DNA of 64,000 nt from Gracilariopsis chorda. Taxonomy: Eukaryota > Rhodophyta > Florideophyceae > Gracilariales > Gracilariaceae. The notes below the pieces were generated by a model. The model saw only the letters and a program-made list of their open reading frames with translations. It did not search any database and was not told the origin of the DNA. Positions 1 to 64,000 of the stretch are shown piece by piece. The position numbers were made by a program, and so were the translations under genes. The first letter of the stretch is position 1. Each line of letters opens with the position of its first letter. The stretch covers positions 1 to 64,000 of the forward strand of contig NBIV01000210.1 in assembly GCA_003194525.1 (NCBI GenBank). Reading direction: 5' to 3'.

Positions 1-184
1 TGCGCTTGTGCAGTGTTGGTAGTGGGTGAAGTGTCGAGTTGAAGGGTTGTGGGTATGGATTGGTTGTGTCGGCGCGGGTCTTGAACGCTGTTGTGGTGGT
101 GTAGGTGGGGTCAGAGGACGTGTGATATGGTTGAAAAATCTTCTGCGCGGATTGTGTGGTAAGAATGTGTCCGCAAGTTATGTA

Positions 185-1044
185 TTAATATGTGGGTGAG
201 TGATGTCGGGTACATGTACCGTGCTGGGTGTGCGCGATGTTCGAGTTTTTATTTGGAGCATATACCGGGACTGAGCCCAGTTGTCCGAATGTGAATATAA
301 GGGTGAAGTGGGTTGTTGTATTGTACCATTTCTGGTAGGGTGACGTGTCGGTGGTGCTGTGATGCATTAGGTTATTATTGAAGAAGTATCTCGTGCGGCA
401 TCTTCCCAGTGAGTATTGTCGAGTTGGGCGGTGGTGTGGAGTGCTCGCACTGAGTCTATGATAGGTCGTTTGAGTCGTTTGGCTTTGCAATGTTCCTGCG
501 GTTGATTCGGTGCTCGTAAATGATGCCTGAGTTCATGTTTCTGATATATGTCCTGCATCTTTGTTGATGTATACTCTTTCGCGTTGTCACTTCGGAAATC
601 ATGCGGTGGATGTTTCTTTCTGTGATTTATATGGTGAAGTGTGGTGTCGATGTGTGTAGGTATGTCTCTCCGATCGCGTATAAAGTGGACGATGGCAAAT
701 TTGCTCGCAGCGCAGACAACGAGTAGTATGTGGTTGTTTCCGTGTTTGAAAGTGGTTTTCACCGGTCTGCATGTGTCTGAGCTCACTTAGATACCTAGAG
801 CCTAGAGGTGTGCGCTTGGTCTGTGTGGAGCAGAAGTTTCATGGCATGGGTGCATGCACTGCATGTGATTCGAACATTAGTGGATAATATGGACGACATG
901 GTTGGAAGGAGTCATCGGTTGGTTGTGAGGGCAAGTTTTAGCGGATTCGAGTGGTTTAAACGGATATGCCAATCGTGTGTGGTTAGGTGGATGTGGGATT
1001 GTTTTGGTCGGGGAGTTGGGTTGGACAATTTGCGGAGTGTGTGT
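185..1044 (-). pseudogene. Ty1/copia integrase remnant (part of a decayed retrotransposon)
   Basis: Read on the minus strand from 1044 to 185, this is the pre-integrase finger and integrase core of a copia-type polyprotein. Between about 975 and 800 a zinc-finger pattern is visible (Asp-Trp-His, then Asn-His, then a Cys-x2-Cys in ITCSACTHAM), with a TGA inside it. From 786 to 367 the core follows: SSDTC holds the first catalytic Asp and FRSDNAKEYTS the second. The usual third residue, Glu in an AERxNR context, reads Lys (AKRLKR). A frameshift near 380-490 moves the frame into the typical downstream segment (PYQKWYN, then FTFGQLGSVPVYAPNK). The reverse transcriptase would lie left of the window. 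The other half of the same element is at 3765-5015, separated by the hAT insertion. Family assignment is by motif order only; the breaks show it is inactive. Confidence 0.75.
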
Positions 1045-1070
1045 GTCGTGGGCAGGGTCGTATTTGTGAC
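1045..1070 (+). repeat. Left end of hAT element: target duplication plus terminal inverted repeat
   Basis: The 8-bp target site duplication GTCGTGGG is at 1045-1052. It is followed by an 18-bp terminal inverted repeat at 1053-1070, CAGGGTCGTATTTGTGAC, which starts with the CAGGG typical of many hAT elements. Just inside lie two copies of a GTGACT...GACTAACTA subterminal motif (about 1067-1120), and a similar motif occurs near the right end (about 3672-3692). Confidence 0.93.
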
Positions 1071-3756
1071 TGACTAACTATGACAAGAAAAATGTGACTA
1101 ATGACTGACTAACTACCACTTGTGGGAAAAATGTAGTCATTAGTCATGACAGTCTTGACACCTGTACAACTGTGCAACTGTGCAACGTGTCTTACACGTG
1201 GATACTCACAGGCCGCCGCCGTCGACTCCATTTCAGAACGGGAGTCTTCCAATCGTGGTTGCCTCGGACTGCCCCACCGGCGACAACATGAGGCCACCTG
1301 TTCCTTTGCCGGCTGAGCCACGTGCGTCATCTGAGCCAAGTTCTTCGCCGCAGTCTCCCCAAAATGGAGAACCATCACCAGTCGAGATCACGGCAAAGCG
1401 GCTCGTAGAGCAGCAGAGTGAAAGACAAAAGAGACGTCGCAAGGTAGGAGCCGGGCGCGGGTCGAGCGTCAAGACGTCACTCTGGAGCACGACTGCCGCT
1501 ACAGTGCATGGCAGTAATGGAAAGTTCAAGTTTACATGCGCTACCTGTGGAATTGAAGGCGCCATGAATAGCACCTTGTCAACAAGCAACGTCATCGTTC
1601 ACTACAAGATCAAACATCTCGCATTGCATAACGATCTCGTTTCTCTTAACAATAGCAATGCCACTGAAGTTGCCCTTACATCTCGTATCTCGCAGGAACG
1701 AAGGCGAAATACTCGTCGGAGACGGAACAGTGACATACAGCGTTACTTCACGCCCAGCAATGGCGGTGGTTCGAGCGGACTTTCAGCGTTGGAAACTGTA
1801 AACATTCCGGCTAAGGTTCTGCAGTCTGTGGCTATTGTGATGTTCTCGTGCTTTATGGAGGCCTCCTCTTCTCAGCTCGCATCACCGGTCTTGCAAGGAT
1901 TCGTGGATGTGTTTGGGGGTCGCATACAATTTGCGAGTAAGGATATGACGGAGAAAACATTGTTTGACACGTACGCTGCTGTCTGTCGCATCCTACGGCG
2001 CTCCGTTACAGACGCGCGGACAGGATGCATAACGGTCGATGGGTGGAGTGCTGCGCTGGGTGCTCCAATCCTTGGAATGACATGGCATTATATTGACAAG
2101 CAATGGAACATGCGTTGCGTTCCCATCGCAACTCTGAACATGGGATTAGCGTCCAAGACCGGTCAACAACTACGCTATATCATGCAGGAAATACTAGAAC
2201 AGAATCCAATCGTGGGCGCTGACGATGTTTGCGTACACACGGGTACTAGCGATAATGATGCTGCCACCGCCCTGGCAGTTGATCTGCTTACCAACTACGT
2301 TGGTTCCGTGCGCTGCGTGGTCCACACGCTGGCCTTGGCAGTGAATGATGTTTTCGAGCATGGTACTGTGTGGAAGTTGTATCTGGACCATGTGAACAAG
2401 GTGACGACATACTTTAACCATCACCAAAAGGCGGCACAGTTGCTAGCTCAAAAGCAAGGAGAGGAGGGGATTACCAAAGATCGCGTGCATAGGCTCAAGC
2501 ACGATATTCCCACGCGCTGGCATTCTCGTCTTGCTGCGATGTCTGTCTATCTGTGCCGGATTCATAATATCTCAGAAGTGGCGGAAGAGCTCGAGATAAG
2601 TTCGGAGCACCTGCCTACGCTTTCTGAAGATCAACAGGATGTCCTCGCTGAGTTCATTACTGTACTTGCAGAAGTTCGCAGGGTCGCTCGTCAGCTGGAA
2701 GCCGACCGCAAAGTAACCATGTCCCGCGCACCGCGTTTACTCCGTGAGCTACATGAGACGCTGATGATTATGGCTAGTGCCATGCTTCCTGCGCAGTCTA
2801 TGGAGTATACCGAATCCGTCCCCGCACTTACTTTCGAGGATACGAATGACTTATTTGAAGTTTATGCGTTGCCAACGAGGCCGAGTTCTGCTCCTGCCGA
2901 CAAAAAGAGAGATGAAGCACGTCAAATAAGATTGACCCGGAACCAACCGAAGTCATTGGCCGTCAAACTGGCTGATCGCATTGCATTTCGGCTGGGAGCT
3001 GTTTGGGAACGTGTTGACGAGGAGGCAGCTCATTGGCGTCCGAACACAGATCAAGAGTCTGAACCAGATAAAGACTTGCATGAAGCACGTCGTGTACTTC
3101 TCTTCCACGTTGCTGCAATTATGGACATGAATGAATGTTGCCTAGACTTCCTGGACTGCTCAGAGAATGATCGAAAAGCCTACAAAAAGGTTCTATTCTC
3201 GGCTGTTGTTCGGGAGGCTGTCGAGCTGGAAAGTTCCCTGGCTCCTAGAGCAGAGAGGCTCGAGGTCGTTTTCGGTCTTCTGCACGACGAAATGCGCGAG
3301 GTTCTAGAGGAAAAATGTAGAAGGGATCCCAGTGCTGCTCTCCTATTCTGGGAACAAGCGAATCAAACATCTACGATGATTAGCCCTGTTCCTTTCAACA
3401 CAATTGCACGAGCTGCGCTGTCCTCTCAAGCATCCTCGGCCCCTGCTGAGAGACTTTTTAGCGATTTAGGCAGGAGGGAAGGCAATCAAAGCCAGTCGTT
3501 ACTGTCCAGTACTCTGGAAATGTCCGAAATGATACGGGTTTTTGTTTGCAACGAGCTCAAGAACGCCCCACTCCATCAAAACGGGCTCATGCACCCAAAG
3601 GGTGATGCGTTTAGACGTCTAGTGCGTGTCGTTGCTCACGAGATAGTAAAAGAGTAAAGTTGTTATAGAAGTGACTATATTTGACTAACTAGCACTCAAA
3701 CAGCGGTGACTATGACTTTTTGGATCCCAGAAATCTTAGTCACAAATACGCCCCTG
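1053..3756 (+). mobile_element. hAT-superfamily DNA transposon, apparently complete
   Basis: This 2,704-bp element is bounded by 18-bp inverted repeats that differ at one position (1053-1070 and 3739-3756) and flanked by a perfect 8-bp duplication, GTCGTGGG, the length expected for hAT insertion. It carries one long transposase frame (1288-3657) on the plus strand and no other gene. It sits inside a copia retrotransposon of opposite orientation. Removing the element and one duplication copy rejoins the copia frame. Intact ends, intact frame and identical duplications suggest a recent insertion compared with the decayed host element. Confidence 0.93.
1288..3657 (+). CDS. hAT-family transposase, full length (789 aa)
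   Basis: This protein would cut and reinsert the surrounding element in the nucleus. After a Pro/Ser-rich and basic N-terminus comes a BED-type zinc finger (Cys84, Cys87, His105, His110 in a FTCATCG...HYKIKH context). The RNase H-like core has the first catalytic Asp at about 251 (ITVDGWS), followed by the usual H-hydrophobic-D segment (WHYIDKQW), and a second Asp at about 322 (GTSDND). The chain then has the Cys/His segment (RCVVHTLALAV) and the TRW motif (IPTRWHSR). The C-terminal hATC dimerisation region holds SSAPAERLFSDLG, with Glu at about 721. The first ATG is at 1288; the frame is open upstream to 1180 but without an ATG. No stop or frameshift interrupts it, and all landmark residues are present, so it may be functional. 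Its length fits the usual 600-800 aa of the family. Confidence 0.93.
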   Translation: MRPPVPLPAEPRASSEPSSSPQSPQNGEPSPVEITAKRLVEQQSERQKRRRKVGAGRGSSVKTSLWSTTAATVHGSNGKFKFTCATCGIEGAMNSTLSTSNVIVHYKIKHLALHNDLVSLNNSNATEVALTSRISQERRRNTRRRRNSDIQRYFTPSNGGGSSGLSALETVNIPAKVLQSVAIVMFSCFMEASSSQLASPVLQGFVDVFGGRIQFASKDMTEKTLFDTYAAVCRILRRSVTDARTGCITVDGWSAALGAPILGMTWHYIDKQWNMRCVPIATLNMGLASKTGQQLRYIMQEILEQNPIVGADDVCVHTGTSDNDAATALAVDLLTNYVGSVRCVVHTLALAVNDVFEHGTVWKLYLDHVNKVTTYFNHHQKAAQLLAQKQGEEGITKDRVHRLKHDIPTRWHSRLAAMSVYLCRIHNISEVAEELEISSEHLPTLSEDQQDVLAEFITVLAEVRRVARQLEADRKVTMSRAPRLLRELHETLMIMASAMLPAQSMEYTESVPALTFEDTNDLFEVYALPTRPSSAPADKKRDEARQIRLTRNQPKSLAVKLADRIAFRLGAVWERVDEEAAHWRPNTDQESEPDKDLHEARRVLLFHVAAIMDMNECCLDFLDCSENDRKAYKKVLFSAVVREAVELESSLAPRAERLEVVFGLLHDEMREVLEEKCRRDPSAALLFWEQANQTSTMISPVPFNTIARAALSSQASSAPAERLFSDLGRREGNQSQSLLSSTLEMSEMIRVFVCNELKNAPLHQNGLMHPKGDAFRRLVRVVAHEIVKE

Positions 3757-3764
3757 GTCGTGGG
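3739..3764 (+). repeat. Right end of hAT element: terminal inverted repeat plus target duplication
   Basis: Positions 3739-3756 are the reverse complement of the left end with one mismatch (ending CCCCTG). The second copy of the 8-bp duplication GTCGTGGG follows at 3757-3764, identical to 1045-1052. Confidence 0.93.
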
Positions 3765-4256
3765 TGGTTTGAGTGTGGTTGTTGTAAGTAAGGGGGCTTC
3801 TGAGGTTGGCTTGTCTCGGGTTAGTAAGTGGTTGGACTGCTTGCGTGAGAGAGTTTTGGATGGTGGAGTGGGGGTGGGGCCTGTCTGCGGTTTGCGGCGC
3901 GAAATTGGCATTGTTCGTGCAGTGTGTGCTGTTGTGGGATTTACATATGTGGCTTCTAAAAAGTACTGGTTGTTGCGCCATGGAGCTTTGGCGATAATAG
4001 CTGGTGGGTTGGATGGGGTATCTAAGATATACCCAGTATTTGCGGTAGATAGGACCAAGCCATATCTGGTAGCGAAGGCATTGGCGGAGAGGAAATTGTG
4101 GCGAATGTACGGGTTGGCCACTGCATGTGTGTGCATATTTTTATTCTTGGTTGTTCTGAGGTGCAGCTTGCCACTTTGCGTGCAGGAGGGCTGTTCGTGG
4201 GTTGCGAGTTTTGTGGGTGTGAGTTGTTGGAGAGGGCTTATGGTGGCTCTGGCCAC
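3765..4256 (-). pseudogene. Ty1/copia protease/pre-integrase remnant
   Basis: Read on the minus strand, this frame carries the segment that joins protease to integrase in copia polyproteins: NPYIRHNFLSANAFATRYG corresponds to the usual 'lipgl..NLLSv..l...G' stretch and is followed by NNQYFLEATYV. The frame runs into the hAT element at 3757. If the hAT and one target copy are skipped, it continues in frame at 1044 into the pre-integrase zinc finger. Further minus-strand open segments up to 4693 probably include degraded protease sequence, but I see no clear Asp-Ser/Thr-Gly motif. Inactive. Confidence 0.65.
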
Positions 4257-4693
4257 CGGAATGTGTGTGGGGTGTGCGCTGCTACCATTACGAACGTACC
4301 TTTGTCTTTCGTGTCTGCTTCACCTGCGTAGTCCAGTGGCGGTGAAGCTTGGGGTGCTTGGTGAATGAGAGGGGAGGTACAGGGGGTACGGGAATTCTTG
4401 AGAGGGGTAAGGGTGTTTTGATTGGAAAGGGGACGATCGGGCTTGAAGGTAGTTTGCCTGTAGTTGGTTCGTTCGAAATTTGGGATGAGCAGGATCTGGG
4501 CATTGGGCGTCTGTGGGATTGCATCGTACAACGAGAGATTTGTGATACGTGCAAAGCTGTTAGAATGGTATGCGGCGATAGGGATGCTGGGTTCGCCAGG
4601 GCTGGTTTCGCTGGTTGTACTGATACCTGGTCTGGTGGTAAGTGGCTGAAACTGTGGCTGGAGGTGGTCCGTAGTTTCCGCTGAAGCGCTCAA

Positions 4694-5015
4694 AGGAAGA
4701 TTTTGGCATTACCATCGATTGTAAGGGTTGTTATATATTCTGCAGCAATTTAAGTACGCGGGTAAGCCGTTTGACTGTTCCCAGTTTGTTGGTGACAATA
4801 TGTCCAAGAATCTGAGTTAATGTAGAGTGCTGTTTGAGTCCAGCGATGATGAAATCGATGGTAGTTTCTTCCTCTGTAATGTTCGGATAGCAAGCTGCTA
4901 CCATTTTTTGTCCGAGTTTCATGTTGGGTTAGAGATATGCGTCGATGTCGCTTTTATTCTGAATTTCAATGTTTTCAGCTTCAGTTGTCTGAAATTTATG
5001 ATTTTCCTTTGTTGA
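4694..5015 (-). pseudogene. Ty1/copia gag-like remnant
   Basis: On the minus strand, the frame from about 4990 to 4731 reads like the UBN2/gag segment of copia elements: NKSDIDAYL, one stop codon, then KLGQKMVAACYPNITEEETT and FIIAGLK, matching the usual pattern of an alpha-helical gag with a 'lL.GLP' end. It lies upstream of the protease/integrase pieces in the correct order. Weak similarity judged by eye; the sequence further upstream (5016-5800) is AT-rich and broken, and I could not locate the 5' LTR or primer-binding site. Confidence 0.45.
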
Positions 5016-8000
5016 TTGGTTGCAATGCTTGATAATATCGTATATAATATCTTGTAGTGTGTGGTCTTCCCCAGGTAATACGAAGAAGCCTAACTTGTCT
5101 ATAGGGACACTGCTGAGGACAGCTAAAAGAAGTCTATTTTGTCGAGTGGTGGAGGTGTCTAGTTAATTTTGATCTGTTGGTGGTTCTGGATTGCTTTGAA
5201 TGTTTAGAAGAGATTTGATAGTTGCAGCGTATGTTTTAATAGCAAAGTACCATAAAGAGTAGTGATTAGTGTCGAGATCGGGGATTTTGTGTATTATGTC
5301 TGACTATATGACTGAGATGAGAGGGTAAGCTTTGTAGGTGGCTGGTAGTGTTGGTTGAGAGTGATGTTTGTTGGGTTGTGTCTTTGGGTATATGGTTCTC
5401 GGATGCAGTGGTGATGGTATTGTTATATAACTATTGAGTGATCAGGTTTTGTCAGAGCTCCCGCCTTTGGTATCGGGCTGAACGAGGATTTTTGGGCTTG
5501 GTTGTGGAGGTATGCGGCTGTGGTTTGGGTGGAAGTCTGATTTTACGGTCGCGTAAGGCCCATTACCTGTGAGTGTGAGGCACTGACTCCCTTTCCCTTA
5601 ATTAGTTCTTGTCGTTGTCGTCTATGCTTAAGTACAGTTTTTTCACTGTAATGTTTGACAAGGTTTGAATATGGCGCGGTGTTTGTGGAAGTGTATTTAT
5701 TTTGGTTTTGTGTATTTATCACTGTTTTGTAGGGTTTAGAGAATTGTTTTATTTTGGTACAGTGACATTCTACCTCGTGCAAAGTGGTGAGTTAAAGGGT
5801 TCGTGTAGGATTCAATAAGCTCTACATTGACCAAGGCTACATGGCCTCAAACGGAGAGAAACACCCAGAGTCTTTAAGAGTGCTGCGTGTATTTAATGTT
5901 GTTTCGCGGACTGTAGAAGGTAGTCTCAACGCTGATGCTTTTGACCTTAGATCTGAGAATCTTTGAAAAAGACGTGCAATCGATAAGTGCTGATAGAACT
6001 TACCGCTCATGCATAGATCGTCCCAGTGTGACTCAGTATATCTGATTTGTTCCGGCATGCATTTACCCTGCCCATCAACCTAAAGTCACCGAACAGACCC
6101 CTAACACTCAACTGAGACAGAACAAATGCGCTGCGGGCATTTTGGAGCGCAGTTGAAGCTCTAAATCAAGCATTCCCTGTAGGCTTGAACATTATCGATA
6201 AGTGTTAGACAGCCAGAAAGCAGCCTATGCTGGATGGTCCATCCTGACGGTTGAAGTAGATAAGGCGGTGGTTGGAGAAAGCTGGAACCGTCGATGCCGC
6301 GCTGTGTTGATAATGTAGTTTCTCTCTTTTTGCTTCGTACTCAGAGCATCTATACCTACATCCAAACTTCGGAAGAAGAAAGAAAGACTTTTCAAACATG
6401 TAAAATGACTATTTGCTGACAATAGAAAGAATTATTGCTGTTTTGGTCAACATCACGAGTTCTCGACTCATGTAAAACTCCAATGAAACAAGCTCCAGAC
6501 TCCGGACTCCGGACTCCGAAACCGTCACTGCCCTCCCACCTCGCTGTCAATTCTCTTGACGCTCACCCACCTTTGTCGCCTTGCGACTACTCAACGCTGC
6601 AGAATTTGCTCCAAAACCGCAGGGATGTTGTTTGTTGTACTGAGATTGTCTTGGCTGCTAATCCATCTTGGTACCGCCGCCCGTTCGGCATACTGCAAAG
6701 ACCGATCGCGGACTTGAAGGCTCTTCATGCACAAGCGAGAGTTAGTGGTCTGTACAGTTGACTACGTTGTGAGAAGAGAAAAAGGAGAAGCAGCTGAATG
6801 GGTAAAATGAGCAAGGCTGAGTTGAGAAAGATTGTATGTGGGGAGGCCCAAAAATGGGTTGGGTTTCGGTCGTTTGGTGGGAAAGACGAGCAGCATATAC
6901 CAATGGCGTATCGGCACGTGGATTTGGTCTCGTGACTCATCCGTAACCCAAAAAACGGAAAAATACATCCAGGGTTCGCGTCAATAGACGTCACGCGGTA
7001 GACTATGTAAGTTAGTGTCTTAGCTAGTAGTGCTACTCTTGTATCTACTGGTGTTTTATCAACGATGGCAATTTTTTTCCCCACTGGCCATCTTCATCAT
7101 GGAAAAAGGAGCACATAAAACCGCTTTTGCTTGAAATATGACCTCATTGACCACACGTAGAACGAGCACGCTGCGACGTAAATAGTTGTTCCTCTTATTT
7201 ACATGCCCCGATAGAGCGCACAGGCGGTGGCGCGCAAAGTCCGCAGTGTAGGCGGCTGCGGGGAAAGTAGTGACGAGCGCCGCCAAGCGAAGGACCGACA
7301 TGTGAGTCACACACGGTGGGACTGTACAAGGGTAGTGCGAGGCCACGGCGGTGGACTAAAATTAGCTACACGTACACGGTAGCAGCATGGAAGGACTGTC
7401 TCGGTCTTGGCGCCACGATCTAGCCAATGGTACGGCAAGGATTGTCACCGCTATTGAATAAAATACAAGATAATTCTCGTCTAATGGTGCCTTCGTTACA
7501 GAAAAATTGCCGTCTATCTTTTTTCTTGCTGCAGGGGTGCCTGTTTCGCGCTAACCCTTTATCGCTAAACTCTACGAAAATAGAGGAGAGATTACGGAAT
7601 TTCTACAGGAGAATCTCTACTACCACAGTAGAGAATCTTTGTGTGCTGCATCTCACAGCGGCAGCTGTAAAATGTCGTGTTACGCGCGCTAGTTTTAACC
7701 GAAGACCAGTATCGTACCCCTACAGCCCATCCGCCTTCCAGAACATAACAGTTAGCCCTACGGGCCTCATTCGTTTGTTCGTTCGTTCCCCTATAAATAC
7801 GGGGTCTTCCCGCTCGTGCTCCACGCCAACCATGGTGTCTTTCCAATGGTACATCTTCATTTCAGCTTCTCCGTGCATTTTCCTCGTCTCAGCCGTCTTC
7901 ATTTTCTGACGTCTCGTGCCGACCGTTTCGCTCTTGCCTTCGCTCTAACTCATGTTTCCTTTTCAACATCTGCCCATCTCAGCACTGGACACGAGCCATT

Positions 8001-8109
8001 TGGTCGCGAAAGCGGTCTGGCATAGCACTGCTCTCCCTTGAAGGACGTTTTTCTTCACAGGATCATCTTCATGATCAAGCTGCATACACTGGTTGTAATG
8101 TTGACCATT
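5016..8109. other. Long stretch without a convincing gene
   Basis: Only short overlapping open frames occur, on both strands, with no recognisable motif. The left part (to about 5800) is T/G-rich and may be the leader or LTR of the copia relic. A possible core promoter (TATAAATA at 7792-7799) precedes a short ATG frame at 7832, listed separately. Confidence 0.6.
7832..7909 (+). CDS. Candidate short hydrophobic ORF (25 aa) behind a TATA box
   Basis: An ATG in the context ACCATGG lies about 40 nt after a TATAAATA sequence (7792-7799) and opens 25 codons of very hydrophobic sequence (MVSFQWYIFISASPCIFLVS...). This could be a signal peptide exon of a longer gene, a short membrane peptide, or chance. 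I saw no clear splice donor that extends it into the repeat region downstream. The TATA box and the good start context are the only reasons to list it. Confidence 0.18.
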   Translation: MVSFQWYIFISASPCIFLVSAVFIF

Positions 8110-8490
8110 CCGGTGGCTCAGGCCCCGGTTGTAATCGAGATGCTTCTTCGGTGAAGTCGCAAAAGGGCCCCATGTCGTGACGATGTACACCGTTGTCGCA
8201 TGGGTTGTAAAACCGTATGTGTTTCCAGTCGCAGCTGTGTCGTAGTGGTATCGGTATAGGATGCCCGCTCCGGGAGCTGGTACCCCGGTTGGTTATGGAT
8301 TGTGACTGCAAAACGGGTCCTGTGCTGTCTTGTACCGAGGTATGCGACGCACGGGTTACTGCATCCCTATACGTGCACATCGGTCTGTGGTGTTCGGTTT
8401 CGGCGGTTTGGGCAGATGCAAAATGCCCGGTCCAGGAGCTGGGGCCCTGGTTTCTTCTCTCACGAAGTGCAAAACGGGTCCTGTGCTGTG
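8110..8490. repeat. Degenerate tandem repeat, unit about 160 bp, nearly three copies
   Basis: The landmark CCCCGGTT/CCCTGGTT recurs at 8123, 8283 and 8445. A second landmark, GCAAAACGGGTCCTGTGCTG, is identical at 8309 and 8470, with a weaker form near 8159. Units have diverged by substitutions and small indels. 160 bp is about 53 codons, and one minus-strand reading gives similar short phrases in two units (PAPGPGIL and PAPGAGIL). It may therefore be the eroded remains of a repeat-domain gene, but no continuous frame crosses all units. Confidence 0.65.
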
Positions 8491-8816
8491 GTACACCATG
8501 TACTCACTCAGGTTTTCTTCTCCAAACGTTAGTAGCTTTGTATTGTACGGGCTCCCGCTCGATCCGTCATCAGTAAAGACCATGAATAGTCCGTCGCTGG
8601 AGTCCATGTGGGCGCCGGCGGCGGGCCGGTACTTTTGTGCCGACTGTATATGCCTACCGCGGAGCGCTTTGGTGACTCGAGCGTACCGCTACATCTTTGC
8701 GTCTTTCTGCAGCACTGATCACCGGCGAGTAGATTGTCCGATGTTTGTGCCGCAAGAAGCAGCAATTAGTGTACAATTCAGGAGCCATGGATCGTTCTGG
8801 CGCTTTTATTGTGGAA

Positions 8817-10316
8817 CTAAAGATTTCTGCAATCACCTCGAGCACATAACGTCTGCCTTTGTCGTTCCCTTCGCAAAGCCCGTTCAAGCTCAGCAACGTG
8901 CTTTGCAGCCTCAGTAAGTTGACCATGAAGCCTATCGATTTCTTTCTGCTTTCTCAGAATGACTTTTCTGAGAGTCTTCATATCCTTCTTATGCGCTTCC
9001 TGAGACCTCGCAACCATCTCTTCTATTGTTGCGTTGCTGGACCTTGTTTGCGGGGAATTGGCGTGATCATCATGTCCGTCAGCGACATGCGTACTTTGTG
9101 CGGCCTGCTCTGTGCGCTCGCCCGTCAGTATCCTTCGAAGCAAAGGCACTTGGGGTGAGGAGTTCGGATCGCTTCTCAACAGACTACGCACAGGATGTAA
9201 CAATACTTGCATCATTCCCCGAGGGGCGACTTGATTCTCATGCGTATTGATATTACGCTCGTTCTCGGCCACATCATCATCCGGGAGCTCGACATCGTGG
9301 TTTGCATTTTCCTCTCGATCATTACCCCAATTACCAGGAAGCAGTGAACCAATCCGCGCCAAGATGCCCTTGCCCCTCTGCACAAGATTGTGGAGTTTGA
9401 AACGCCCACTCCTAGTATCAGAAGCTTCTCGCGGAGTTGCGAGGGTCCTTTCGATCTCCTTATGCACTTCTTGTAGCTGATTTATCCTCAAGCTCACCAA
9501 CTCAGCACAGAAGTCCGCCTCCTTCAAGCGGGTCTCAAGCTGTTGTGCTTGCAGAGCCACGTGTTTGGCCTCCAAACGAGCCATCGCCAATTCATGCTCT
9601 CCTTGAACAAGCTTTTTCTTAAGGTCCGAGATTACTTCGTTCAGTTTCTCGTTCTCGTGAACACGGGAACATGTTGCTTCAATGCACGGGCGAATGGTAA
9701 CGCCCTTCTGTGCGCGCAAGTCTTCGATCTCTTCTGTCATCTGTACCATACGGCTCTTATACTCTGTGACAGAAGCTGAGTACTCAGCAACAGTGTCTTC
9801 CATAACCTGCCCTCTCTTCTGAGCGAGCTTTAGGTCAACGCTGGCTCTTCTTGATAAGTCTCTGGCTTCACGAAGCTGACGTTGTAGCGCTGAAACCGTA
9901 GCATATTCTTCTGCCGCCAAGCCTCGAGACTTTGCATTCTTGTCGTACAAGGCGCGAATCTGTCCTAGGATTGTCCCAACTTCACGACGCAGAACTTCGC
10001 GGGTAATACGATCACCAACTCCTGCTTTATCGTATAAAAGGTCGGAAACAGACAGAGTGCCCGCAACGTTTGGGTTGGTAACCCGTATGTGCTTCAAGAG
10101 CTCCTCGCATACATCTAGAAACATTACATCGATGTCCCGTTCTCTTTTTCCAGCACGCAACACAAGAGGTAAATTCTTTTGCTCTTGATGACCTTTCTTT
10201 GTACCAGAACGCTGGGATGTGAGCGAAGTGTGAAAATTGAGTTCACTGGTACTTTCATTATTGTTGGTTTCAAATCGGTCCCTAAGATCAGCATAACGCG
10301 GAGACCTCATTGCCAT
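8817..10316 (-). CDS. Coiled-coil protein of unknown function (499 aa)
   Basis: The frame opens with ATG at 10316 and is uninterrupted. The first 100 residues are hydrophilic. Residues 100-290 are heptad-rich and highly charged (many Leu, Glu, Arg and Lys), typical of a long coiled coil. A less structured acidic and Asn-rich linker follows (about 310-350), then a basic segment and a second coiled coil (about 420-490), ending soon after a Cys-x4-Cys pair. There is no signal peptide, membrane segment or known catalytic motif. Such proteins are often structural or cytoskeletal, but that is a guess. The flanking genes suggest no role. Single-exon structure and codon use match its neighbours, so I regard it as a genuine host gene. 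Confidence 0.75.
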   Translation of the reverse strand: MAMRSPRYADLRDRFETNNNESTSELNFHTSLTSQRSGTKKGHQEQKNLPLVLRAGKRERDIDVMFLDVCEELLKHIRVTNPNVAGTLSVSDLLYDKAGVGDRITREVLRREVGTILGQIRALYDKNAKSRGLAAEEYATVSALQRQLREARDLSRRASVDLKLAQKRGQVMEDTVAEYSASVTEYKSRMVQMTEEIEDLRAQKGVTIRPCIEATCSRVHENEKLNEVISDLKKKLVQGEHELAMARLEAKHVALQAQQLETRLKEADFCAELVSLRINQLQEVHKEIERTLATPREASDTRSGRFKLHNLVQRGKGILARIGSLLPGNWGNDREENANHDVELPDDDVAENERNINTHENQVAPRGMMQVLLHPVRSLLRSDPNSSPQVPLLRRILTGERTEQAAQSTHVADGHDDHANSPQTRSSNATIEEMVARSQEAHKKDMKTLRKVILRKQKEIDRLHGQLTEAAKHVAELERALRRERQRQTLCARGDCRNL

Positions 10317-11227
10317 TTCGATGATGATGTGCTGTTGTAGTGTAAGTAGCGCTTAACTTCAATACGGAAATTTGCGTCGGCGATGTTTCAACCGATGTAA
10401 CAGAATGAGCAAATCCAAGGGTATTGATAAACGCGCTTTGAAGTAGTGAGCAAGGGTTGCGAGGCGAGAGCGAGTATGTAGATAACGCTTGTAGTTACGA
10501 TGCACGTTGCGAGACACAGTCTGAAGTCGCAGTTGCACAGCCTTTCATCTCGCTCCTTTTATACGGATCTGCAGGATTCTCTCTGCAGTCACTATCACGA
10601 CATCTTTTGCCCAGAAGGGCAGTAATGGAGAGTTAGTAGCCGTTTTGGGATCATAAGCATAGGAGCCTAATTCTTGAAATGCAAGGAGCAGAAACGGTGA
10701 ACTGCTTCGCAAGAGCTCTGCTGGCAGGAAGAGGGTAGTTTGTTTGGAACATCTAAACCTGATTCGCCCTGCAAAGTACAACCTTTGCAAACTATGAGTC
10801 ATAGATAGGATGACATCATGGAATTCCGCGTTGGGTATCATAGATAGAGACATATCAATACGTTTGTAACTCAAGAATTGTTTGCCAATAAAACTCGTTT
10901 ACTTCAGATGAATTTGTCCCAATGAATGTCGTGTCGGTCCGATGCAAAGCTCTCTGCATTACACCCTAACGCGATTCGGTGCTTTTCAACATACCATGAA
11001 AGTTACGCAGTGCTCACGTCTGAAGACCCGGAAACCCTGATAGAGCTCAAGAGGAATGGGTACCAATATGGCATCGTACTGGATATGAAGAAGTGCTCCT
11101 TTGTCTCGCACCAATTCTATCTTGACATGTTTCATGGCTCCAAAGAAAGCACTGGGCGACATACTTCACGCTTTTTCTGACAACAGGGGAAACTGTATGG
11201 TCACTTGTTTTGAACAGAGTTAGTCTT
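10317..11227. other. Intergenic stretch between coiled-coil gene and GH31 gene
   Basis: Contains only short open frames, the largest being 109 codons on the minus strand (10545-10874) and 84 codons on the plus strand (10926-11180). Neither shows a recognisable domain. It probably contains the promoter of the coiled-coil gene and the 3' region of the GH31 gene, as both are on the minus strand. Confidence 0.5.
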
Positions 11228-13240
11228 TCACGAACGCAGATATGTCGGCATTTCGTGGAGGTCAGCGCTGATGTCTCGAAGCCACACCGGTCCTCGCAGT
11301 CGTTCCCCTACAGCCTTGCCTTTCGATAAGTCAACCTTCTTCCAGAAACCTTGTGACAAGAATACATTTCTTTTTCGTTGACCCTTGTTGATGACTGGAG
11401 CTACAATCACGTCGTTGCCGATCAGAAACTGGTCAAAGATCTCATTCGGACCTCGAAGCCACCACATGGGTCTGCATATGGGCACGTAACTGTCCGCAGC
11501 TGTTTGGATACACCCACTGATGTGCTTCCAAAAGAAGCGTTCTCTCCATTTCAAAGCCTCTTGACACAATCGGTCACATTTCTCTCCGAACTGCCAAGGC
11601 GGTATGCTGAACTGCAAGGCTGGCATGGCTACGCTAGCCTGTGCCCATCTAATCATTAGTTCCTCCGTTGGGACTTCGTCACCATACGCATTGCCCCCGA
11701 TATAATCCGGAATGCAGAACGGGTATCCTAGAATCCCTGCAGTAAGCAATGCTGCAAGAACACTCGCAAGCCCATTCTGCAAAGTCCACGTAGAGAACCG
11801 ATCGAATAGACGAAACAAAGTGGGCACACTCTGACAGCCTCGGACTCCGGCCCTCACTTCAGATACTCGTGCTGTAGGCACTACATGTCGAACCCATGCC
11901 CGCGTGTAGTCACAAGGAGATTCGAGTATATCCTGAATCTCTGCGTCTTCCGGCAGGAAACTGGGTTCCCCTGCATCAAACTTAAAGCCATCGACACCAT
12001 ACTCCTCCATCAAAATCCGAAGTCTTCGGGTAAACCACACACGAGCACGCAGGTTCCCAAGGTCGACCGCGGCAACTTTTGTGGGTTGCCACCAGTCAAA
12101 GCTTCCGATTTGCCCATTGCGAGTCTTGACGAAGAACGACTCTGTCTCCGCTGACGTAACAGCTTCAGAATCTAGATCTGCAAATGGAGTTATCCAAAGA
12201 GTTACCAGGAAACCGAGCTCGTGGAGATGATCAATCATACCTTTAGGATCCGGAAACTTGTCGGAGTCGAACTGAAAGTCACCATATTTAGTGCTCCATC
12301 TGTCATCAATTCCCATGACAGAACGCGGGAGGCCTCGCTTCACGATTTCCTCAGCAAAAGCTATGACATCGTCTTGAGTAACGTCTGCTTTGTAGCGAGC
12401 CCATGTACTCCATATGGGGTATTGCAAAGTGTCTGAGTCAGGTTCATCGCGCGGTCCATAGGCCACGCATATGTCATTTAGTCCTTTTTCACAGGCGTCT
12501 CTGAGGCCCCTGCTGCCAGTAAGCGTGAACACCAGGTCAGGGGTTTTAGGTCTGGACTCATCGGATAACCAGGGGTGTTGCACATGTTGCCAATCGTACC
12601 GGACACGACTTTGGAGAGTGATAGTGCCGTCGCCGTTCCCGTCGTCTTTGAAGGGCAAAATATCGCGAGTAAAATTGGCGACTCCAGTCCCCCACCACAA
12701 AGGATCAGGAGACAGTTTGTGTCTCGGAGTACCATTGAAGGCCATATGGAGGCAAGAGCTTCGGTCGTCGACTTGAATTGTTGCACCATGAGAGCTGTAT
12801 AACGTGGGTTCCAGCAAAGTACAAATACCTGTGGGGCCGTTGTCGAACGGATAGAACGGACCGTGTTCAAGTCGAGCGCGGTTCAGCGGCCAGTGCTGAT
12901 ACATTAGATGGCCTAAGCCGTACCAGTTATCCGAGGCAATTGGTATGAGCGCCGTGACTGTGTCAGAACCAGTAAAAGCACGAACGCGAAAAGAAGAGGG
13001 TGGCATCGGAGTTATAGAAAGGCCGGTATCATGTTGCGCAAAATGGTGGGTTTTCGTAGTATCATCGACAGAAAGATAAGGGCGACCTGGAAATGTCAAG
13101 GCAGGTAGCGAGAGTGTAATAGTGACAAGGTGGCGTTCCTTGTAATATAGCGTCAGTGTAGGTGTATCAAACACAAGAGTCACTTGCAGTTTGCATATGC
13201 CATCTGGACTTGGGATAGTGAGTTCTTCCGGAGCCTCCAT
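11228..13240 (-). CDS. GH31 family glycosidase, MYORG-like (670 aa)
   Basis: This is a glycoside hydrolase of family 31, which hydrolyses alpha-linked sugars by a retaining mechanism. An N-terminal beta-rich region (1-260) precedes the TIM barrel. The barrel shows IDDRWSTKYGDFQFD (about 311-325), the nucleophile Asp at about 422 in DGFKFDAGE, and the probable acid/base Asp at about 480 in LFDRFSTW, followed by GYPFCIPDYIGGNAYGDEV. This pattern resembles the MYORG/KIAA1161 branch, which in animals acts on alpha-galactosides, more than classical acid alpha-glucosidases. A C-terminal beta domain follows (FLIGNDVIVAPVI). There is no clear signal peptide from the ATG at 13240, so a cytosolic location, or an unseen upstream exon, is possible. 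In a red alga a role in floridoside or galactan metabolism is conceivable but is inference. Single exon, all key residues present. Confidence 0.9.
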   Translation of the reverse strand: MEAPEELTIPSPDGICKLQVTLVFDTPTLTLYYKERHLVTITLSLPALTFPGRPYLSVDDTTKTHHFAQHDTGLSITPMPPSSFRVRAFTGSDTVTALIPIASDNWYGLGHLMYQHWPLNRARLEHGPFYPFDNGPTGICTLLEPTLYSSHGATIQVDDRSSCLHMAFNGTPRHKLSPDPLWWGTGVANFTRDILPFKDDGNGDGTITLQSRVRYDWQHVQHPWLSDESRPKTPDLVFTLTGSRGLRDACEKGLNDICVAYGPRDEPDSDTLQYPIWSTWARYKADVTQDDVIAFAEEIVKRGLPRSVMGIDDRWSTKYGDFQFDSDKFPDPKGMIDHLHELGFLVTLWITPFADLDSEAVTSAETESFFVKTRNGQIGSFDWWQPTKVAAVDLGNLRARVWFTRRLRILMEEYGVDGFKFDAGEPSFLPEDAEIQDILESPCDYTRAWVRHVVPTARVSEVRAGVRGCQSVPTLFRLFDRFSTWTLQNGLASVLAALLTAGILGYPFCIPDYIGGNAYGDEVPTEELMIRWAQASVAMPALQFSIPPWQFGEKCDRLCQEALKWRERFFWKHISGCIQTAADSYVPICRPMWWLRGPNEIFDQFLIGNDVIVAPVINKGQRKRNVFLSQGFWKKVDLSKGKAVGERLRGPVWLRDISADLHEMPTYLRS

Positions 13241-14187
13241 GATCGCAGCAGTGTGTCGATTGTAAGGAGAGTTGGTCGAGCGAAAAACGAATCAGGGGTG
13301 GACTACATGAGTAGAATACTCAATCGCAAGCAACAGCGCTCCATCGAGGTCAGTAACGTCACCTAAGCTCTCAAGTTGCGGCGATGCCAGGAGTTGCGAA
13401 CCGCTCTGAGAGGTGCTCGGTTTTTGCTTGCGGCAGCCTTCTACGACGGCACCAAGAGTGTAGAAGGCCGAGGAGAGGCATTGTGGAATCTATTGACTCC
13501 GATGCTGTGGACTGAATGGGATCAGCAGAAGACCTGGCCTCGGAACGCCTGCCTCTCAGGGCAATTCACGGAGGACGGAATTTGAAGATTTAAATGATCT
13601 TCGAATTTCATTCATCTCTTTCGGTTGGGTTTGTCCAAACTTTGTCGTGACACCTGAAGATTTTTGTAGGACGAATCAGTGAACTAGATGCCCGTATGTT
13701 TCTCTAATGCAAAGTGGCGTTGCCATCTTGACTTGTGATAGACGTCACTTCCCTTCTGTGGTTGGCTATTTTTGTTCTATTGGAGGCGGCCCAACCAAGG
13801 ACATACGTGAAAGGGAGCAACGCTGACGGTCAAATCGCATAGATATGATGTCATAGAGTTTAGGCGCTGTCACGAACGTACGACCTTGGTTTCGAAGGCT
13901 GATAACCGTACCGATAGCAGAGCACATCCGTGTCGCCCCCGAGCGATGCGAAGCGAATCCATTAACTTCAGGTTAGCCAGTTGAAGGCATCCTTACTTGT
14001 ACTTTCTGTTCTGCTCTATACTGAGACAAGGCCCAAGTTTCGACACTTAAGCCGCAAATTGCTGGTCTCTGCTGGAGGCCTGCGCGCGAGTCCATTTCGC
14101 TACCTCCAATTAGCCACACCGCGGAGTCACACTCCACGTCAAGCCCGGCTGCGTGTGCCCATCTACCTCTGGCTCAAACCTTACATC
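13241..14187. other. Divergent intergenic region between GH31 gene and transporter gene
   Basis: About 950 bp between two genes transcribed away from each other, so it should hold both promoters. The frame of the transporter is open back to 13981 without an ATG. No repeat, RNA gene or clear TATA element stands out. Confidence 0.5.
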
Positions 14188-15348
14188 ATGACAATCACCA
14201 GAACAACCTTGGAAGATGGGCCGTTGGCCACTTCTCCACAGCAACCAATGATTATCGTCACCCCACATGCTCCAAGCAGAAGAAATCACATTATCGGTGT
14301 CATTATTGTTATAATGGTTGCTCTCATATGGACATTCTCGGCGGAGCTAATCCAGCACATCTTTCAGGACGGTAAATCCTTTGATAAACCGTACTTTCTG
14401 ACCTACTTTTCTGTTTCGCTATTCTCCCTTTTGTTGGGAGGATTTGCACGACGTAGCTGGCGCACAACACCCACATGGGACGCCCTTGAGCAAACCGAAC
14501 AACCAATGCAACAGATTTCCGGCTCGGCTGTCATGGAAGGCGAGTATGACCCTGATTTTGATCGACCTTCGAAGATCCATCTACGGCCCCGCGACGTTTT
14601 TCGACTCGGAGCTCAACTCGCTCCTATCTTTTTTATGTCCTCTTGGACCTATAATGTGGGTCTAGACCTCACCTCAGTCGCATCATCCTCTATTATTGCA
14701 TCCCTAACGACACTGTTTACCCTGCTCATCGGCGTTTTTATGGGTTCAGTCAAGTTCACTATGAGCAAATTAATGGCCACTGTACTGTGTACAATAGGAG
14801 TAGCTTTAGTATCACAACAGGACAATACAAACGGGGAACATGCTCGCAGATCTCTTTTTGGTGACTTGCTCAGCATTGCTTCGTCCTTTATATACGGATT
14901 TTACACCGTCATCCTCAACATCAACACCGAACGGTCTTCGTTTTCTGTATCCATGTTGTTGGGATTCCTGGGACTGACCAATTTGATTGCGCTGTGGCCT
15001 GGACTCATCGTGTTCTCTCTGTTTGGTTGGGAAAAGTTTGAACTGCCTCCAGCAAAAGTGATTGCCATGCTTACCGTCAACGGCTTAGTAGGCACTGTGC
15101 TTTCCGATTTTCTATGGGCGAAGAGCGTGGAATTAGCGGGACCTTTACTTGGAACGCTAAGCCTGTCCTTGTCGGTACCTTTTTCCATGGTTGCGGACTA
15201 CTTCATCCGTGATCGAGGGTTTAGCTTCATTTATGTGGTCGGAACTGTTCTTGTAATTTCTGGCTTTCTGTTGATGAACTACGAAATCGCGAGTGAGAGA
15301 GCAGAAGAAAATGCTCAACACGGAACAGAACTAGAAGAGACTGGGTAG
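14188..15348 (+). CDS. SLC35F-type drug/metabolite transporter (386 aa)
   Basis: This is a membrane transporter of the drug/metabolite superfamily with about ten hydrophobic segments. The first begins at IIGVIIVIMVALIWTFSAEL. The segment LDLTSVASSSIIASLTTLFT followed by LLIGVFMGSVKFT is characteristic of the SLC35F5/F3 branch, as is VLSDFLWAKSVELAGPLLGT near the C-terminus. The chosen start is the first ATG (14188); the frame is open further upstream but lacks an ATG, and the protein from 14188 has a normal family length. The C-terminal tail is short and charged. Substrate is unknown: relatives include nucleotide-sugar-like and thiamine transporters. Location is probably an internal membrane or the plasma membrane. 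Divergent from the GH31 gene, which does not by itself imply a functional link. Confidence 0.88.
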   Translation: MTITRTTLEDGPLATSPQQPMIIVTPHAPSRRNHIIGVIIVIMVALIWTFSAELIQHIFQDGKSFDKPYFLTYFSVSLFSLLLGGFARRSWRTTPTWDALEQTEQPMQQISGSAVMEGEYDPDFDRPSKIHLRPRDVFRLGAQLAPIFFMSSWTYNVGLDLTSVASSSIIASLTTLFTLLIGVFMGSVKFTMSKLMATVLCTIGVALVSQQDNTNGEHARRSLFGDLLSIASSFIYGFYTVILNINTERSSFSVSMLLGFLGLTNLIALWPGLIVFSLFGWEKFELPPAKVIAMLTVNGLVGTVLSDFLWAKSVELAGPLLGTLSLSLSVPFSMVADYFIRDRGFSFIYVVGTVLVISGFLLMNYEIASERAEENAQHGTELEETG

Positions 15349-17199
15349 AGCTTCTTGTTGAGATGTTCGAAACAGAAACAAAATTCCCCGAAGCGTTCCG
15401 GCCCGTACAGGACTTGGAACTATTTCCCAAGCTAGAACATAGTCTCCTACTGCAGCGGGCAACGCGGTTTGATCTCTTGCACAACAACAGGCTATTGGTA
15501 CCTCCTGAAGATATGCCGTGAATTTAGGACACAGATTTGCGTTAGATTCTTGGTTTTTGCGTATATGGTCACTTGCTATGCATCCCTCGCTGTGGTACAC
15601 CGCAATCCGGACGTACCGTTACCCTTGTGATGAAGTAACTCTGGCAACTCTGATAAATCTGAGATAGGTCAGACTTGAGAGCAAGGGTAGCGATACAAGA
15701 TGAACTTGAAATGGCAGAATTATGGACCTAACTGGAAGGGTGCATAATGCTTCTCATTTCAGAAACTTTGGAGTTTCTGACATTAGAACACAAAGCTCTG
15801 CTTCTCAACAAGAGCATGCTGTCCCATATTCGTCAATACTGTTTCAAAGGAAATTCGTCGAAAAGGGTGTGATGCAGTTCAATTCAACTCTAGCATTTAT
15901 GTAAATGTGCCCTTTGGGTTCGAGGTTGTGACGGGAAGGAGCGTTAGTATTACAGTTTTCGCTATACCTGTATGTTTGATGGATAATGCGTTGTAACAAT
16001 CAAGGCTGGAAAAGTTCACCCGCTAGCTACCTGGACGTATATCGCATTCCAAGCTTGTGCTCTTGTGTTCTCCAGCGGGAGACATGATTTGTGAAAGTTC
16101 ACGAATCTGTGCTTTTGTTCAGCGCATGCAGCGAAGCTCCCAAGACAAATTCAATCCTTGGCTAACAACATCTGTAAGTAGGGTGATAGCTTTCTGACTG
16201 ATAAGTGTAAAGGAGTGGTATGGCTGTTCATCCCAGCTACAGTAGCTATAGGGATAGGATTGCTACCCTTGGTGTTGACAATATATCAAGTAAGCGTGGA
16301 GCTTCGCAACATGATACAATATCAATTTGGACTTGAGCGCTGGCGTACAGTAAAGGGGGAGCGGTAACTGCAGGGTAGATTGCTAGATAACCCTAGAGAA
16401 ATATGCGTAGACAAGATTTTCTTCAAAAGGACGAGCTTGTGGACGCCGTCACGTGCCCGAGACTGAAAACATTGACAACCATGTGTTTGGTAGTGGCACG
16501 TGGTGCTTTTTGCGCTTGGTAAACCTCTGTTCATGCTTTCTCGAACAAATGGCCGTGAATGCACTCAACGGTGGCTGCTCAACAAGAGCCAACATGATAT
16601 TCGGCTATCGTGGTCTGCAAGACGCCACAGAGAGTTGTGCACCTGTTTGCAGATTGGCAAGTTGTTGTTGCTTTCTTCGAGAAGGAAAGAAATCGTGTCC
16701 ATGCATTGGACGCACTTTTCTCAATTCAACTCGATGTGAACTATCTCTTACCGTTACGTGATAAGGAAGAAAACAGTGAAACCTAAAACACGGCACAAGT
16801 CCAGAAGGGTTACCAGGAGTACCTTAAAGCATTGGTGCACAGTGACAAAGCATCGCGTCTGGAGCGCTGCAATGCTCTGTTCGCCAATGGCAGAACAACC
16901 GGTGCATGGCAGCAGGGCAAGGGTTGTGATTGTGTGATTGTAAAGCACACAGACAGGGTTGTGGAAGAAATCTCATGAGCGTTGTAGGCTGTAATCTCAC
17001 ACGTGAACAGGAGATCAAAACAAAAAAAAAAAAGGGTTGGGACGTTGGAAGGCGGCTCGCCTCTCCCCAAAAGCTGGTCAGCGACAGGCCGTACTCAACA
17101 TCATCCGAAACGACCAAAGCAAAAGAAAAGGTGTAGAAGGAAACCGCAAAACGATCCATCTTCTGTCTTCGACAAGCACCAATTTTGCATAAGTGAGCG
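15349..17199. other. Intergenic stretch without a convincing gene
   Basis: About 1.85 kb with short conflicting open frames on both strands (for example 16453-16761 plus and 16824-17213 minus) and no motif I recognise. An A-rich tract is at about 17018-17033. The last few hundred bases should contain the promoter of the phycobilin lyase gene. Confidence 0.5.
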
Positions 17200-17892
17200 A
17201 TGGCTTTTGTCACTCCCGTTCCCGTGCTACATGACGCACGTATACAGCTTGGTTCGAGGAGGCATGGAACAGCTGGATTAGCTGTGACGAGACAACGCCG
17301 ATCTGCGCGCTTAAATATGGTAGCGGAGACAAGTTCGCCCGTCGCGTTTTCTACTGCGGGAATGACGGTGGAGGAATTTTTCGAAAGATCGAGTGGGTTG
17401 TGGCGGTCGCAACGATCAAGTCACATTTTAGCGTTTGCTCAGTTCGAAGCGATCACAAGTGAAATCTCAATCGAGTCAGTAAGCGTATCCGACGAGCGCA
17501 TAAAAGCATTGGCAGCGCAACACGACGTGCCGCAAGGCGAGATTGCGATAGGCATTCATATGAGGTGGGAGGGCGAATCGGACTGGGACGATGATACTGA
17601 AGGGCCTTTAAGCGGCGAGACTACGCTTGCGGTGACGAAAGGGTCGGAAAAGAGTGGAAAGTTGCTACGGAGTAGTGGGTATGCTGAGAGTATCCCTGCG
17701 GTGGGGGAATGGCATATGACAGATGGGGGCGTTTTTGTGTTGGAGACTTTGTACGAAGCTGCTGCCGCTGAGGAACGCATTTGGTTCGCGACCAAGGACC
17801 TTCGCATACGGGTTTCGCAAATCCGGACGAGCTCCGGGGCTGGAGTTGTTAGCGCATCGATGAGCACGGAGATTCGACGTTTGAAGCTGTGA
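17200..17892 (+). CDS. cpcS: CpcS/CpeS-type phycobilin (chromophore) lyase, plastid-targeted (230 aa)
   Basis: This enzyme attaches phycobilin pigments to cysteines of phycobiliproteins, the light-harvesting proteins of red algal plastids. Residues 1-45 look like a plastid transit peptide: MAFVTPVP carries the N-terminal Phe typical of red algal and glaucophyte transit peptides, followed by an Arg/Ser-rich, acid-poor stretch. The mature part starts near MTVEEFFERSSGLWRSQRSS, the conserved opening of the CpcS/CpeS lipocalin-like fold, and continues with AIGIHMRWEGESDWD and ERIWFATKDLRIR, both typical of the family. Mature length (about 180 aa) fits. The gene is on the nuclear-type sequence, single exon. 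It converges with the small coiled-coil gene at 17972-18481, with 79 nt between stops. This is the strongest evidence that the organism has phycobilisomes. Confidence 0.9.
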   Translation: MAFVTPVPVLHDARIQLGSRRHGTAGLAVTRQRRSARLNMVAETSSPVAFSTAGMTVEEFFERSSGLWRSQRSSHILAFAQFEAITSEISIESVSVSDERIKALAAQHDVPQGEIAIGIHMRWEGESDWDDDTEGPLSGETTLAVTKGSEKSGKLLRSSGYAESIPAVGEWHMTDGGVFVLETLYEAAAAEERIWFATKDLRIRVSQIRTSSGAGVVSASMSTEIRRLKL

Positions 17893-17971
17893 ACATGTGT
17901 TTTAGGTGACAAGATTAAATGTTTGGTTTGTTTTAGTTTGAGTAAATAGAAAGATGGGAGTACAAAGTGCA

Positions 17972-18481
17972 TCACAAGTACAATCCGTGTTGAGGAGTTG
18001 GCGAAGCAGGGGCATCGGCCGGTTGAGCGTTGGTATGAGCGTTATGGACGTGAGGAGCGAAAGAGACAGAGCGCGGTTGAGGTTGATGGCAGGCGCGTTG
18101 CTGAGGCTGTTGTTGGGGCAGGTGATGGTCGCAATGCGGCTGCAAGCGCGCAATGAGACGTCGGATGTGTTGGATATGGGCGTCTCTCCTAACGATGAGG
18201 GCGACGTTTTCACCGATGGCCTGGGTGAGATCATCGTCCAAGTGATGGGGGTCTAGCTGACGCATTTCATCGTTTGAGGCTCGAAGCATGGATACGGTGT
18301 GACGAAGGTGATGCAGCTCGTCGTGCAGCTGGGGCAGGGTCATGTGGGCGTATGAGGTTGCGGCGGACATTGGCGGCGGACGGAGGTTGACGGAGGCCGG
18401 CGGCGGGGTGAAGTAAATGGCCGGAGCTATTTGCTTTTCGGCGCGGCACTCGGCTGGCGAGGGCGGCAGCTGGTGCGACAT
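17972..18481 (-). CDS. Small coiled-coil protein, unrecognised (169 aa)
   Basis: The frame starts at ATG 18481. A Pro-rich N-terminus (about 1-45) leads into an amphipathic helical segment at about 47-115, rich in Leu, His, Arg and Asp (LPQLHDELHHLRHTVSMLRA, then DLTQAIGENVALIVRRD), then a His/Gln/Pro-rich low-complexity tail. The helical segment, with its alternating hydrophobic residues, looks like a genuine conserved coiled coil; the ends look disordered. No signal peptide, membrane helix or catalytic motif. I do not recognise the family. It could be a small subunit of a larger complex. The plus-strand frame over the same DNA (17954-18256) has poorer codon structure and is rejected. Confidence 0.5.
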   Translation of the reverse strand: MSHQLPPSPAECRAEKQIAPAIYFTPPPASVNLRPPPMSAATSYAHMTLPQLHDELHHLRHTVSMLRASNDEMRQLDPHHLDDDLTQAIGENVALIVRRDAHIQHIRRLIARLQPHCDHHLPQQQPQQRACHQPQPRSVSFAPHVHNAHTNAQPADAPASPTPQHGLYL

Positions 18482-18808
18482 GGTAGATAATGCGCTTGAC
18501 GGGGGAAGATGCAGGTGGGGCGGCGGACGACGGTGGCACTTGAAATGGAAGGTGGGGGGTGCAAGACGGTAATTAATTAGCGGGCACGTAGGGTAATTAG
18601 CACGGAGAAGCGAGCGGCGTCAATTGTCAGCATAACCAAAACCACTACTAGAGGCCACAAGTGCGGTGTGAACCATAGCAGTAACTGCTATGACAACGCA
18701 CATATACGCCACATGTACAAAGTTTGTAGTACAAAGCAACAAAGCGCCACGTATCGGTGGCGCGCGCATACAAGCGTGTATGTATCGCAAAAAAAAAAAA
18801 AAAGAATT

Positions 18809-20020
18809 TTACTCGGAAAGTTGTAAAGCATTTCGTCTAGATTCTAGAGTGAGAGATTCCAATCGCAGACGACGCGTTTGGCAGGCGCGATGTGAACGTC
18901 GATAGCCCATTTGGGCCATGCGTTCCGCAACCTGTTTCATGGTTCTACCCTTGACCACTCCCACGTCCTTACTAAGGTGCAGCAGAAGATCATCCTCTTC
19001 CTTGGACCAACGCACACCAGCACGATCTCCAAACGCGCTGCACGAACTGCTCGTGCCGGACGCACGCGCTGCCGGATGCGCGCCAGCCGCAGCAAGCGTA
19101 TCAGCGTTTAGGAAGGGCGTAGCAGCGGCTGTGGGCGCCACTGTGGCGGCCGACGACACAAGCGCGTTAGCTGCAGGTACGCTTGCACTGTGATGCGAGT
19201 GCATTGCAAGCATGTGGTTTGCACCACTGGTAGATTGCGGTAGCACGGCGGCAGCGTGGTCGGCTTGTGCGAGCAGATGAGATTGTGCATTGTCCAGCGA
19301 CGTGTCGTAAACGGAACAAGGCACGTTGCACGCCATGTGGTGAGCAGCGTTGCCGTTTGATGCCAGCTGCGGCGCACTGTGGCTGGGCGCCTCTGCTGCG
19401 GTGGCAGCTGCATTGTTGGGCACGACCGCTTGTTCACCCGGCTGACGCCAGTACGAATGCGCCAGCGGCGCCGAAGTTACGGCCGACGTTTGCACACCGT
19501 GCGCGTAGTACTCCGCCGTGCTCATTGCCAGCTGATTGTCCTGAAGCACCGAGTCGGGAGAAAAGGACGTGTTGCAGTTGTTTCGTAGCGCGGCAGCGGC
19601 AGCGGCGGCGGCGGCTGTGGCGCTGGCTGCGTCGCCGTTGTGCTGTTGTGGCGGCTGGTGAGGCGGCAGCGAGTGCGCGTACATCGTGGTGCACGGCATG
19701 TACGACTGTTGGAGCACTCGCTCGTGGTCCAGGGAGAAGGGGCGCCATGCGTCTGCGCCGGGGTGTGCGTGTCTGGGCGGGGGTGGGGGGGCGAATGGGT
19801 TTGAGAAATAGTGTGGTGGAGGGGAGTTTTGGAGGGCGCTTGATGTGGTGTTGGGCGTGGTAACGGCGGTGACGTTTGTGGTGGCGGTGGTGTTTGTGGT
19901 GGCGGAGCACTCGAGCGGAGGGGGCAGGGGGAGAGCGTTTGTGGGTGTGTTGTTGTTGTTGTTGATGATGTGGGGATGGTGGTGCGACGGGGGGTCATCA
20001 CGGGACGGAGAGGGCGCCAT
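18809..20020 (-). CDS. SANT/Myb-like DNA-binding protein with long low-complexity N-terminus (403 aa)
   Basis: Most of the protein (1-325) is low complexity: runs of His, Asn, Pro, Ala and Ser, including an AATAAAAAAAAALR-type alanine run. Near the C-terminus (about 335-390) a compact domain reads VRWSKEEDDLLLHLSKDVG, then KGRTMKQVAERMAQMGYRR and SHRACQTRRLRLE. This is the W-S-x-EED-x-LL start and helix-turn-helix layout of SANT/Myb-like domains; the third helix with RACQTRRLRL would contact DNA. The domain is single, unlike R2R3 Myb proteins. The start ATG at 20020 is the first in the frame and lies in a GCGCCATGG context. Likely a nuclear transcription regulator; targets unknown. The gene is divergent from the MFS transporter gene across a 941-bp G-run-rich spacer, so shared regulation is possible. 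Confidence 0.72.
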   Translation of the reverse strand: MAPSPSRDDPPSHHHPHIINNNNNTPTNALPLPPPLECSATTNTTATTNVTAVTTPNTTSSALQNSPPPHYFSNPFAPPPPPRHAHPGADAWRPFSLDHERVLQQSYMPCTTMYAHSLPPHQPPQQHNGDAASATAAAAAAAAALRNNCNTSFSPDSVLQDNQLAMSTAEYYAHGVQTSAVTSAPLAHSYWRQPGEQAVVPNNAAATAAEAPSHSAPQLASNGNAAHHMACNVPCSVYDTSLDNAQSHLLAQADHAAAVLPQSTSGANHMLAMHSHHSASVPAANALVSSAATVAPTAAATPFLNADTLAAAGAHPAARASGTSSSCSAFGDRAGVRWSKEEDDLLLHLSKDVGVVKGRTMKQVAERMAQMGYRRSHRACQTRRLRLESLTLESRRNALQLSE

Positions 20021-20961
20021 GTCGCAAGAGTGGGGGGTGGGGGGAGGGGGTGTAGAGGGGCGCGCGCGCGCCGGGACGCGCTACGCGGAGGGGGGAGAGG
20101 GGGGGGGGGGTGGGGAGAGGGAGTGGGGAGAGGGAGTGGGGAGGGGGTGGTGTTGAGCGAGAAGATTGGGGGGGTGCGAGCGCGGGGCGGGTGTACGACG
20201 CGCGCGCGGGACGACGGGGGGGGGGGGGGGTGGACGGGCGCGGGTGGCGGGGTACCGAGCGAAGCTGCAATACGCGGCGAGTGTTGCGCAGGTCGTGGCG
20301 GCGCGCGCTGTTGTGACATAAGCGGCGCGTACGTTGTGACGTGGCCCACACAAAGCGAGGCTCGTCTCGTACGTACGCAACGGTGCGAAGCGGTGAAATC
20401 GGAGCTGCGGGCGGCCAAAAATTTTGGGGGGGGGGGCGGGCGGCTGTTTCTGGCTGCCGTTGGCGCTGCTGGCGATGCTGTCAGCTGCGGGGGGGGGGGG
20501 CGCGCTGATTGGACGCGCCGTCCACTACGCGCGAGCAGCGGCGCCGTTGTGTGTGTGTGGCTGCGCTTCTCGGGCGCTGCTGCGCCGCCGTTTGCTTTAA
20601 ACTTTTCAAACTTTCTACACCTGTTTTCTGTCGGAGAAAGTGAAGTTCCTCCGCTGACGATTCATCACAGTGCGCCACGTGAATTGCCGCCGACTCACCG
20701 CAGTAGCCGTCGTTGTCCGCGCGGCACCCGCTGCCCGCCACGCGTGCCCCCCCCCCCCCGAACAGGTGCCACGTCGCCGCTGCTCGCTCCGCAGTCTGCT
20801 GCTCCCATGCTTCACAAGCCGCTCTCCCAGACGCGCCCAATCCGCGTGCACGCATGCACACTCGTCTGTCCTGCGCGCGCACCGTAATGCCATCACACCT
20901 GCACCGTGAGCTTCTTCCAAAACTCCATCCGCCACCCACACCTCCACACCTTCTTCCAACA
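20021..20961. promoter_or_regulatory. Divergent spacer rich in G-runs between SANT/Myb-like and MFS genes
   Basis: This 941-bp spacer should contain both promoters. On the plus strand it has long uninterrupted G tracts (around 20100-20109, 20217-20230, 20425-20435 and 20490-20500) and many shorter G-runs from 20030 to 20240, then a C tract at 20748-20759. Such spacing of G-runs could form G-quadruplexes. The plus-strand MFS frame is open through part of this region without a suitable ATG before 20842, so some of it may be 5' untranslated sequence. Confidence 0.5.
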
Positions 20962-22749
20962 ATGAGTCAGTCCTCGCTTACTGAGCGTTGGCACATTGCC
21001 TTCTCCGCCGCGCTCATGAACGCCATCCAGGCCGGCTCCTTCTTTTTCACCCCCACAACACTAATGCCTCTAATCGTCTCCGACTTCAACCTTCCAATGT
21101 CGCTCTCCACCGTCCCCATAGCGCTCGGAAAAGTGGCCTACGTCCTCCTGCTAATCCCCGGCGGCATGCTCGTCGATCACTACGGCCCGCGTCTCTGCGT
21201 CATGTTCGGAATTCTCGGCCTCGCCATCGTCACAACATTCTACTCGCTATTCATCACCACCTTCGCCGCCCAGCTCTGCGCCCACGTCGCCATGGCAGTC
21301 TTTGCCAGTGTCAGCGGCGTTCCGGTCTACTCCATTTTCATCGCCCAGTGGTTCCAAACCGCCATCGGTCTCGCCATGGGGCTCGTCCTGGCTGGCTATT
21401 CCGCCGCGGGCACCGCCATCCCGGCACTGCTAGGGCCGCTTGCCGCCTACATGGGATGGCGCTTTGCCATGGCCTGCATCTGTGCCATGCTCTGGCTTGT
21501 TGCCCTCCCGGTCACCTACTTCTGCTTGAAGGAGAACCACCCCGAATTGCACTTTCACTCCACTGTACAACAACACCAACCACCGCCTCCGCCCATTCTG
21601 GAAAAGCCTCTCGTTAGTCAGCGCTCCTTCACTTTTGTAGCCTTCGCCTTGTCCTACATTCTCCTGCAGTACTGCTTTGGCTGCCTGGGCGAAAACATCA
21701 TGTTCTACCTCACCATCGACACCCACATGTCTCTCGCCTTTGCCTCTTTATTTTTCAGCGCGCTCAACTTTGCCTCCTTCTCCGCCAAGTTGCTCGGCGG
21801 CCATTTAGGCGACCATTTTGATCGATTTCACGTAGCTTCCTTGTCAAGCGCCCTTGCAGCAATAGGCATAACTTTTCTCTTCAACTTTGGAGCCGGTCTG
21901 GATCAAAACTACATGCCCCACCTTACCGAATCGCCCTTTGCAATTCTGCTATTCGCCCTCCTGTTTGGGTTTGGATACGGCGCCACTTTTAATAGCTTGT
22001 ACGCCTTGACACCCATTCTGTTCGGCAAGCACAATCTCGGACGGACGCAGAGTGCGCTGTTCGGACTGGGACTTTGTGGCAATGCCGTTGGCTCCGTGCT
22101 TACTGGCGTTCTGCGTTCCAAGTATGGATCCTATCAAGTGCCGTTTTTCGTCACTGCACTTGCTTGCATTTGCAACTTTTTCGTCTTCAACATCAATAGG
22201 CTGACGCTGGGAGGCAGTGTGTCAGCGCTCACAGCCATGGCTCCAAATGAGTTTCTTCAACCGTCTGAGCCGTTTTGCGATACTCACCATTCGGAAACGT
22301 CCCCGACAATGTCGCCGTTTGGAACCTCCCCGATGCGCTTCTCTCCTATGTCCCCCTTGTTGGGCGGGTTACAGAAACCTAGGGAAGCTGTCCCTTCTCC
22401 TCTACATGACCACGCTGCCTTTGATCTGCGTAGTCGAACGTATGACACACTTGAATTGGGTGCGCTGCAGAACGCTCGCATTCCGTACTCTTCAAGTCGC
22501 TCATTCGGCACGGGTATGATTGCTGATCACGGCTATCCGATCGCGCGAAACTGGTCAAATATGTCGCTGCGCTCACATTTGCAGCCTGCTGGTGCATCGC
22601 CGCAGTTGATGGCCAGGTCGGTCTCGCAGGTTCATAGTCTTCATAGGTCATCCACTTTTGAAGCCATGATTCAATCTGGAATTTTGTCAGCCAGCCTGGA
22701 AGGAGCTGGCTATCTGGGGACCAATGAACATTCTACGGGGCCTCGATGA
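20962..22749 (+). CDS. Major facilitator superfamily transporter (595 aa)
   Basis: A membrane transporter with twelve predicted hydrophobic segments. The loop after the second segment carries the MFS signature GGMLVDHYGPR, and the sequence around it (MSLSTVPIALGKVAYVLLLI) resembles monocarboxylate or oxalate/formate-type carriers. A hydrophilic central loop (about 195-215, PPPPPILEK) separates the two six-helix halves; the second half ends near residue 410. The remaining tail of about 180 residues is Ser/Pro-rich and cytosolic (repeated SPM/SPF motifs: SPTMSPFGTSPMRFSPMSP), a likely phosphorylation region. The ATG at 20962 was chosen because it directly precedes MSQSSLTERWHIAFSAALM, the first helix; upstream in-frame ATGs give a basic Pro-rich extension lacking family features. 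Substrate unknown. Plus-strand codons are C-rich at third positions. Confidence 0.87.
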   Translation: MSQSSLTERWHIAFSAALMNAIQAGSFFFTPTTLMPLIVSDFNLPMSLSTVPIALGKVAYVLLLIPGGMLVDHYGPRLCVMFGILGLAIVTTFYSLFITTFAAQLCAHVAMAVFASVSGVPVYSIFIAQWFQTAIGLAMGLVLAGYSAAGTAIPALLGPLAAYMGWRFAMACICAMLWLVALPVTYFCLKENHPELHFHSTVQQHQPPPPPILEKPLVSQRSFTFVAFALSYILLQYCFGCLGENIMFYLTIDTHMSLAFASLFFSALNFASFSAKLLGGHLGDHFDRFHVASLSSALAAIGITFLFNFGAGLDQNYMPHLTESPFAILLFALLFGFGYGATFNSLYALTPILFGKHNLGRTQSALFGLGLCGNAVGSVLTGVLRSKYGSYQVPFFVTALACICNFFVFNINRLTLGGSVSALTAMAPNEFLQPSEPFCDTHHSETSPTMSPFGTSPMRFSPMSPLLGGLQKPREAVPSPLHDHAAFDLRSRTYDTLELGALQNARIPYSSSRSFGTGMIADHGYPIARNWSNMSLRSHLQPAGASPQLMARSVSQVHSLHRSSTFEAMIQSGILSASLEGAGYLGTNEHSTGPR

Positions 22750-23763
22750 GGAAACTTGTCACGATACTGGCTTCATACAATCAACTTCTCATGCCGAATT
22801 GTTCCGCCATCAAAACCAAATCTATCTCCACAGATTTTTATTGTTTTGACTCGTCCAGACCTTTTGGAGTCGTTGCTTACTTTTGCTGTTGCTTCAATCA
22901 ATCGCGTGCACGTGCTGAATAGAAGAATCCACAACGAAACGCGAGTTTGAACCACTTACACGCGTTTGTTTTCGGTCTGCAAAGGGCTTCAGGTCCCCAT
23001 CACCGTGGAAAGGGGGGCGGGGGGGGGGGGGGGGGGGGCGCGGGCCGATTGTGAACCCACATTCGCTCCTGATTCTTACTGAGGTCCCAGGCGGCCTTCA
23101 TACCATTATTTTGCGAGAGACAAAGCACTTGTCTCTTCAGAGTGTTGTGAGTTTCGACTGCAGCAAACTCTATGCGTTGCTTTTTGAACCACAAGTTCTG
23201 GTTGCGCTTGTTAGAATAGAGTGTTCTCCTATACACCGAGCGTGGTGTTTCCATCCTTTACGTAGAAAGATACCAGTGGTGTAAGTATACCAGTAAGAAC
23301 CAGTGTTTGAACTTCCTTCCGCAGACAAGGACAAGCACCCGGGGGTAACATTTCGCGCCCTTCATTGACTGGCTTGCTCTGCCATACGTTAAGGTTGGGT
23401 TTCCATGCGTAACATAGTCACAGGAGATGGCGTGAACAAGCGTGAGAAAGCATGAGCATGACAAGAAAGAACTGTTTTATATGATTTCGTATTAAAAAGC
23501 ATGTGCTGTGTTTTTGGGAAGGAACATCGTGCTCCTAGTGTCTAGGAAGAAAGACATAAAACGTTACGCCTACTTGACGACTTCTTACCATAGTCCATTA
23601 GTGCGAAGCTTACAAACCTGAGATCCTGAATAAAGTTGTGCGTCAAGCAGAGATTGCCAGCAAAACCCAAACTGCACAGACAAATGAACAAACATCAATC
23701 CCAACGCAATCGAAGACAATACGTCACTGCAGTCAAAAGCAGCAAAAGCGATAATAGAAAAGC
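22750..23763. other. Convergent 3' region with a long poly-G tract
   Basis: About 1 kb between the stops of the MFS gene (plus) and the amidohydrolase gene (minus). No convincing gene. A G tract interrupted once by C runs from about 23011 to 23038. Confidence 0.6.
23011..23040. repeat. Poly-G homopolymer tract
   Basis: Nearly uninterrupted G over about 28 bases on the plus strand, broken by a single C near the start and ending GCGCGGGCC. Its exact length may be unreliable, because such tracts are hard to sequence. Confidence 0.8.
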
Positions 23764-25182
23764 CTATGACGCTTGTACTGGAAGCCTGTACAAGCCTGCA
23801 GCATTTTCCGCCAAAATCCTTCGCACAGCAGCCTTTCCTTCCGACACGGTCAAGTCGCCTGATTGAACGTTGGCCGCTACGGCTGCTGCTACAACTCGTC
23901 GACCCCATCTTGCCGCTAGGAAATAGGCATCTGGCACGGTGTGTGCATCGCTGGAGTACAGCAACTTGGTGACCGGTGCTATTTCCATAGCAGCATCCAG
24001 CGCTCGGAACATTCCGCGTACCGACAGGGTGGGGATTGCAAGACCAAAATCGAGAAAGCAGTTGGGGTAAACGGCGGTTAGATAAGCAGCTTCCCGAACA
24101 TAAGGCCACGAAGCGTGTAACAGAACAAGTTTCACGTCAGGAACCATGTCCATAAGCGGCTTTAGCAGTAACGGATTTGCTTGTTCTAATCGTTCGTCAA
24201 TATCACCCAACCCGCAGTGAAACTGAACGGGTATGTGGCGTTGCTTCGCAGTCTGGAAAGCGACGTGCACCACGCAGTCAATAATCACCTTGTTTGTCAA
24301 ACGAAATGACTCTGTACTATTCAAATTAACACTCGCGCTACTAATGGTCTCACGGAGCACTTCATCTAGTACTTCATCGGGGCACGTGATATCAATCCCC
24401 AAGCCAGACCGATAAGCAGCGATGCTCTTGAATGCGGCCACGTTCTCTGGTAAGCTCGATAATCGCTGATGCAATCTCTGTCGAAACATAGTAGCTCTGA
24501 TCGTTGTGCGCGGTTTTTTGTCGGGTGATGTTGGTCGAGCTACCCTCCGCCACACCCCGTCTTTATTCTCTGTCACAAGCTCCTTTAACACTGATTCGGC
24601 TTCAGTCTCTACGCGCACAACACGTCGAACAAGCGGTATTCCAAGAGACTTCATCTCATTGAGTGACATTTGTTCAGGCATATTCAGGCCATCATCAACT
24701 AAAACTGCGGCAATTCCCGCTGCCCCGAAGCACCTGGTTGCCAATCGCGTCACACCGATGGTCGCCCGCTGTTGTTCGATTGCTCGATCGGCCGGGGACG
24801 GGCCTTCAAGAGAATGCTCTTCGTCGTCCGAAGCAGTGGTTTCAGAGTGCGGTATGGGTGTTGGTGTGTGCGGTGAAGGTGGAGAAGCGGAATTCGAAGG
24901 CGTGAGAGTCATTGGAGCAGGTTGCGATGTGAAAGGCTCGTCCATCTCATTTGCGAGGAGCCCGGAGATGTCGCGTATAGCGCGAGAATACGCCAAAGTA
25001 CCACAAGCTGGGTGCGGATAGGACGGGGTGGTAGTGGCTTCTGATAATATGCTCCATAGCGGGCTGGGAGCAGCTTTGCTCAGCGGATGTGCGTGATTGT
25101 CGACGAGGAGCGTAGCATCGGCAACAGCTTCAAGCTCGGAGTATATGGGCGTCTGAGTGACGGAGTGATGGGGAAGGTCCAT
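23764..25182 (-). CDS. Metal-dependent amidohydrolase, FluG N-domain-like (472 aa)
   Basis: A TIM-barrel hydrolase of the amidohydrolase-2 type. The metal-binding pair is at His30 and His32 (LLVDNHAHP). Further ligands are likely at His322 (VQFHCGLGD) and His356 (LVLLHASWP), with the catalytic Asp at about 412 (LLYSSDAHT). This set and spacing resemble the amidohydrolase domain found at the N-terminus of fungal FluG and plant nodulin-6/glutamine-synthetase fusions; no glutamine synthetase part follows here. Residues 84-120 are a Pro/Thr/Ser-rich insertion of low complexity. The start ATG is at 25182. No targeting peptide is obvious. The substrate is unknown. The C-terminus (GKAAVRRILAENAAGLYRL) is the usual end of the family, so the protein is complete. 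Confidence 0.85.
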   Translation of the reverse strand: MDLPHHSVTQTPIYSELEAVADATLLVDNHAHPLSKAAPSPLWSILSEATTTPSYPHPACGTLAYSRAIRDISGLLANEMDEPFTSQPAPMTLTPSNSASPPSPHTPTPIPHSETTASDDEEHSLEGPSPADRAIEQQRATIGVTRLATRCFGAAGIAAVLVDDGLNMPEQMSLNEMKSLGIPLVRRVVRVETEAESVLKELVTENKDGVWRRVARPTSPDKKPRTTIRATMFRQRLHQRLSSLPENVAAFKSIAAYRSGLGIDITCPDEVLDEVLRETISSASVNLNSTESFRLTNKVIIDCVVHVAFQTAKQRHIPVQFHCGLGDIDERLEQANPLLLKPLMDMVPDVKLVLLHASWPYVREAAYLTAVYPNCFLDFGLAIPTLSVRGMFRALDAAMEIAPVTKLLYSSDAHTVPDAYFLAARWGRRVVAAAVAANVQSGDLTVSEGKAAVRRILAENAAGLYRLPVQAS

Positions 25183-27015
25183 GTCGCGACCCTCATCGGG
25201 GCGTGGGCAGAGAATGATAAAGGTACCGAGTGGAGTTTGTTGGGCAGATGCACACCAGCATGTGACGATTAGCGTGATGTAGGCGTCTGCTGTGCAATTG
25301 CCGGAGAAACCCGAAGCCTTTGAAGGGCCGTGAGGGGTAAAGAGAAGTTAACCCTTCGGGACGTCTTGGCCAATCATTTCAACGAACTTTGGCAGAACCC
25401 TAAGAATGCATAAAGCATTAATGTGCTGCTTCCGTAAAATTGAAGAATTAAGCCGAACGATGCCTACCATGGCAATCATGTGCCGTTGGTAGTTTCAAAC
25501 CTTCAAGGCTCCGACGCAAAAACAACGTCAGTACTATCGAGCTGTTCAGCGCGAGTGTCGTCACCAACTGATTTCCTTCTACATTCCCTGCCTCTCTGCG
25601 CCGGTATATTGTACTCAAAAGCATTAAGCATCAGACCGTCCTTAAAAGAAGGAGAACATGGTCCTCGTGCGGCCTCTTCTATATCCAAGCGGATAACCAA
25701 AGGGTTTCGTTACCGTCTTAGGGTTTTCGCACCTAGCTAGAGAAGATTCCGGATTTGGGGGTATCAGAGCTTTCATAGAAGCAGCTTAGGGTTTCTTTCG
25801 CGCTTGGTCTTTTTGGGAATAGACATTAATTCCTTTTCAAAGCCTTCATCGTGGTGTGCCCCTTAGCTGACGTCCTCTGGTGGAAAGGGAAGGAATAGCA
25901 GAGAAAATAATTGAAAAGGCGAGCAGCTTCAGAACGAAGTGGATCCGATTTGTCTTCCCGTAGAAGCTTGGTGCTGATCTTTCCATGTTCCGAGATAGTA
26001 GCTAGTGAGCGCATCACGGCTGCTGCAAGGTGAGAGCAAGCAGCAGTCATCGGCTGTATTCCGGGGACATGAATAGAGATTGGTACTACGGGACAGAGAA
26101 AATCTTTCTTTCCGAGGAGCTTTACGTACATAGAGTTTAGCATGCTAGACGAAGAAAAGCTCCCCTGTAGAGTTAGATTCTAACCCTTTACCACAATGCC
26201 GTAATCAGGTAATGTGTGCCCATAAAAAAGAAAGAGAAAGAAAGCCTTCAGAATGAAGGAATTTGCTTACAATGACGTCACAATGACCGGGAGTGACGAG
26301 CTTTTTACGACACAGAATGGAATGCGTGTGGGAGCACAGGGGTTTTGAAGATCCAGCCTCAGCGGCACATTAACCAGATGATGCAGTATACCAGACCTAA
26401 GCAAGAACACTGCGACGCGAAAAGTACCGACCGTGTTCACTGAGACGTGCTTTGTCCAGCGTGACCGATAGATCTCATCAGCTGAAGAAGACGGCTTCTA
26501 TTTATTTCTTGAGAGGGGCCTGTGCTACAGCAGCCCAAGGGAGAGGGCGAGCGGTCCCTTGAAATGGCCGGGGGCCGTTTGCGGCCCTTTCCAATTCACA
26601 CCAAGAAGTTCTTGGCAAGAACGCACTCACCTGGTCTGGAGTGGCGCCGGAGTGGCCCGTATCTAGTACAGTACACGTGTCGAGGATGGGACAAAGCAGA
26701 AAACCGTGCAACAGCGGCCTCGTGTCCACCAAAATGCACCAGTGCACTTCCTTCCCATCCGGTGCCTTTGGTACCAGCACAAAATGATGATCTCAATGGC
26801 TCATCCAAGACGTTAATGTCAATGCTGTCAACAGCAGTGTGTGTCCACAGAACAAGATGATCGAGGTTGTGCTCAGACCAAGGAGTTGTCCCGGGTTCGC
26901 GTTCTTCAACAACCCCTTTACGATACTCCATTTCTGATCATCTGCCGCTCAACGTAAGCGCTTGCTTGCAGTCAATATCGTTGACAACAACTTCATCAGC
27001 ATCGGCTAGTAAATC
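25183..27015. other. Intergenic stretch without a convincing gene
   Basis: About 1.8 kb between divergent genes. The longest open frames, 105 codons on the minus strand (25826-26143) and 112 on the plus strand (26522-26860), show no recognisable domain and overlap frames on the other strand. Nothing repetitive or RNA-like seen. Confidence 0.5.
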
Positions 27016-27765
27016 ATGCAGAATATCCTCTTTCTCTCACCAGTGACAGTTCGATTGAGACGCCATGCTGTGACATTCCGATGCCAACACGCAAGCCCTC
27101 CCCTTCCCCATCGAAGCTGCAGACGCAACTCACTGCGAATGAACATCTTCCCTGAACAACAGGAACAACAAGATCTTGAGCTCAAAGACAATCCTTCTGT
27201 ACAAGAGCCCAAAAAGCCGTGGTACAAACGTTTATTTGAAGACGATCAATTCGACGACGTGCGTACTTTCACCTTTGCTTTTCTGGTTGCTTTGTTTGTG
27301 CGCTCTACGATGGTAGAGCCAAGATACATACCCTCCCTTTCCATGTATCCCACTTTCGAGGTTGGCGACCAATTCCTCGTCGACAAGCTGTCTCGCATTG
27401 TTCGCCCGCCTCATGAGAACGACATTGTGGTATTTGAACCACCAACTGTTCTACGGGAACGTGGTTATAAGAAAAGCGACGCTTTTATAAAACGAGTAGT
27501 AGCCGTTGGCGGTGACCGCGTATATATTCACAATGGACGCGTCGAAGTGAATGGTATCCCACGCGAGGAGAATTTCGTCAACGAGAATCCCAATTACGAG
27601 TGGGGTCCAGGTACGGTACCAGAAGGATATGTTATGGTGTTGGGAGATAATCGGAACAACAGTTATGACTCTCATGTATGGGGATTCCTACCTGAACATA
27701 ATATTATTGGACGTGCCTTGGTGCGCTACTGGCCCCCGACTCGGTTTGGAACAACCTTCTTCTGA
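27016..27765 (+). CDS. Type I signal peptidase, probably plastid (249 aa)
   Basis: A serine/lysine-dyad membrane protease that removes signal peptides from exported proteins. In plastids the equivalent enzyme processes thylakoid lumen and some envelope proteins. The catalytic Ser is at about 109 (PSLSMYPT, the usual PSxSMxPT box), and the general-base Lys is at about 159 (AFIKRVVAVGGDRV). The C-terminal box GYVMVLGDNRNNSYDSHVWG is also present. One membrane segment lies at about 84-98. Residues 1-60 are basic and acid-poor at first (VRLRRHAVTFRCQHAS), consistent with a plastid transit peptide. Start at the first ATG, 27016. All boxes are intact and the length is normal. The stop codon lies 2 nt from the stop of the convergent SURF1 gene. 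A mitochondrial location is less likely, since mitochondrial peptidases of this type are usually shorter. Confidence 0.92.
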   Translation: MQNILFLSPVTVRLRRHAVTFRCQHASPPLPHRSCRRNSLRMNIFPEQQEQQDLELKDNPSVQEPKKPWYKRLFEDDQFDDVRTFTFAFLVALFVRSTMVEPRYIPSLSMYPTFEVGDQFLVDKLSRIVRPPHENDIVVFEPPTVLRERGYKKSDAFIKRVVAVGGDRVYIHNGRVEVNGIPREENFVNENPNYEWGPGTVPEGYVMVLGDNRNNSYDSHVWGFLPEHNIIGRALVRYWPPTRFGTTFF

Positions 27766-27767
27766 CA

Positions 27768-28715
27768 CTAAACACGGTGTTTTTGCCGCATTCGGAATCG
27801 TGTTAGGAGCGCTATACATGCGCTCAAACTAAACCACGTGATAGCATATGTAATGTGCGTGCTTGGTGGTGTGCGGAACTCAGCGTACAACTCGATCCCA
27901 CGCGGGTACGGCCATCCTCCTTGGGGATACGGCTCTACCAGTTCCACGACGCGATCACAGCCTTCCAGGCCTTGCCTCCGGAGCATAGCAGCGGCATCAA
28001 CATAAAACCACTCGTCTTTGGCAGGGATATTCTCTGGCGTGAAACGATTGCACTCATCTTTGTTCCTCACCACACCCACAAGCGATACTTGGGGAGACCG
28101 AGGGCTGTGATCGGTGTAATGATGGAAGGTAGTGTGCTGATCAACCTTGGTCAGGAACGCATACGGATTAACATGAGCATTTTCACGACGTGATCGGGCT
28201 GATAGACGTTGAGGAATCCAGCCTCGATTGACCAGGACGATGCGTCCATCTGTGGTTTGAAGAGGTGTTATAACTTGCAAACCGGTTGATCCACCCCATT
28301 GTAGAACGGGCATCGGCATATCTTTTGGGGCAGATCGCGGGCCTACCAGCATTTCATGCTCGTGCAGAAAGTGCCCCGAGACACTTGTGCGGCGATGATC
28401 TGTGTCGGAGGTCTCGAAAAGCGAATCCACTTCGATTGTTGGCGCGTTCAATCGGTTCTTTCGCTCATTAATTAAGCGTTCTTTTCGTCGTAGACGATAT
28501 AACTGCCAGACACCTAAAGAAAAAGTGAGAGCAATCGGTACACCGAAAAGCACGGAAGCTGGCCGAGAACCCTTCCCAGATGCATCGGAACGGTCACGGG
28601 CGGAAGCACGTGCGGCAGTTTCTATGTCATGTTTGGTGCTGGCTGATAGATGCCGGCGGGAAGTGGTAGCCGAATGCCGATACGCTAATAATAAGACTGT
28701 ACTTCGAGATAACAT
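27768..28715 (-). CDS. SURF1: SURF1-like cytochrome c oxidase assembly protein (315 aa)
   Basis: SURF1 proteins sit in the mitochondrial inner membrane and help assemble cytochrome c oxidase, probably at the stage of haem a insertion. The N-terminus is Arg/Ser-rich without acids (MLSRSTVLLLAYRHSATTSR), a typical mitochondrial presequence. The first membrane segment ends in the family motif GVWQLYRLRRKERLI. The intermembrane domain contains TGLQVITPLQTTDGRIVLVNRGWIP, the most conserved SURF1 block, then EWFYVDAAAM. The second membrane segment is near the C-terminus (HITYAITWFSLSACIALL), again as in the family. The first ATG is at 28715; the frame is open nine codons further without ATG. Convergent with the signal peptidase gene and 33 nt from the next minus-strand gene, so this part of the genome is very compact. 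Confidence 0.92.
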   Translation of the reverse strand: MLSRSTVLLLAYRHSATTSRRHLSASTKHDIETAARASARDRSDASGKGSRPASVLFGVPIALTFSLGVWQLYRLRRKERLINERKNRLNAPTIEVDSLFETSDTDHRRTSVSGHFLHEHEMLVGPRSAPKDMPMPVLQWGGSTGLQVITPLQTTDGRIVLVNRGWIPQRLSARSRRENAHVNPYAFLTKVDQHTTFHHYTDHSPRSPQVSLVGVVRNKDECNRFTPENIPAKDEWFYVDAAAMLRRQGLEGCDRVVELVEPYPQGGWPYPRGIELYAEFRTPPSTHITYAITWFSLSACIALLTRFRMRQKHRV

Positions 28716-28748
28716 GGATGCTTTATGAACGTGCAAGAACAAAGCAAA

Positions 28749-29470
28749 TCATAGATAGTAGTTGAGGTAATCGTCTTCAAAGAGCTCAACGCCACGCGGG
28801 TTCATGATTCTGGTCTCTGTACGCAGGTTGTTACCGTGATCTGACCAGGCAAGGCGCTGTTTTTGCAGCTCGTTTTCAATTTCGGCGTGTTGATTTTGGG
28901 AAGTTGCTAGCCCCTTTCTGGTATGCCCGTACGTCTCAAAGATGGCCACAATGCGCGCTCTCTGCGCGTCTAGCACGTGTTTTGAGTTCCTAGCGGCGCG
29001 CTGAACGAGAAGCGGGGGAACGTCGACAAGCACCATGTCAACGCGCTTGGCCAGATCTCGAAAGCTGAAGGGCACGCCATCTCCATCACTTTGCTCCTCG
29101 TTTTCAAGCGAAGTGCGCGCGAACAAGACACCGCTAAAACGAAAGTATGGCCAGTTGATCCGTTCTCGTACGCTCGAAATGAAGTGCGGTGCTGCACAGT
29201 CGAGTTAGATGGGGTCGGTTTTCTTTTTGCTTGCGGTAGATTAAACTTACATCGAACTAAGCGGCGCAGCTCATCGAGGAATGTTGTGGGATGATCTTCC
29301 AAGCCTGACAGTTCATAGGACACGTTTCGACGACGACGAGCTGTGAAACGCTTCTTGTTGGCATTGCACTGAGTACTTCGCACGCCTTGGTAACAGGGGG
29401 CTGGCTTCGTTTTTGGCAGCCCCATCGGTACGGCCGAAGCGAAGGCTGGAACTGAGAAGTCTGAGCTCAT
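28749..29470 (-). CDS. Spliced gene for an unrecognised, possibly plastid, protein (220 aa, two exons)
   Basis: Exon 1 runs from ATG 29470 to 29251 and exon 2 from 29191 to the stop at 28749. The 59-nt intron (29250-29192) begins GTAAGT, has a branch-like CTAAC and ends GTGCAG; removing it joins two frames exactly (220 + 443 = 663 nt). Without splicing, neither frame gives a sensible protein. The N-terminus (MSSDFSVPAFASAVPMGLPK) resembles a short plastid transit peptide, followed by a very basic stretch (FTARRRRN). The mature part has a hydrophobic patch (VDMVLVDVPPLLVQRAAR) and a charged helical C-terminal half ending LFEDDYLNYYL. No known domain recognised. Located between SURF1 and the RETICULATA-like gene, in the gene-dense part of the window. 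Confidence 0.75.
29192..29250 (-). other. Spliceosomal intron, 59 nt
   Basis: Donor GTAAGT at 29250-29245, branch-like CTAAC at about 29208-29204, acceptor CAG ending at 29192. It is phase 1 and restores a continuous frame between the two exons. It is the only intron I could support in this window. Confidence 0.78.
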
Positions 29471-29932
29471 CCGGAGGTTGTAGTTTCTAGTCCTAGGAAA
29501 AGATTGCGCTTGACTGAGGGACTTGACACTTCCCTCGTCGCTTTTGAGTTACGAGGTATTGTGTATGATTCAGGTACCTTAGGCAGGGACAACTAGCATA
29601 CACGAGAGTTAAAACGGCAATAGATCACGACAGCGCGCACGGCGGAAGATGACGTGGGCAAAGCCATTTGTACCGTTGGTACCTTTGGTACCTTCGTCCC
29701 AATTGCCAGGAGATGGAAAACGTTTTCACTATTAATTACAGGTGCATTTGCACAAATCTCAAACATGACGTTCACGATCTCAGCCTGTTGCATAAGTAGG
29801 ATTGGTAGCAATCCTACCCCTGTATTTGCTTCAACTACTAGTGCCGATTGTCTGTTGCACAGCGCTTCCCGGTCGCCCGCGGGCTATAGCTTACGGCGGT
29901 AGCCTTCTATCCCTTACCTGCAAACAACCGTC
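29471..29932. other. Divergent promoter region
   Basis: This 462-bp spacer separates the minus-strand spliced gene from the plus-strand RETICULATA-like gene. It contains a short run of GGTACC repeats around 29678-29695. No gene seen. Confidence 0.5.
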
Positions 29933-31141
29933 ATGTCCACATTCACTGCCTTTGTCTCACTACAGCCGTTCCCTGCGGCATCGGTATCTCATCTCTCAAA
30001 CTCCGCGACATGTATTCGACTACCGCTTCCTGCCAGAATCCAGCAACGTCGTCGTTACTCCGTCATCAGCAGCCTTTCTCCCATTGAACACGGGGCATCT
30101 GACTTCGATTTCGTTCCAGTCGTAAACCTCACAAGCTCTTCCATGCTACCAGAAGAAGATTCCGGCGCACAGAATTGGACTGAACAGCCTGCCTACGATG
30201 GCGGTGCAGTTCGTCCACCCACTTCTGGTTCTGGTTCAGGCCCGGGTGACTCTGACGATGGCGCCACACCGCCGGCTTCGGATGAACCGCTTACGGCTCT
30301 GCTACGAGATTCTAAAGCCGCCATATCTGATATTCCAGCTGATATCTTGGCTGCTTATCGGGGGGGATTGATTCCAGTCTCTGCCATTTCCAACTATTTC
30401 TCTGCTCGTGCCAACATTTTGTCCCGCCTTTTGATGGGTGCAGGCTCGGGAATGCGTAACAGATTTCTAGCAGATAAACTATTCCTGCTCAAAATCCTAA
30501 TTGAGGAAGGTATTGGAATCTTCGGAAAACTCTCTGCAGAGTACGAACAACGTCGTAAGAACTTTTGGAAGGAGAAGGAATTTGTTTTCGCTAACTTGAT
30601 AACAGCTCTCTTAGCTGATTTTGCACTCGTTTATCTACCCGCACCTTCTGTTTCGCTCACAAAGGCCTCTACGGAGAAAGGTATCAAGGCTTGGATTGCA
30701 AACCTCTCACGAACTTTGCCCAGTAACATTTTCCAAACTGACCGCCCCTTCACGTTGGCACAGAGGGCTGGCGGCTTCGCACTTAAAGCAAGTCAACTTT
30801 TTGTAGTTGGAATGGCTTGTTGCTTCACCGGTGTCATCCTTACCAATTCTCTTGTCTTTATTAGGGAGCGCTTGGACAAGGGCTACGTGCCAAAGACCCA
30901 AAAACAAAACCCCTTGCTTGTCTCGGTCCTTTACGCTATTTTCCTTGGTGCATCGTCGGGAACCAGGTACCAACTTGTCAATGGCGTAGAGAACCATGTT
31001 TTTCCACGCGTCTTTTCTAAGACCCCGCAACTACTTGAAGAGGCGGCGACCTTCCTTCTTCGATACGTAAACACGTTCTGGGGCTCTCAACAATGGGTTA
31101 TGTTCTGTCGGTTTACAAATGTGCAGAAGACCAAGGAATAG
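29933..31141 (+). CDS. RETICULATA-related (DUF3411) plastid membrane protein (402 aa)
   Basis: Proteins of this family sit in the chloroplast envelope of plants and algae; plant members affect leaf mesophyll and plastid development, and the biochemical role is unsettled. The N-terminus (MSTFTAFVSLQPFPAASVSH) is Ser/Phe-rich and acid-poor, a good transit peptide. An acidic Gly/Ser linker follows (about 75-115). The DUF3411 domain spans about 115-385: FLADKLFLLKILIEEGIGIF, EYEQRRKNFWKEKEFVFAN, a hydrophobic segment (LITALLADFALVYLPAPS), and LPSNIFQ, which recurs in the family. A later membrane segment (SQLFVVGMACCFTGVILTNS) precedes LGASSGTRYQLVNGVE, also characteristic. The start ATG at 29933 is the first. 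Complete, single exon. Stop is 24 nt from the stop of PRP3 on the other strand. Confidence 0.88.
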   Translation: MSTFTAFVSLQPFPAASVSHLSNSATCIRLPLPARIQQRRRYSVISSLSPIEHGASDFDFVPVVNLTSSSMLPEEDSGAQNWTEQPAYDGGAVRPPTSGSGSGPGDSDDGATPPASDEPLTALLRDSKAAISDIPADILAAYRGGLIPVSAISNYFSARANILSRLLMGAGSGMRNRFLADKLFLLKILIEEGIGIFGKLSAEYEQRRKNFWKEKEFVFANLITALLADFALVYLPAPSVSLTKASTEKGIKAWIANLSRTLPSNIFQTDRPFTLAQRAGGFALKASQLFVVGMACCFTGVILTNSLVFIRERLDKGYVPKTQKQNPLLVSVLYAIFLGASSGTRYQLVNGVENHVFPRVFSKTPQLLEEAATFLLRYVNTFWGSQQWVMFCRFTNVQKTKE

Positions 31142-31165
31142 ACATAATGTTCCTACAACATTCGT

Positions 31166-32929
31166 TTATTCAAGCTTTCGAACGCCCAGGTTCTCGTTTC
31201 CGGTAGGACTCGCTTGTTCGCATAGTTCCCAGTAGTGTTCTACACCGTGTTTGCGAAAAAAGCTTCGAGTGTCTGTGTCGTTTGGTAATGAGATGAGCTG
31301 GAATTGTTCAAAACTCGCCTCTGGTATGCGACCCTCCCAAACAAGAACGCAATCTTTCTTAGACTTATCTTGTTGTTGACCCGTCTCATCATTTGGAGAT
31401 ACCTTCTTTTGTTCTAACGATTCTTCATTTAAATCATCACTCCATTTGATTCGTCTCAACATCAGCTTCTTAAACTTCCGAAGTCCCTTCTCCCCGCCTT
31501 CAACAACAACCACATGAAACGCGCTGTACACGACCAAGAGACCTGTCATGCCAAGTTGCCGCGCGTTCACACTTATCTTGAATTTGTGCCCCGCATGTAC
31601 ATGACCTACTCGGTAGACCGCTGCAAACAAACCTGCTTTTCGATCCTCCGCAAGTTTTTCTCGGGCTGCTTCGCGGCGTTCCTCCCCACTCTTCTTCCTT
31701 GCTTCATTCGCTTGTTCATGTTTGCGTTTTCTCTCGTCTATTTGTTCACGGACTTCCTGTTCAACTTTTGTCGGGTCAGCTGTGACTTCAGTCAATAACA
31801 CGCGTCTCATGTTACTTAGTTTCACCTTTGGAGGTGGTGGGGGCATTAATCCCAACGCAATCATTTCTTGCTTCTCTTTCTGTGCCTCTTGCCTACGCTG
31901 GCGTCTTAACTTCTTCGACTCTTTCTTTGTAAGCATTAAAGGTAGCACGGGAAGAGGCTTCTTCGGTACGGATGGTTCAATTAGTGGTGGGTGATGTATG
32001 TAGTGTGTTATACGGTCTTCTCTCAAGGTGAAGTCTTCTGCCATCTTCACACCGCCGTCCATATTAGTCCCAGGATTTCCGTCTTGCTTAGAGACGAATG
32101 GTAAATCCCACCACTCCCATTCAGGAACGGTTGCGTCTTTTACTCGTAGATCCTTTGAAAGAGGAGGGAGGACTGGGAGTTCACCCTCCCCTTCCGCTAA
32201 ACGTTTGCGGTATTCTTCCCTTCGAGCCTGTACTCGAACTGCTTCTCTCTTTCGCTCCGCCTGAGCAGCGATTTCGCCCTGGGGTACGAATTTGATTTCT
32301 CGCGGTGGACGGGATCTGGATATTGTTTGCTTAATCATAGGGTCGTAAAACGGGTTGCGTGCCGGATCTTTGTCAAGAAGATCATTCTTGGAGATCTTCA
32401 AGACGGCGTTGAGCTTACGTCTCTTATGCTCGTTTCGGTTGATTTCGGCTGTTGAGACCGGTCTAATAGGAATGGAGAGCGGATCTATATCCCTGGGAGG
32501 AAGTTTTTCTCTATCGCTGGGGGCAAACGGAGCAAATAATGGCAATGATTGTGTGAAAGCTGTAGAGGTTAGCTCGGGTTTTGAGGCGAAAGAGGGATCT
32601 GGTCCCGAGAAGCGAGACCGGCGCTGCCGTTTCCCGGAACGTACGCTATTCATAGAGACGGTCCGTGCTGACCCGTGCTCGTCGACAGGCTTTCCATTCT
32701 CTACGATCGAAGCTTTCTTCTGTTGTAGAGAAGAGGCGACCTGAGCTCGCAGCGCTTTAACTGCTGGGTTGATTGGCGCTGCGGATTGGTCTTTGGGAAT
32801 GAAAGTCTTGGAATCAACCTCAACATTGACGGCTGGTCCACCATTCGCACCACTTTCGTCTTCTAAGGACGTAAAACGTGAGCGGCGTCGCCTTTTCCTA
32901 CGTGGGACTTTGTTTGCGTTTTCGGTCAT
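31166..32929 (-). CDS. PRP3: U4/U6 small nuclear ribonucleoprotein PRP3 (587 aa)
   Basis: PRP3 is a core protein of the U4/U6 di-snRNP and the U4/U6.U5 tri-snRNP, needed to assemble the spliceosome in the nucleus. The N-terminus (1-20) is a strongly basic nuclear-localisation-like stretch (VPRRKRRRRSRF). The PRP3 domain lies at about 180-400: NPFYDPMIKQTISRSRPPRE, FVPQGEIAAQAERKREAVR, WEWWDLPFV and MLTKKESKKLRRQRRQEAQK are its usual blocks. The C-terminal DUF1115-type domain (about 430-570) includes LLVVYSAFHVVVVEGGEKGL and MLRRIKWSDD. Start at ATG 32929; single exon. Its presence fits a genome that still splices, as the 59-nt intron nearby shows. Confidence 0.93.
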   Translation of the reverse strand: MTENANKVPRRKRRRRSRFTSLEDESGANGGPAVNVEVDSKTFIPKDQSAAPINPAVKALRAQVASSLQQKKASIVENGKPVDEHGSARTVSMNSVRSGKRQRRSRFSGPDPSFASKPELTSTAFTQSLPLFAPFAPSDREKLPPRDIDPLSIPIRPVSTAEINRNEHKRRKLNAVLKISKNDLLDKDPARNPFYDPMIKQTISRSRPPREIKFVPQGEIAAQAERKREAVRVQARREEYRKRLAEGEGELPVLPPLSKDLRVKDATVPEWEWWDLPFVSKQDGNPGTNMDGGVKMAEDFTLREDRITHYIHHPPLIEPSVPKKPLPVLPLMLTKKESKKLRRQRRQEAQKEKQEMIALGLMPPPPPKVKLSNMRRVLLTEVTADPTKVEQEVREQIDERKRKHEQANEARKKSGEERREAAREKLAEDRKAGLFAAVYRVGHVHAGHKFKISVNARQLGMTGLLVVYSAFHVVVVEGGEKGLRKFKKLMLRRIKWSDDLNEESLEQKKVSPNDETGQQQDKSKKDCVLVWEGRIPEASFEQFQLISLPNDTDTRSFFRKHGVEHYWELCEQASPTGNENLGVRKLE

Positions 32930-33618
32930 CGAGGCTTTTGTTTTTGCAGCGTATTCCAGGTTCTGAGATGGTCTCGCTCGCCCTTATTCGCTCTGAATTG
33001 TCCTGGGATCAGCTCAAGCGGCTTGATAGTTATTCGTGGTGAACGCTTCTGCTTGCTGAATGCGGTCAAGCATTAGTATAGAGTACGCTCGTTGTTCGTT
33101 CTTCTATCTCCCGCCATATACACATGTAAATGGCTGAAAAGGCGCATATCCTCTGGAAAAGATCGTCAACGAGACCCTGAGCAATTCACGAGGACCTGAT
33201 TGCATACGCTTCGACTTTGACGTGGATGTCGAGACGCTGATTAGTTGTGGTAGCGGTCTAACCCTTTCCCAGAGTAAGTGTGCGTGTCTACGAAGGTAAC
33301 AACTTCTGTGGACATTCGAACACTGCTGAAATCGCAAATTGCTACTGTAGAAATTAGGTAGCGCCCTAAAATATTCAACAAATATGAGGCAAGCAGTTCT
33401 ACCTGTGAGTGTCATTTTGCACGATGTCACGACAGCGGACGACGACAGTCCTTTTTGTACCTTTACGGTGCGCGTCAAGTATTAGACCAGCTACTCAGAA
33501 CCACAGGCATAGAGAAAACAGCTCAAACCGGCATCAACTTGAAGCTGTTTAGAACCTTAGTTTAATAGAACAAAAAGTGTATACAAATCAGAAATACTTA
33601 CTCTGAAACAAGGGTATG

Positions 33619-33762
33619 AAAGGCCTTCGGCCCTCCCACTCTTGCCTGCAGTTGTGACGTCTGCATCTTGCCTGCAGGAAAGATTGGTACGACTGCCCTA
33701 CCATTCTTTCCTGCAGTTATGACTTCTGCATATTGCCTGCACGAAAGAGTGGTAGGGCCGGA
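33619..33762. repeat. Pair of related 65-bp units, each folding as a hairpin
   Basis: Two direct units (about 33630-33690 and 33691-33760) share CCTGCAGTTATGACTTCTGCAT-like centres. The second unit is an imperfect palindrome: GCCCTACCATTCTTTCCTGCA at its left is the reverse complement of its right end with two mismatches. A GGCC-GAA-GGCC hairpin lies just left (33620-33634). These lie 3' of the minus-strand Helitron frame. Confidence 0.65.
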
Positions 33763-33988
33763 GCTTGAGCGGTCACAAACCTGAGAATGAAACGTTTTGG
33801 CTGTTAAAAACGTTTGATTGTCATTGGCGCAAAAAGTTGGCGAACCAAAAGGCTCGAAAAATGAACGTGAAGTACGATTGTGGGTGCTGAAGCACCTTGC
33901 GCCAAAAATACGAAATCGTGTATTTTAATAATTTTTAAGGGGTGCAAAAGTCGCGGTCGCACAAACTCTTAGTTAGGTTAGACAAGAG

Positions 33989-34028
33989 GAAGCGGTTTTA
34001 AGCCGCGGGCAGCGCTGTGCGCCGCAGT
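33989..34028 (-). repeat. Double hairpin 3' of Helitron relic 1
   Basis: On the minus strand the sequence reads CGGCGCACAGCGC, then two bases, CCC and a CGGC...CCG stem, followed by a TT-CTTGT-type end. Nearly the same arrangement occurs at 40633-40670 (minus) and, more diverged, at 60203-60255 (plus), 3' of Helitron relic 2. It may be the Helitron 3'-terminal hairpin, but I could not confirm a CTRR end. Confidence 0.5.
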
Positions 34029-34130
34029 GGAGAAGTTATTAACAGCAGTGAGAAGAAAAAAGAGGTGCACAAGGCAGAAGCAGAAAAGCAAGTAGTTTAA
34101 TTCAATAAATGAAGAACGCAAGAAACATAA

Positions 34131-37100
34131 TTAGGGTTGCGGAAGAATGCAGAACTGAATAGCTTCAGACAGCACTGGGTTAGCAATGGCCACAGGCATG
34201 CGGTAAGTTGTGTCCCAATTTGCGGATGTAAGCTGCAAGTCATGCAGGAGCAACAAATGGTTTTTCCTTCGAACGCGCGACAATGCGACATACAGCTGAC
34301 CGGCACAGAAAACGTTGCATCGCACATTCATAACCAAGCCATCCAATGTCTTTCCCTGTCCTTTGTGAACTGTAGCTGCAAACGCGAGACGAATGAGGAA
34401 CTGCCTTTGTACATGCAAATGTCTGCCAAACAAACTCGATTTCGATACGATGCAGGAGCTGTCGTTCCAGCACCTGTCCGTCCTCGTAAAATTGAGCCAC
34501 CTGCATCGTAAACTGATCGACTTGCACGACTACGAACAGCTTTTTGTTGAACACAGCGGGATACAGCACGTTCTGAATGACCATAACTGGCACACCGATC
34601 TTCAAGTCCAAGTTGTGAGGCGGTACTCCAGTAGGCGCATACTGATATCCAAACTTGGTGACGATAGTACTGGAGAAGTCAGACTCTGGGTTCTGTCCAC
34701 GAACAGGTTGCACTATTGTCGCTGACAAAAGAGTGAAGGGCTCACCAAGAAACAGATCTAGCGCTGCTGCATTATGTTCGTCGACCAACTGGTTTGTGGA
34801 GGCAATGAGCATTTTGCTGAGATCCACATCCTCCTTGCGTCGTGTTGTGAGCCACTTCCACAGGAATTGGTAGGCAGTTTACATGCAACCGATAGATCTG
34901 AGTGGTAGTGGAGCATTGTTGGATATTTTGTTTCGTGCAATGGAACGTAACATCTACGCAAATGCCGGATCATCGGCTTGGCGTACTTGTTCGGTGAGAT
35001 ACAGCACTTGAACCGAGCACAATGTCCAGAGATCACTCTTCCACGGCAATTCGTTGAGAATGTTTGTGTACACTCGTCTCACATTTCCACTTAGCTCGGC
35101 CTCCATGTACACCTGTGGCATCACTGGAAGCAGCTGGGGGAAGTCGCCCAATAGAACGATGGTCAAGCCCCCAAACGGAGGAGGGTTTTCCATTCCACTG
35201 CAGCGAAGATCTTTCAGCAACACATACATGAGTTCGAACAGTTTTCTTGAAAGCATGGACACCTCATCCAAGACGAGCAGTTGTATTTCGCGTAGCAGTT
35301 CTGCACGTTGAGATCGGGGACCATACTCTGCCAAAGTGGCTGTAGTGTTGCTTGTGCTGTCCCTATCAGCTACACCCAGTCCGAGCAAGCTATGTAAAGT
35401 GCGGCCACCTTCGTACAACGAAGCTGCAATGCTTGTTGTAGCAGTCATTTCGGCGATCATTCCTTCCGACTCAACGATATCACGAAGGAGGTTGAGCACG
35501 TATGTCTTTCCGGTTCCTGCGGATCCTTTCACAAAGAACACGTTTCCAGGATTGCTTGTTCGCTCCTGCACCGCCTTTCGTTGGTGAAATGCGACAATGA
35601 CGGTGTCAATGACTTGTCTTTGGCGAGGTTTTAGGGTGGCGCACCTTGACCGCAAAGTTGACAAATGTCGCACCACTCGCGCGTCTCGACTTGTTGTACC
35701 TCGATTCACCTGATTCAATACTGTATGACCCTGCTGTAGGTGTTGCGAGAAGAAGCTGTGATCGCGAAGCAGTCGTCCTCCGTGCCGGTCTGAGATCTCC
35801 ACCACACGTCGATAAATTTCTTGCTTTCGTTGCTGCTCATCTCCTGTATGTATGTCGCTACATAGCTCCTCCCAGTTTTCGACGGCCATTTTTTCTGGGT
35901 CTGCGCCTTGTTCGTATAGTGTGACAACCAAACGCCATAGCTCGGAGGGCGTGCTTTACATCTGCACTGCTTCTTGAAATGCAATATCAAACTCGGATCT
36001 GTCCGCGAGCAGTCCGCTTACAATGGCAGTTTCACGATACGTTCCATACTGCTGTCCGTTGACAGTCCTTTCGTCTTCATAAGAGTTCAAGCCGTGATTC
36101 ATGAGCAGCAAGCGCAGAGCAAAGAGCTCAATGTTGGACGGTGAAACACCTCTGATCCTTGCGACGCACTGCCCGTCTTCCGTGCGCTGTACCACGTACA
36201 TGGGCGGATCGCAGTCTTCTGTGGGCACATGAGTGCTGTCTCCGTCATATTGGTTAAGCAAGTGGGCTGGAAGCGTGCAATACAATCGAACTTTTTCAAA
36301 GTACGAAAGGTAGTCGAGGTTCGCATATGCTTCAGGCCTTGCAAAGTATCTCTCCAATGTAAACGGCTGGGATGCAGAAAGAAGCTGGTTTGGACCTCTC
36401 AGCAGAAATGTACGCTCTCCTTCCAAGTGAATGGCTAGTCGCTCTACTTTTGGTACGATGTGAACATGTCGAAACTCGAAAATTCTCCAAGCTGCATTGA
36501 CTGCGCCCACCACACGCGCTCGCTTTTATGCATGAATGTCGTTCTGCACATGCGGCTCTTGTTGCTGCTCGTTTTGTGTGCCTGTCTCATTAGCACCAAT
36601 CACATTGAGCACCACCTCCTGAGCTTTGGGCTGCTTAAACGCGTACTTCATCAGATAAGCCACTGCGCCCCCTCTTTGCGTGCGGTCTACGTTGATATGG
36701 GAGCGGTACTTCTTGGTCAGAGTTGGGTTGTACGGCACTATCTTGAGGTCATGTTGCTTTCTTCTGCCGTAGACCACGCGATTTGTGCCTTCTTCAAAGT
36801 ACGTCTCCGGCACAATCATGTTGCGGTTGTATCCGAACTTGCAACGGCCAGCGTGATTCTGGCAATAGGGGGAGTGGCGGTGCCTGTGTATGGAACTAAT
36901 AAGGGCATGCAACGCTTCGTATTCACCTGGAAGAGGGAGTTCTGCACGAATGAGCTCGTCGATCACATCAACTTCTTCAATCATGCCTCCTTTGAGCCAC
37001 ACGAGCATGTGGTGATGAGACACATTGCATCCTCGAAACTCGAGCTTTGATGCAAGCCCCAGGCATTTCAATCCAAAATATGTGCTCCGGGTTCTTCTCC

Positions 37101-39549
37101 AAGTCCTTCATGAAGTTGTTTGCGTACTGGTGGTACACCCTTGCAATCAGATCCAGTCGGTCAAACGGTCGAGGGCGGTTACTTTGTGCCGTAAATGCGC
37201 CACGGTGGTGCCCATCCCAAGGCACTGGATGTCCTCTCGCCAGATGTTCATGGTGATTGTAATGAACAGAGAAGGCGGTCTTCACCGCGCCGCGATCGCC
37301 TGTACATCCATACGCTTGTTCTTTCAGTATGCTGCTGAGTTGACCGAGTCATCGGGCAGAAAGATATGTCCCATTTGCGCGAACTCGGATTGTGGCACGT
37401 GACCGGTTTGCTGTTGTGCTTGCTGCATTTCTTGCTCTTGTACAATTCATGCCCGTTATTCTCTTTCCAGGAAACGCAGTCGCATGTCGTCAATGTTTTT
37501 GTGGGTGCGAAGCATCCACATCTGCATCAACGGTCCACCGTTCAGAAGGATGTTGTCTGAGTACAGTCGTCTCTTCGCGTTCTCAGCCCAGGTGAGCTTT
37601 CCAAGCTTCCACTGGTTGACGCTGAGACCAGAGATTTGCTGTATTGAGTTCTTTCCCTCCAGAAACACGCCGATGTCAAACGGTTCGTGCTGATCGCCGT
37701 ACGGGTAGAGCAGAGAGAAAGTGCCTTTCTCTGCCATTTTGGATGCCGGTTTTAGAAGGCGGTACCGCCCTTGCGCATTGTTTGCGTCATTCGCAGTCGC
37801 CCCATCTCCAGCATTAGCAGCAGCAGCAGCCGTGTCTACGGCGTGCTCTTCTGTTACGGTTCCTTCTACCAAGGGCGGTACTTGAGACCCCACTCGGTAC
37901 AGGCCAGTCAGATTCACGAGGAGCGTTCTCATCATGGTTGGCCCCCCACCAGAAGCATCTTGAGGAAGAGGCCCAGCACCTGCGTGAGGAGCGCTGACTG
38001 TGGTACTTCGGTTTCTTTTGTAACCACGTACGACTACTCCCTCTTCTGCTGCCTTTATGCTGATATTGAGTGCGGTATCTGCATTTTGTTGTTGTTGTTG
38101 CGTGATAAGCATGGATTGGTGCCGCACGCGCACCACCTCTGGCTTGGGCTGGATCACATCGTAAAACTTAGGCACGATATCTCGTACTTTGATGTCTTGA
38201 ATGTACGCACGCAAATTGGCACGCGTATAGTGACAAGGATCCAAGGAAGGCGGAGCGGTACCCCACAGAAAGCTGTAGCACGTGTTGTTCTGTTTCTGCG
38301 TGGGCAGAGCGAGAGCTGCGTTGCCTTCAAGTCTGAGAAAGGAGGGACCGCCTCCCGTCATATACGAAATGTCCATGAACACTTGCGTCATCGCGAAGAG
38401 CGTATTCAAGTTGAGGAAATGGCTGTGGAAGGCTCTTAGGCTATAAAGACTGCAAACCAACTCACTGCTATGCCTTCGGCGGAACGTCTCGCCCCATCCT
38501 GACTTTCTTTTCATTCCACAGCACACTCCAGTGACCTCTGTGCCAAGCAAAACGCAACCGCAATACTTGCAGCTATGAATTTTCAATTTCCAGTTCGCGT
38601 ACGGGCAGGAGGAGATCGTGTGTGAGTTTTCGCCGCAACTTCTGCATCCCCTTCGACCTGCAGTGGGAAGCGTCTCAAACTCCGGGTCGCTTGCACGGAT
38701 GGCTGGATCATTCCTCGCCTGGGCTTCCACGGAATCCTACGCATAGTACACGCGATAGAGTCCTCGATCCGGACGCCCAGCACAGTGCATGACTGTCGCA
38801 CCAAGCTGTTCCTGTGGCTGATGCTGCGGCTGGTGTGAAGGAGCCGGTGTGATCTCATCCGCTTCCAGCTCTATCGGAATGAGCATCTGTTCTTCTTCTT
38901 GTTCAGCTTGTGGCAACGCAGGCTGCGGCGGCGGGTGTTAGGGAGCCGGGGTGATTTCGTCTTCTTCCACTTCCATCGGGGCCGGCATCTGTTCTTCCTC
39001 TTGTTCAGCTTGTGGTAGAGCAGGCTGCTGTGGCAGCAGTGGCTTTGAGGGAGCAGGGATGATCTCATGCTCTTCCACTTCCATCGCAACAGGCGTCTGT
39101 TCTGCAGGAATCGGTGGGAGAGGGGGAGGCATCGGATGCGGTGGAATGTGACTTGGAAGGCCTCTCACAAACTCCAGAAATACCGGAATTGGGCACGAAG
39201 TTGGTAAATCTGTGGCAACAGACCCACAGGCTCCAGCAGCGCTTGTGCTATCTGCAGCTGCAACCGAAGCAGATACAGCAGTAATTTCGTTTTCTTCTAC
39301 CGCTGGAACAATAGGTCCTTGAACGTGCGCTCCGCTCTCATGTACTCCCAACTCATCTGGAGCTGGAGGAGCTGGTACTCTTTGGGGTCTTACAGCTCCT
39401 TCCCGTGCTCCATCACTGCCGATGCGACGACCACCAGCGTTTTCCCTTGCACCGCCTGCGTTCAACCTGACACCTCCAGAATTGTCTCTGGCACCTCCCG
39501 AGTTAGATCGGACGCCACCAGAGTGCAGATGTCGCCCTCCTCTCGTCAT
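34131..39549 (-). pseudogene. Helitron relic 1: Rep/helicase (RepHel) pseudogene
   Basis: Helitrons are rolling-circle transposons whose RepHel protein has an HUH nuclease and a PIF1 helicase. From 39549 the N-terminus has Gly/Arg heptad-like repeats, then Pro/Glu-rich repeats, a zinc-finger-like block (GCRSCGENSHTISSCPY, then CKYCGCVLLGTEVTGVCCG) and the Helitron-like N domain. The HUH motif is HHHMLVWL at 37017-36994, and the two catalytic tyrosines are in AYLMKYAFK (codons at 36655-36657 and 36643-36645). Helicase Walker A is GSAGTGKT at 35526-35503, with Walker B LLVLDEVSM and the C-terminal VHKGQGKTLDG and QLYVALSRVR. Breaks: in-frame stops at about 38938, 38738, 37456, 36526, 35956, 34954 and 34881, frame changes at 37460-37075 and near 34420. 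Catalytic residues remain, but the gene cannot be translated whole. Confidence 0.88.
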
Positions 39550-40210
39550 TTAAATTTACCAAAGAAAAGAAAAAAGCAATTCTATGTTTTTAAACCGTTA
39601 AAAAACTTGCCAGAGTTCCAGATTAATTCCCAATAAAACACAAAGTTGAAAGTGAAAAACTGGTTGCAGTTTGTTTCGTTGCCCCCACCAGGCCTAGTCG
39701 CATGCAGCAATTAAAAAAATTGCTGCAAGGCTTATATTTACCCAATGCAGTCGTGCGCAGCACAGGGACTCTCGACACACTCCTGTTGGACTTGACGGGC
39801 GGAGTGTGCCCAGCCGGTTTTCAAGCCGTTTGCTGTTTAACCTGCGTCCGGTTGTAAGGATTGTTCTGCCTTTACTCACACACCGAAGTGTGCTTTCTGG
39901 CCCCAAGAGGTGTGACACGATGGCCGCCCCAGACCCTGCACAGCAAGCTGGTATTAGGTCCGGGAAATTCTCAGACTTCTTGTTCGCCGTCAAAAGACCA
40001 GTATACCACAGAGGAGCACCTGACCTTTCCCAGATCTGTGGTACTTTGTGGGTTATCGTTGTGGCGACCTGCACACGAGGTCGGCCTTGCCTAGGTCCCA
40101 GGCCAGCAAACAGTGCCCAAAGTAGCAAAAGGTTACGACACTGCGCTATTGACCAAGCGTGAATTGGATGCAAAATAGTGGTTAGGGTCAGCAAGCGAGA
40201 TGCATTTGGC
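39550..40210. other. Sequence 5' of Helitron relic 1
   Basis: No supported gene. A 201-codon minus-strand frame (39694-40299) has no recognisable domain and reaches into the repeats at 40211. Probably the leader side of the Helitron. Confidence 0.4.
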
Positions 40211-40350
40211 ACTGCGCCAGTGCAGTATATACGTCTGTTGCAGGCATGTCTGCAATGAAACTTCAGTATACACTGCACTGGCGCAGGGCAATTTGCCACG
40301 TGTCAGAATGCACTGCATTGGCGCAGTGCAATTTGGCACGTGTCGGAATG
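40211..40350. repeat. Inverted repeat followed by a 40-bp tandem duplication
   Basis: ACTGCGCCAGTGCAGTATAT at 40211-40230 is almost the reverse complement of 40265-40286. The right arm belongs to a 40-bp unit (40271-40310) repeated directly at 40311-40350 with about five differences; each unit starts CACTGCA and ends CACGTGTC.GAATG. Confidence 0.8.
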
Positions 40351-40369
40351 AACCACCGGTTTTTTGCTG

Positions 40370-40632
40370 CTGAGTGGCTGGCACTACAATTTGATTGTAT
40401 TGCAAGCCATTCAGCAGCCATTGCACAGTGAAAATGCAGCAGCAGCAGCTAACTCACTGAACGCTTTGCTGCTGCTGCTGAAGTTTTTTAATGGTAGGGA
40501 GGCGTTGCGCCAAATGGACGTTTTGCATGCGCAAACGGGGGCGTGCAAAACGATTTTGTGGCGCAACGCCTCCATTCAGTCAAGAACACCCCCCTCATAT
40601 GCGTGTAAATACTCATAATGGAGATACAAGTA
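40370..40632. repeat. Hairpin-bearing repeat unit, copy 1
   Basis: Contains a perfect 15-bp inverted repeat (GGAGGCGTTGCGCCA at 40498-40512 and its complement at 40559-40573) with a nested perfect 9-bp pair (CGTTTTGCA at 40519-40527 and complement at 40544-40552). A CAG/CTG-rich stretch lies to the left and CACCCCCCTCATATGCGTG to the right. A diverged second copy is about 464 bp downstream. Confidence 0.85.
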
Positions 40633-40670
40633 GAAACGGCCTTCGGCCGTGGGTGGCGCTGTGCGCCGCG
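40633..40670 (-). repeat. Double hairpin resembling that 3' of Helitron relic 1
   Basis: On the minus strand it reads CGGCGCACAGCGC, two bases, CCCACGGCCGAAGGCCG, then TTTCTACTTGT. The first 13 bases match 33989-34028 exactly. It could mark the 3' end of another, non-coding Helitron copy lying to its right (toward 41100). Confidence 0.5.
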
Positions 40671-40864
40671 TTGTTTTTGTAGCTTTGTGTATTTAGTAGC
40701 CTTCGGAGGCTCTCCGAGCACTTTGATCGCTTGCATTCGCAATAGCGCTCGTAGAACCACGGGGCGCCACGGCGCGTAGAGTATGTGGAGCCGTAGAGGT
40801 TTGTGTTTAGGTGCCTAAATTGACTGCAGTGCCAGCCAATGATGAGAAAGCGCGACACGTTGCT

Positions 40865-41095
40865 TTGTTTAAATGGCTGGCATTGCATTCATGATGAGAG
40901 TGGCAGAAAGTAAGCGGCAAGCTTTGCTACTGCTGCTGCTACTGAATGTTTTAAATGGTAGGGAGGCGGTGCGCCCAATGGGCGTTTTGCATGCGCAAAC
41001 GGGGGCATACAATACGATTTTGTTGCGCAACGCCTCCATTCAATCAATAAAACCCCCCTCATACGCGTATAAATCATTATAGTGGAGAGATGTAT
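40865..41095. repeat. Hairpin-bearing repeat unit, copy 2
   Basis: Direct, diverged copy of 40370-40632, sharing ATGGTAGGGAGGCG, TTTTGCATGCGCAAACGGGG and GCAACGCCTCCATTCA. The stem (about 40962-41037) has several mismatches here. The spacing between copies is about 464 bp. Confidence 0.8.
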
Positions 41096-42320
41096 AGAAA
41101 TTATTACAGAGTAAGCCATAAATATAAGACCAAAACAGTTCCACTCACATTCGCGCCAAATTGGAACGATAGCAAATGGTCCAACGTTCCAAACTGCTTT
41201 CTAAACACCTTCTCCGTTCTCCCAGTTCTACTGGAGTGCTGTAGAAAAAGTCCATCATGCCTCTTCGACCCTCTTTTTCCGAAAAAGAGAAAGAAGCAAT
41301 TGTTGTTCTCAGCCAACAAAACAGGAAGCAAAAAAAAGATTGCTTCAATCATCAAGTGTCCCAAACTTGTTTTAAAACCCTTTCAAAAGACTTCAGAAAC
41401 ATACGGTACCAAAAACGGAAAGAGAGGCCGAAAAGACTGAAGTGCAATGCCTTCAGAGAGGGATTCTTGGTACTTGGTTGATTTCCCGAATGTTTCGGTA
41501 ATGTAGTCATTGCATGAACTACGACCACTAATAGTGGATTTGACACGTGAGACACGGAAGAGTCCATTGGCAGTTGGCCACAGTAGTGGGCATGAACCAC
41601 TAAAGTGGAGTAATTTAGTGAATTCTATTTATTATTTTTACACCCATTTCTGGGATGGTTAGTACTTAGTGCGCCGGCGGATTGCCGTCGCACCAGTACA
41701 CCTTCCCCAACAATGGACCCCAACCTGGGGAGTTGGCTATAAACCTCACCGCCTTTGCGTGTTCTCTACTCCTCTTTAGAGGGAAGCACCGTCGCATACG
41801 GGAAGTCTAACCCTTTTACCTACGTAAAGGAACGGAGTATTCAGGCTATTATTCCAACTGTCTTGGTCTTCGCCTTGTATAAGGTTTGTTTACCGGCACA
41901 TCCGTTAGTCTTCGTCACGAAACTCGTGACTCAGCTCCCTCCTTATTTTTCCCTTTACATGGTGGCTTTCCCGCTACCCACGGCTCGTGTTCGCGCGCGC
42001 CACTAACGTGGAACCCTCACCTCTCTAAAGGATAACCACCCCCATACATCACTTTTGCGGATACCCGATTCTTGCATCAACCTCCCTGCGCAAGTCGCGA
42101 CGGGTGGCATCGGCCTTACAACCCGACATAGTCGTGCCACTCCTGGGAGGGCTGTACCGAACTGGGCTCACCTCTAACGAGGAAAGATCCCGAACGTCTT
42201 TAGGTGCGCTCCCGCTTCCGGGCATTGCAATACAAACGCTCACTTCTGCGGATAAACGGAGGCTATGTTATGATAAAAGCAAACCAATCAGAGTGCTTTA
42301 GTGCTCAAGAAAATCTGCAA
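41096..42320. other. Unexplained block, partly GC-rich, without a supported gene
   Basis: From 41096 to 41640 there are short AT-rich inverted repeats (for example ACCACTAATAGTGG-like copies near 41521 and 41600). From about 41655 to 42250 composition changes sharply to about 50 percent GC. This part starts with a strong hairpin (GTGCG-C-CGGC...GCCG-T-CGCAC, 41670-41694) and contains an 83-codon plus-strand frame that I do not recognise. It ends just before the Tc1 remnant. Confidence 0.45.
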
Positions 42321-42329
42321 CTCTCCATA

Positions 42330-43010
42330 TTAATCTCTACTATTCGTTGTGCGTTGAAAGTAAACAACCAGTTTGTTCACTGGACATTAAAGCAAGTTTT
42401 ATTTCTTCCACCAGATAATAAAAGATTTTGTCGAGAATGGACTACAGAACACGTCACATAGAACGCTAAACAGTAGCGCAAAGTTAATTTTTCGGACGAA
42501 AAGAAGTTTAAGTTGGACGGTTGGGATGGCTTAGAATCATACTGGCAGGACTTTGGTTCAGGAGAGCGTTGTTCTTCTAAATAACACAAGGAAGGAGTTG
42601 CAATCATGGTTTGGGGCTGTTCTTCCTACTTTGGTAGAGATCCTTTGGTCGTTATGAATGGAAATAAGGACTCTAACAAGTATACGAGGCTAATCAATGA
42701 TCCTCTATTGGATTGGGCTGCTGTAACACACGGCGCATCTTGGGTGTTTCAGCAAGAAAACTATCCAATTCATGTTTCAAAGTACTCTAAAGACTGGTTT
42801 GCTTCAAAAAAAAATTTTTTATTGGACTGGCCTAGTCGTGCGCCGGATATGAATCTGACTAAAAACCTATGGTCTCTACTAGGGCGCCGTGTGTACTGCA
42901 ATGCATGCCCGTTTAGATCCTTGGTGGAGCAAGAACAACGAATTTTACTGAGTGGAATAAGCTTAGTGATGAGGTACTGCAAACGTATAGCGACAGCATG
43001 CAGCGTCACT
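42330..43010 (+). pseudogene. Tc1/mariner transposase remnant
   Basis: Translated in shifting plus-strand frames, this is a Tc1-type transposase. The order is: helix-turn-helix end (RFCREWTTEHVT), VNFSDEKKFKLDGWDG with the first catalytic Asp, MVWGCSSYFGRDPLVV, ASWVFQQENYPIHVS where the second Asp reads Glu, and LDWPSRAPDMNLTKNLWSLL where the last acidic residue (usually Glu in PIENLW) reads Lys. Stops and frameshifts lie at about 42460 and 42590. With two of three catalytic residues changed it is dead. I did not find convincing terminal inverted repeats; a short AACCAATCA/TGATTGGTT pair (42281 and 43104) may be chance. Confidence 0.82.
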
Positions 43011-44571
43011 GCATTGCTTTACTCACTGCCCGAGGTGTGAAAAAAAAGTATTGACTGCGTACTGTAGAATAAAATATGCAGCAATAAAGGTTTCCAATAC
43101 TTTTGATTGGTTAAAAGCACTGTTTTATTGATTGTTAGCCTATTGTAATGCTTTTTAGATCATTACGAGCATAGTTTGCTTGCTTTAGAGTGGGGGTTAG
43201 AGGAAATGGGGATTTCGCGTGAGGATTATGACTGGTGTGTTGTCCATGGCCGGTATTATATTTTCGACGTAGACTGTATTTGCCGGAGAGTGGATCGGAA
43301 ATATATTCGTAGCTCGAGAGTACCAGCACTGGCGTGCAATGCCAATAGATAGTAAATCAAAAAGGATTAATTGCAACGTGAGTACTGCCGCGATAGGCAC
43401 AAGAAATGCACCGCCTCGACTAAGGCAAGGTGGAAATAGATCATGATAAAAGCCTACGCAGGACAACAGCCCACCAGCAGCGGTAGAGAAGAACAATGGT
43501 GACAACTATTGCGTGACCAAAACCTTAAGTCTAGGGCAATATGGATACGAACGTATCCACTAAACATGTAGGCCAAAACCTTACATATAGTGCGTTGTTT
43601 GAGGCGAACTTGATAAATTGCCCGACCAGAACTTCGGGGTTCGGCGGGTGTTATTTAAGTGTGATAAATACGCCAACTGGTCTTGTAACAAGCCTAGGTA
43701 GTCAAGATACTCAAGATTTGCGTGTTTGCAAGAGATCAAGCTCCAATTTAATAGAGGGGATAAGGGAAATATTATTCTTGAAGGCAAGGAGGAGAATACA
43801 GCCCTAATACGGGGGAGTCACAAAAGAAAGAAAAACTGGTCTAGTCCGAGTGGTATTGGAGGCCGGCGAACTTTCGCTTTTATAAACAACTGTTCTACAT
43901 GCACATTTTTAAGGTCTGCATACTAAATCAAATAAAAACCCATAATAACCTGGCATAGGTCACATCCCTGCCAGGATGGACAAACTTGGCCAAACATATT
44001 ATAACTCTTAGGGTACGTCGGTGTTCTCGGAATGCTAGATAGAGGTGCTAGATCGCAAGTTTCTTAGGCAAAAGCTCAAAAATACTACGAAAATGATACA
44101 TTCTGCTAGTTTCTGGCGTTTGCCAAGTTAAAAAAAAAATTTTGGAATTCACACTTCCATATCTTACAGAGCCTTGCCTCACCTGCACTGCGCATCGCTA
44201 GTTTCAAGTTTGGAGCAAGTTCATTCTCCACTAAAAGCTAGATACAGATCTCAAAATGGCGCTGGCCGCTGCGCGGACAGCGCAATTTCGAGCACCCAAC
44301 CAAAACTAACATTTTTATTTCCATCTTTTGAATTTCAAACTTCATACTGTCCTAGTTTGACTTCCAACTCATCCTCAGGAACTCATCTTTGCAGCTCTCT
44401 CCGTTCTCAAATACCCGACGCACGGCACATCAGATTTCAATACCACCAATTCCGTCGTCCTAACAGCCTCAAAAATATTCCTAAACATCACTAGCCTTCT
44501 TCTTCATCTTCCCTCTTTCCATGCCTCCTCTTCAACCGACTCTGAACGTCCAATTCTTCTTCTTCATTCTT
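43011..44571. other. AT-rich stretch without a supported gene
   Basis: Scattered short frames only. A 102-codon hydrophobic frame on the minus strand (43197-43505) and an 88-codon plus-strand frame (43541-43807) show no known motif. Nothing repetitive enough to name. Confidence 0.5.
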
Positions 44572-45434
44572 CTACAACCTCTTTTTCACGACCACTCTAC
44601 CTCCAGGAGTAACCGGAGACCCACTCCCGACAGCACCTCCCACCCCACCTTCCCCTCCACCTCCATACATCTTGTTCCGCATATCCTCGAATAGATGCAC
44701 AGCCATGTCTACCAGGAAAAGCCGCTTCTCCAACTCCAAAATCCGTCCTCGCAACTCCTCATTCTCCTTCCACAGCCTCCCCAGCTCCTCTCCCACACAC
44801 GCCACAACCCCATCGACGTGCTGTTCTGCCTACACCTCAGCCTCTCTCAGCCTCCGGCGCAACTCAGCCACAGCACCCATCGGCACTCCTTCCTCCGACT
44901 CACTCAGAACCATCCCTCCCAACTCCACGACAACCTCCTCAATACACTCATCCAAACGCTCCTTAAGCCCTCCCCCAGCGCTCCTCAATAACTTCCCTCA
45001 CATCGCGGTATAACCCATCCATTCGTCTCCCTCCACCTCCCCAGTGTGACGAAATATTTTGTCTTAACGATAACCACCAAGTCCTCTCCAGGTCTCTGCG
45101 TAGAGGACAGGGGATGTTCGTGTAGTGAACGACAGAGTCTCGTCCCCAGCCCCCCAGCAACCCCCACACCGCGCAATTTCGCCTCTCCTATCTTCACCTT
45201 CGCATCAATAATCCCAACTCGTACGAACAGATTGACCTCCGCATCGCCCTTAAGCACCTGACCCGTATTGCCCCCAATTGATGGCTCAGGGTGGCTGGCA
45301 GTTCGGGTGGCGCCCGGGCTCTTCACATTGCTTCGCGTCGTCGGCGTGTCGATAACACGTCTTTTCGGCGAAACAGGCTTCCTCGGAGTCCGTTTCCGTG
45401 GTGGCGCGTTTATCTTATTCTCATTGGAATCCAT
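44572..45434 (-). pseudogene. Broken gene: basic N-terminus plus long coiled coil (left flank of methyltransferase-SET cluster)
   Basis: Starting at ATG 45434 on the minus strand, the product has a Lys/Arg/Pro-rich N-terminus (NAPPRKRTPRKPVSPKRRV), then a folded-looking stretch (GQVLKGDAEVNLFVRVGI). After frameshifts near 45020 and 44965 the frame continues as a charged coiled coil (LKERLDECIEEVVVELGGM, one stop at about 44832, then EELGRLWKENEELRGRILEL) and ends in a Gly-rich tail. Its sense strand is strongly purine-rich. In layout and composition it resembles the plus-strand gene at 49289-50368. It is divergent from the 45896-48991 genes, with a large hairpin in the spacer. Function unknown; nucleic-acid binding is plausible from the basic N-terminus. 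Confidence 0.5.
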
Positions 45435-45645
45435 GGCTGAGTACTTCAAAGGTCGCGCTTGCGTTTTCTTGGCACCCGCTGACGTCGAAAGCTACCCTGA
45501 TCATGTATGCCTGGTTCTAAAGAGATGGAAGTAAGCACTATATATCGTTTTCAAAACATTTCATGACATCCATTGTCGTCAACGTAGCATCCCTGCAATT
45601 TCCCTCCCATTTAATTGCATTGCAAAAAGAATTTAATAATTTTTT

Positions 45646-45793
45646 GGTCGAGGACCATGGTCCGAGGTGTTGTGGTGCTCCATCGCGAAGACGATGGAGC
45701 GCCAGGACGCGAAATTTCAATTAACATTCATGCCTGGTGCTCCATCGTGTTGGCGATGGAGCACCATGACACCTCGGACCACGGACCTCGACC
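45646..45793. repeat. 148-bp inverted repeat (two 61-bp arms) in a divergent spacer
   Basis: The left arm (45646-45706) starts GGTCGAGGACCATGGTCCGA and the right arm (45733-45793) is its reverse complement with about seven mismatches. The spacer is about 26 bp of AT-rich sequence. Each arm contains an inner palindrome (GCTCCATCG...CGATGGAGC), so the whole can form a branched cruciform. It lies between the starts of the minus-strand coiled-coil gene and the plus-strand genes of the methyltransferase-SET cluster. I see no clear target duplication around it. Confidence 0.85.
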
Positions 45794-45895
45794 CAAAACG
45801 AAGAGAAACATAATCCGAAGGAAACGGGTTCCTTCAGGATGCACGGAACCGGAGAAGAGCTTATTGATGCTTATCTTGTAGTTTGTGATGAATAA

Positions 45896-47062
45896 GAAGC
45901 GACAAGGCAAAATGTGGATGAGCCGAGAAGTTTGAAGCACACCGAATTTGTGCAGTTCGCGGTACAAAGTCGCAACGTTCATGACTCTGCCAAGAAAATG
46001 TTTCTCACTCTCATCGGACCGGATTACTTCTCGTGTTCGGACTCCGAGCTCCGTAATATGTCTCTCCGAGGCCCTCCACGTCAACTCTATCTTATGGCAA
46101 GAGTGGTGGACGTAAAGGACCGTGAAGAACACAGGCGTGTAAGGGAATTTTGGAAGGTTTATTGTAAAAGGGAAGGGCTTAAAGGAATTCCCCGTAACTT
46201 GTTGCTATCTGTCTTTTGCAAGTCCCTTGTTCTGGGAGCAACCAAGAAATGTTCCGCTTTCCACATGGATCCTTGCACCGATTTTGAAATAGTCATTGGG
46301 TTGTCTATGGTGCAACAGAATGCCGTGGATAAGAAAGGAAGTGGTAGGAAGAGGAAAAGGGGCATGGCAGCTAAGAAGTTCTCGAAAGTGAGTTTGTCAG
46401 ACAAGACCCAGAGTCAGAGAGTCGGGTATGGTGTGCAGCTGGTGATTAGGGCTTGGGACTGTTTGGCCCAATTCCTCGGGTTTCCCAACGTTGAGGCTAT
46501 GATCTTGCCTTACATTCGACTCGACTATATCAGTGTAGTCCTCACTGATATCGCACAACGCTCAATGGGCTTCCTACACAAAGATTGTTCCAAACAGTTT
46601 GTGGAGGAGAAGAACGTCACCACCGTAGAAGAAAACGTTACAAAATGGGCATGGAATCTGCCGGGCCCAGTGGATACAGCGCTTCGCCTTTGCGCCAAAG
46701 AATACCTTGGTGAACTTTCTAATGTGGTGGTAAGAGAGAAACTGTTCGACATCTCTGCTCCCAGCAAATGGGATGCCCTGAAAAGGTTCATCATCACGAG
46801 AACGAGACTTTTCCCTCTGCGGTTTGAGAACTTTAGTGAATCTCTTCTCACTACGGTTCAAGAGGCCATAAAAACTCTGAAGCTCATTTCATTGCATGGA
46901 AGCAATGTCAAAGTACATCAAGCTGTGAAACCAGAGCCCGCAGAAGACGTTGACATCATTATGGAGCCGGTAGAAACTGGTACGGCTACTGGTGGGAACG
47001 AACGTGCTGAGCGTGTGGAAGGTGGTGATCAGGGTGAGTTAGAAGAAGTGGAAGAGATATAG
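45896..47062 (+). CDS. Unrecognised protein upstream of, and in frame with, the methyltransferase
   Basis: The frame is open from 45896 to a TAG at 47060-47062; the first in-frame ATG is only at 45998, so the true start may be in an upstream exon or lost. The product (about 355-388 aa) looks like a real folded protein: FYSCSDSEL-type surface then RQLYLMARVVDVKD, FWKVYCKREGLKGIPRNLLL, a basic loop (GSGRKRKRGMAAKKF), VGYGVQLVIRAWDCLAQFLG and FIITRTRLFPLRFENFSESL, ending in an acidic tail. I do not recognise a family. The TAG is followed at once by ATG of the methyltransferase frame with no frame change, so both parts may once have been a single protein now split by one nonsense codon, or be joined by readthrough. 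Confidence 0.5.
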   Translation, partial: EATRQNVDEPRSLKHTEFVQFAVQSRNVHDSAKKMFLTLIGPDYFSCSDSELRNMSLRGPPRQLYLMARVVDVKDREEHRRVREFWKVYCKREGLKGIPRNLLLSVFCKSLVLGATKKCSAFHMDPCTDFEIVIGLSMVQQNAVDKKGSGRKRKRGMAAKKFSKVSLSDKTQSQRVGYGVQLVIRAWDCLAQFLGFPNVEAMILPYIRLDYISVVLTDIAQRSMGFLHKDCSKQFVEEKNVTTVEENVTKWAWNLPGPVDTALRLCAKEYLGELSNVVVREKLFDISAPSKWDALKRFIITRTRLFPLRFENFSESLLTTVQEAIKTLKLISLHGSNVKVHQAVKPEPAEDVDIIMEPVETGTATGGNERAERVEGGDQGELEEVEEI

Positions 47063-48991
47063 ATGGTAGAGGATGCGGAAAGTGGTACTGCGGAACGTGG
47101 TACTGCACCAAAGGCCACTGAAGGACTGCAGACAACAGCTTTGTCGCAGAACTTATCGTATGATGTCGAAGGCACGGGGATTCGTGCACCACCGTACCCT
47201 ACGACTTTGGATGATGTGATAGCTTACAAGTATTGTGAGAAGGAGATGTCCCGCAACTTCCGTCTCCACAACTGCAAGTTCCAAAATCTCATCGAAGTTG
47301 ACGACAACAAATCTGGCGAAAGCGAGGTATCTATTGACGGAAGGGTACAGTTCCTGCTTTCCGATCCGCCATATGGGACTCGTTCTGAGCGTCGTTTAGA
47401 TAACAGCGAACACGATATTCTGACAGAGAAGGGCATGAGCAGGTCAGCGAGGAGGTTGTCAATGCTTTTACGTCCTGGTGGACATATTATTCAGTTCTGC
47501 TCATGGGATCAGGTACCGTTGTCGCGGGATGTGCTACGGAAAGTTACCTACAAGGATGACTCTGATACGAAGCGTTACTCCTTTGTCGTCGACGAACAAC
47601 CCCTCCATTTCGTACGGTCTTTAGGTAATACGACGGGTAACGTTGGGAGAAGAAGTTGCCGGTTGCACCAGACGACAGAATACGCTGTACATGCTGTTCG
47701 TTCTGAGCTCCTTATGCACAACAGCACAGGATGTTCAACTATGATAACTTCAATTATGTTGCTTCACGATACGCAGCTTATCATGCAATCATGGATCAGG
47801 TGCCGCCGATGTCAAATAGTGAGATGCTCATGTGGTCCGTGAAAACCCTGGATGAGAAGTATACGTGGAAGAGGGTGCGACTGGAACAGAAGTATAGGGC
47901 ACTGTTGAAAGAGCTGATTTGCAGGTTCAGTCAGCCAGGAGACCTCGTGGTGGACATGTTTGCCGGAACGTTCTTGACAGCGATGGCGTGCATAGAACTG
48001 CCCAAGCATCGGAAGTTTGTGGGGTGTGAACCGGACAAAGCTTGCTTTGAACACGCCAGGCATGCCGCTATTGTTCGCTTCGCTTCCATAATACGGGAAG
48101 GACACACGGGTATTGAGAAGAGCCAGGAGCTTCGAAAGATGGCCCATTGTGTTTCCTCTGAATTCCCAATGGGAAGAAGCAGGCACACCGTGCTATGGAG
48201 GGCTGTCGACGGATTTCCAGCGTACCAAGTTCTTCCACCACACCTTGTCGACATTCTCTCCACTTTGTGGCAAAATGAAATTCTAGGGAAGTTGGGAAGG
48301 AGGAAATCTATGGATGGATTGCCGAGGGAGCTGCAGGGAAGAATGAATCTGGAGAACATGAAGTCTCTATTGGCAATGCATGCTGTGCAATATGGGTTGC
48401 GAGTGGGCAAGTCTACTATTTGTCACGAAAACGCTGGTGTTGGAGTGTTTGCAACTCGTCAAATTGCTGCAGGCAAGGTAGTGTGCTATTTCTAAGGCAC
48501 GTTGGTTTATCATGACCTTTCGAATCGGAAAGAACTGCACAAGACCTACGGGGAGGGAGTCATGGGTGTGACAAAGGATCGAATCCGGAAGTATGCGGTG
48601 GATATAGAAGTATACGGTCAACAGTTCCAATCACTTCCGCATCGAAAACAGCTGACGAACTGGCATGGAAAACAAGCAAACCCCATTTTATGGGTGGTTC
48701 CTGCCCCATTTTTGTATTGTGGGGTATATCAACGATCCAAAGTACGTGGAAGGGGATAAACAGTTAGATGCCCTGGTGGATGGCCTCGTGAAAAAAAGGG
48801 AGGTTAATGTGCGAATGAAACGGACACCAAGAGTGGGACGAACAGCAGGGGGAATAACGGACTACAAACTTATTAAGATGGAGGCGACAGCCGAAATAGA
48901 GCAAGTAGAGGAACTCTTCGCCAGACACGGTGATCTTTATGACTGGCAAACCCGTTTGAATGTGGAGGATGGAACGATAGTCATTGATTAG
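47063..48991 (+). pseudogene. DNA amino-methyltransferase (DPPY) fused to a SET-like domain, decayed
   Basis: First part (47063-47700): QFLLSDPPYGTRSERRLD is methyltransferase motif IV, followed by LLRPGGHIIQFCSWDQ. After a frameshift between about 47700 and 47731 the frame continues NYDNFNYVASRYAAYHAIM and LLKELICRF, then motif I, GDLVVDMFAGTFLTAMACIE (about 47938), and FVGCEPDKACFEHA. The order IV then I is that of beta-class N6-adenine/N4-cytosine enzymes. About 120 residues later a SET-like domain starts (AGVGVFATRQIAAGKVVCYF, a TAA where Tyr is expected at 48493, then GTLVYHDL). A frameshift near 48665 leads to GYINDPKYVEGD, in the place of the usual Asn-His-Ser-Cys motif, and EIEQVEELFARHGDLYDW at the end. 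Enzymes that both methylate DNA and carry a SET domain are not familiar to me. This copy is inactive. Confidence 0.72.
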
Positions 48992-49288
48992 TTTGTTGTT
49001 ATAAACCTTTGTCCACAGCTTGGCTAAAGGGCGACGTTTATCATTTGAACAGATGTGTAGTCCTAACTTAGGAGAACATCAATTTTCAGTAAGGATAGAA
49101 GATACAAAGCGATATAGATGTGATACAGAAACGTCCATTTTCGGTACCACGGAGGATTGTACTCTCAAGATTTCACAAAAAACAAATATTTTTGTGCGCA
49201 TTCGTTGGCGAGATTTTCCCGGACAACACACGGCGTGCACCATCCCAGAGCGTCACTAGCCACTTGCGCAAGAGGTTTGACTCCAAGA

Positions 49289-50368
49289 ATGGCGCCGAAG
49301 GGAAAGAAGCGAGGCCCGGCAAGGGGTGGTGCGGCGAGTGCGCCTAAGACGCGGCGAAAGGCTATGGAGGAACGAACCGCGAGTGGAACGAAAGCGAAAT
49401 CATGCGTTCCCAGGAGCGGATTATCGGGGAGGAGGTCAGGAGAAGGTGCTTCGAAGAGAGGGGGAAGAGGTGGGGCAAAGAACGTCGGATCCGAGCGCAC
49501 GACGAGTGAGCGCACGACGAGTGAGAATTTGAAGGCTGATGCCCATGCCCATGTAGCACGCGGGAGAGATTTGGTTCGGGGACAGCGATCTATGCCTGGG
49601 TCTGGTGGTGGGGTGGAGGGTAAAAAAGGGTCGGTTGCTAGGAGAAGGGAAGAGGTACCAGATCAGGGAGGGTTGAAAGCAAATTTGCGGGTCGAAGACC
49701 AAAATAAAGATGAAGAAATGCCGGAAAGAAAACAAATGGAAGAGGCAGTTGCGCTGAAGAGAGGCGGGGCCCCAAGGGGAAATCAATATGGAGAAGAGGT
49801 AAGTGTCCCTCTGTTAGAGAGTGATAGGGACGAACAGGATCAAATTGTGAAGGGGAGATGGACGAGAGAGAGAATAAAGGAAGGAGTGGGACGCTCCTCT
49901 GATTTAAAGGTAACGCGAGAAGTGAAAGAAGTGGTCAGAGTGACGGATGGAATACAGGAAGCATTGAAAAGCGAAGAACGTACGAGCACACCGGTACGGG
50001 CACGAATGGTGCAAATGGCTCAAGACTTGGAAAGTGATAAAGGAAGCAGAACGCCGCGGACTCCGGAAGGAATGCGAGAGAGAAAACGAAGTGTTCATTG
50101 GTCGCCAAGTGAGCCTGCTGAGGAGCGACGGCTGCCTGTCAATATTTTGGGAGATGCAGGGAATGACGAAATCGGTGTGATGTGTCGATCTTCGTTAGTT
50201 GAGAGGGTCAATATGCTGAAGGCAGAACTCGGGCAGATCAAAGGGGACCAATGCAGCCTAAAGATGTCGCTGAAGCTGACGCAAGAGGAACTGAAGAGGA
50301 TGAGAGAGGAGATGAGCGAGAAGAATATGCTGATAGATAGCTTACGGGAAGGGATGAAGGGGAGATGA
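49289..50368 (+). CDS. Basic, low-complexity protein with C-terminal coiled coil (359 aa)
   Basis: From ATG 49289 (MAPKGKKRGPARGGAASAPK) the first 130 residues are Lys/Arg/Gly/Ser-rich with a short tandem repeat (SERTTSERTTSE). A charged middle follows, then RKRSVHWSPSEPAEERRLPV, and the last 55 residues form a clear coiled coil (VERVNMLKAELGQIKGDQCS to EEMSEKNMLIDSLREGM). No enzyme motif. The sense strand is very purine-rich. The same frame continues past the TGA at 50366 into the next segment, so the stop may be a mutation in a longer protein. Possibly a nucleic-acid-binding or particle-forming protein of the same mobile element as the methyltransferase-SET gene; this is inference from position and composition. 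It resembles 44572-45434 in general layout. Confidence 0.55.
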   Translation: MAPKGKKRGPARGGAASAPKTRRKAMEERTASGTKAKSCVPRSGLSGRRSGEGASKRGGRGGAKNVGSERTTSERTTSENLKADAHAHVARGRDLVRGQRSMPGSGGGVEGKKGSVARRREEVPDQGGLKANLRVEDQNKDEEMPERKQMEEAVALKRGGAPRGNQYGEEVSVPLLESDRDEQDQIVKGRWTRERIKEGVGRSSDLKVTREVKEVVRVTDGIQEALKSEERTSTPVRARMVQMAQDLESDKGSRTPRTPEGMRERKRSVHWSPSEPAEERRLPVNILGDAGNDEIGVMCRSSLVERVNMLKAELGQIKGDQCSLKMSLKLTQEELKRMREEMSEKNMLIDSLREGMKGR

Positions 50369-50401
50369 GGGGAGAGAAAGGGATCTGAAGGTGAAAAGGA
50401 A

Positions 50402-51705
50402 TTGCGAGGGCGTAGGAAGTATGTGGTTGCTGTGCAAGAGGGTTTTTATAGGTTTGCCAGGGTATTATATGATAGGTTGTTGTACTATGCGAAAGTGGAG
50501 GTATCGGAACTTTGTTTTACTTCGGAGGGTGTGGAAAGGAACTGGACGAATCGATGCGAAGTATTGGGGAAGGGAAAAGAGGGGAGTGTGTTTGTTGTGG
50601 GAGGAAAGGAGATTGTACCTCGATGTCCGTTTGAGATTGCGTCTGAGATGAGGTCGTACACGCCTTAGTCGCGAGGAGGAAGTAATGAACTATTGAAATA
50701 CTTGGTTGGCGTTGAGATTGAGGGGGAGAGATGGGAGTGGAGTCGTGAAGCGGGTAGGAAGGATCAATGCGTGCGGGAGGTTGTTGCGGACAGGTGTTTG
50801 AGGCAACGTATGAAGCAGAAGTTGAGTGATGTGATTGGGTTCGGAAGCGTGCCGGACGGGACAAAATGTTTTCTTTGCTTGGATATGACTTGATAGCAAG
50901 ACGTATGAGACCGCGAGAGGGGACGGAGCTAGACATTGAGTTGAAGAAGCAGTTAGAGGAAGTGAAGACGAAGTTCATGGGGGATGGGGACGTGAGGAGT
51001 GGCAGGTTTTGTTCTTGGACGATGAAAACAATCGAAGATCTTACGTATTCTGGATTTCAGGTTGCTGGGAGGCTGAGAGAGTTTAGTGAAGGGGAAATGT
51101 ACTTCAAGAACGGGGCTGCGGTGGAAGTGTTGGAAGAATTCATGGGATATGAGGTGGGAACGGAAAGGGAGGGAAAGATGGAGTACGTTGATGGGACAGT
51201 GATGCATTTGGCTCGTTTGGATGCGTGGAACGGATGTGTTTTCACGGAAATGGACACAGATGTGGGGCGAGGAGGAAGACGGCAGTTGTTATTTTCTACG
51301 TTGTACGGTGAGTATCTTCTGCTCGCGGTAGAGAATATACTTGGTGTGGCGTGGGAGAGGGTGAGAGAGCTACATCATGAAGAATTGGAGAATGAAGGTT
51401 GCGATGAGGGTGAACCGCGCTGTATACCTGGCAGTGGGGATAGAGAAGTGACGGTAGCGCTGTGGATACCGTCGAAGCGGAGGATATACTTGATCGTGAA
51501 GGATGAATACTTTTTGGAACATATGACGAAATGGCTGGGAGGGGTGCTGGACTGTTATCTTGCTGCGTGTTGGCCAGAAGATGTGTGGATGAAGAGGTTG
51601 GAGAAAGAGAGTCGAGATGTTGGGAGAGGTGAAGCGAGGGATCATGTCGAGGCGCAGTGGGAGGAAAGTCTGGGAGGTTATGAAAAACAAGTTGAAGAAG
51701 AATAG
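50402..51705 (+). pseudogene. Unrecognised protein, broken by a stop and a frameshift
   Basis: In the frame of the preceding gene, 50402-50668 reads YVVAVQEGFYRFARVLYDRL and ends at a TAG (50666). The same frame resumes to about 50890 (LLKYLVGVEIEGERWEWSRE), then shifts by one to the long frame 50866-51705 (279 codons), which includes GRFCSWTMKTIEDLTYSGFQ, VDGTVMHLARLDAWNGCVF, LLFSTLYGEYLLLAVENILG and RRIYLIVKDEYFLEHMTKWL. The composition is that of a folded protein, not chance. No family recognised and no catalytic motif visible. Together with 49289-50368 it may form one decayed protein of roughly 800 residues. Purine-rich sense strand like its neighbour. Confidence 0.5.
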
Positions 51706-54678
51706 TGTTACTGGTGGAACGGGTGGTTTACGGATGTGTCGTAGATTGTGGGGCGTAAGGCTTTGAAGAGGTGTCACGATAGAATCGGCTGATGTAGAAA
51801 CGATGGAAGCGCCAGTGAAGACGAGGAGTGAATGGTGGGGCGGGGTAGTTTTCTCGAATGACGTGGACTGCACCTAGAATGGAGGTGGAAGGAATGAGGC
51901 CGAACCAAGGAGATACGTTGTCGTCGGTGGAAGGTTTGGAGATGGGAACTGGATCCGTGGTGTGGTCCCGCTCGTCATCGGTTGACCACCGAAGGCAGAC
52001 GCAGTTGAGGGTGATATCGACATTGTCGCGAGGTGGTACAGGTTCAAGGAATTGTACGAAAGCGAATTCCTTTGTAATGAGAGTGGAAGAGCTTGAAGAG
52101 GGGGAATGTAGTTTGAAGCGAACTATGGCGCTGAGCGTGGAGACCCATACAGTGTGTGTGGATGGAGAGGAGGAGTTCGTTCCTGCAACAAGGATATGGG
52201 AGAACTTTGGTGATCTGGAAGGTCCGAATGATGGAATGGCGAAGATGCGCAGGAGGAGAGGGATGGAGGGTTCTTGGAGGACGAGTTCGTTTTGGTCTTG
52301 GTTGTAATTGTGTAGTGTTGGGATCTAACGGCCGACGACGTATGTCGCTTGGTCCTTGGAAGGAACTGGATGGGAGCTTTGGCGGAGGAGGAAGGGAGTT
52401 TGTCAGGGGTGAGTCGATGAGGGCACCTGCGTTGGTGACTCTGGAGAGAGAACGCGGTGCAGCCATAGAAGGTGCAACGGGGATGGCAACAGGGTATCAT
52501 GGCGGGGGAAGGAGAACGGAGAACGGGATGCTTGGAAACAGAGAAGGGAGGGTGGTGGCGGAATGGGATATCGGGGAGCGTAATATTATGGCACACGTAG
52601 ATGAGGTGGTGCACGTGATGCAGAGCGTCTTTTCGTAGGGCGTGGGGTAGAGCATGCGATGCAGGGAGCAGGTCGGGCAACGGGTGATAGGAAGCCAAAG
52701 CTATTTGGTTACGTAAATGCTATTTATCTATTCTATCTATTCTCTTTTGCTATTTGAAGGGGCAATCGCTCAGGACCAGTAAGATTTGGATTCCAAGTGC
52801 ACCTGAGAGGGTAGGTATTAGTGGATTCTGGGGCTAGTTTTACCTCCAAAGAAACTGGGAAATGTCTAGTATACCGCTAGTATTTGTCCCAAGCAAACTA
52901 GCTCTGTGCTATGTATGGAATTATTTTGAGAAATTTGATTCATTCAAAATTGGGTTTGAAGAGTCGTTATTCGTCCATTTTAATTCTTTGCCTTTTGAAT
53001 GGCAAACTAGCATCCCGAAAACACCGACGTATATTTTGTCTATAAAATACCTTGTGAGAGCCTTAGACATTTTCAGCAATATTGTTCCAGCCATTTCATC
53101 ATGGCTGAGCATCCACGTCCGAATGTCATTCAGCTTGTTCGAGAGATATCTGACAACGCTTCCCCGGAACCATCCTCTAAGTGCAGTCATTTCATTGACG
53201 ACGTAGCCTCTGAAGCAAGGCCTCCCATCGAGGAAGCTCTCAATTCAGGCACAGTATGGTTTGATGTATCAGGACAGCGCCATTGACCCCTTAAGCTACG
53301 TTTCCCAGTTTGGTGGCCTGCTCGTGGGTCTGGTGGACAGCAACTAGAAAATATGTGAGCTGCAGCCTTCTTTTCAACATTGCTTGAAGTACCTGCCCTC
53401 TTTGTATATACAAGGTATTCTGGAAGGAATGGCATTCGTTGCGCGAATCCTTGGTGTTATGGTGGCAGTAGCCAATTCAATACATGAAGAGTTGGAGAGA
53501 ATGGAGTAATATGTGGTATCATCCCTCTTTATAATATCAGTGAACTGTTTCTACTTGTACGCTCATCGTTTTCATAAGTTTCGGTAGGGATGTGGTACTG
53601 CAAGAGTGTCCGGCGGCGGTGGCGGTGGGTGGCGCAGCGCGAATGGTGTGTGCGAGCAGCGGCGTGGATGGCGTGAGGCACTGGCAGCGACGGAGAAGAG
53701 CTGCTGCTCCTTGTCCAGATCGCTAGCCCAAGTGACTCCAGACTGCAGGCACTGAAAGAGCGGCAGGAGCGACGGGCGGCCACGCATGGCGCGCCCGAAC
53801 AGTGCGCCCGTCATGTGCGGTGGCCACATCTGCACGTGGCCCGGTGGCGCGCATGCGCTGGCCACAATGTCGACAAACAACGCCTTGCAGAGTCATTCTC
53901 ATTGCTGATGGCGAGCGCACTGAGGAAGGGCGTGGTGGCTGCGGTGGCTGCGGTGGCTGCGGCGGCTGCGGCTGCTGGCCCCAGGGGGGAAATTGGCGCG
54001 GGTGTGGCGCTGCGGAGGGCGCTGCGGGCGGAAGCGGTGAGAGGGGGTTTGTCCTTTGAATGAGATCGAATATTGTAGGGATTCGACTCCCCCTCGCGTT
54101 TCCACTTAGGTAAAGGGAGAGGGGGGGTTGCCTGACAATACCCACTCCTAAAGTCACAGGTTGTTCGTAGCATATCGCTTATTTTGGCGCCAAATCATCG
54201 TATCCTTTGCTTAAACCCTTCTATGATGAAATGAATGGTTTCACTGTTCACTCCATTCGACTGAACTGTCATTCAAAACCTGCAATACAGTATCTTTGAG
54301 TGCATTCATATTCTCGAATGCTTACCGTAGCCAAGTGCATTCCAAAGATTTCTAAACTTTACATTCAAAACTTGGAATGAATTCAAATGGTTCAAGTTTG
54401 CAACCAATCACCATTCAAATATTCAAATCAGAGTGTATTTTAAACAAATAACGCTCACTCCAACTCGAAATTCTAACTTCAAATACATGTGTGCATTTTA
54501 CCGCAGAAAAGGCTCAATCATAATTGTTGTGATTGAACCTACATGTTCCAGTACGAAGAGCAACAACATTGGGAAACAAGGTTTGTCCATGACATAGTCG
54601 CTTTTTCTTTGACATTTCCAATGGATCTGTCGCCAATAGATGATCCAATATATGATAATCAACAACATGCATCAATAA
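51706..54678. other. Mixed stretch with fragments of uncertain nature
   Basis: 51858-52650 stays purine-rich on the plus strand with short frames on both strands. One minus-strand frame (52698-52123) contains a C2HC finger-like motif (CHPRCTFYGCTAF, then LQSHQRRC; Cys-x3-Cys-x12-His-x3-Cys) within Ser/Pro-rich sequence. 52860-53290 has open frames on both strands without motifs. A minus-strand frame at 53572-53880 might be an exon, but there is no support beyond codon composition. 54180-54670 is AT-rich with repeated ATTCAAA-like words. Confidence 0.35.
53931..53978. repeat. Short tandem repeat of GGTGGCTGC
   Basis: The 9-bp unit GGTGGCTGC is repeated directly about five times with slight variation, from about 53931 to 53976. 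On the minus strand it would encode a repeated Gln/Pro-Pro or Ser-His-Arg pattern, depending on frame. Confidence 0.8.
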
Positions 54679-54849
54679 TTGAACAATGACAAGCACCTAA
54701 TGCACCAAATACTTCCGAAGCACAAAGCATCAAGCTGTCCCGACAATATAGCAATAGTTCTGTGTACCAATACACAAACACATCTGTACCAGAAAGCTCT
54801 TGAAGGTTTTCAAGTTCCGCCCAAGTATACGATTGATACCTTCCCAGCA

Positions 54850-55060
54850 AAACGAACTACGACATCAATTATATTTGACACAGGCGTTATCGTGAAATCT
54901 ACCATTTGTGAAGAAAAGATGTGGCACTGTTTGTTCCCTAGATGTTCTGGTACGATTAGGGTGGGAAAGAGTCATAGGACCTTAACATATCATTTAAAGG
55001 CTCTTCATAATATTATCTCAAATCGCTCTAAGAAACTGGTACATTCAAAGGGTATATATA
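54850..55060 (+). pseudogene. Possible BED-like zinc finger fragment
   Basis: Within a 141-codon plus-strand frame (54679-55104) the segment KMWHCLFPRCSGTIRVGK followed by TLTYHLKALHN has Cys-x5-Cys and His-x4-His spacing, like BED fingers of hAT transposases. No core transposase follows, since Helitron sequence begins at about 55112. It may be a transposase fragment, or a host gene piece captured by the Helitron. Weak evidence. Confidence 0.28.
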
Positions 55061-55111
55061 AGGTCCTCCCAGTCTTAATTCACGGGATTATTCTGATTAT
55101 TTGACAAGAAG

Positions 55112-58100
55112 AATGGTGGCTAACCCGAATATTCGATAGCGGGTTCCAAAGTTATACGATGTCTTGCAACCGAGATCAGATATTGTCCGGCAGAGATATA
55201 GAAATTTTTCCAAACCAGACGAAAGTGTTCGCAGGAGACCAAACGTGGACAAGTCTACTCTGGACATCTCTGCAGACACTGTTCAGGAAGAAGTAGTTGT
55301 TCGGAATTATCAAGGTGCCCATGAACCCAAATGGAGGTGAGCTCTAGTGTAGTACTATTACCAGAGAACAGCCGAGGCAGACTTCTTGCAATGAGAGCTT
55401 TCATTGTAGATGCAAGTGGACTCTTCAGGTCGAAAGCCCCAGCTGCCCAGCTGGTAGGGGGAAGAGAATCCCAACACATGTCAACCGGAAATCTTCGACT
55501 TTGAGTTGTCAAGTACAAGCGTTTGAAGCCTGATTCAATGGAAGCAGAGAAAGGAGCTTTTCCACTGCTCAACCCTTACGGTGAAATTCATGCCCCGTAT
55601 GATAAAGCAACATATTGATCATCAAGGGATGCGAACAACCGAGACAAAAGGAGCCTAACATGGGCAGAGCACTCTAAGCGAATACTGTACACCGATAATG
55701 TGCTGCTGAACTCTGGTACTCTTCTTCAGCAATGGTTCCTTCTTACTAGCACAAACATTGAATATTTGAGACTTTGTTACTTTGAAACAGAACGGATGAG
55801 TGTTAGAATTAGTTATTATTTCCCTTTCTTTGAGTATATTTGGCTTTAGCATCAGTTCTAAAGTGCAAAAATCAGCTAGTTTTATTCTACTCGATCGGCT
55901 GAGGAAATCGGTTACCCAATTGCAGTATGAAACTGGCCGCAAAGCCAAGTTGACATCTTCGTGACATCCTGTCAATATGACACGACTACATGTTCATTTC
56001 AAAGAAGTCTTGGTTGACCACGTGGACATATTGCCTCTAAAGGACGCCTTGTCTACTACTCACAACATTGACAGACACTTCACATGGTACAGCAGGGATC
56101 GAACGGTCATGGAAGATTCCCGAGGGAGTCATGCCAGGTCATCACTGGCACCCTGCGTTCATGCCAGATCACCAAGACCTTGTCTGATGACAAGTCATCA
56201 GCATTGATGAAATTTGCCAAGTCATCAAACGACTAGATCTGGCACTGAACCTGGTAAACCAGTCGCGTACGGAGGCCAGGACGAACACCAAGCATCATAC
56301 CGATTAACTGGGACGAATTCTCATAGTTGAACTGATAGAACTAGACTAGAAGCTCCATATAAACCCCGATAGATGTTCCGAACTTCTAACTCGGATCATC
56401 ACCATCCACGTCCCACCAATTCAACCACTGCACCTCTGTTCCTAACAATGAGAATGGTTTAAGAATGGGAGCTGCAGGCTGGGACCCATACCGGAAGAGA
56501 TGAACTTGTCCCTCCTGGTAAACTATTCCTTCCAGGTAATGACAAAAACCCTCCGGCGTACTGGAGACAAAAACGACTGGATTTGCAAGCAATGGTTGCT
56601 CGGCTGGGCTCCCCGACGCTTTTCGTCACAGTCACAATGAAGGTATGGCGGCAAGAGATGAAAAGACTTAGCATGGAAAACGAGAACACCGGATCATTCT
56701 CTCCACAGGGAGACAGAAGCTGTCTTTTTGATGAGCCAGATCTTATTGCAAGAGTGTACAACAGGTATGCAAATTCAATCATGAAGAATCTACAGAATAG
56801 TTCAGAAGAGCTCTTTGGCTTCAAATGCAATGGGATTGCCATCAGACTTGAGTTCCAGGAGAGAACTAATCCTCATCATCACATTCTTCTTTGGTTGGAG
56901 GGGGCGTAATTGAAGATCCTGAGATCATTGACACTTTGATCAAAGCCGAACCTCCTCGGGGTGACTCGACTGAGGACCAGGAACTCCGAAAATTGGTGAA
57001 GAAATTTAATATGCACAGACACTCTCCATATTGCCGTGGTCGTACCTCTGACGGAAGGTACCAATTTGGGTATGATCGACAAGAAATTTTAGCTGAAACA
57101 ACGATAAATGAGTAGACAAACTGAATGACCTACCGAAGAAGAAGGATAGAAGGTTTGAAAGTCGTTCCCTACCATCCAGATCTCACAATGAAGTACAAGG
57201 CTCATATCAATGTTGAAAAAACCCAAGATGGCAGCGCTGTAGCATATCTGATGAAGAATGCTTTCAAGAGTGCCAAAGAACAGGATTTGGTTGTATCAAG
57301 TCGCACGGAAAGCCAATCAGGTCCACAGAGCGACATGCTTCAAAATGAAATCAGACGGTACATGAGGGCGAGGGTGGTGGGCGCGGTTGAAGCTGCATGG
57401 AACCTCTTTGAGTTCAGGCATATTCGCATCAATTCCACTGTACAGGAACTTTACGTACATCTCCGTGGAGAGCGACAGGTTTTGATTCAAAACGTAAGAC
57501 TGCCTAGACGTCTGAAGTCTTATCTGCTGGAAAGATATTTGAAACGACCCTCCCGGTACATGGACTTGGAATACATGACATACTACGAGATTATACGTGT
57601 ATAAGATAAGCTACCCCGTTCTGTAACAGATTCCGACTCTACTCGGGATGGAGGAAGTCCACGAATGTACGTCGTGCAGCGATCCGAAAATGGTCAAACT
57701 GTGACTCGAATTGGATTTGCTTCTTCTGCAAATCCCGAACTCTTTGCTCTTCGAATATTGCTCATGAAATCTGCATTCCGCTCCTTTGATTATCCGAAAC
57801 GTGTTGGGAGCGAGTTCTACTGAACTTATAGAGAAGCAGCAGTAGCCCGTGGACTATATATCCATGTTGACGAGCACGAAACAGCTTTTCATGAGGCAGT
57901 AAGATGCCATTCTACTCCTGCTGAGCTGCGTTACTTGGTCGTCACTTCCTGTCAACAAAGGGGTTCATCCTAAAAATGTCATTGAAAAGCACGAGTGAGC
58001 TCTAACTGCATATATAACCAAGGGAAACAGATCAAACCGAAGAGAAGAACTACTACGAAGAATCATTGAGATTTCGGACAGATATGGTGGTCGACTTCTC

Positions 58101-59520
58101 AGAAATGATCCCTTCTTTCATCTTACTGTATCACAACATCATCTCAGAGAGAGCGAACTGCAATTGGCAAAGGAACGAGCTGAAGTACGTCGCAGCTCTT
58201 CTTCGAGGTCCAGGTGAAGGTTAAAAGAGCGATGTCATGATCTGAAAGAAGACCAGAAGCTCATTTTTGACAAAATAACGAGAGAAATACAATACCAAGA
58301 GAGAATGGGAGAGTCTGAAAGACTCAACACACACGGAAGCATTTTATCCTTACAAGGACAAACGGGGACAGGGAACATCTATATTCTATATTTGCTGAAA
58401 TATAATGTTGAGCACGAAGGCCTATTGATGCAAATGGCAGCGAAGACAGGTATTGCTGCTGCACTATATGAAGGCAAAAGAACTTTAAATAGTTTGCTAG
58501 GACTGGGGGTTGATGAAAACAAAGATTCGCAAAGTAGAGGGCGTCGGATGCTTTGCAAGTACGGAACGTGATCAAAGAAAGCAGAACGAATACGAAAGGC
58601 TGTTTTGCTGGTAATTGATGAAGCTTCAATGTGCCCAAAAATTGCTCTTCGAGATTGTGAACATTGAACCCCACGCTAACATGTAGATGCATTTTGGTTA
58701 ACGCCTGTTGTGTCTTGTCAATCTCAATTAACTGCCTTGCTCGCACTTCTGACATGGATGGTACAGTAAGATACCGTTCGATTGGTAGAGTCCTCAAGAG
58801 CGGCCTTGACGGCTTGTGTCCTGTAAACACTTCAAGTGGACTTCTAAATATCTTTGGATCCTTTCCGCGGCAGCCTAGACGTTTCAGTGGTGCTAGGTTC
58901 AATATGCTCTGGACACATTCAGTTACTGCAGGCCAGTCCTTAGTTGACAGGCGGAATTCGTGTAGTACTGCTCGGCAAGCTCGCAATACCTCTCGACACA
59001 CACGCTCCACAGATCCGTTAGCCCACGAAGAGTAAGCAGTCGTAAAATGATGTTTTTGTCGTAATTAAGGACTTAAGAAACTTTACGAAAGACTTTGGAA
59101 GCATGTTAGTAGTTATGGAAGGCGACAATATGCAGTTGCTTTGAGTGGTTCCAAGAACGAGAAAAGTATCCGGAAGGGATGGAACAATTCATATTATTCC
59201 AGTGATTCTCCTATGGGAGCTTCTATGGTACTCTTGAGAGCATTGGGACAGAAGAGTCTAGGTTCTTCGCCTTGCAGAACAGGTTCGTCAACAAGATGAT
59301 CCTGGTTTCGCAAAAAGTGTGCTAAGTCTTGGTCGTGGGACATTTCCAGCATCTCCAAGGCTTCAAATCATGTCTAAGTCAGATTTACATGAAGCATTCA
59401 AGTTGCTTTGGAAATTGTTTACGAAAAGGAAGAGAGAAGATGCCAAACTCAACTGAATGATTGTTGCCCCAACAAATCAATTAGTGGAAGAACATAACCA
59501 GAAATTCTTTTAGTATTTCA
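55112..59520 (+). pseudogene. Helitron relic 2: strongly decayed RepHel pseudogene
   Basis: Same family as relic 1 but on the plus strand and far more damaged. Blocks align in order: RVPKLYDVLQPRSDIVRQRY (about 55137), EKGAFPLLNPYGEIHAPYD (about 55550), LTWAEHSKRILYTDNVLLN (about 55650), DEPDLIARVYNRYANSIMKN (about 56730), the HUH motif HHHILLWL (about 56875), and AVAYLMKNAFK (57236-57268), where the second catalytic Tyr reads Asn at 57257-57259. In the helicase, Walker A reads GQTGTGNI with the key Lys replaced by Asn (58374-58376); Walker B is LLVIDEASM. Motifs near 59280 (EQVRQQDDPGFAKS) and 59460 (IVAPTNQLVEEHN) follow. Many stops and frameshifts; a Ty3/gypsy fragment interrupts the helicase at about 58655-59085. 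Certainly inactive. Confidence 0.85.
58655..59085 (-). pseudogene. Ty3/gypsy integrase fragment inserted in Helitron relic 2
   Basis: On the minus strand the frame reads KHHFTTAYSSWANGSVERV, then CREVLRACRAVLHEFRLS, KDWPAVTECVQSILNLAPL and SPLEVFTGHKPSRPLLRTL. This is the end of the integrase core of Ty3/gypsy elements (the NGxVER motif carries the last catalytic Glu) followed by its usual C-terminal helix region. Both ends abut Helitron helicase sequence: the Walker B region to the left (58620) and the next helicase motif to the right (about 59090). Only a part of the retroelement is present; no LTR seen. Confidence 0.75.
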
Positions 59521-60720
59521 CAGGAAAGATAATTGGCTTGAAGTATAGTCTGTAAAAACGATCGTTCTCAATCGAGGGCCAACCAATAAAAAGTTTCACA
59601 CAAATAATATCATCTGACGTAAACTGACGTATAATTACGCTCCAACTGGAGTCCCAAAACATCATTTGAAACTGAATTTTAGCATTCTTGTGATATTAAT
59701 TCGAAATATAAATCATCCGTGCATGCTGAATGGAAAGATGCTTGTCAATACCAGCATGTATCGCAGGGTGATTAAAAGTTTGGGCATTGTTGAAAATGAG
59801 GAAGTTAAGAAAAGCTTTTAATTGCACTGCATTGACTTATTATTTGAGTTTGAAGATGTGAAAAGCAAATTTTGACAGGTTCCTATAATATTGGAGTTTA
59901 CAGAAACTTTCCACAAAGTGAAAAGATAAGAGCTGAGAAAAAAGATCATTGAATTTTGAAAAAACTTTCTTTTGCTGCTTGAGGTCTATGTTGGACTTTA
60001 GCGTGTAAAACAATCTTATGTTTTGTGACTGCTGCCTAATAAAGACAAGACGCCCCGAAATATGCATGATTTCCATCCAATGCCTGTAAGCATCGAAAAT
60101 ACTTTTCTACAAGAAGATGTAGACTTTGTAGAGGGGTGACATTTATATGACATAGTTTAGGTTATGCGTAAACCAACATTTATGCAAAAATCTTATGCAA
60201 ACTTTCGGCCGCTGCGCGAAGCGCCGCCTGCAGCCGAAGGCGGCTTTTCCTTGTTAAACCAATAAAAATAATGTATTTTCTGGATCCGTGCGGACTGTGA
60301 AATCACAGCATCAGAATCCCACTTTTTGGGACGCAATTCTTGTCTCAAGTTGACCCCTTCTGATTGCTAACTCGTAGGTTGGAAGGAATGGAATAGCAAC
60401 GTGTACGCAGATCATTTTTTGATGCTTGCTCCGAGAAGGGGTGAATGCCCACAGTATCGTGTAAATTTACAGCCAGGTAGAAAGGTGACCCGTCTTGTAC
60501 CCATTCTACTTCAAAGCATGTTGCATGCGCGCTAGAGCTCATGAGGAAAGGTTCTGTTACGTACATACAACAGACACAACCGCTGCAACTGTGAGCTGTC
60601 CTTCGTATTTATACCGCTATCGAAAGGGCATATGGATGATAATCGAGAAGTGGACTTGACTGTTCTTTTGTAGTTGTGTTACGAAAATCTTCCGAAGCCT
60701 TAGTCCAAAAGCAAACTGTG
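59521..60720. other. AT-rich stretch downstream of Helitron relic 2, then F-box gene promoter
   Basis: 59600-60130 is AT-rich with no supported gene. A hairpin block is at 60203-60255. 60345-60720 should contain the promoter of the F-box gene; a 73-codon minus-strand frame (60345-60566) has no motif. Confidence 0.5.
60203..60255 (+). repeat. Hairpin block 3' of Helitron relic 2
   Basis: Plus-strand order: a GCGC-GAA-GCGC stem, then GCCGCCTG, then a GCC-GAA-GGC stem, TTTTCCTTGT. This is the same arrangement and orientation relative to the Helitron gene as 33989-34028 for relic 1, although diverged. Confidence 0.5.
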
Positions 60721-62274
60721 ATGTTACCCCTTGGCTCCTTTTTGGAGATTGAAATTATCAGTCTACCCCGAGAAACGAAATGCGCTTCTTTACCCCCTGA
60801 TGTCTGGCGTCATGTAGCTTCTTTTCTTCCCAAGTCAGACTTGGTTAACCTTGCGCTCGTATCGCAGACATGCAGAGCGGCAGCCTTATCCCCGGATTTG
60901 TTTGCAAAACATCTCTCTATCCAGCCTCCAGCCGATTTGCTTAGCACTACAAGTTATCCGACCATATACCGTAACTCGCATTCACTTCGTTTGACACCAC
61001 TTATATCAAAAGTGTTTAGTCCGGACGTAAGAAAAGCTAAGTTGGCAATCCTCGGCTCAGTTTCCAAACTTCTCATAATGTACGATGAGAACACTGGAAT
61101 GGTCAGCACTTATCCTAATGAATGGCGTCGCGACATATCAGAGCTCATCTCCAAGACTGCCGCTGAGAATAACGAGAATGAAGAAATGAGTGACTCGAGT
61201 TCGCCGAAAGACGAATCTAAACCATTCCAGCGTCAGTTTGTTTCCGAGCGATTTCTAGAACTACCGAATTGCGAGATTGGCTTCCTCTCAGATGCTAAGA
61301 ACGGAATCAGGAAGACATTTGTTACCGTAAATGCAGAGACAGGTCAAACGGTTCGCACAATGTTTTTACCGACTAATGTGGGAGATGAGTTAGGAAGATT
61401 GGCTTTTGGGATGGATAAGCCGAGGAGAATACTTCTTGGAGGAAATGAATCGCAGTATATGGTATACTTTGTTGGTCGAATGCTTTTCGTTATACGGCGG
61501 GACGAGGGAACGTTAGTCAAGAAATGGCCGAATGCGGAAGAAAGTATGCTTGTCAGAGGGGAAACATCTTTCAATGCACCACTAATAACTGGAGTTGTTC
61601 GGTGCGATGGATTTGAAGATCGAAAACAATACCACATTCATACTCTAGAGGGCGGTTCGTCAGACTACCATTTCTGTATAGATCAGCATGACACTCTAAT
61701 CGATGTTGCGCAAAGTCGGGACGGAAACACAATTTCCAAACGCGTATCAAGTGCCAAAAAAGTGAAGCTGTGGACAGTCGTTCATCACGATATCATCTTT
61801 CACTGGTATCAGAAATTACCATTAAGTAACAGAACCGGAGCGTTGGAAATGCGATCAAATGGTTCGCAGATTCTAATCCGGCCTGAAGGGGGTGGTGGAA
61901 GAATAGTAAGAATCAACTATGGTCTGCCGGTGCGAGTTGAGCAATTAGCAAGGCGCGTTCAAAGTTCTGCGTTTGACTGGGCGCGAGCTAGCTGGGACGG
62001 GCGCATTGTACTAGCTGTAAGCCGAAGTAGTGGGTTTCTCAGTATATTCGACTGCGATGAAGGGCGATGTTTGAAGAGTGTATCGATCGGAGACCAAATC
62101 GACGACTTGGTTCTTGTAGACGGTCACATCCTAGTTGCGTTAACGCCAGGCCATATTGTGGAATGCCATTTCAAGCGATTCTGTGGTTGTGAAGGACTAT
62201 TCGGAGAACGGCAGCAAGCTGCTGAAAATGATTCAACAACATCACCGGCGGAAGCTAGCGCAGAGGCCGGATGA
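60721..62274 (+). CDS. F-box protein with a possible beta-propeller C-terminal region (517 aa)
   Basis: An F-box lies at residues 24-62 (SLPPDVWRHVASFLPKSDLV, then LALVSQTCRAAALSPDLF), the motif that binds SKP1 in SCF ubiquitin ligases. Substrate choice would fall to the rest of the chain: an acidic Glu/Ser linker at about 155-180, then repeated beta-strand-like units (TFVTVNAETGQTVRTMFLP, RRILLGGNESQYMVYFVGRM, DGRIVLAVSRSSGFLSIFDC, LVDGHILVALTPGHIVECHF) that resemble a degenerate WD or PQQ-like propeller. The ATG at 60721 is the first in the frame; the frame extends 15 codons upstream without an ATG. Single exon, no breaks. Target unknown. Confidence 0.78.
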   Translation: MLPLGSFLEIEIISLPRETKCASLPPDVWRHVASFLPKSDLVNLALVSQTCRAAALSPDLFAKHLSIQPPADLLSTTSYPTIYRNSHSLRLTPLISKVFSPDVRKAKLAILGSVSKLLIMYDENTGMVSTYPNEWRRDISELISKTAAENNENEEMSDSSSPKDESKPFQRQFVSERFLELPNCEIGFLSDAKNGIRKTFVTVNAETGQTVRTMFLPTNVGDELGRLAFGMDKPRRILLGGNESQYMVYFVGRMLFVIRRDEGTLVKKWPNAEESMLVRGETSFNAPLITGVVRCDGFEDRKQYHIHTLEGGSSDYHFCIDQHDTLIDVAQSRDGNTISKRVSSAKKVKLWTVVHHDIIFHWYQKLPLSNRTGALEMRSNGSQILIRPEGGGGRIVRINYGLPVRVEQLARRVQSSAFDWARASWDGRIVLAVSRSSGFLSIFDCDEGRCLKSVSIGDQIDDLVLVDGHILVALTPGHIVECHFKRFCGCEGLFGERQQAAENDSTTSPAEASAEAG

Positions 62275-63787
62275 CGTGGTACATTCATTTGTACTGTTCG
62301 GCAAGAGGCGTACTATTAGAGTATCACAGAATGTCTAAAAAGAAGAGAAGACGTGGTGCGGAGTAATTTAGACAGGTTTGGGGCTGAGTTTGCGGGATGC
62401 GAGTTGTGTTTTGGGTGGATCGAGAGAGAAGTATCGTCGGTACCGACGTTACCCACTTGCAGCATGGTTTTTTTTTTGGAACACAACACAGCTTTTGTAT
62501 GACAAGACTTACTTGGACGAAGAGCAGTATGTAATCTTGAGTTTGGAAGAGGTGTAGGTCCGCCGTACAATACAAGTACGTCGTAACTGGACATGCACAT
62601 GAAGCACGTGTACTATGATGTGATGTAGAACATTCTCACTGTCTAGAATAAAACAACATGCGGAGTTGTGAATGAGCAGAAGAAAGTGCTCACAACGCCC
62701 TGCGTTTAGAAAACAACGGTTAAGTTGTGCGTACCGACATGTTGATGAAAGCGAGCCGTTCGTGAATCGGAGACAGCAGGGCGAGCAAGAACAGCATTAA
62801 TCTTCGATCATTAACGGATGATCATCCCTTGTGTGATAACACGTGAACTTACTCCTTGTCTGATGCTAATTCGGGTTTGGGACTGCTCGTATGGGTAGGT
62901 AGTGGACTGCGGACCGGTTCGTTGATTGGCCTTGTGCGTAGACGAAAGCGGATTCATACTTTGACGTACGGATGCTAAGAGCCAGGTAGTGCTTGCCTTG
63001 TTGCGAATGCATTTCGGTTTCCCGTGATCATCGAAGAACTGTTCCACCGCACGTGTGTAGACGGTGTTTGGACAAGCTACACTGCGGGATACTGCTTCAA
63101 GCATGAAAGGCCACGGAGCAAGCTGAAGTACTAGGGTGGTGAGTAAGGCTGGAGTGAAGCGAGGCTACTCGGCACAAACCGTTTCAAATTCAATTGTTGA
63201 AGACGCCAAGCGCGCTCAAAGCGAAGTGCAAGCAACAGCTCCGCAGCATGCGCAAGATATCTTCAGATACTGTACATCTGCGATAAGCGCAGCGCCAAGC
63301 GCAACAGCGAGTTGACGAATCGCAACACGCATCGGCTCATCCCTCGCGGCTCGCAAAGTAGCAGCGGCGCGTTACATATGATAACACTCCAACAGCATCT
63401 GACGCTCAGTATGTCTATGAATCGTCCAAAAACGACGCCCCACGCCGCCACCAACAAAGTGTAATGCTGTGCGCGCTGTTGGGCCTTTTTCGGGTGTCGC
63501 ATTGTGTAGCGCACTGTACAGTCGCACTACTTTGCCAATACGCGCGCCGAACCGACTCAAAACACTCCGTACGTCCTGCCGTTGGCCACGCCTCACATAT
63601 CTACTTCGCCTCGTTCATCCTCCCCAACCCCCCTACCCGTCCTCTTCCCAACCGCCACGCCCTTCTCCGCATATTCCTTCCCCTCCCACGGATCCCGCGT
63701 CCTTCCCTCAACCCAAACCTTCAGCTAAGCCCCCCGCTCGTCACCCTCCCCGTACCCAAACGCCACCCACCTCAGAGCGGCGGCGCC
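62275..63787. other. Stretch without a supported gene
   Basis: Short frames only. A T tract (62468-62478) is present. From about 63600 onwards the plus strand becomes very C-rich, similar to the composition upstream of the MFS gene; this is probably the promoter/leader of the gene starting at 63788. Confidence 0.5.
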
Positions 63788-64000
63788 ATGGGTGCCGCCA
63801 CTCCACCTGAACCGCCTCCACCCGCGCCCACCTCTGTCTCCTCTCTCCCCACCACGCTCGACCATGTATCCTCCCTCACCATCCCCCCCCTTAAGCACAC
63901 CATTACCACTCCTACCACATCTTCCATAAACTCCTCCCAACAGCCCACCGAACACATGCGTCTCCCGCTGGACCTTTTCGCTCTGGAGCATGCCGCCTCC
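63788..64000 (+). CDS. Possible proline-rich gene, N-terminal part only (runs off the window)
   Basis: An ATG in a strong context (GGCGCCATGGG) opens 71 codons that stay open to the window end. The product starts MGAATPPEPPPPAPTSVSSL, Pro/Thr/Ser-rich, and becomes less biased at the end (MRLPLDLFALEHAAS). The minus-strand frame over the same DNA is Gly/Arg-rich, as expected of a shadow of C-rich sequence, so I prefer the plus strand. No domain is visible yet. Confidence 0.4.
   Translation, partial: MGAATPPEPPPPAPTSVSSLPTTLDHVSSLTIPPLKHTITTPTTSSINSSQQPTEHMRLPLDLFALEHAAS

Follow-up and report, generated by a model that had tools for sequence, protein, structure and literature searches.

A Plavaka-type DNA transposon of the red alga Gracilariopsis chorda with a DNA methyltransferase–SET fusion gene as internal cargo

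The window, a stretch of 64,000 nucleotides on contig C210 of the 91.3-Mb Gracilariopsis chorda assembly, contains a fused gene that is the internal cargo of a DNA transposon with inverted repeats CGTCGGTGTTYTCGGRATGCTAG and a 2-bp TA duplication. In its intact form, the gene encodes a helical domain, a beta-class DNA amino-methyltransferase (MTase) and a SET domain. The identity of the element and of the fusion is close to certain. With a bacterial-type DNA-methylating enzyme joined in one protein to a SET domain, a domain type that methylates proteins, the transposon may mark DNA as well as chromatin. Judged from sequence, there is about an even chance that the fusion is an element-borne dual writer, which would allow its element to stay expressible in the face of histone-based silencing.

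Ends, content and type of the element

The ends of the element were located by comparing near-identical copies. The element (44016–53029) is 9014 bp long and internally deleted, as judged from its paired inverted repeats and its synteny with a copy of 11,851 bp on C53. The left terminal inverted repeat, CGTCGGTGTTCTCGGAATGCTAG, lies at 44016–44038 (+ strand; pattern search) and the right one at 53007–53029 (− strand; pattern search and end reading). The target-site duplication TA stands at 44014–44015 and, identically, at 53030–53031 (end reading). When up to two mismatches were allowed, the 23-base repeat was found at 245 places of the genome, compared with one for a reversed control pattern. 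At least 100 perfect matches were listed, giving 24 pairs under 20 kb. Ends were read for 22 of these pairs (the C69 pair and a second C210 pair were left out), and all 22 elements had identical flanks of 2 bp, while none had 3 bp.

The left part of the window element holds remnants of ORF-Y (44512–44994, − strand; tblastn identity 68%, two stops) and ORF-X (45063–45455, − strand; tblastn identity 48%). To the right of the fusion gene are remnants of ORF2 (49217–51639, + strand; tblastn identity 49–72%, two stops) and of a Plavaka transposase (51731–52673, − strand; tblastn identity 55–76%), of which only residues 17–47, 70–128 and 957–1160 are left. In the C53 copy, ORF2 has 802 aa and ORF-Y 259 aa, and both appeared coiled-coil-like by eye. 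ORF2 had no Pfam or PHROG match, and ORF-X and ORF-Y had no Pfam match.

An imperfect palindrome (45641–45798; self blastn, 82.5% inverted match) is located just upstream of the MTase-SET gene. A palindrome upstream of the gene occurs in both subfamilies: the C53 copy has one at a similar place (near L060:6706-6819), and the two did not match each other in blastn. The palindrome is possibly a promoter, a target site or a nested insert.

The transposase was classified on a 1160-residue open frame of the C53 copy. Its sole Pfam match was PF18759 (Plavaka transposase; 2.7e-21, 76.6 bits with a cut-off of 26.3). CPRC and HLLDH, candidates for the C(2)C and H(3-4)H motifs that Plavaka transposases have between the catalytic D and E, were seen in this frame by eye. 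The C53 copy is inserted in a MULE transposase gene (PF10551 at 2.9e-9; Ulp1 protease at 3.3e-4 in the upstream frame), and in-silico excision with one duplication copy kept gave an open frame of 716 residues. The interrupted MULE and Ulp1-like frame is spread over L063:410-3460, L060:8560-9261 and L062:4794-6224. An assignment of the element to HarbingerS or MuDR was rejected, since its transposase matches Plavaka only and the MULE on C53 is the interrupted gene. Placement in PlavakaA (TGT..ACA) or PlavakaB (CATCA..TGATG) was rejected as well: the termini are CGTCGG..CCGACG, and these subgroups were defined on fungal elements. The element is thus Plavaka-type and outside both fungal subgroups. 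The mobile-element setting proposed in the earlier sequence-only reading can therefore be refined, as the ends and the 2-bp duplications place the gene inside such an element and not just near transposons.

Further mobile-element remnants of the window are a Tc1-like fragment at 42585–43037 (DDE_3 at 5.6e-4, under its cut-off), a PIF1-like helicase at 34957–35955 (4e-37) and an open frame at 1159–3654, which was hAT-transposase-like by eye and had no Pfam match.

The fused protein and its copy in the window

Two fully read copies have one open frame of 1060 aa (L059:2993-6175 and L060:3219-6401), and a third has an open frame of 1065 codons. A Pfam scan of the 1060-aa protein with E values up to 0.5 gave PF01555, PF00856 and PF01170 only. 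PF01555 covered residues 513–751 (positions 1–220 of 221 of the profile, 1.2e-18) and PF00856 residues 877–1039 (1–105 of 105, 1.8e-4). PHROG 67, a phage DNA methyltransferase family, matched residues 511–752 at 1.4e-22. Motif IV precedes motif I (DPPY at 519, FAGTF at 718), and the MTase part was found to have the fold of known beta-class DNA amino-methyltransferases. This is the order from which a beta-class N6/N4 enzyme had been read in the window, and the end-to-end match of PF01555 in the intact copy agrees with it.

The scores of PF00856 for fusion copies of the genome were modest, and the reference intact copy (22.3 bits) was 0.1 bit below the Pfam cut-off of 22.4. The SET assignment is therefore based on the scores of relatives, on a family profile searched against PDB sequences and on a profile-profile comparison. 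Five of the six relatives scanned were above the cut-off with 28.0–33.2 bits (P0003, P0007, P0009, P0012 and P0018), and P0015 was below it with 19.0 bits. The family SET profile reached KMT5A/SETD8 at 3.7e-6, and also EZH2 and MLL-type SET chains. Aligned with a profile of nine SET domains from this genome, it gave a probability of 96.7% (E 4.4e-10), compared with 0.1% for the reversed control; three relatives without SET motifs had been removed before this comparison.

The match of the fusion to an MTase and a SET domain is far beyond chance. Both domains are probably catalytically active in intact copies. The joining of the two, which had been proposed from the broken copy of the window, was found in one open frame of the intact copies. 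The PF01555 profile matched, and the SET profile was marginal in the copy scanned and clear in other relatives. Neither a lack of profile matches nor a restriction of the two domains to separate genes in intact relatives was observed. Database proteins for pieces of the fusion are named adenine methyltransferase YhdJ or hypothetical protein, and four proteins labelled Gracilariopsis chorda matched the MTase domain.

In the window, the fusion is a pseudogene at 45824–48988 on the + strand. With the intact 1060-aa copy as query (residues 19–1060), tblastn returned three successive stretches in different frames, with two frame changes and three in-frame stops, so the frameshifts and stops noticed before are real. 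The start that had been given for the gene, 45896, was a stop-to-stop frame boundary and did not hold, as homology begins at ~45824. The end at 48988 compares with 48991 in that reading.

The N-terminal helical domain spans 45824–47059 (+ strand). Its AlphaFold2 model (45896–47059; pLDDT 75.9, pTM 0.74) had no clear PDB match and no known fold was found. MTase motif IV (SDPPY) was read at 47360–47374 and motif I (DMFAGTF) at 47953–47973, both on the + strand. The fragment with motif I matched PF01555 at 2.1e-9 (38.1 bits with a cut-off of 26.7). The SET domain remnant at 48436–48988 (+ strand), placed by profile-profile comparison and locus alignment, starts with GVGVFATRQI at 48436, and EELFARHGDLYDW stands shortly upstream of its end at 48988. 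All four motifs are those of the sequence-only reading, on the strand and in the order described there. Individually, the fragment with motif IV and the SET fragments matched no MTase or SET model in the Pfam scan because stops and frame changes split the domains. The catalytic-tyrosine position of SET is H in the window copy. Across 20 window-like loci including the window, it is Y in 14, a stop in four and H in two. The window copy of the fusion and of the element is dead.

Copies, relatives and selection

The suspected multi-copy family was recovered in a genome-wide search. At least 150 PF01555 matches were found (150 of 175 candidates were scored), and a piece of the window used as query gave at least 147 matches. 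Of the 150 listed PF01555 matches, 130 adjoin a listed family match, and the union is ~162 places. PF00856 had at least 85 matches in the genome. In 59 cases, an MTase match on the same strand preceded the SET match by no more than 2.5 kb, which was not so in 26. Some of the 26 are ordinary SET genes (the profile-profile alignment used nine of the ten best), and at least three (C628, C112 and C1) adjoin family matches that were found only with the window piece. A Plavaka match was present within 6 kb of 70 of the 150 listed MTase matches, compared with ~1.6% of the genome. Conversely, of the 114 listed Plavaka matches, 74 had an MTase neighbour no more than 15 kb away. In 72 of the 74 pairs, the two converge and Plavaka is located 3′ of the MTase match.

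Among the matches listed, 11 of the 24 perfect-end elements had MTase and Plavaka, eight Plavaka only, four MTase only and one neither, where loss of genes after insertion is possible. Since eight elements had Plavaka and no listed MTase, the fusion is probably dispensable in cis for movement. C109 and C340 each have an element of 7963 bp with perfect ends and a Plavaka match, for which the matches listed include no MTase; this suggests amplification of an MTase-less derivative.

These counts bear on a control of transposition by the fusion. Here, the MTase would mark the ends or newly replicated DNA for timing or for the choice of donor and target, and SET would methylate the transposase or the protein itself instead of histones. 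The location of the fusion gene inside the element, convergent with the transposase, would fit this. Many SET enzymes have non-histone protein targets, and the timing of IS10 transposition in bacteria is set by Dam methylation. However, elements without a listed MTase (eight of 24, two of them at different places with the same length) leave at most a function in trans in transposition, and a target motif was not identified. We consider a control of transposition unlikely.

The young copies point in the same direction. Seven of eight (L001–L008) lacked residues 1–419 in the 1.2 kb upstream. Five of these seven were not open through SET: L001 ends at 905, L003 has a frame change and L004–L006 end at 1008, and all these breaks precede the SET tyrosine. 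SET-less and N-less derivatives have therefore also been amplified. Together with the Plavaka-only elements, this means that the fusion is at best trans-acting for many copies. Five elements of 7981–7987 bp with Plavaka and MTase matches (C12, C37, C64, C144 and C232) seem to be copies of a single deletion derivative that was amplified; those on C12 and C37 lack residues 1–419 of the fusion, and their match stops at 1008.

A search of 5.8 billion proteins gave 18 homologues, 11 of which had both Pfam domains. Because relatives with both domains occur elsewhere, the family is not private to this alga. DPP[YF] was present in 17 of the 18, and GxG, ND and the catalytic tyrosine were kept in 15. 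In all 15, the NHS motif of SET is ND (H to D) and the PN asparagine is kept. The other three had no recognisable SET motifs, one of them being a truncated record. In P0018, MTase motif IV is lost and the SET motifs are retained, which may suggest that the SET part is useful by itself. P0016 is labelled as a Bacteroidota MAG and may be a misassigned contig.

ParB-like stretches were seen by eye at the N terminus of P0015 and P0018 (no Pfam match). ORF-X, perhaps ParB-like further on by eye, runs on into a similar stretch on C745. In the search with the MTase domain, three of the four weakest hits were ParB-MTase proteins.

Comparison of the young subfamily (L059) with window-like copies gave an omega of 0.16 both for the N-terminus (20 loci) and for the MTase (40 loci), of 0.22 for the linker (40 loci) and of 0.19 for SET (20 loci); the loci partly overlap and the counts are not independent. 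Medians among window-like copies were 0.70–0.91. Both enzyme domains were formerly under purifying selection. Our reading is a prolonged selection on every domain, followed by a burst of copies with near-neutral decay.

This weighs on the idea that the fusion is of little use to the element, being passive cargo or serving the host or the rivalry with invaders such as DNA viruses. Derivatives without the fusion or with parts of it were amplified, and accessory genes of other large elements offer a parallel. Against this, omega is 0.16–0.19 across both domains between subfamilies and the gene was kept in relatives at 21–37% identity, which together show lasting selection in the gene's lineage. 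A cargo of little use is very unlikely.

Proposed function, host setting and known systems

In the preferred reading of an element-borne dual writer, the N-terminal part and the target-recognition region of the MTase would guide the protein to a short motif or to the DNA of the element itself. At this bound DNA, the MTase would write N6-methyladenine (6mA). This putative product was chosen because motif IV is DPPY or DPPF; DPP[YF] favours adenine, and SPP[YF] is usual for N4-methylcytosine (4mC), which is the less likely product. The tethered SET domain would put a lysine mark on histone tails close by, or on a different protein of chromatin or the element, and both marks would jointly hold the element expressible despite histone-based silencing. 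That anti-silencing or self-marking is the purpose is conceivable, at somewhat less than an even chance.

No match to a C5 DNA methyltransferase (PF00145) was found in the G. chorda assembly, which may be incomplete; the control was positive in 10 of 14 genomes. CpG o/e of the window was 0.93. According to PMC8566409, Lee et al. 2018 reported ~8% methylation of the G. chorda genome with a non-CG bias and linked methylated TEs to small RNA. The reported methylation sits uneasily with the absent match for a C5 writer. The available text of PMC10538959 contains nothing on G. chorda methyltransferases. PMC8566409 also mentions that repeats carry H3K27me3 in a different red alga. With no C5 match and this mark on red-algal repeats, any silencing of the element by the host would more probably act through histones than through 5mC. 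That the transposon is a main writer of DNA methylation in its host is a long shot. If true, part of the reported signal could be 4mC, or native 6mA could exist, and element-borne MTase-SET proteins would be its writers; a DNA mark would be coupled to a lysine mark in one polypeptide, and an epigenetic system would come from a selfish element.

The marks could also act in the opposite direction, with the fusion silencing the element and its relatives by a DNA mark and a repressive lysine mark, limiting copies and host damage. The reach of the family profile to EZH2 and KMT5A besides MLL-type SET chains would allow this. In bdelloids, N4CMT (PF01555) puts 4mC on transposons, and DNA with 4mC is in turn preferred by SETDB1 variants that have been amplified, which closes a silencing loop (PMC8885841). 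However, the bdelloid system is the host's and not an element's, ~162 places with MTase matches look unrestrained, and 6mA tracks transcriptionally permissive chromatin in eukaryotes having 6mA, according to PMC12695648, which describes host MT-A70 6mA. Such self-restraint is improbable, and a writer that keeps its element expressible remains our preferred reading.

Compared with bdelloid N4CMT (PMC8885841), a host gene for a 4mC enzyme with a chromodomain reader, the present gene belongs to an element and has SET and DPPY. An N4CMT-like architecture was rejected, as no chromodomain was found in the 1060-aa protein (Pfam, E up to 0.5). The DNMT retrotransposons of dinoflagellates and charophytes and the Dam-like adenine methylases of DIRS elements (PMC5890265) are likewise mobile elements with a DNA methyltransferase. 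They differ in being retrotransposons, the DNMT case involves other MTase families, and the term SET domain is absent from the available text. The giant Plavaka-flanked repeats of Amoebidium (PMC11244446) are similar as large Plavaka gene clusters, some genes of which hit red algae. They differ in their size of up to 50 kb and in the cargo named there, tyrosine recombinases.

SET or TET cargo of transposons is already known. Phytophthora has transposons of the HarbingerS and MuDR groups that encode SET methyltransferases (Kojima and Jurka 2014, cited in PMC12730594). These also have a SET gene in a DNA transposon, whereas their transposases belong to other superfamilies and the citing text, as far as available, names no fused DNA methyltransferase. 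TET/JBP genes are found in 11 transposon lineages including Plavaka, whose duplications are 2–3 bp (PMC12730594). The fungal TET-bearing Plavaka share the transposase, these duplications and an epigenetic enzyme as cargo. They differ in the cargo, a TET/JBP dioxygenase instead of MTase-SET, and in the termini (TGT..ACA or CATCA..TGATG instead of CGTCGG..CCGACG).

An MTase-SET fusion in a transposon was not found in the open-access literature searched, as far as its text was available. Intact young copies in a macroalga with no C5 match open a test of what an element gains from writing marks, and the same setting bears on who writes DNA methylation in this red-algal group. The fusion may also offer a natural model on which to base a protein that sets marks on DNA and on protein at a single site. 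Transposons with a single epigenetic enzyme are known; compared with these, a DNA writer and a SET domain in one selected protein would be a self-contained setter of chromatin state.
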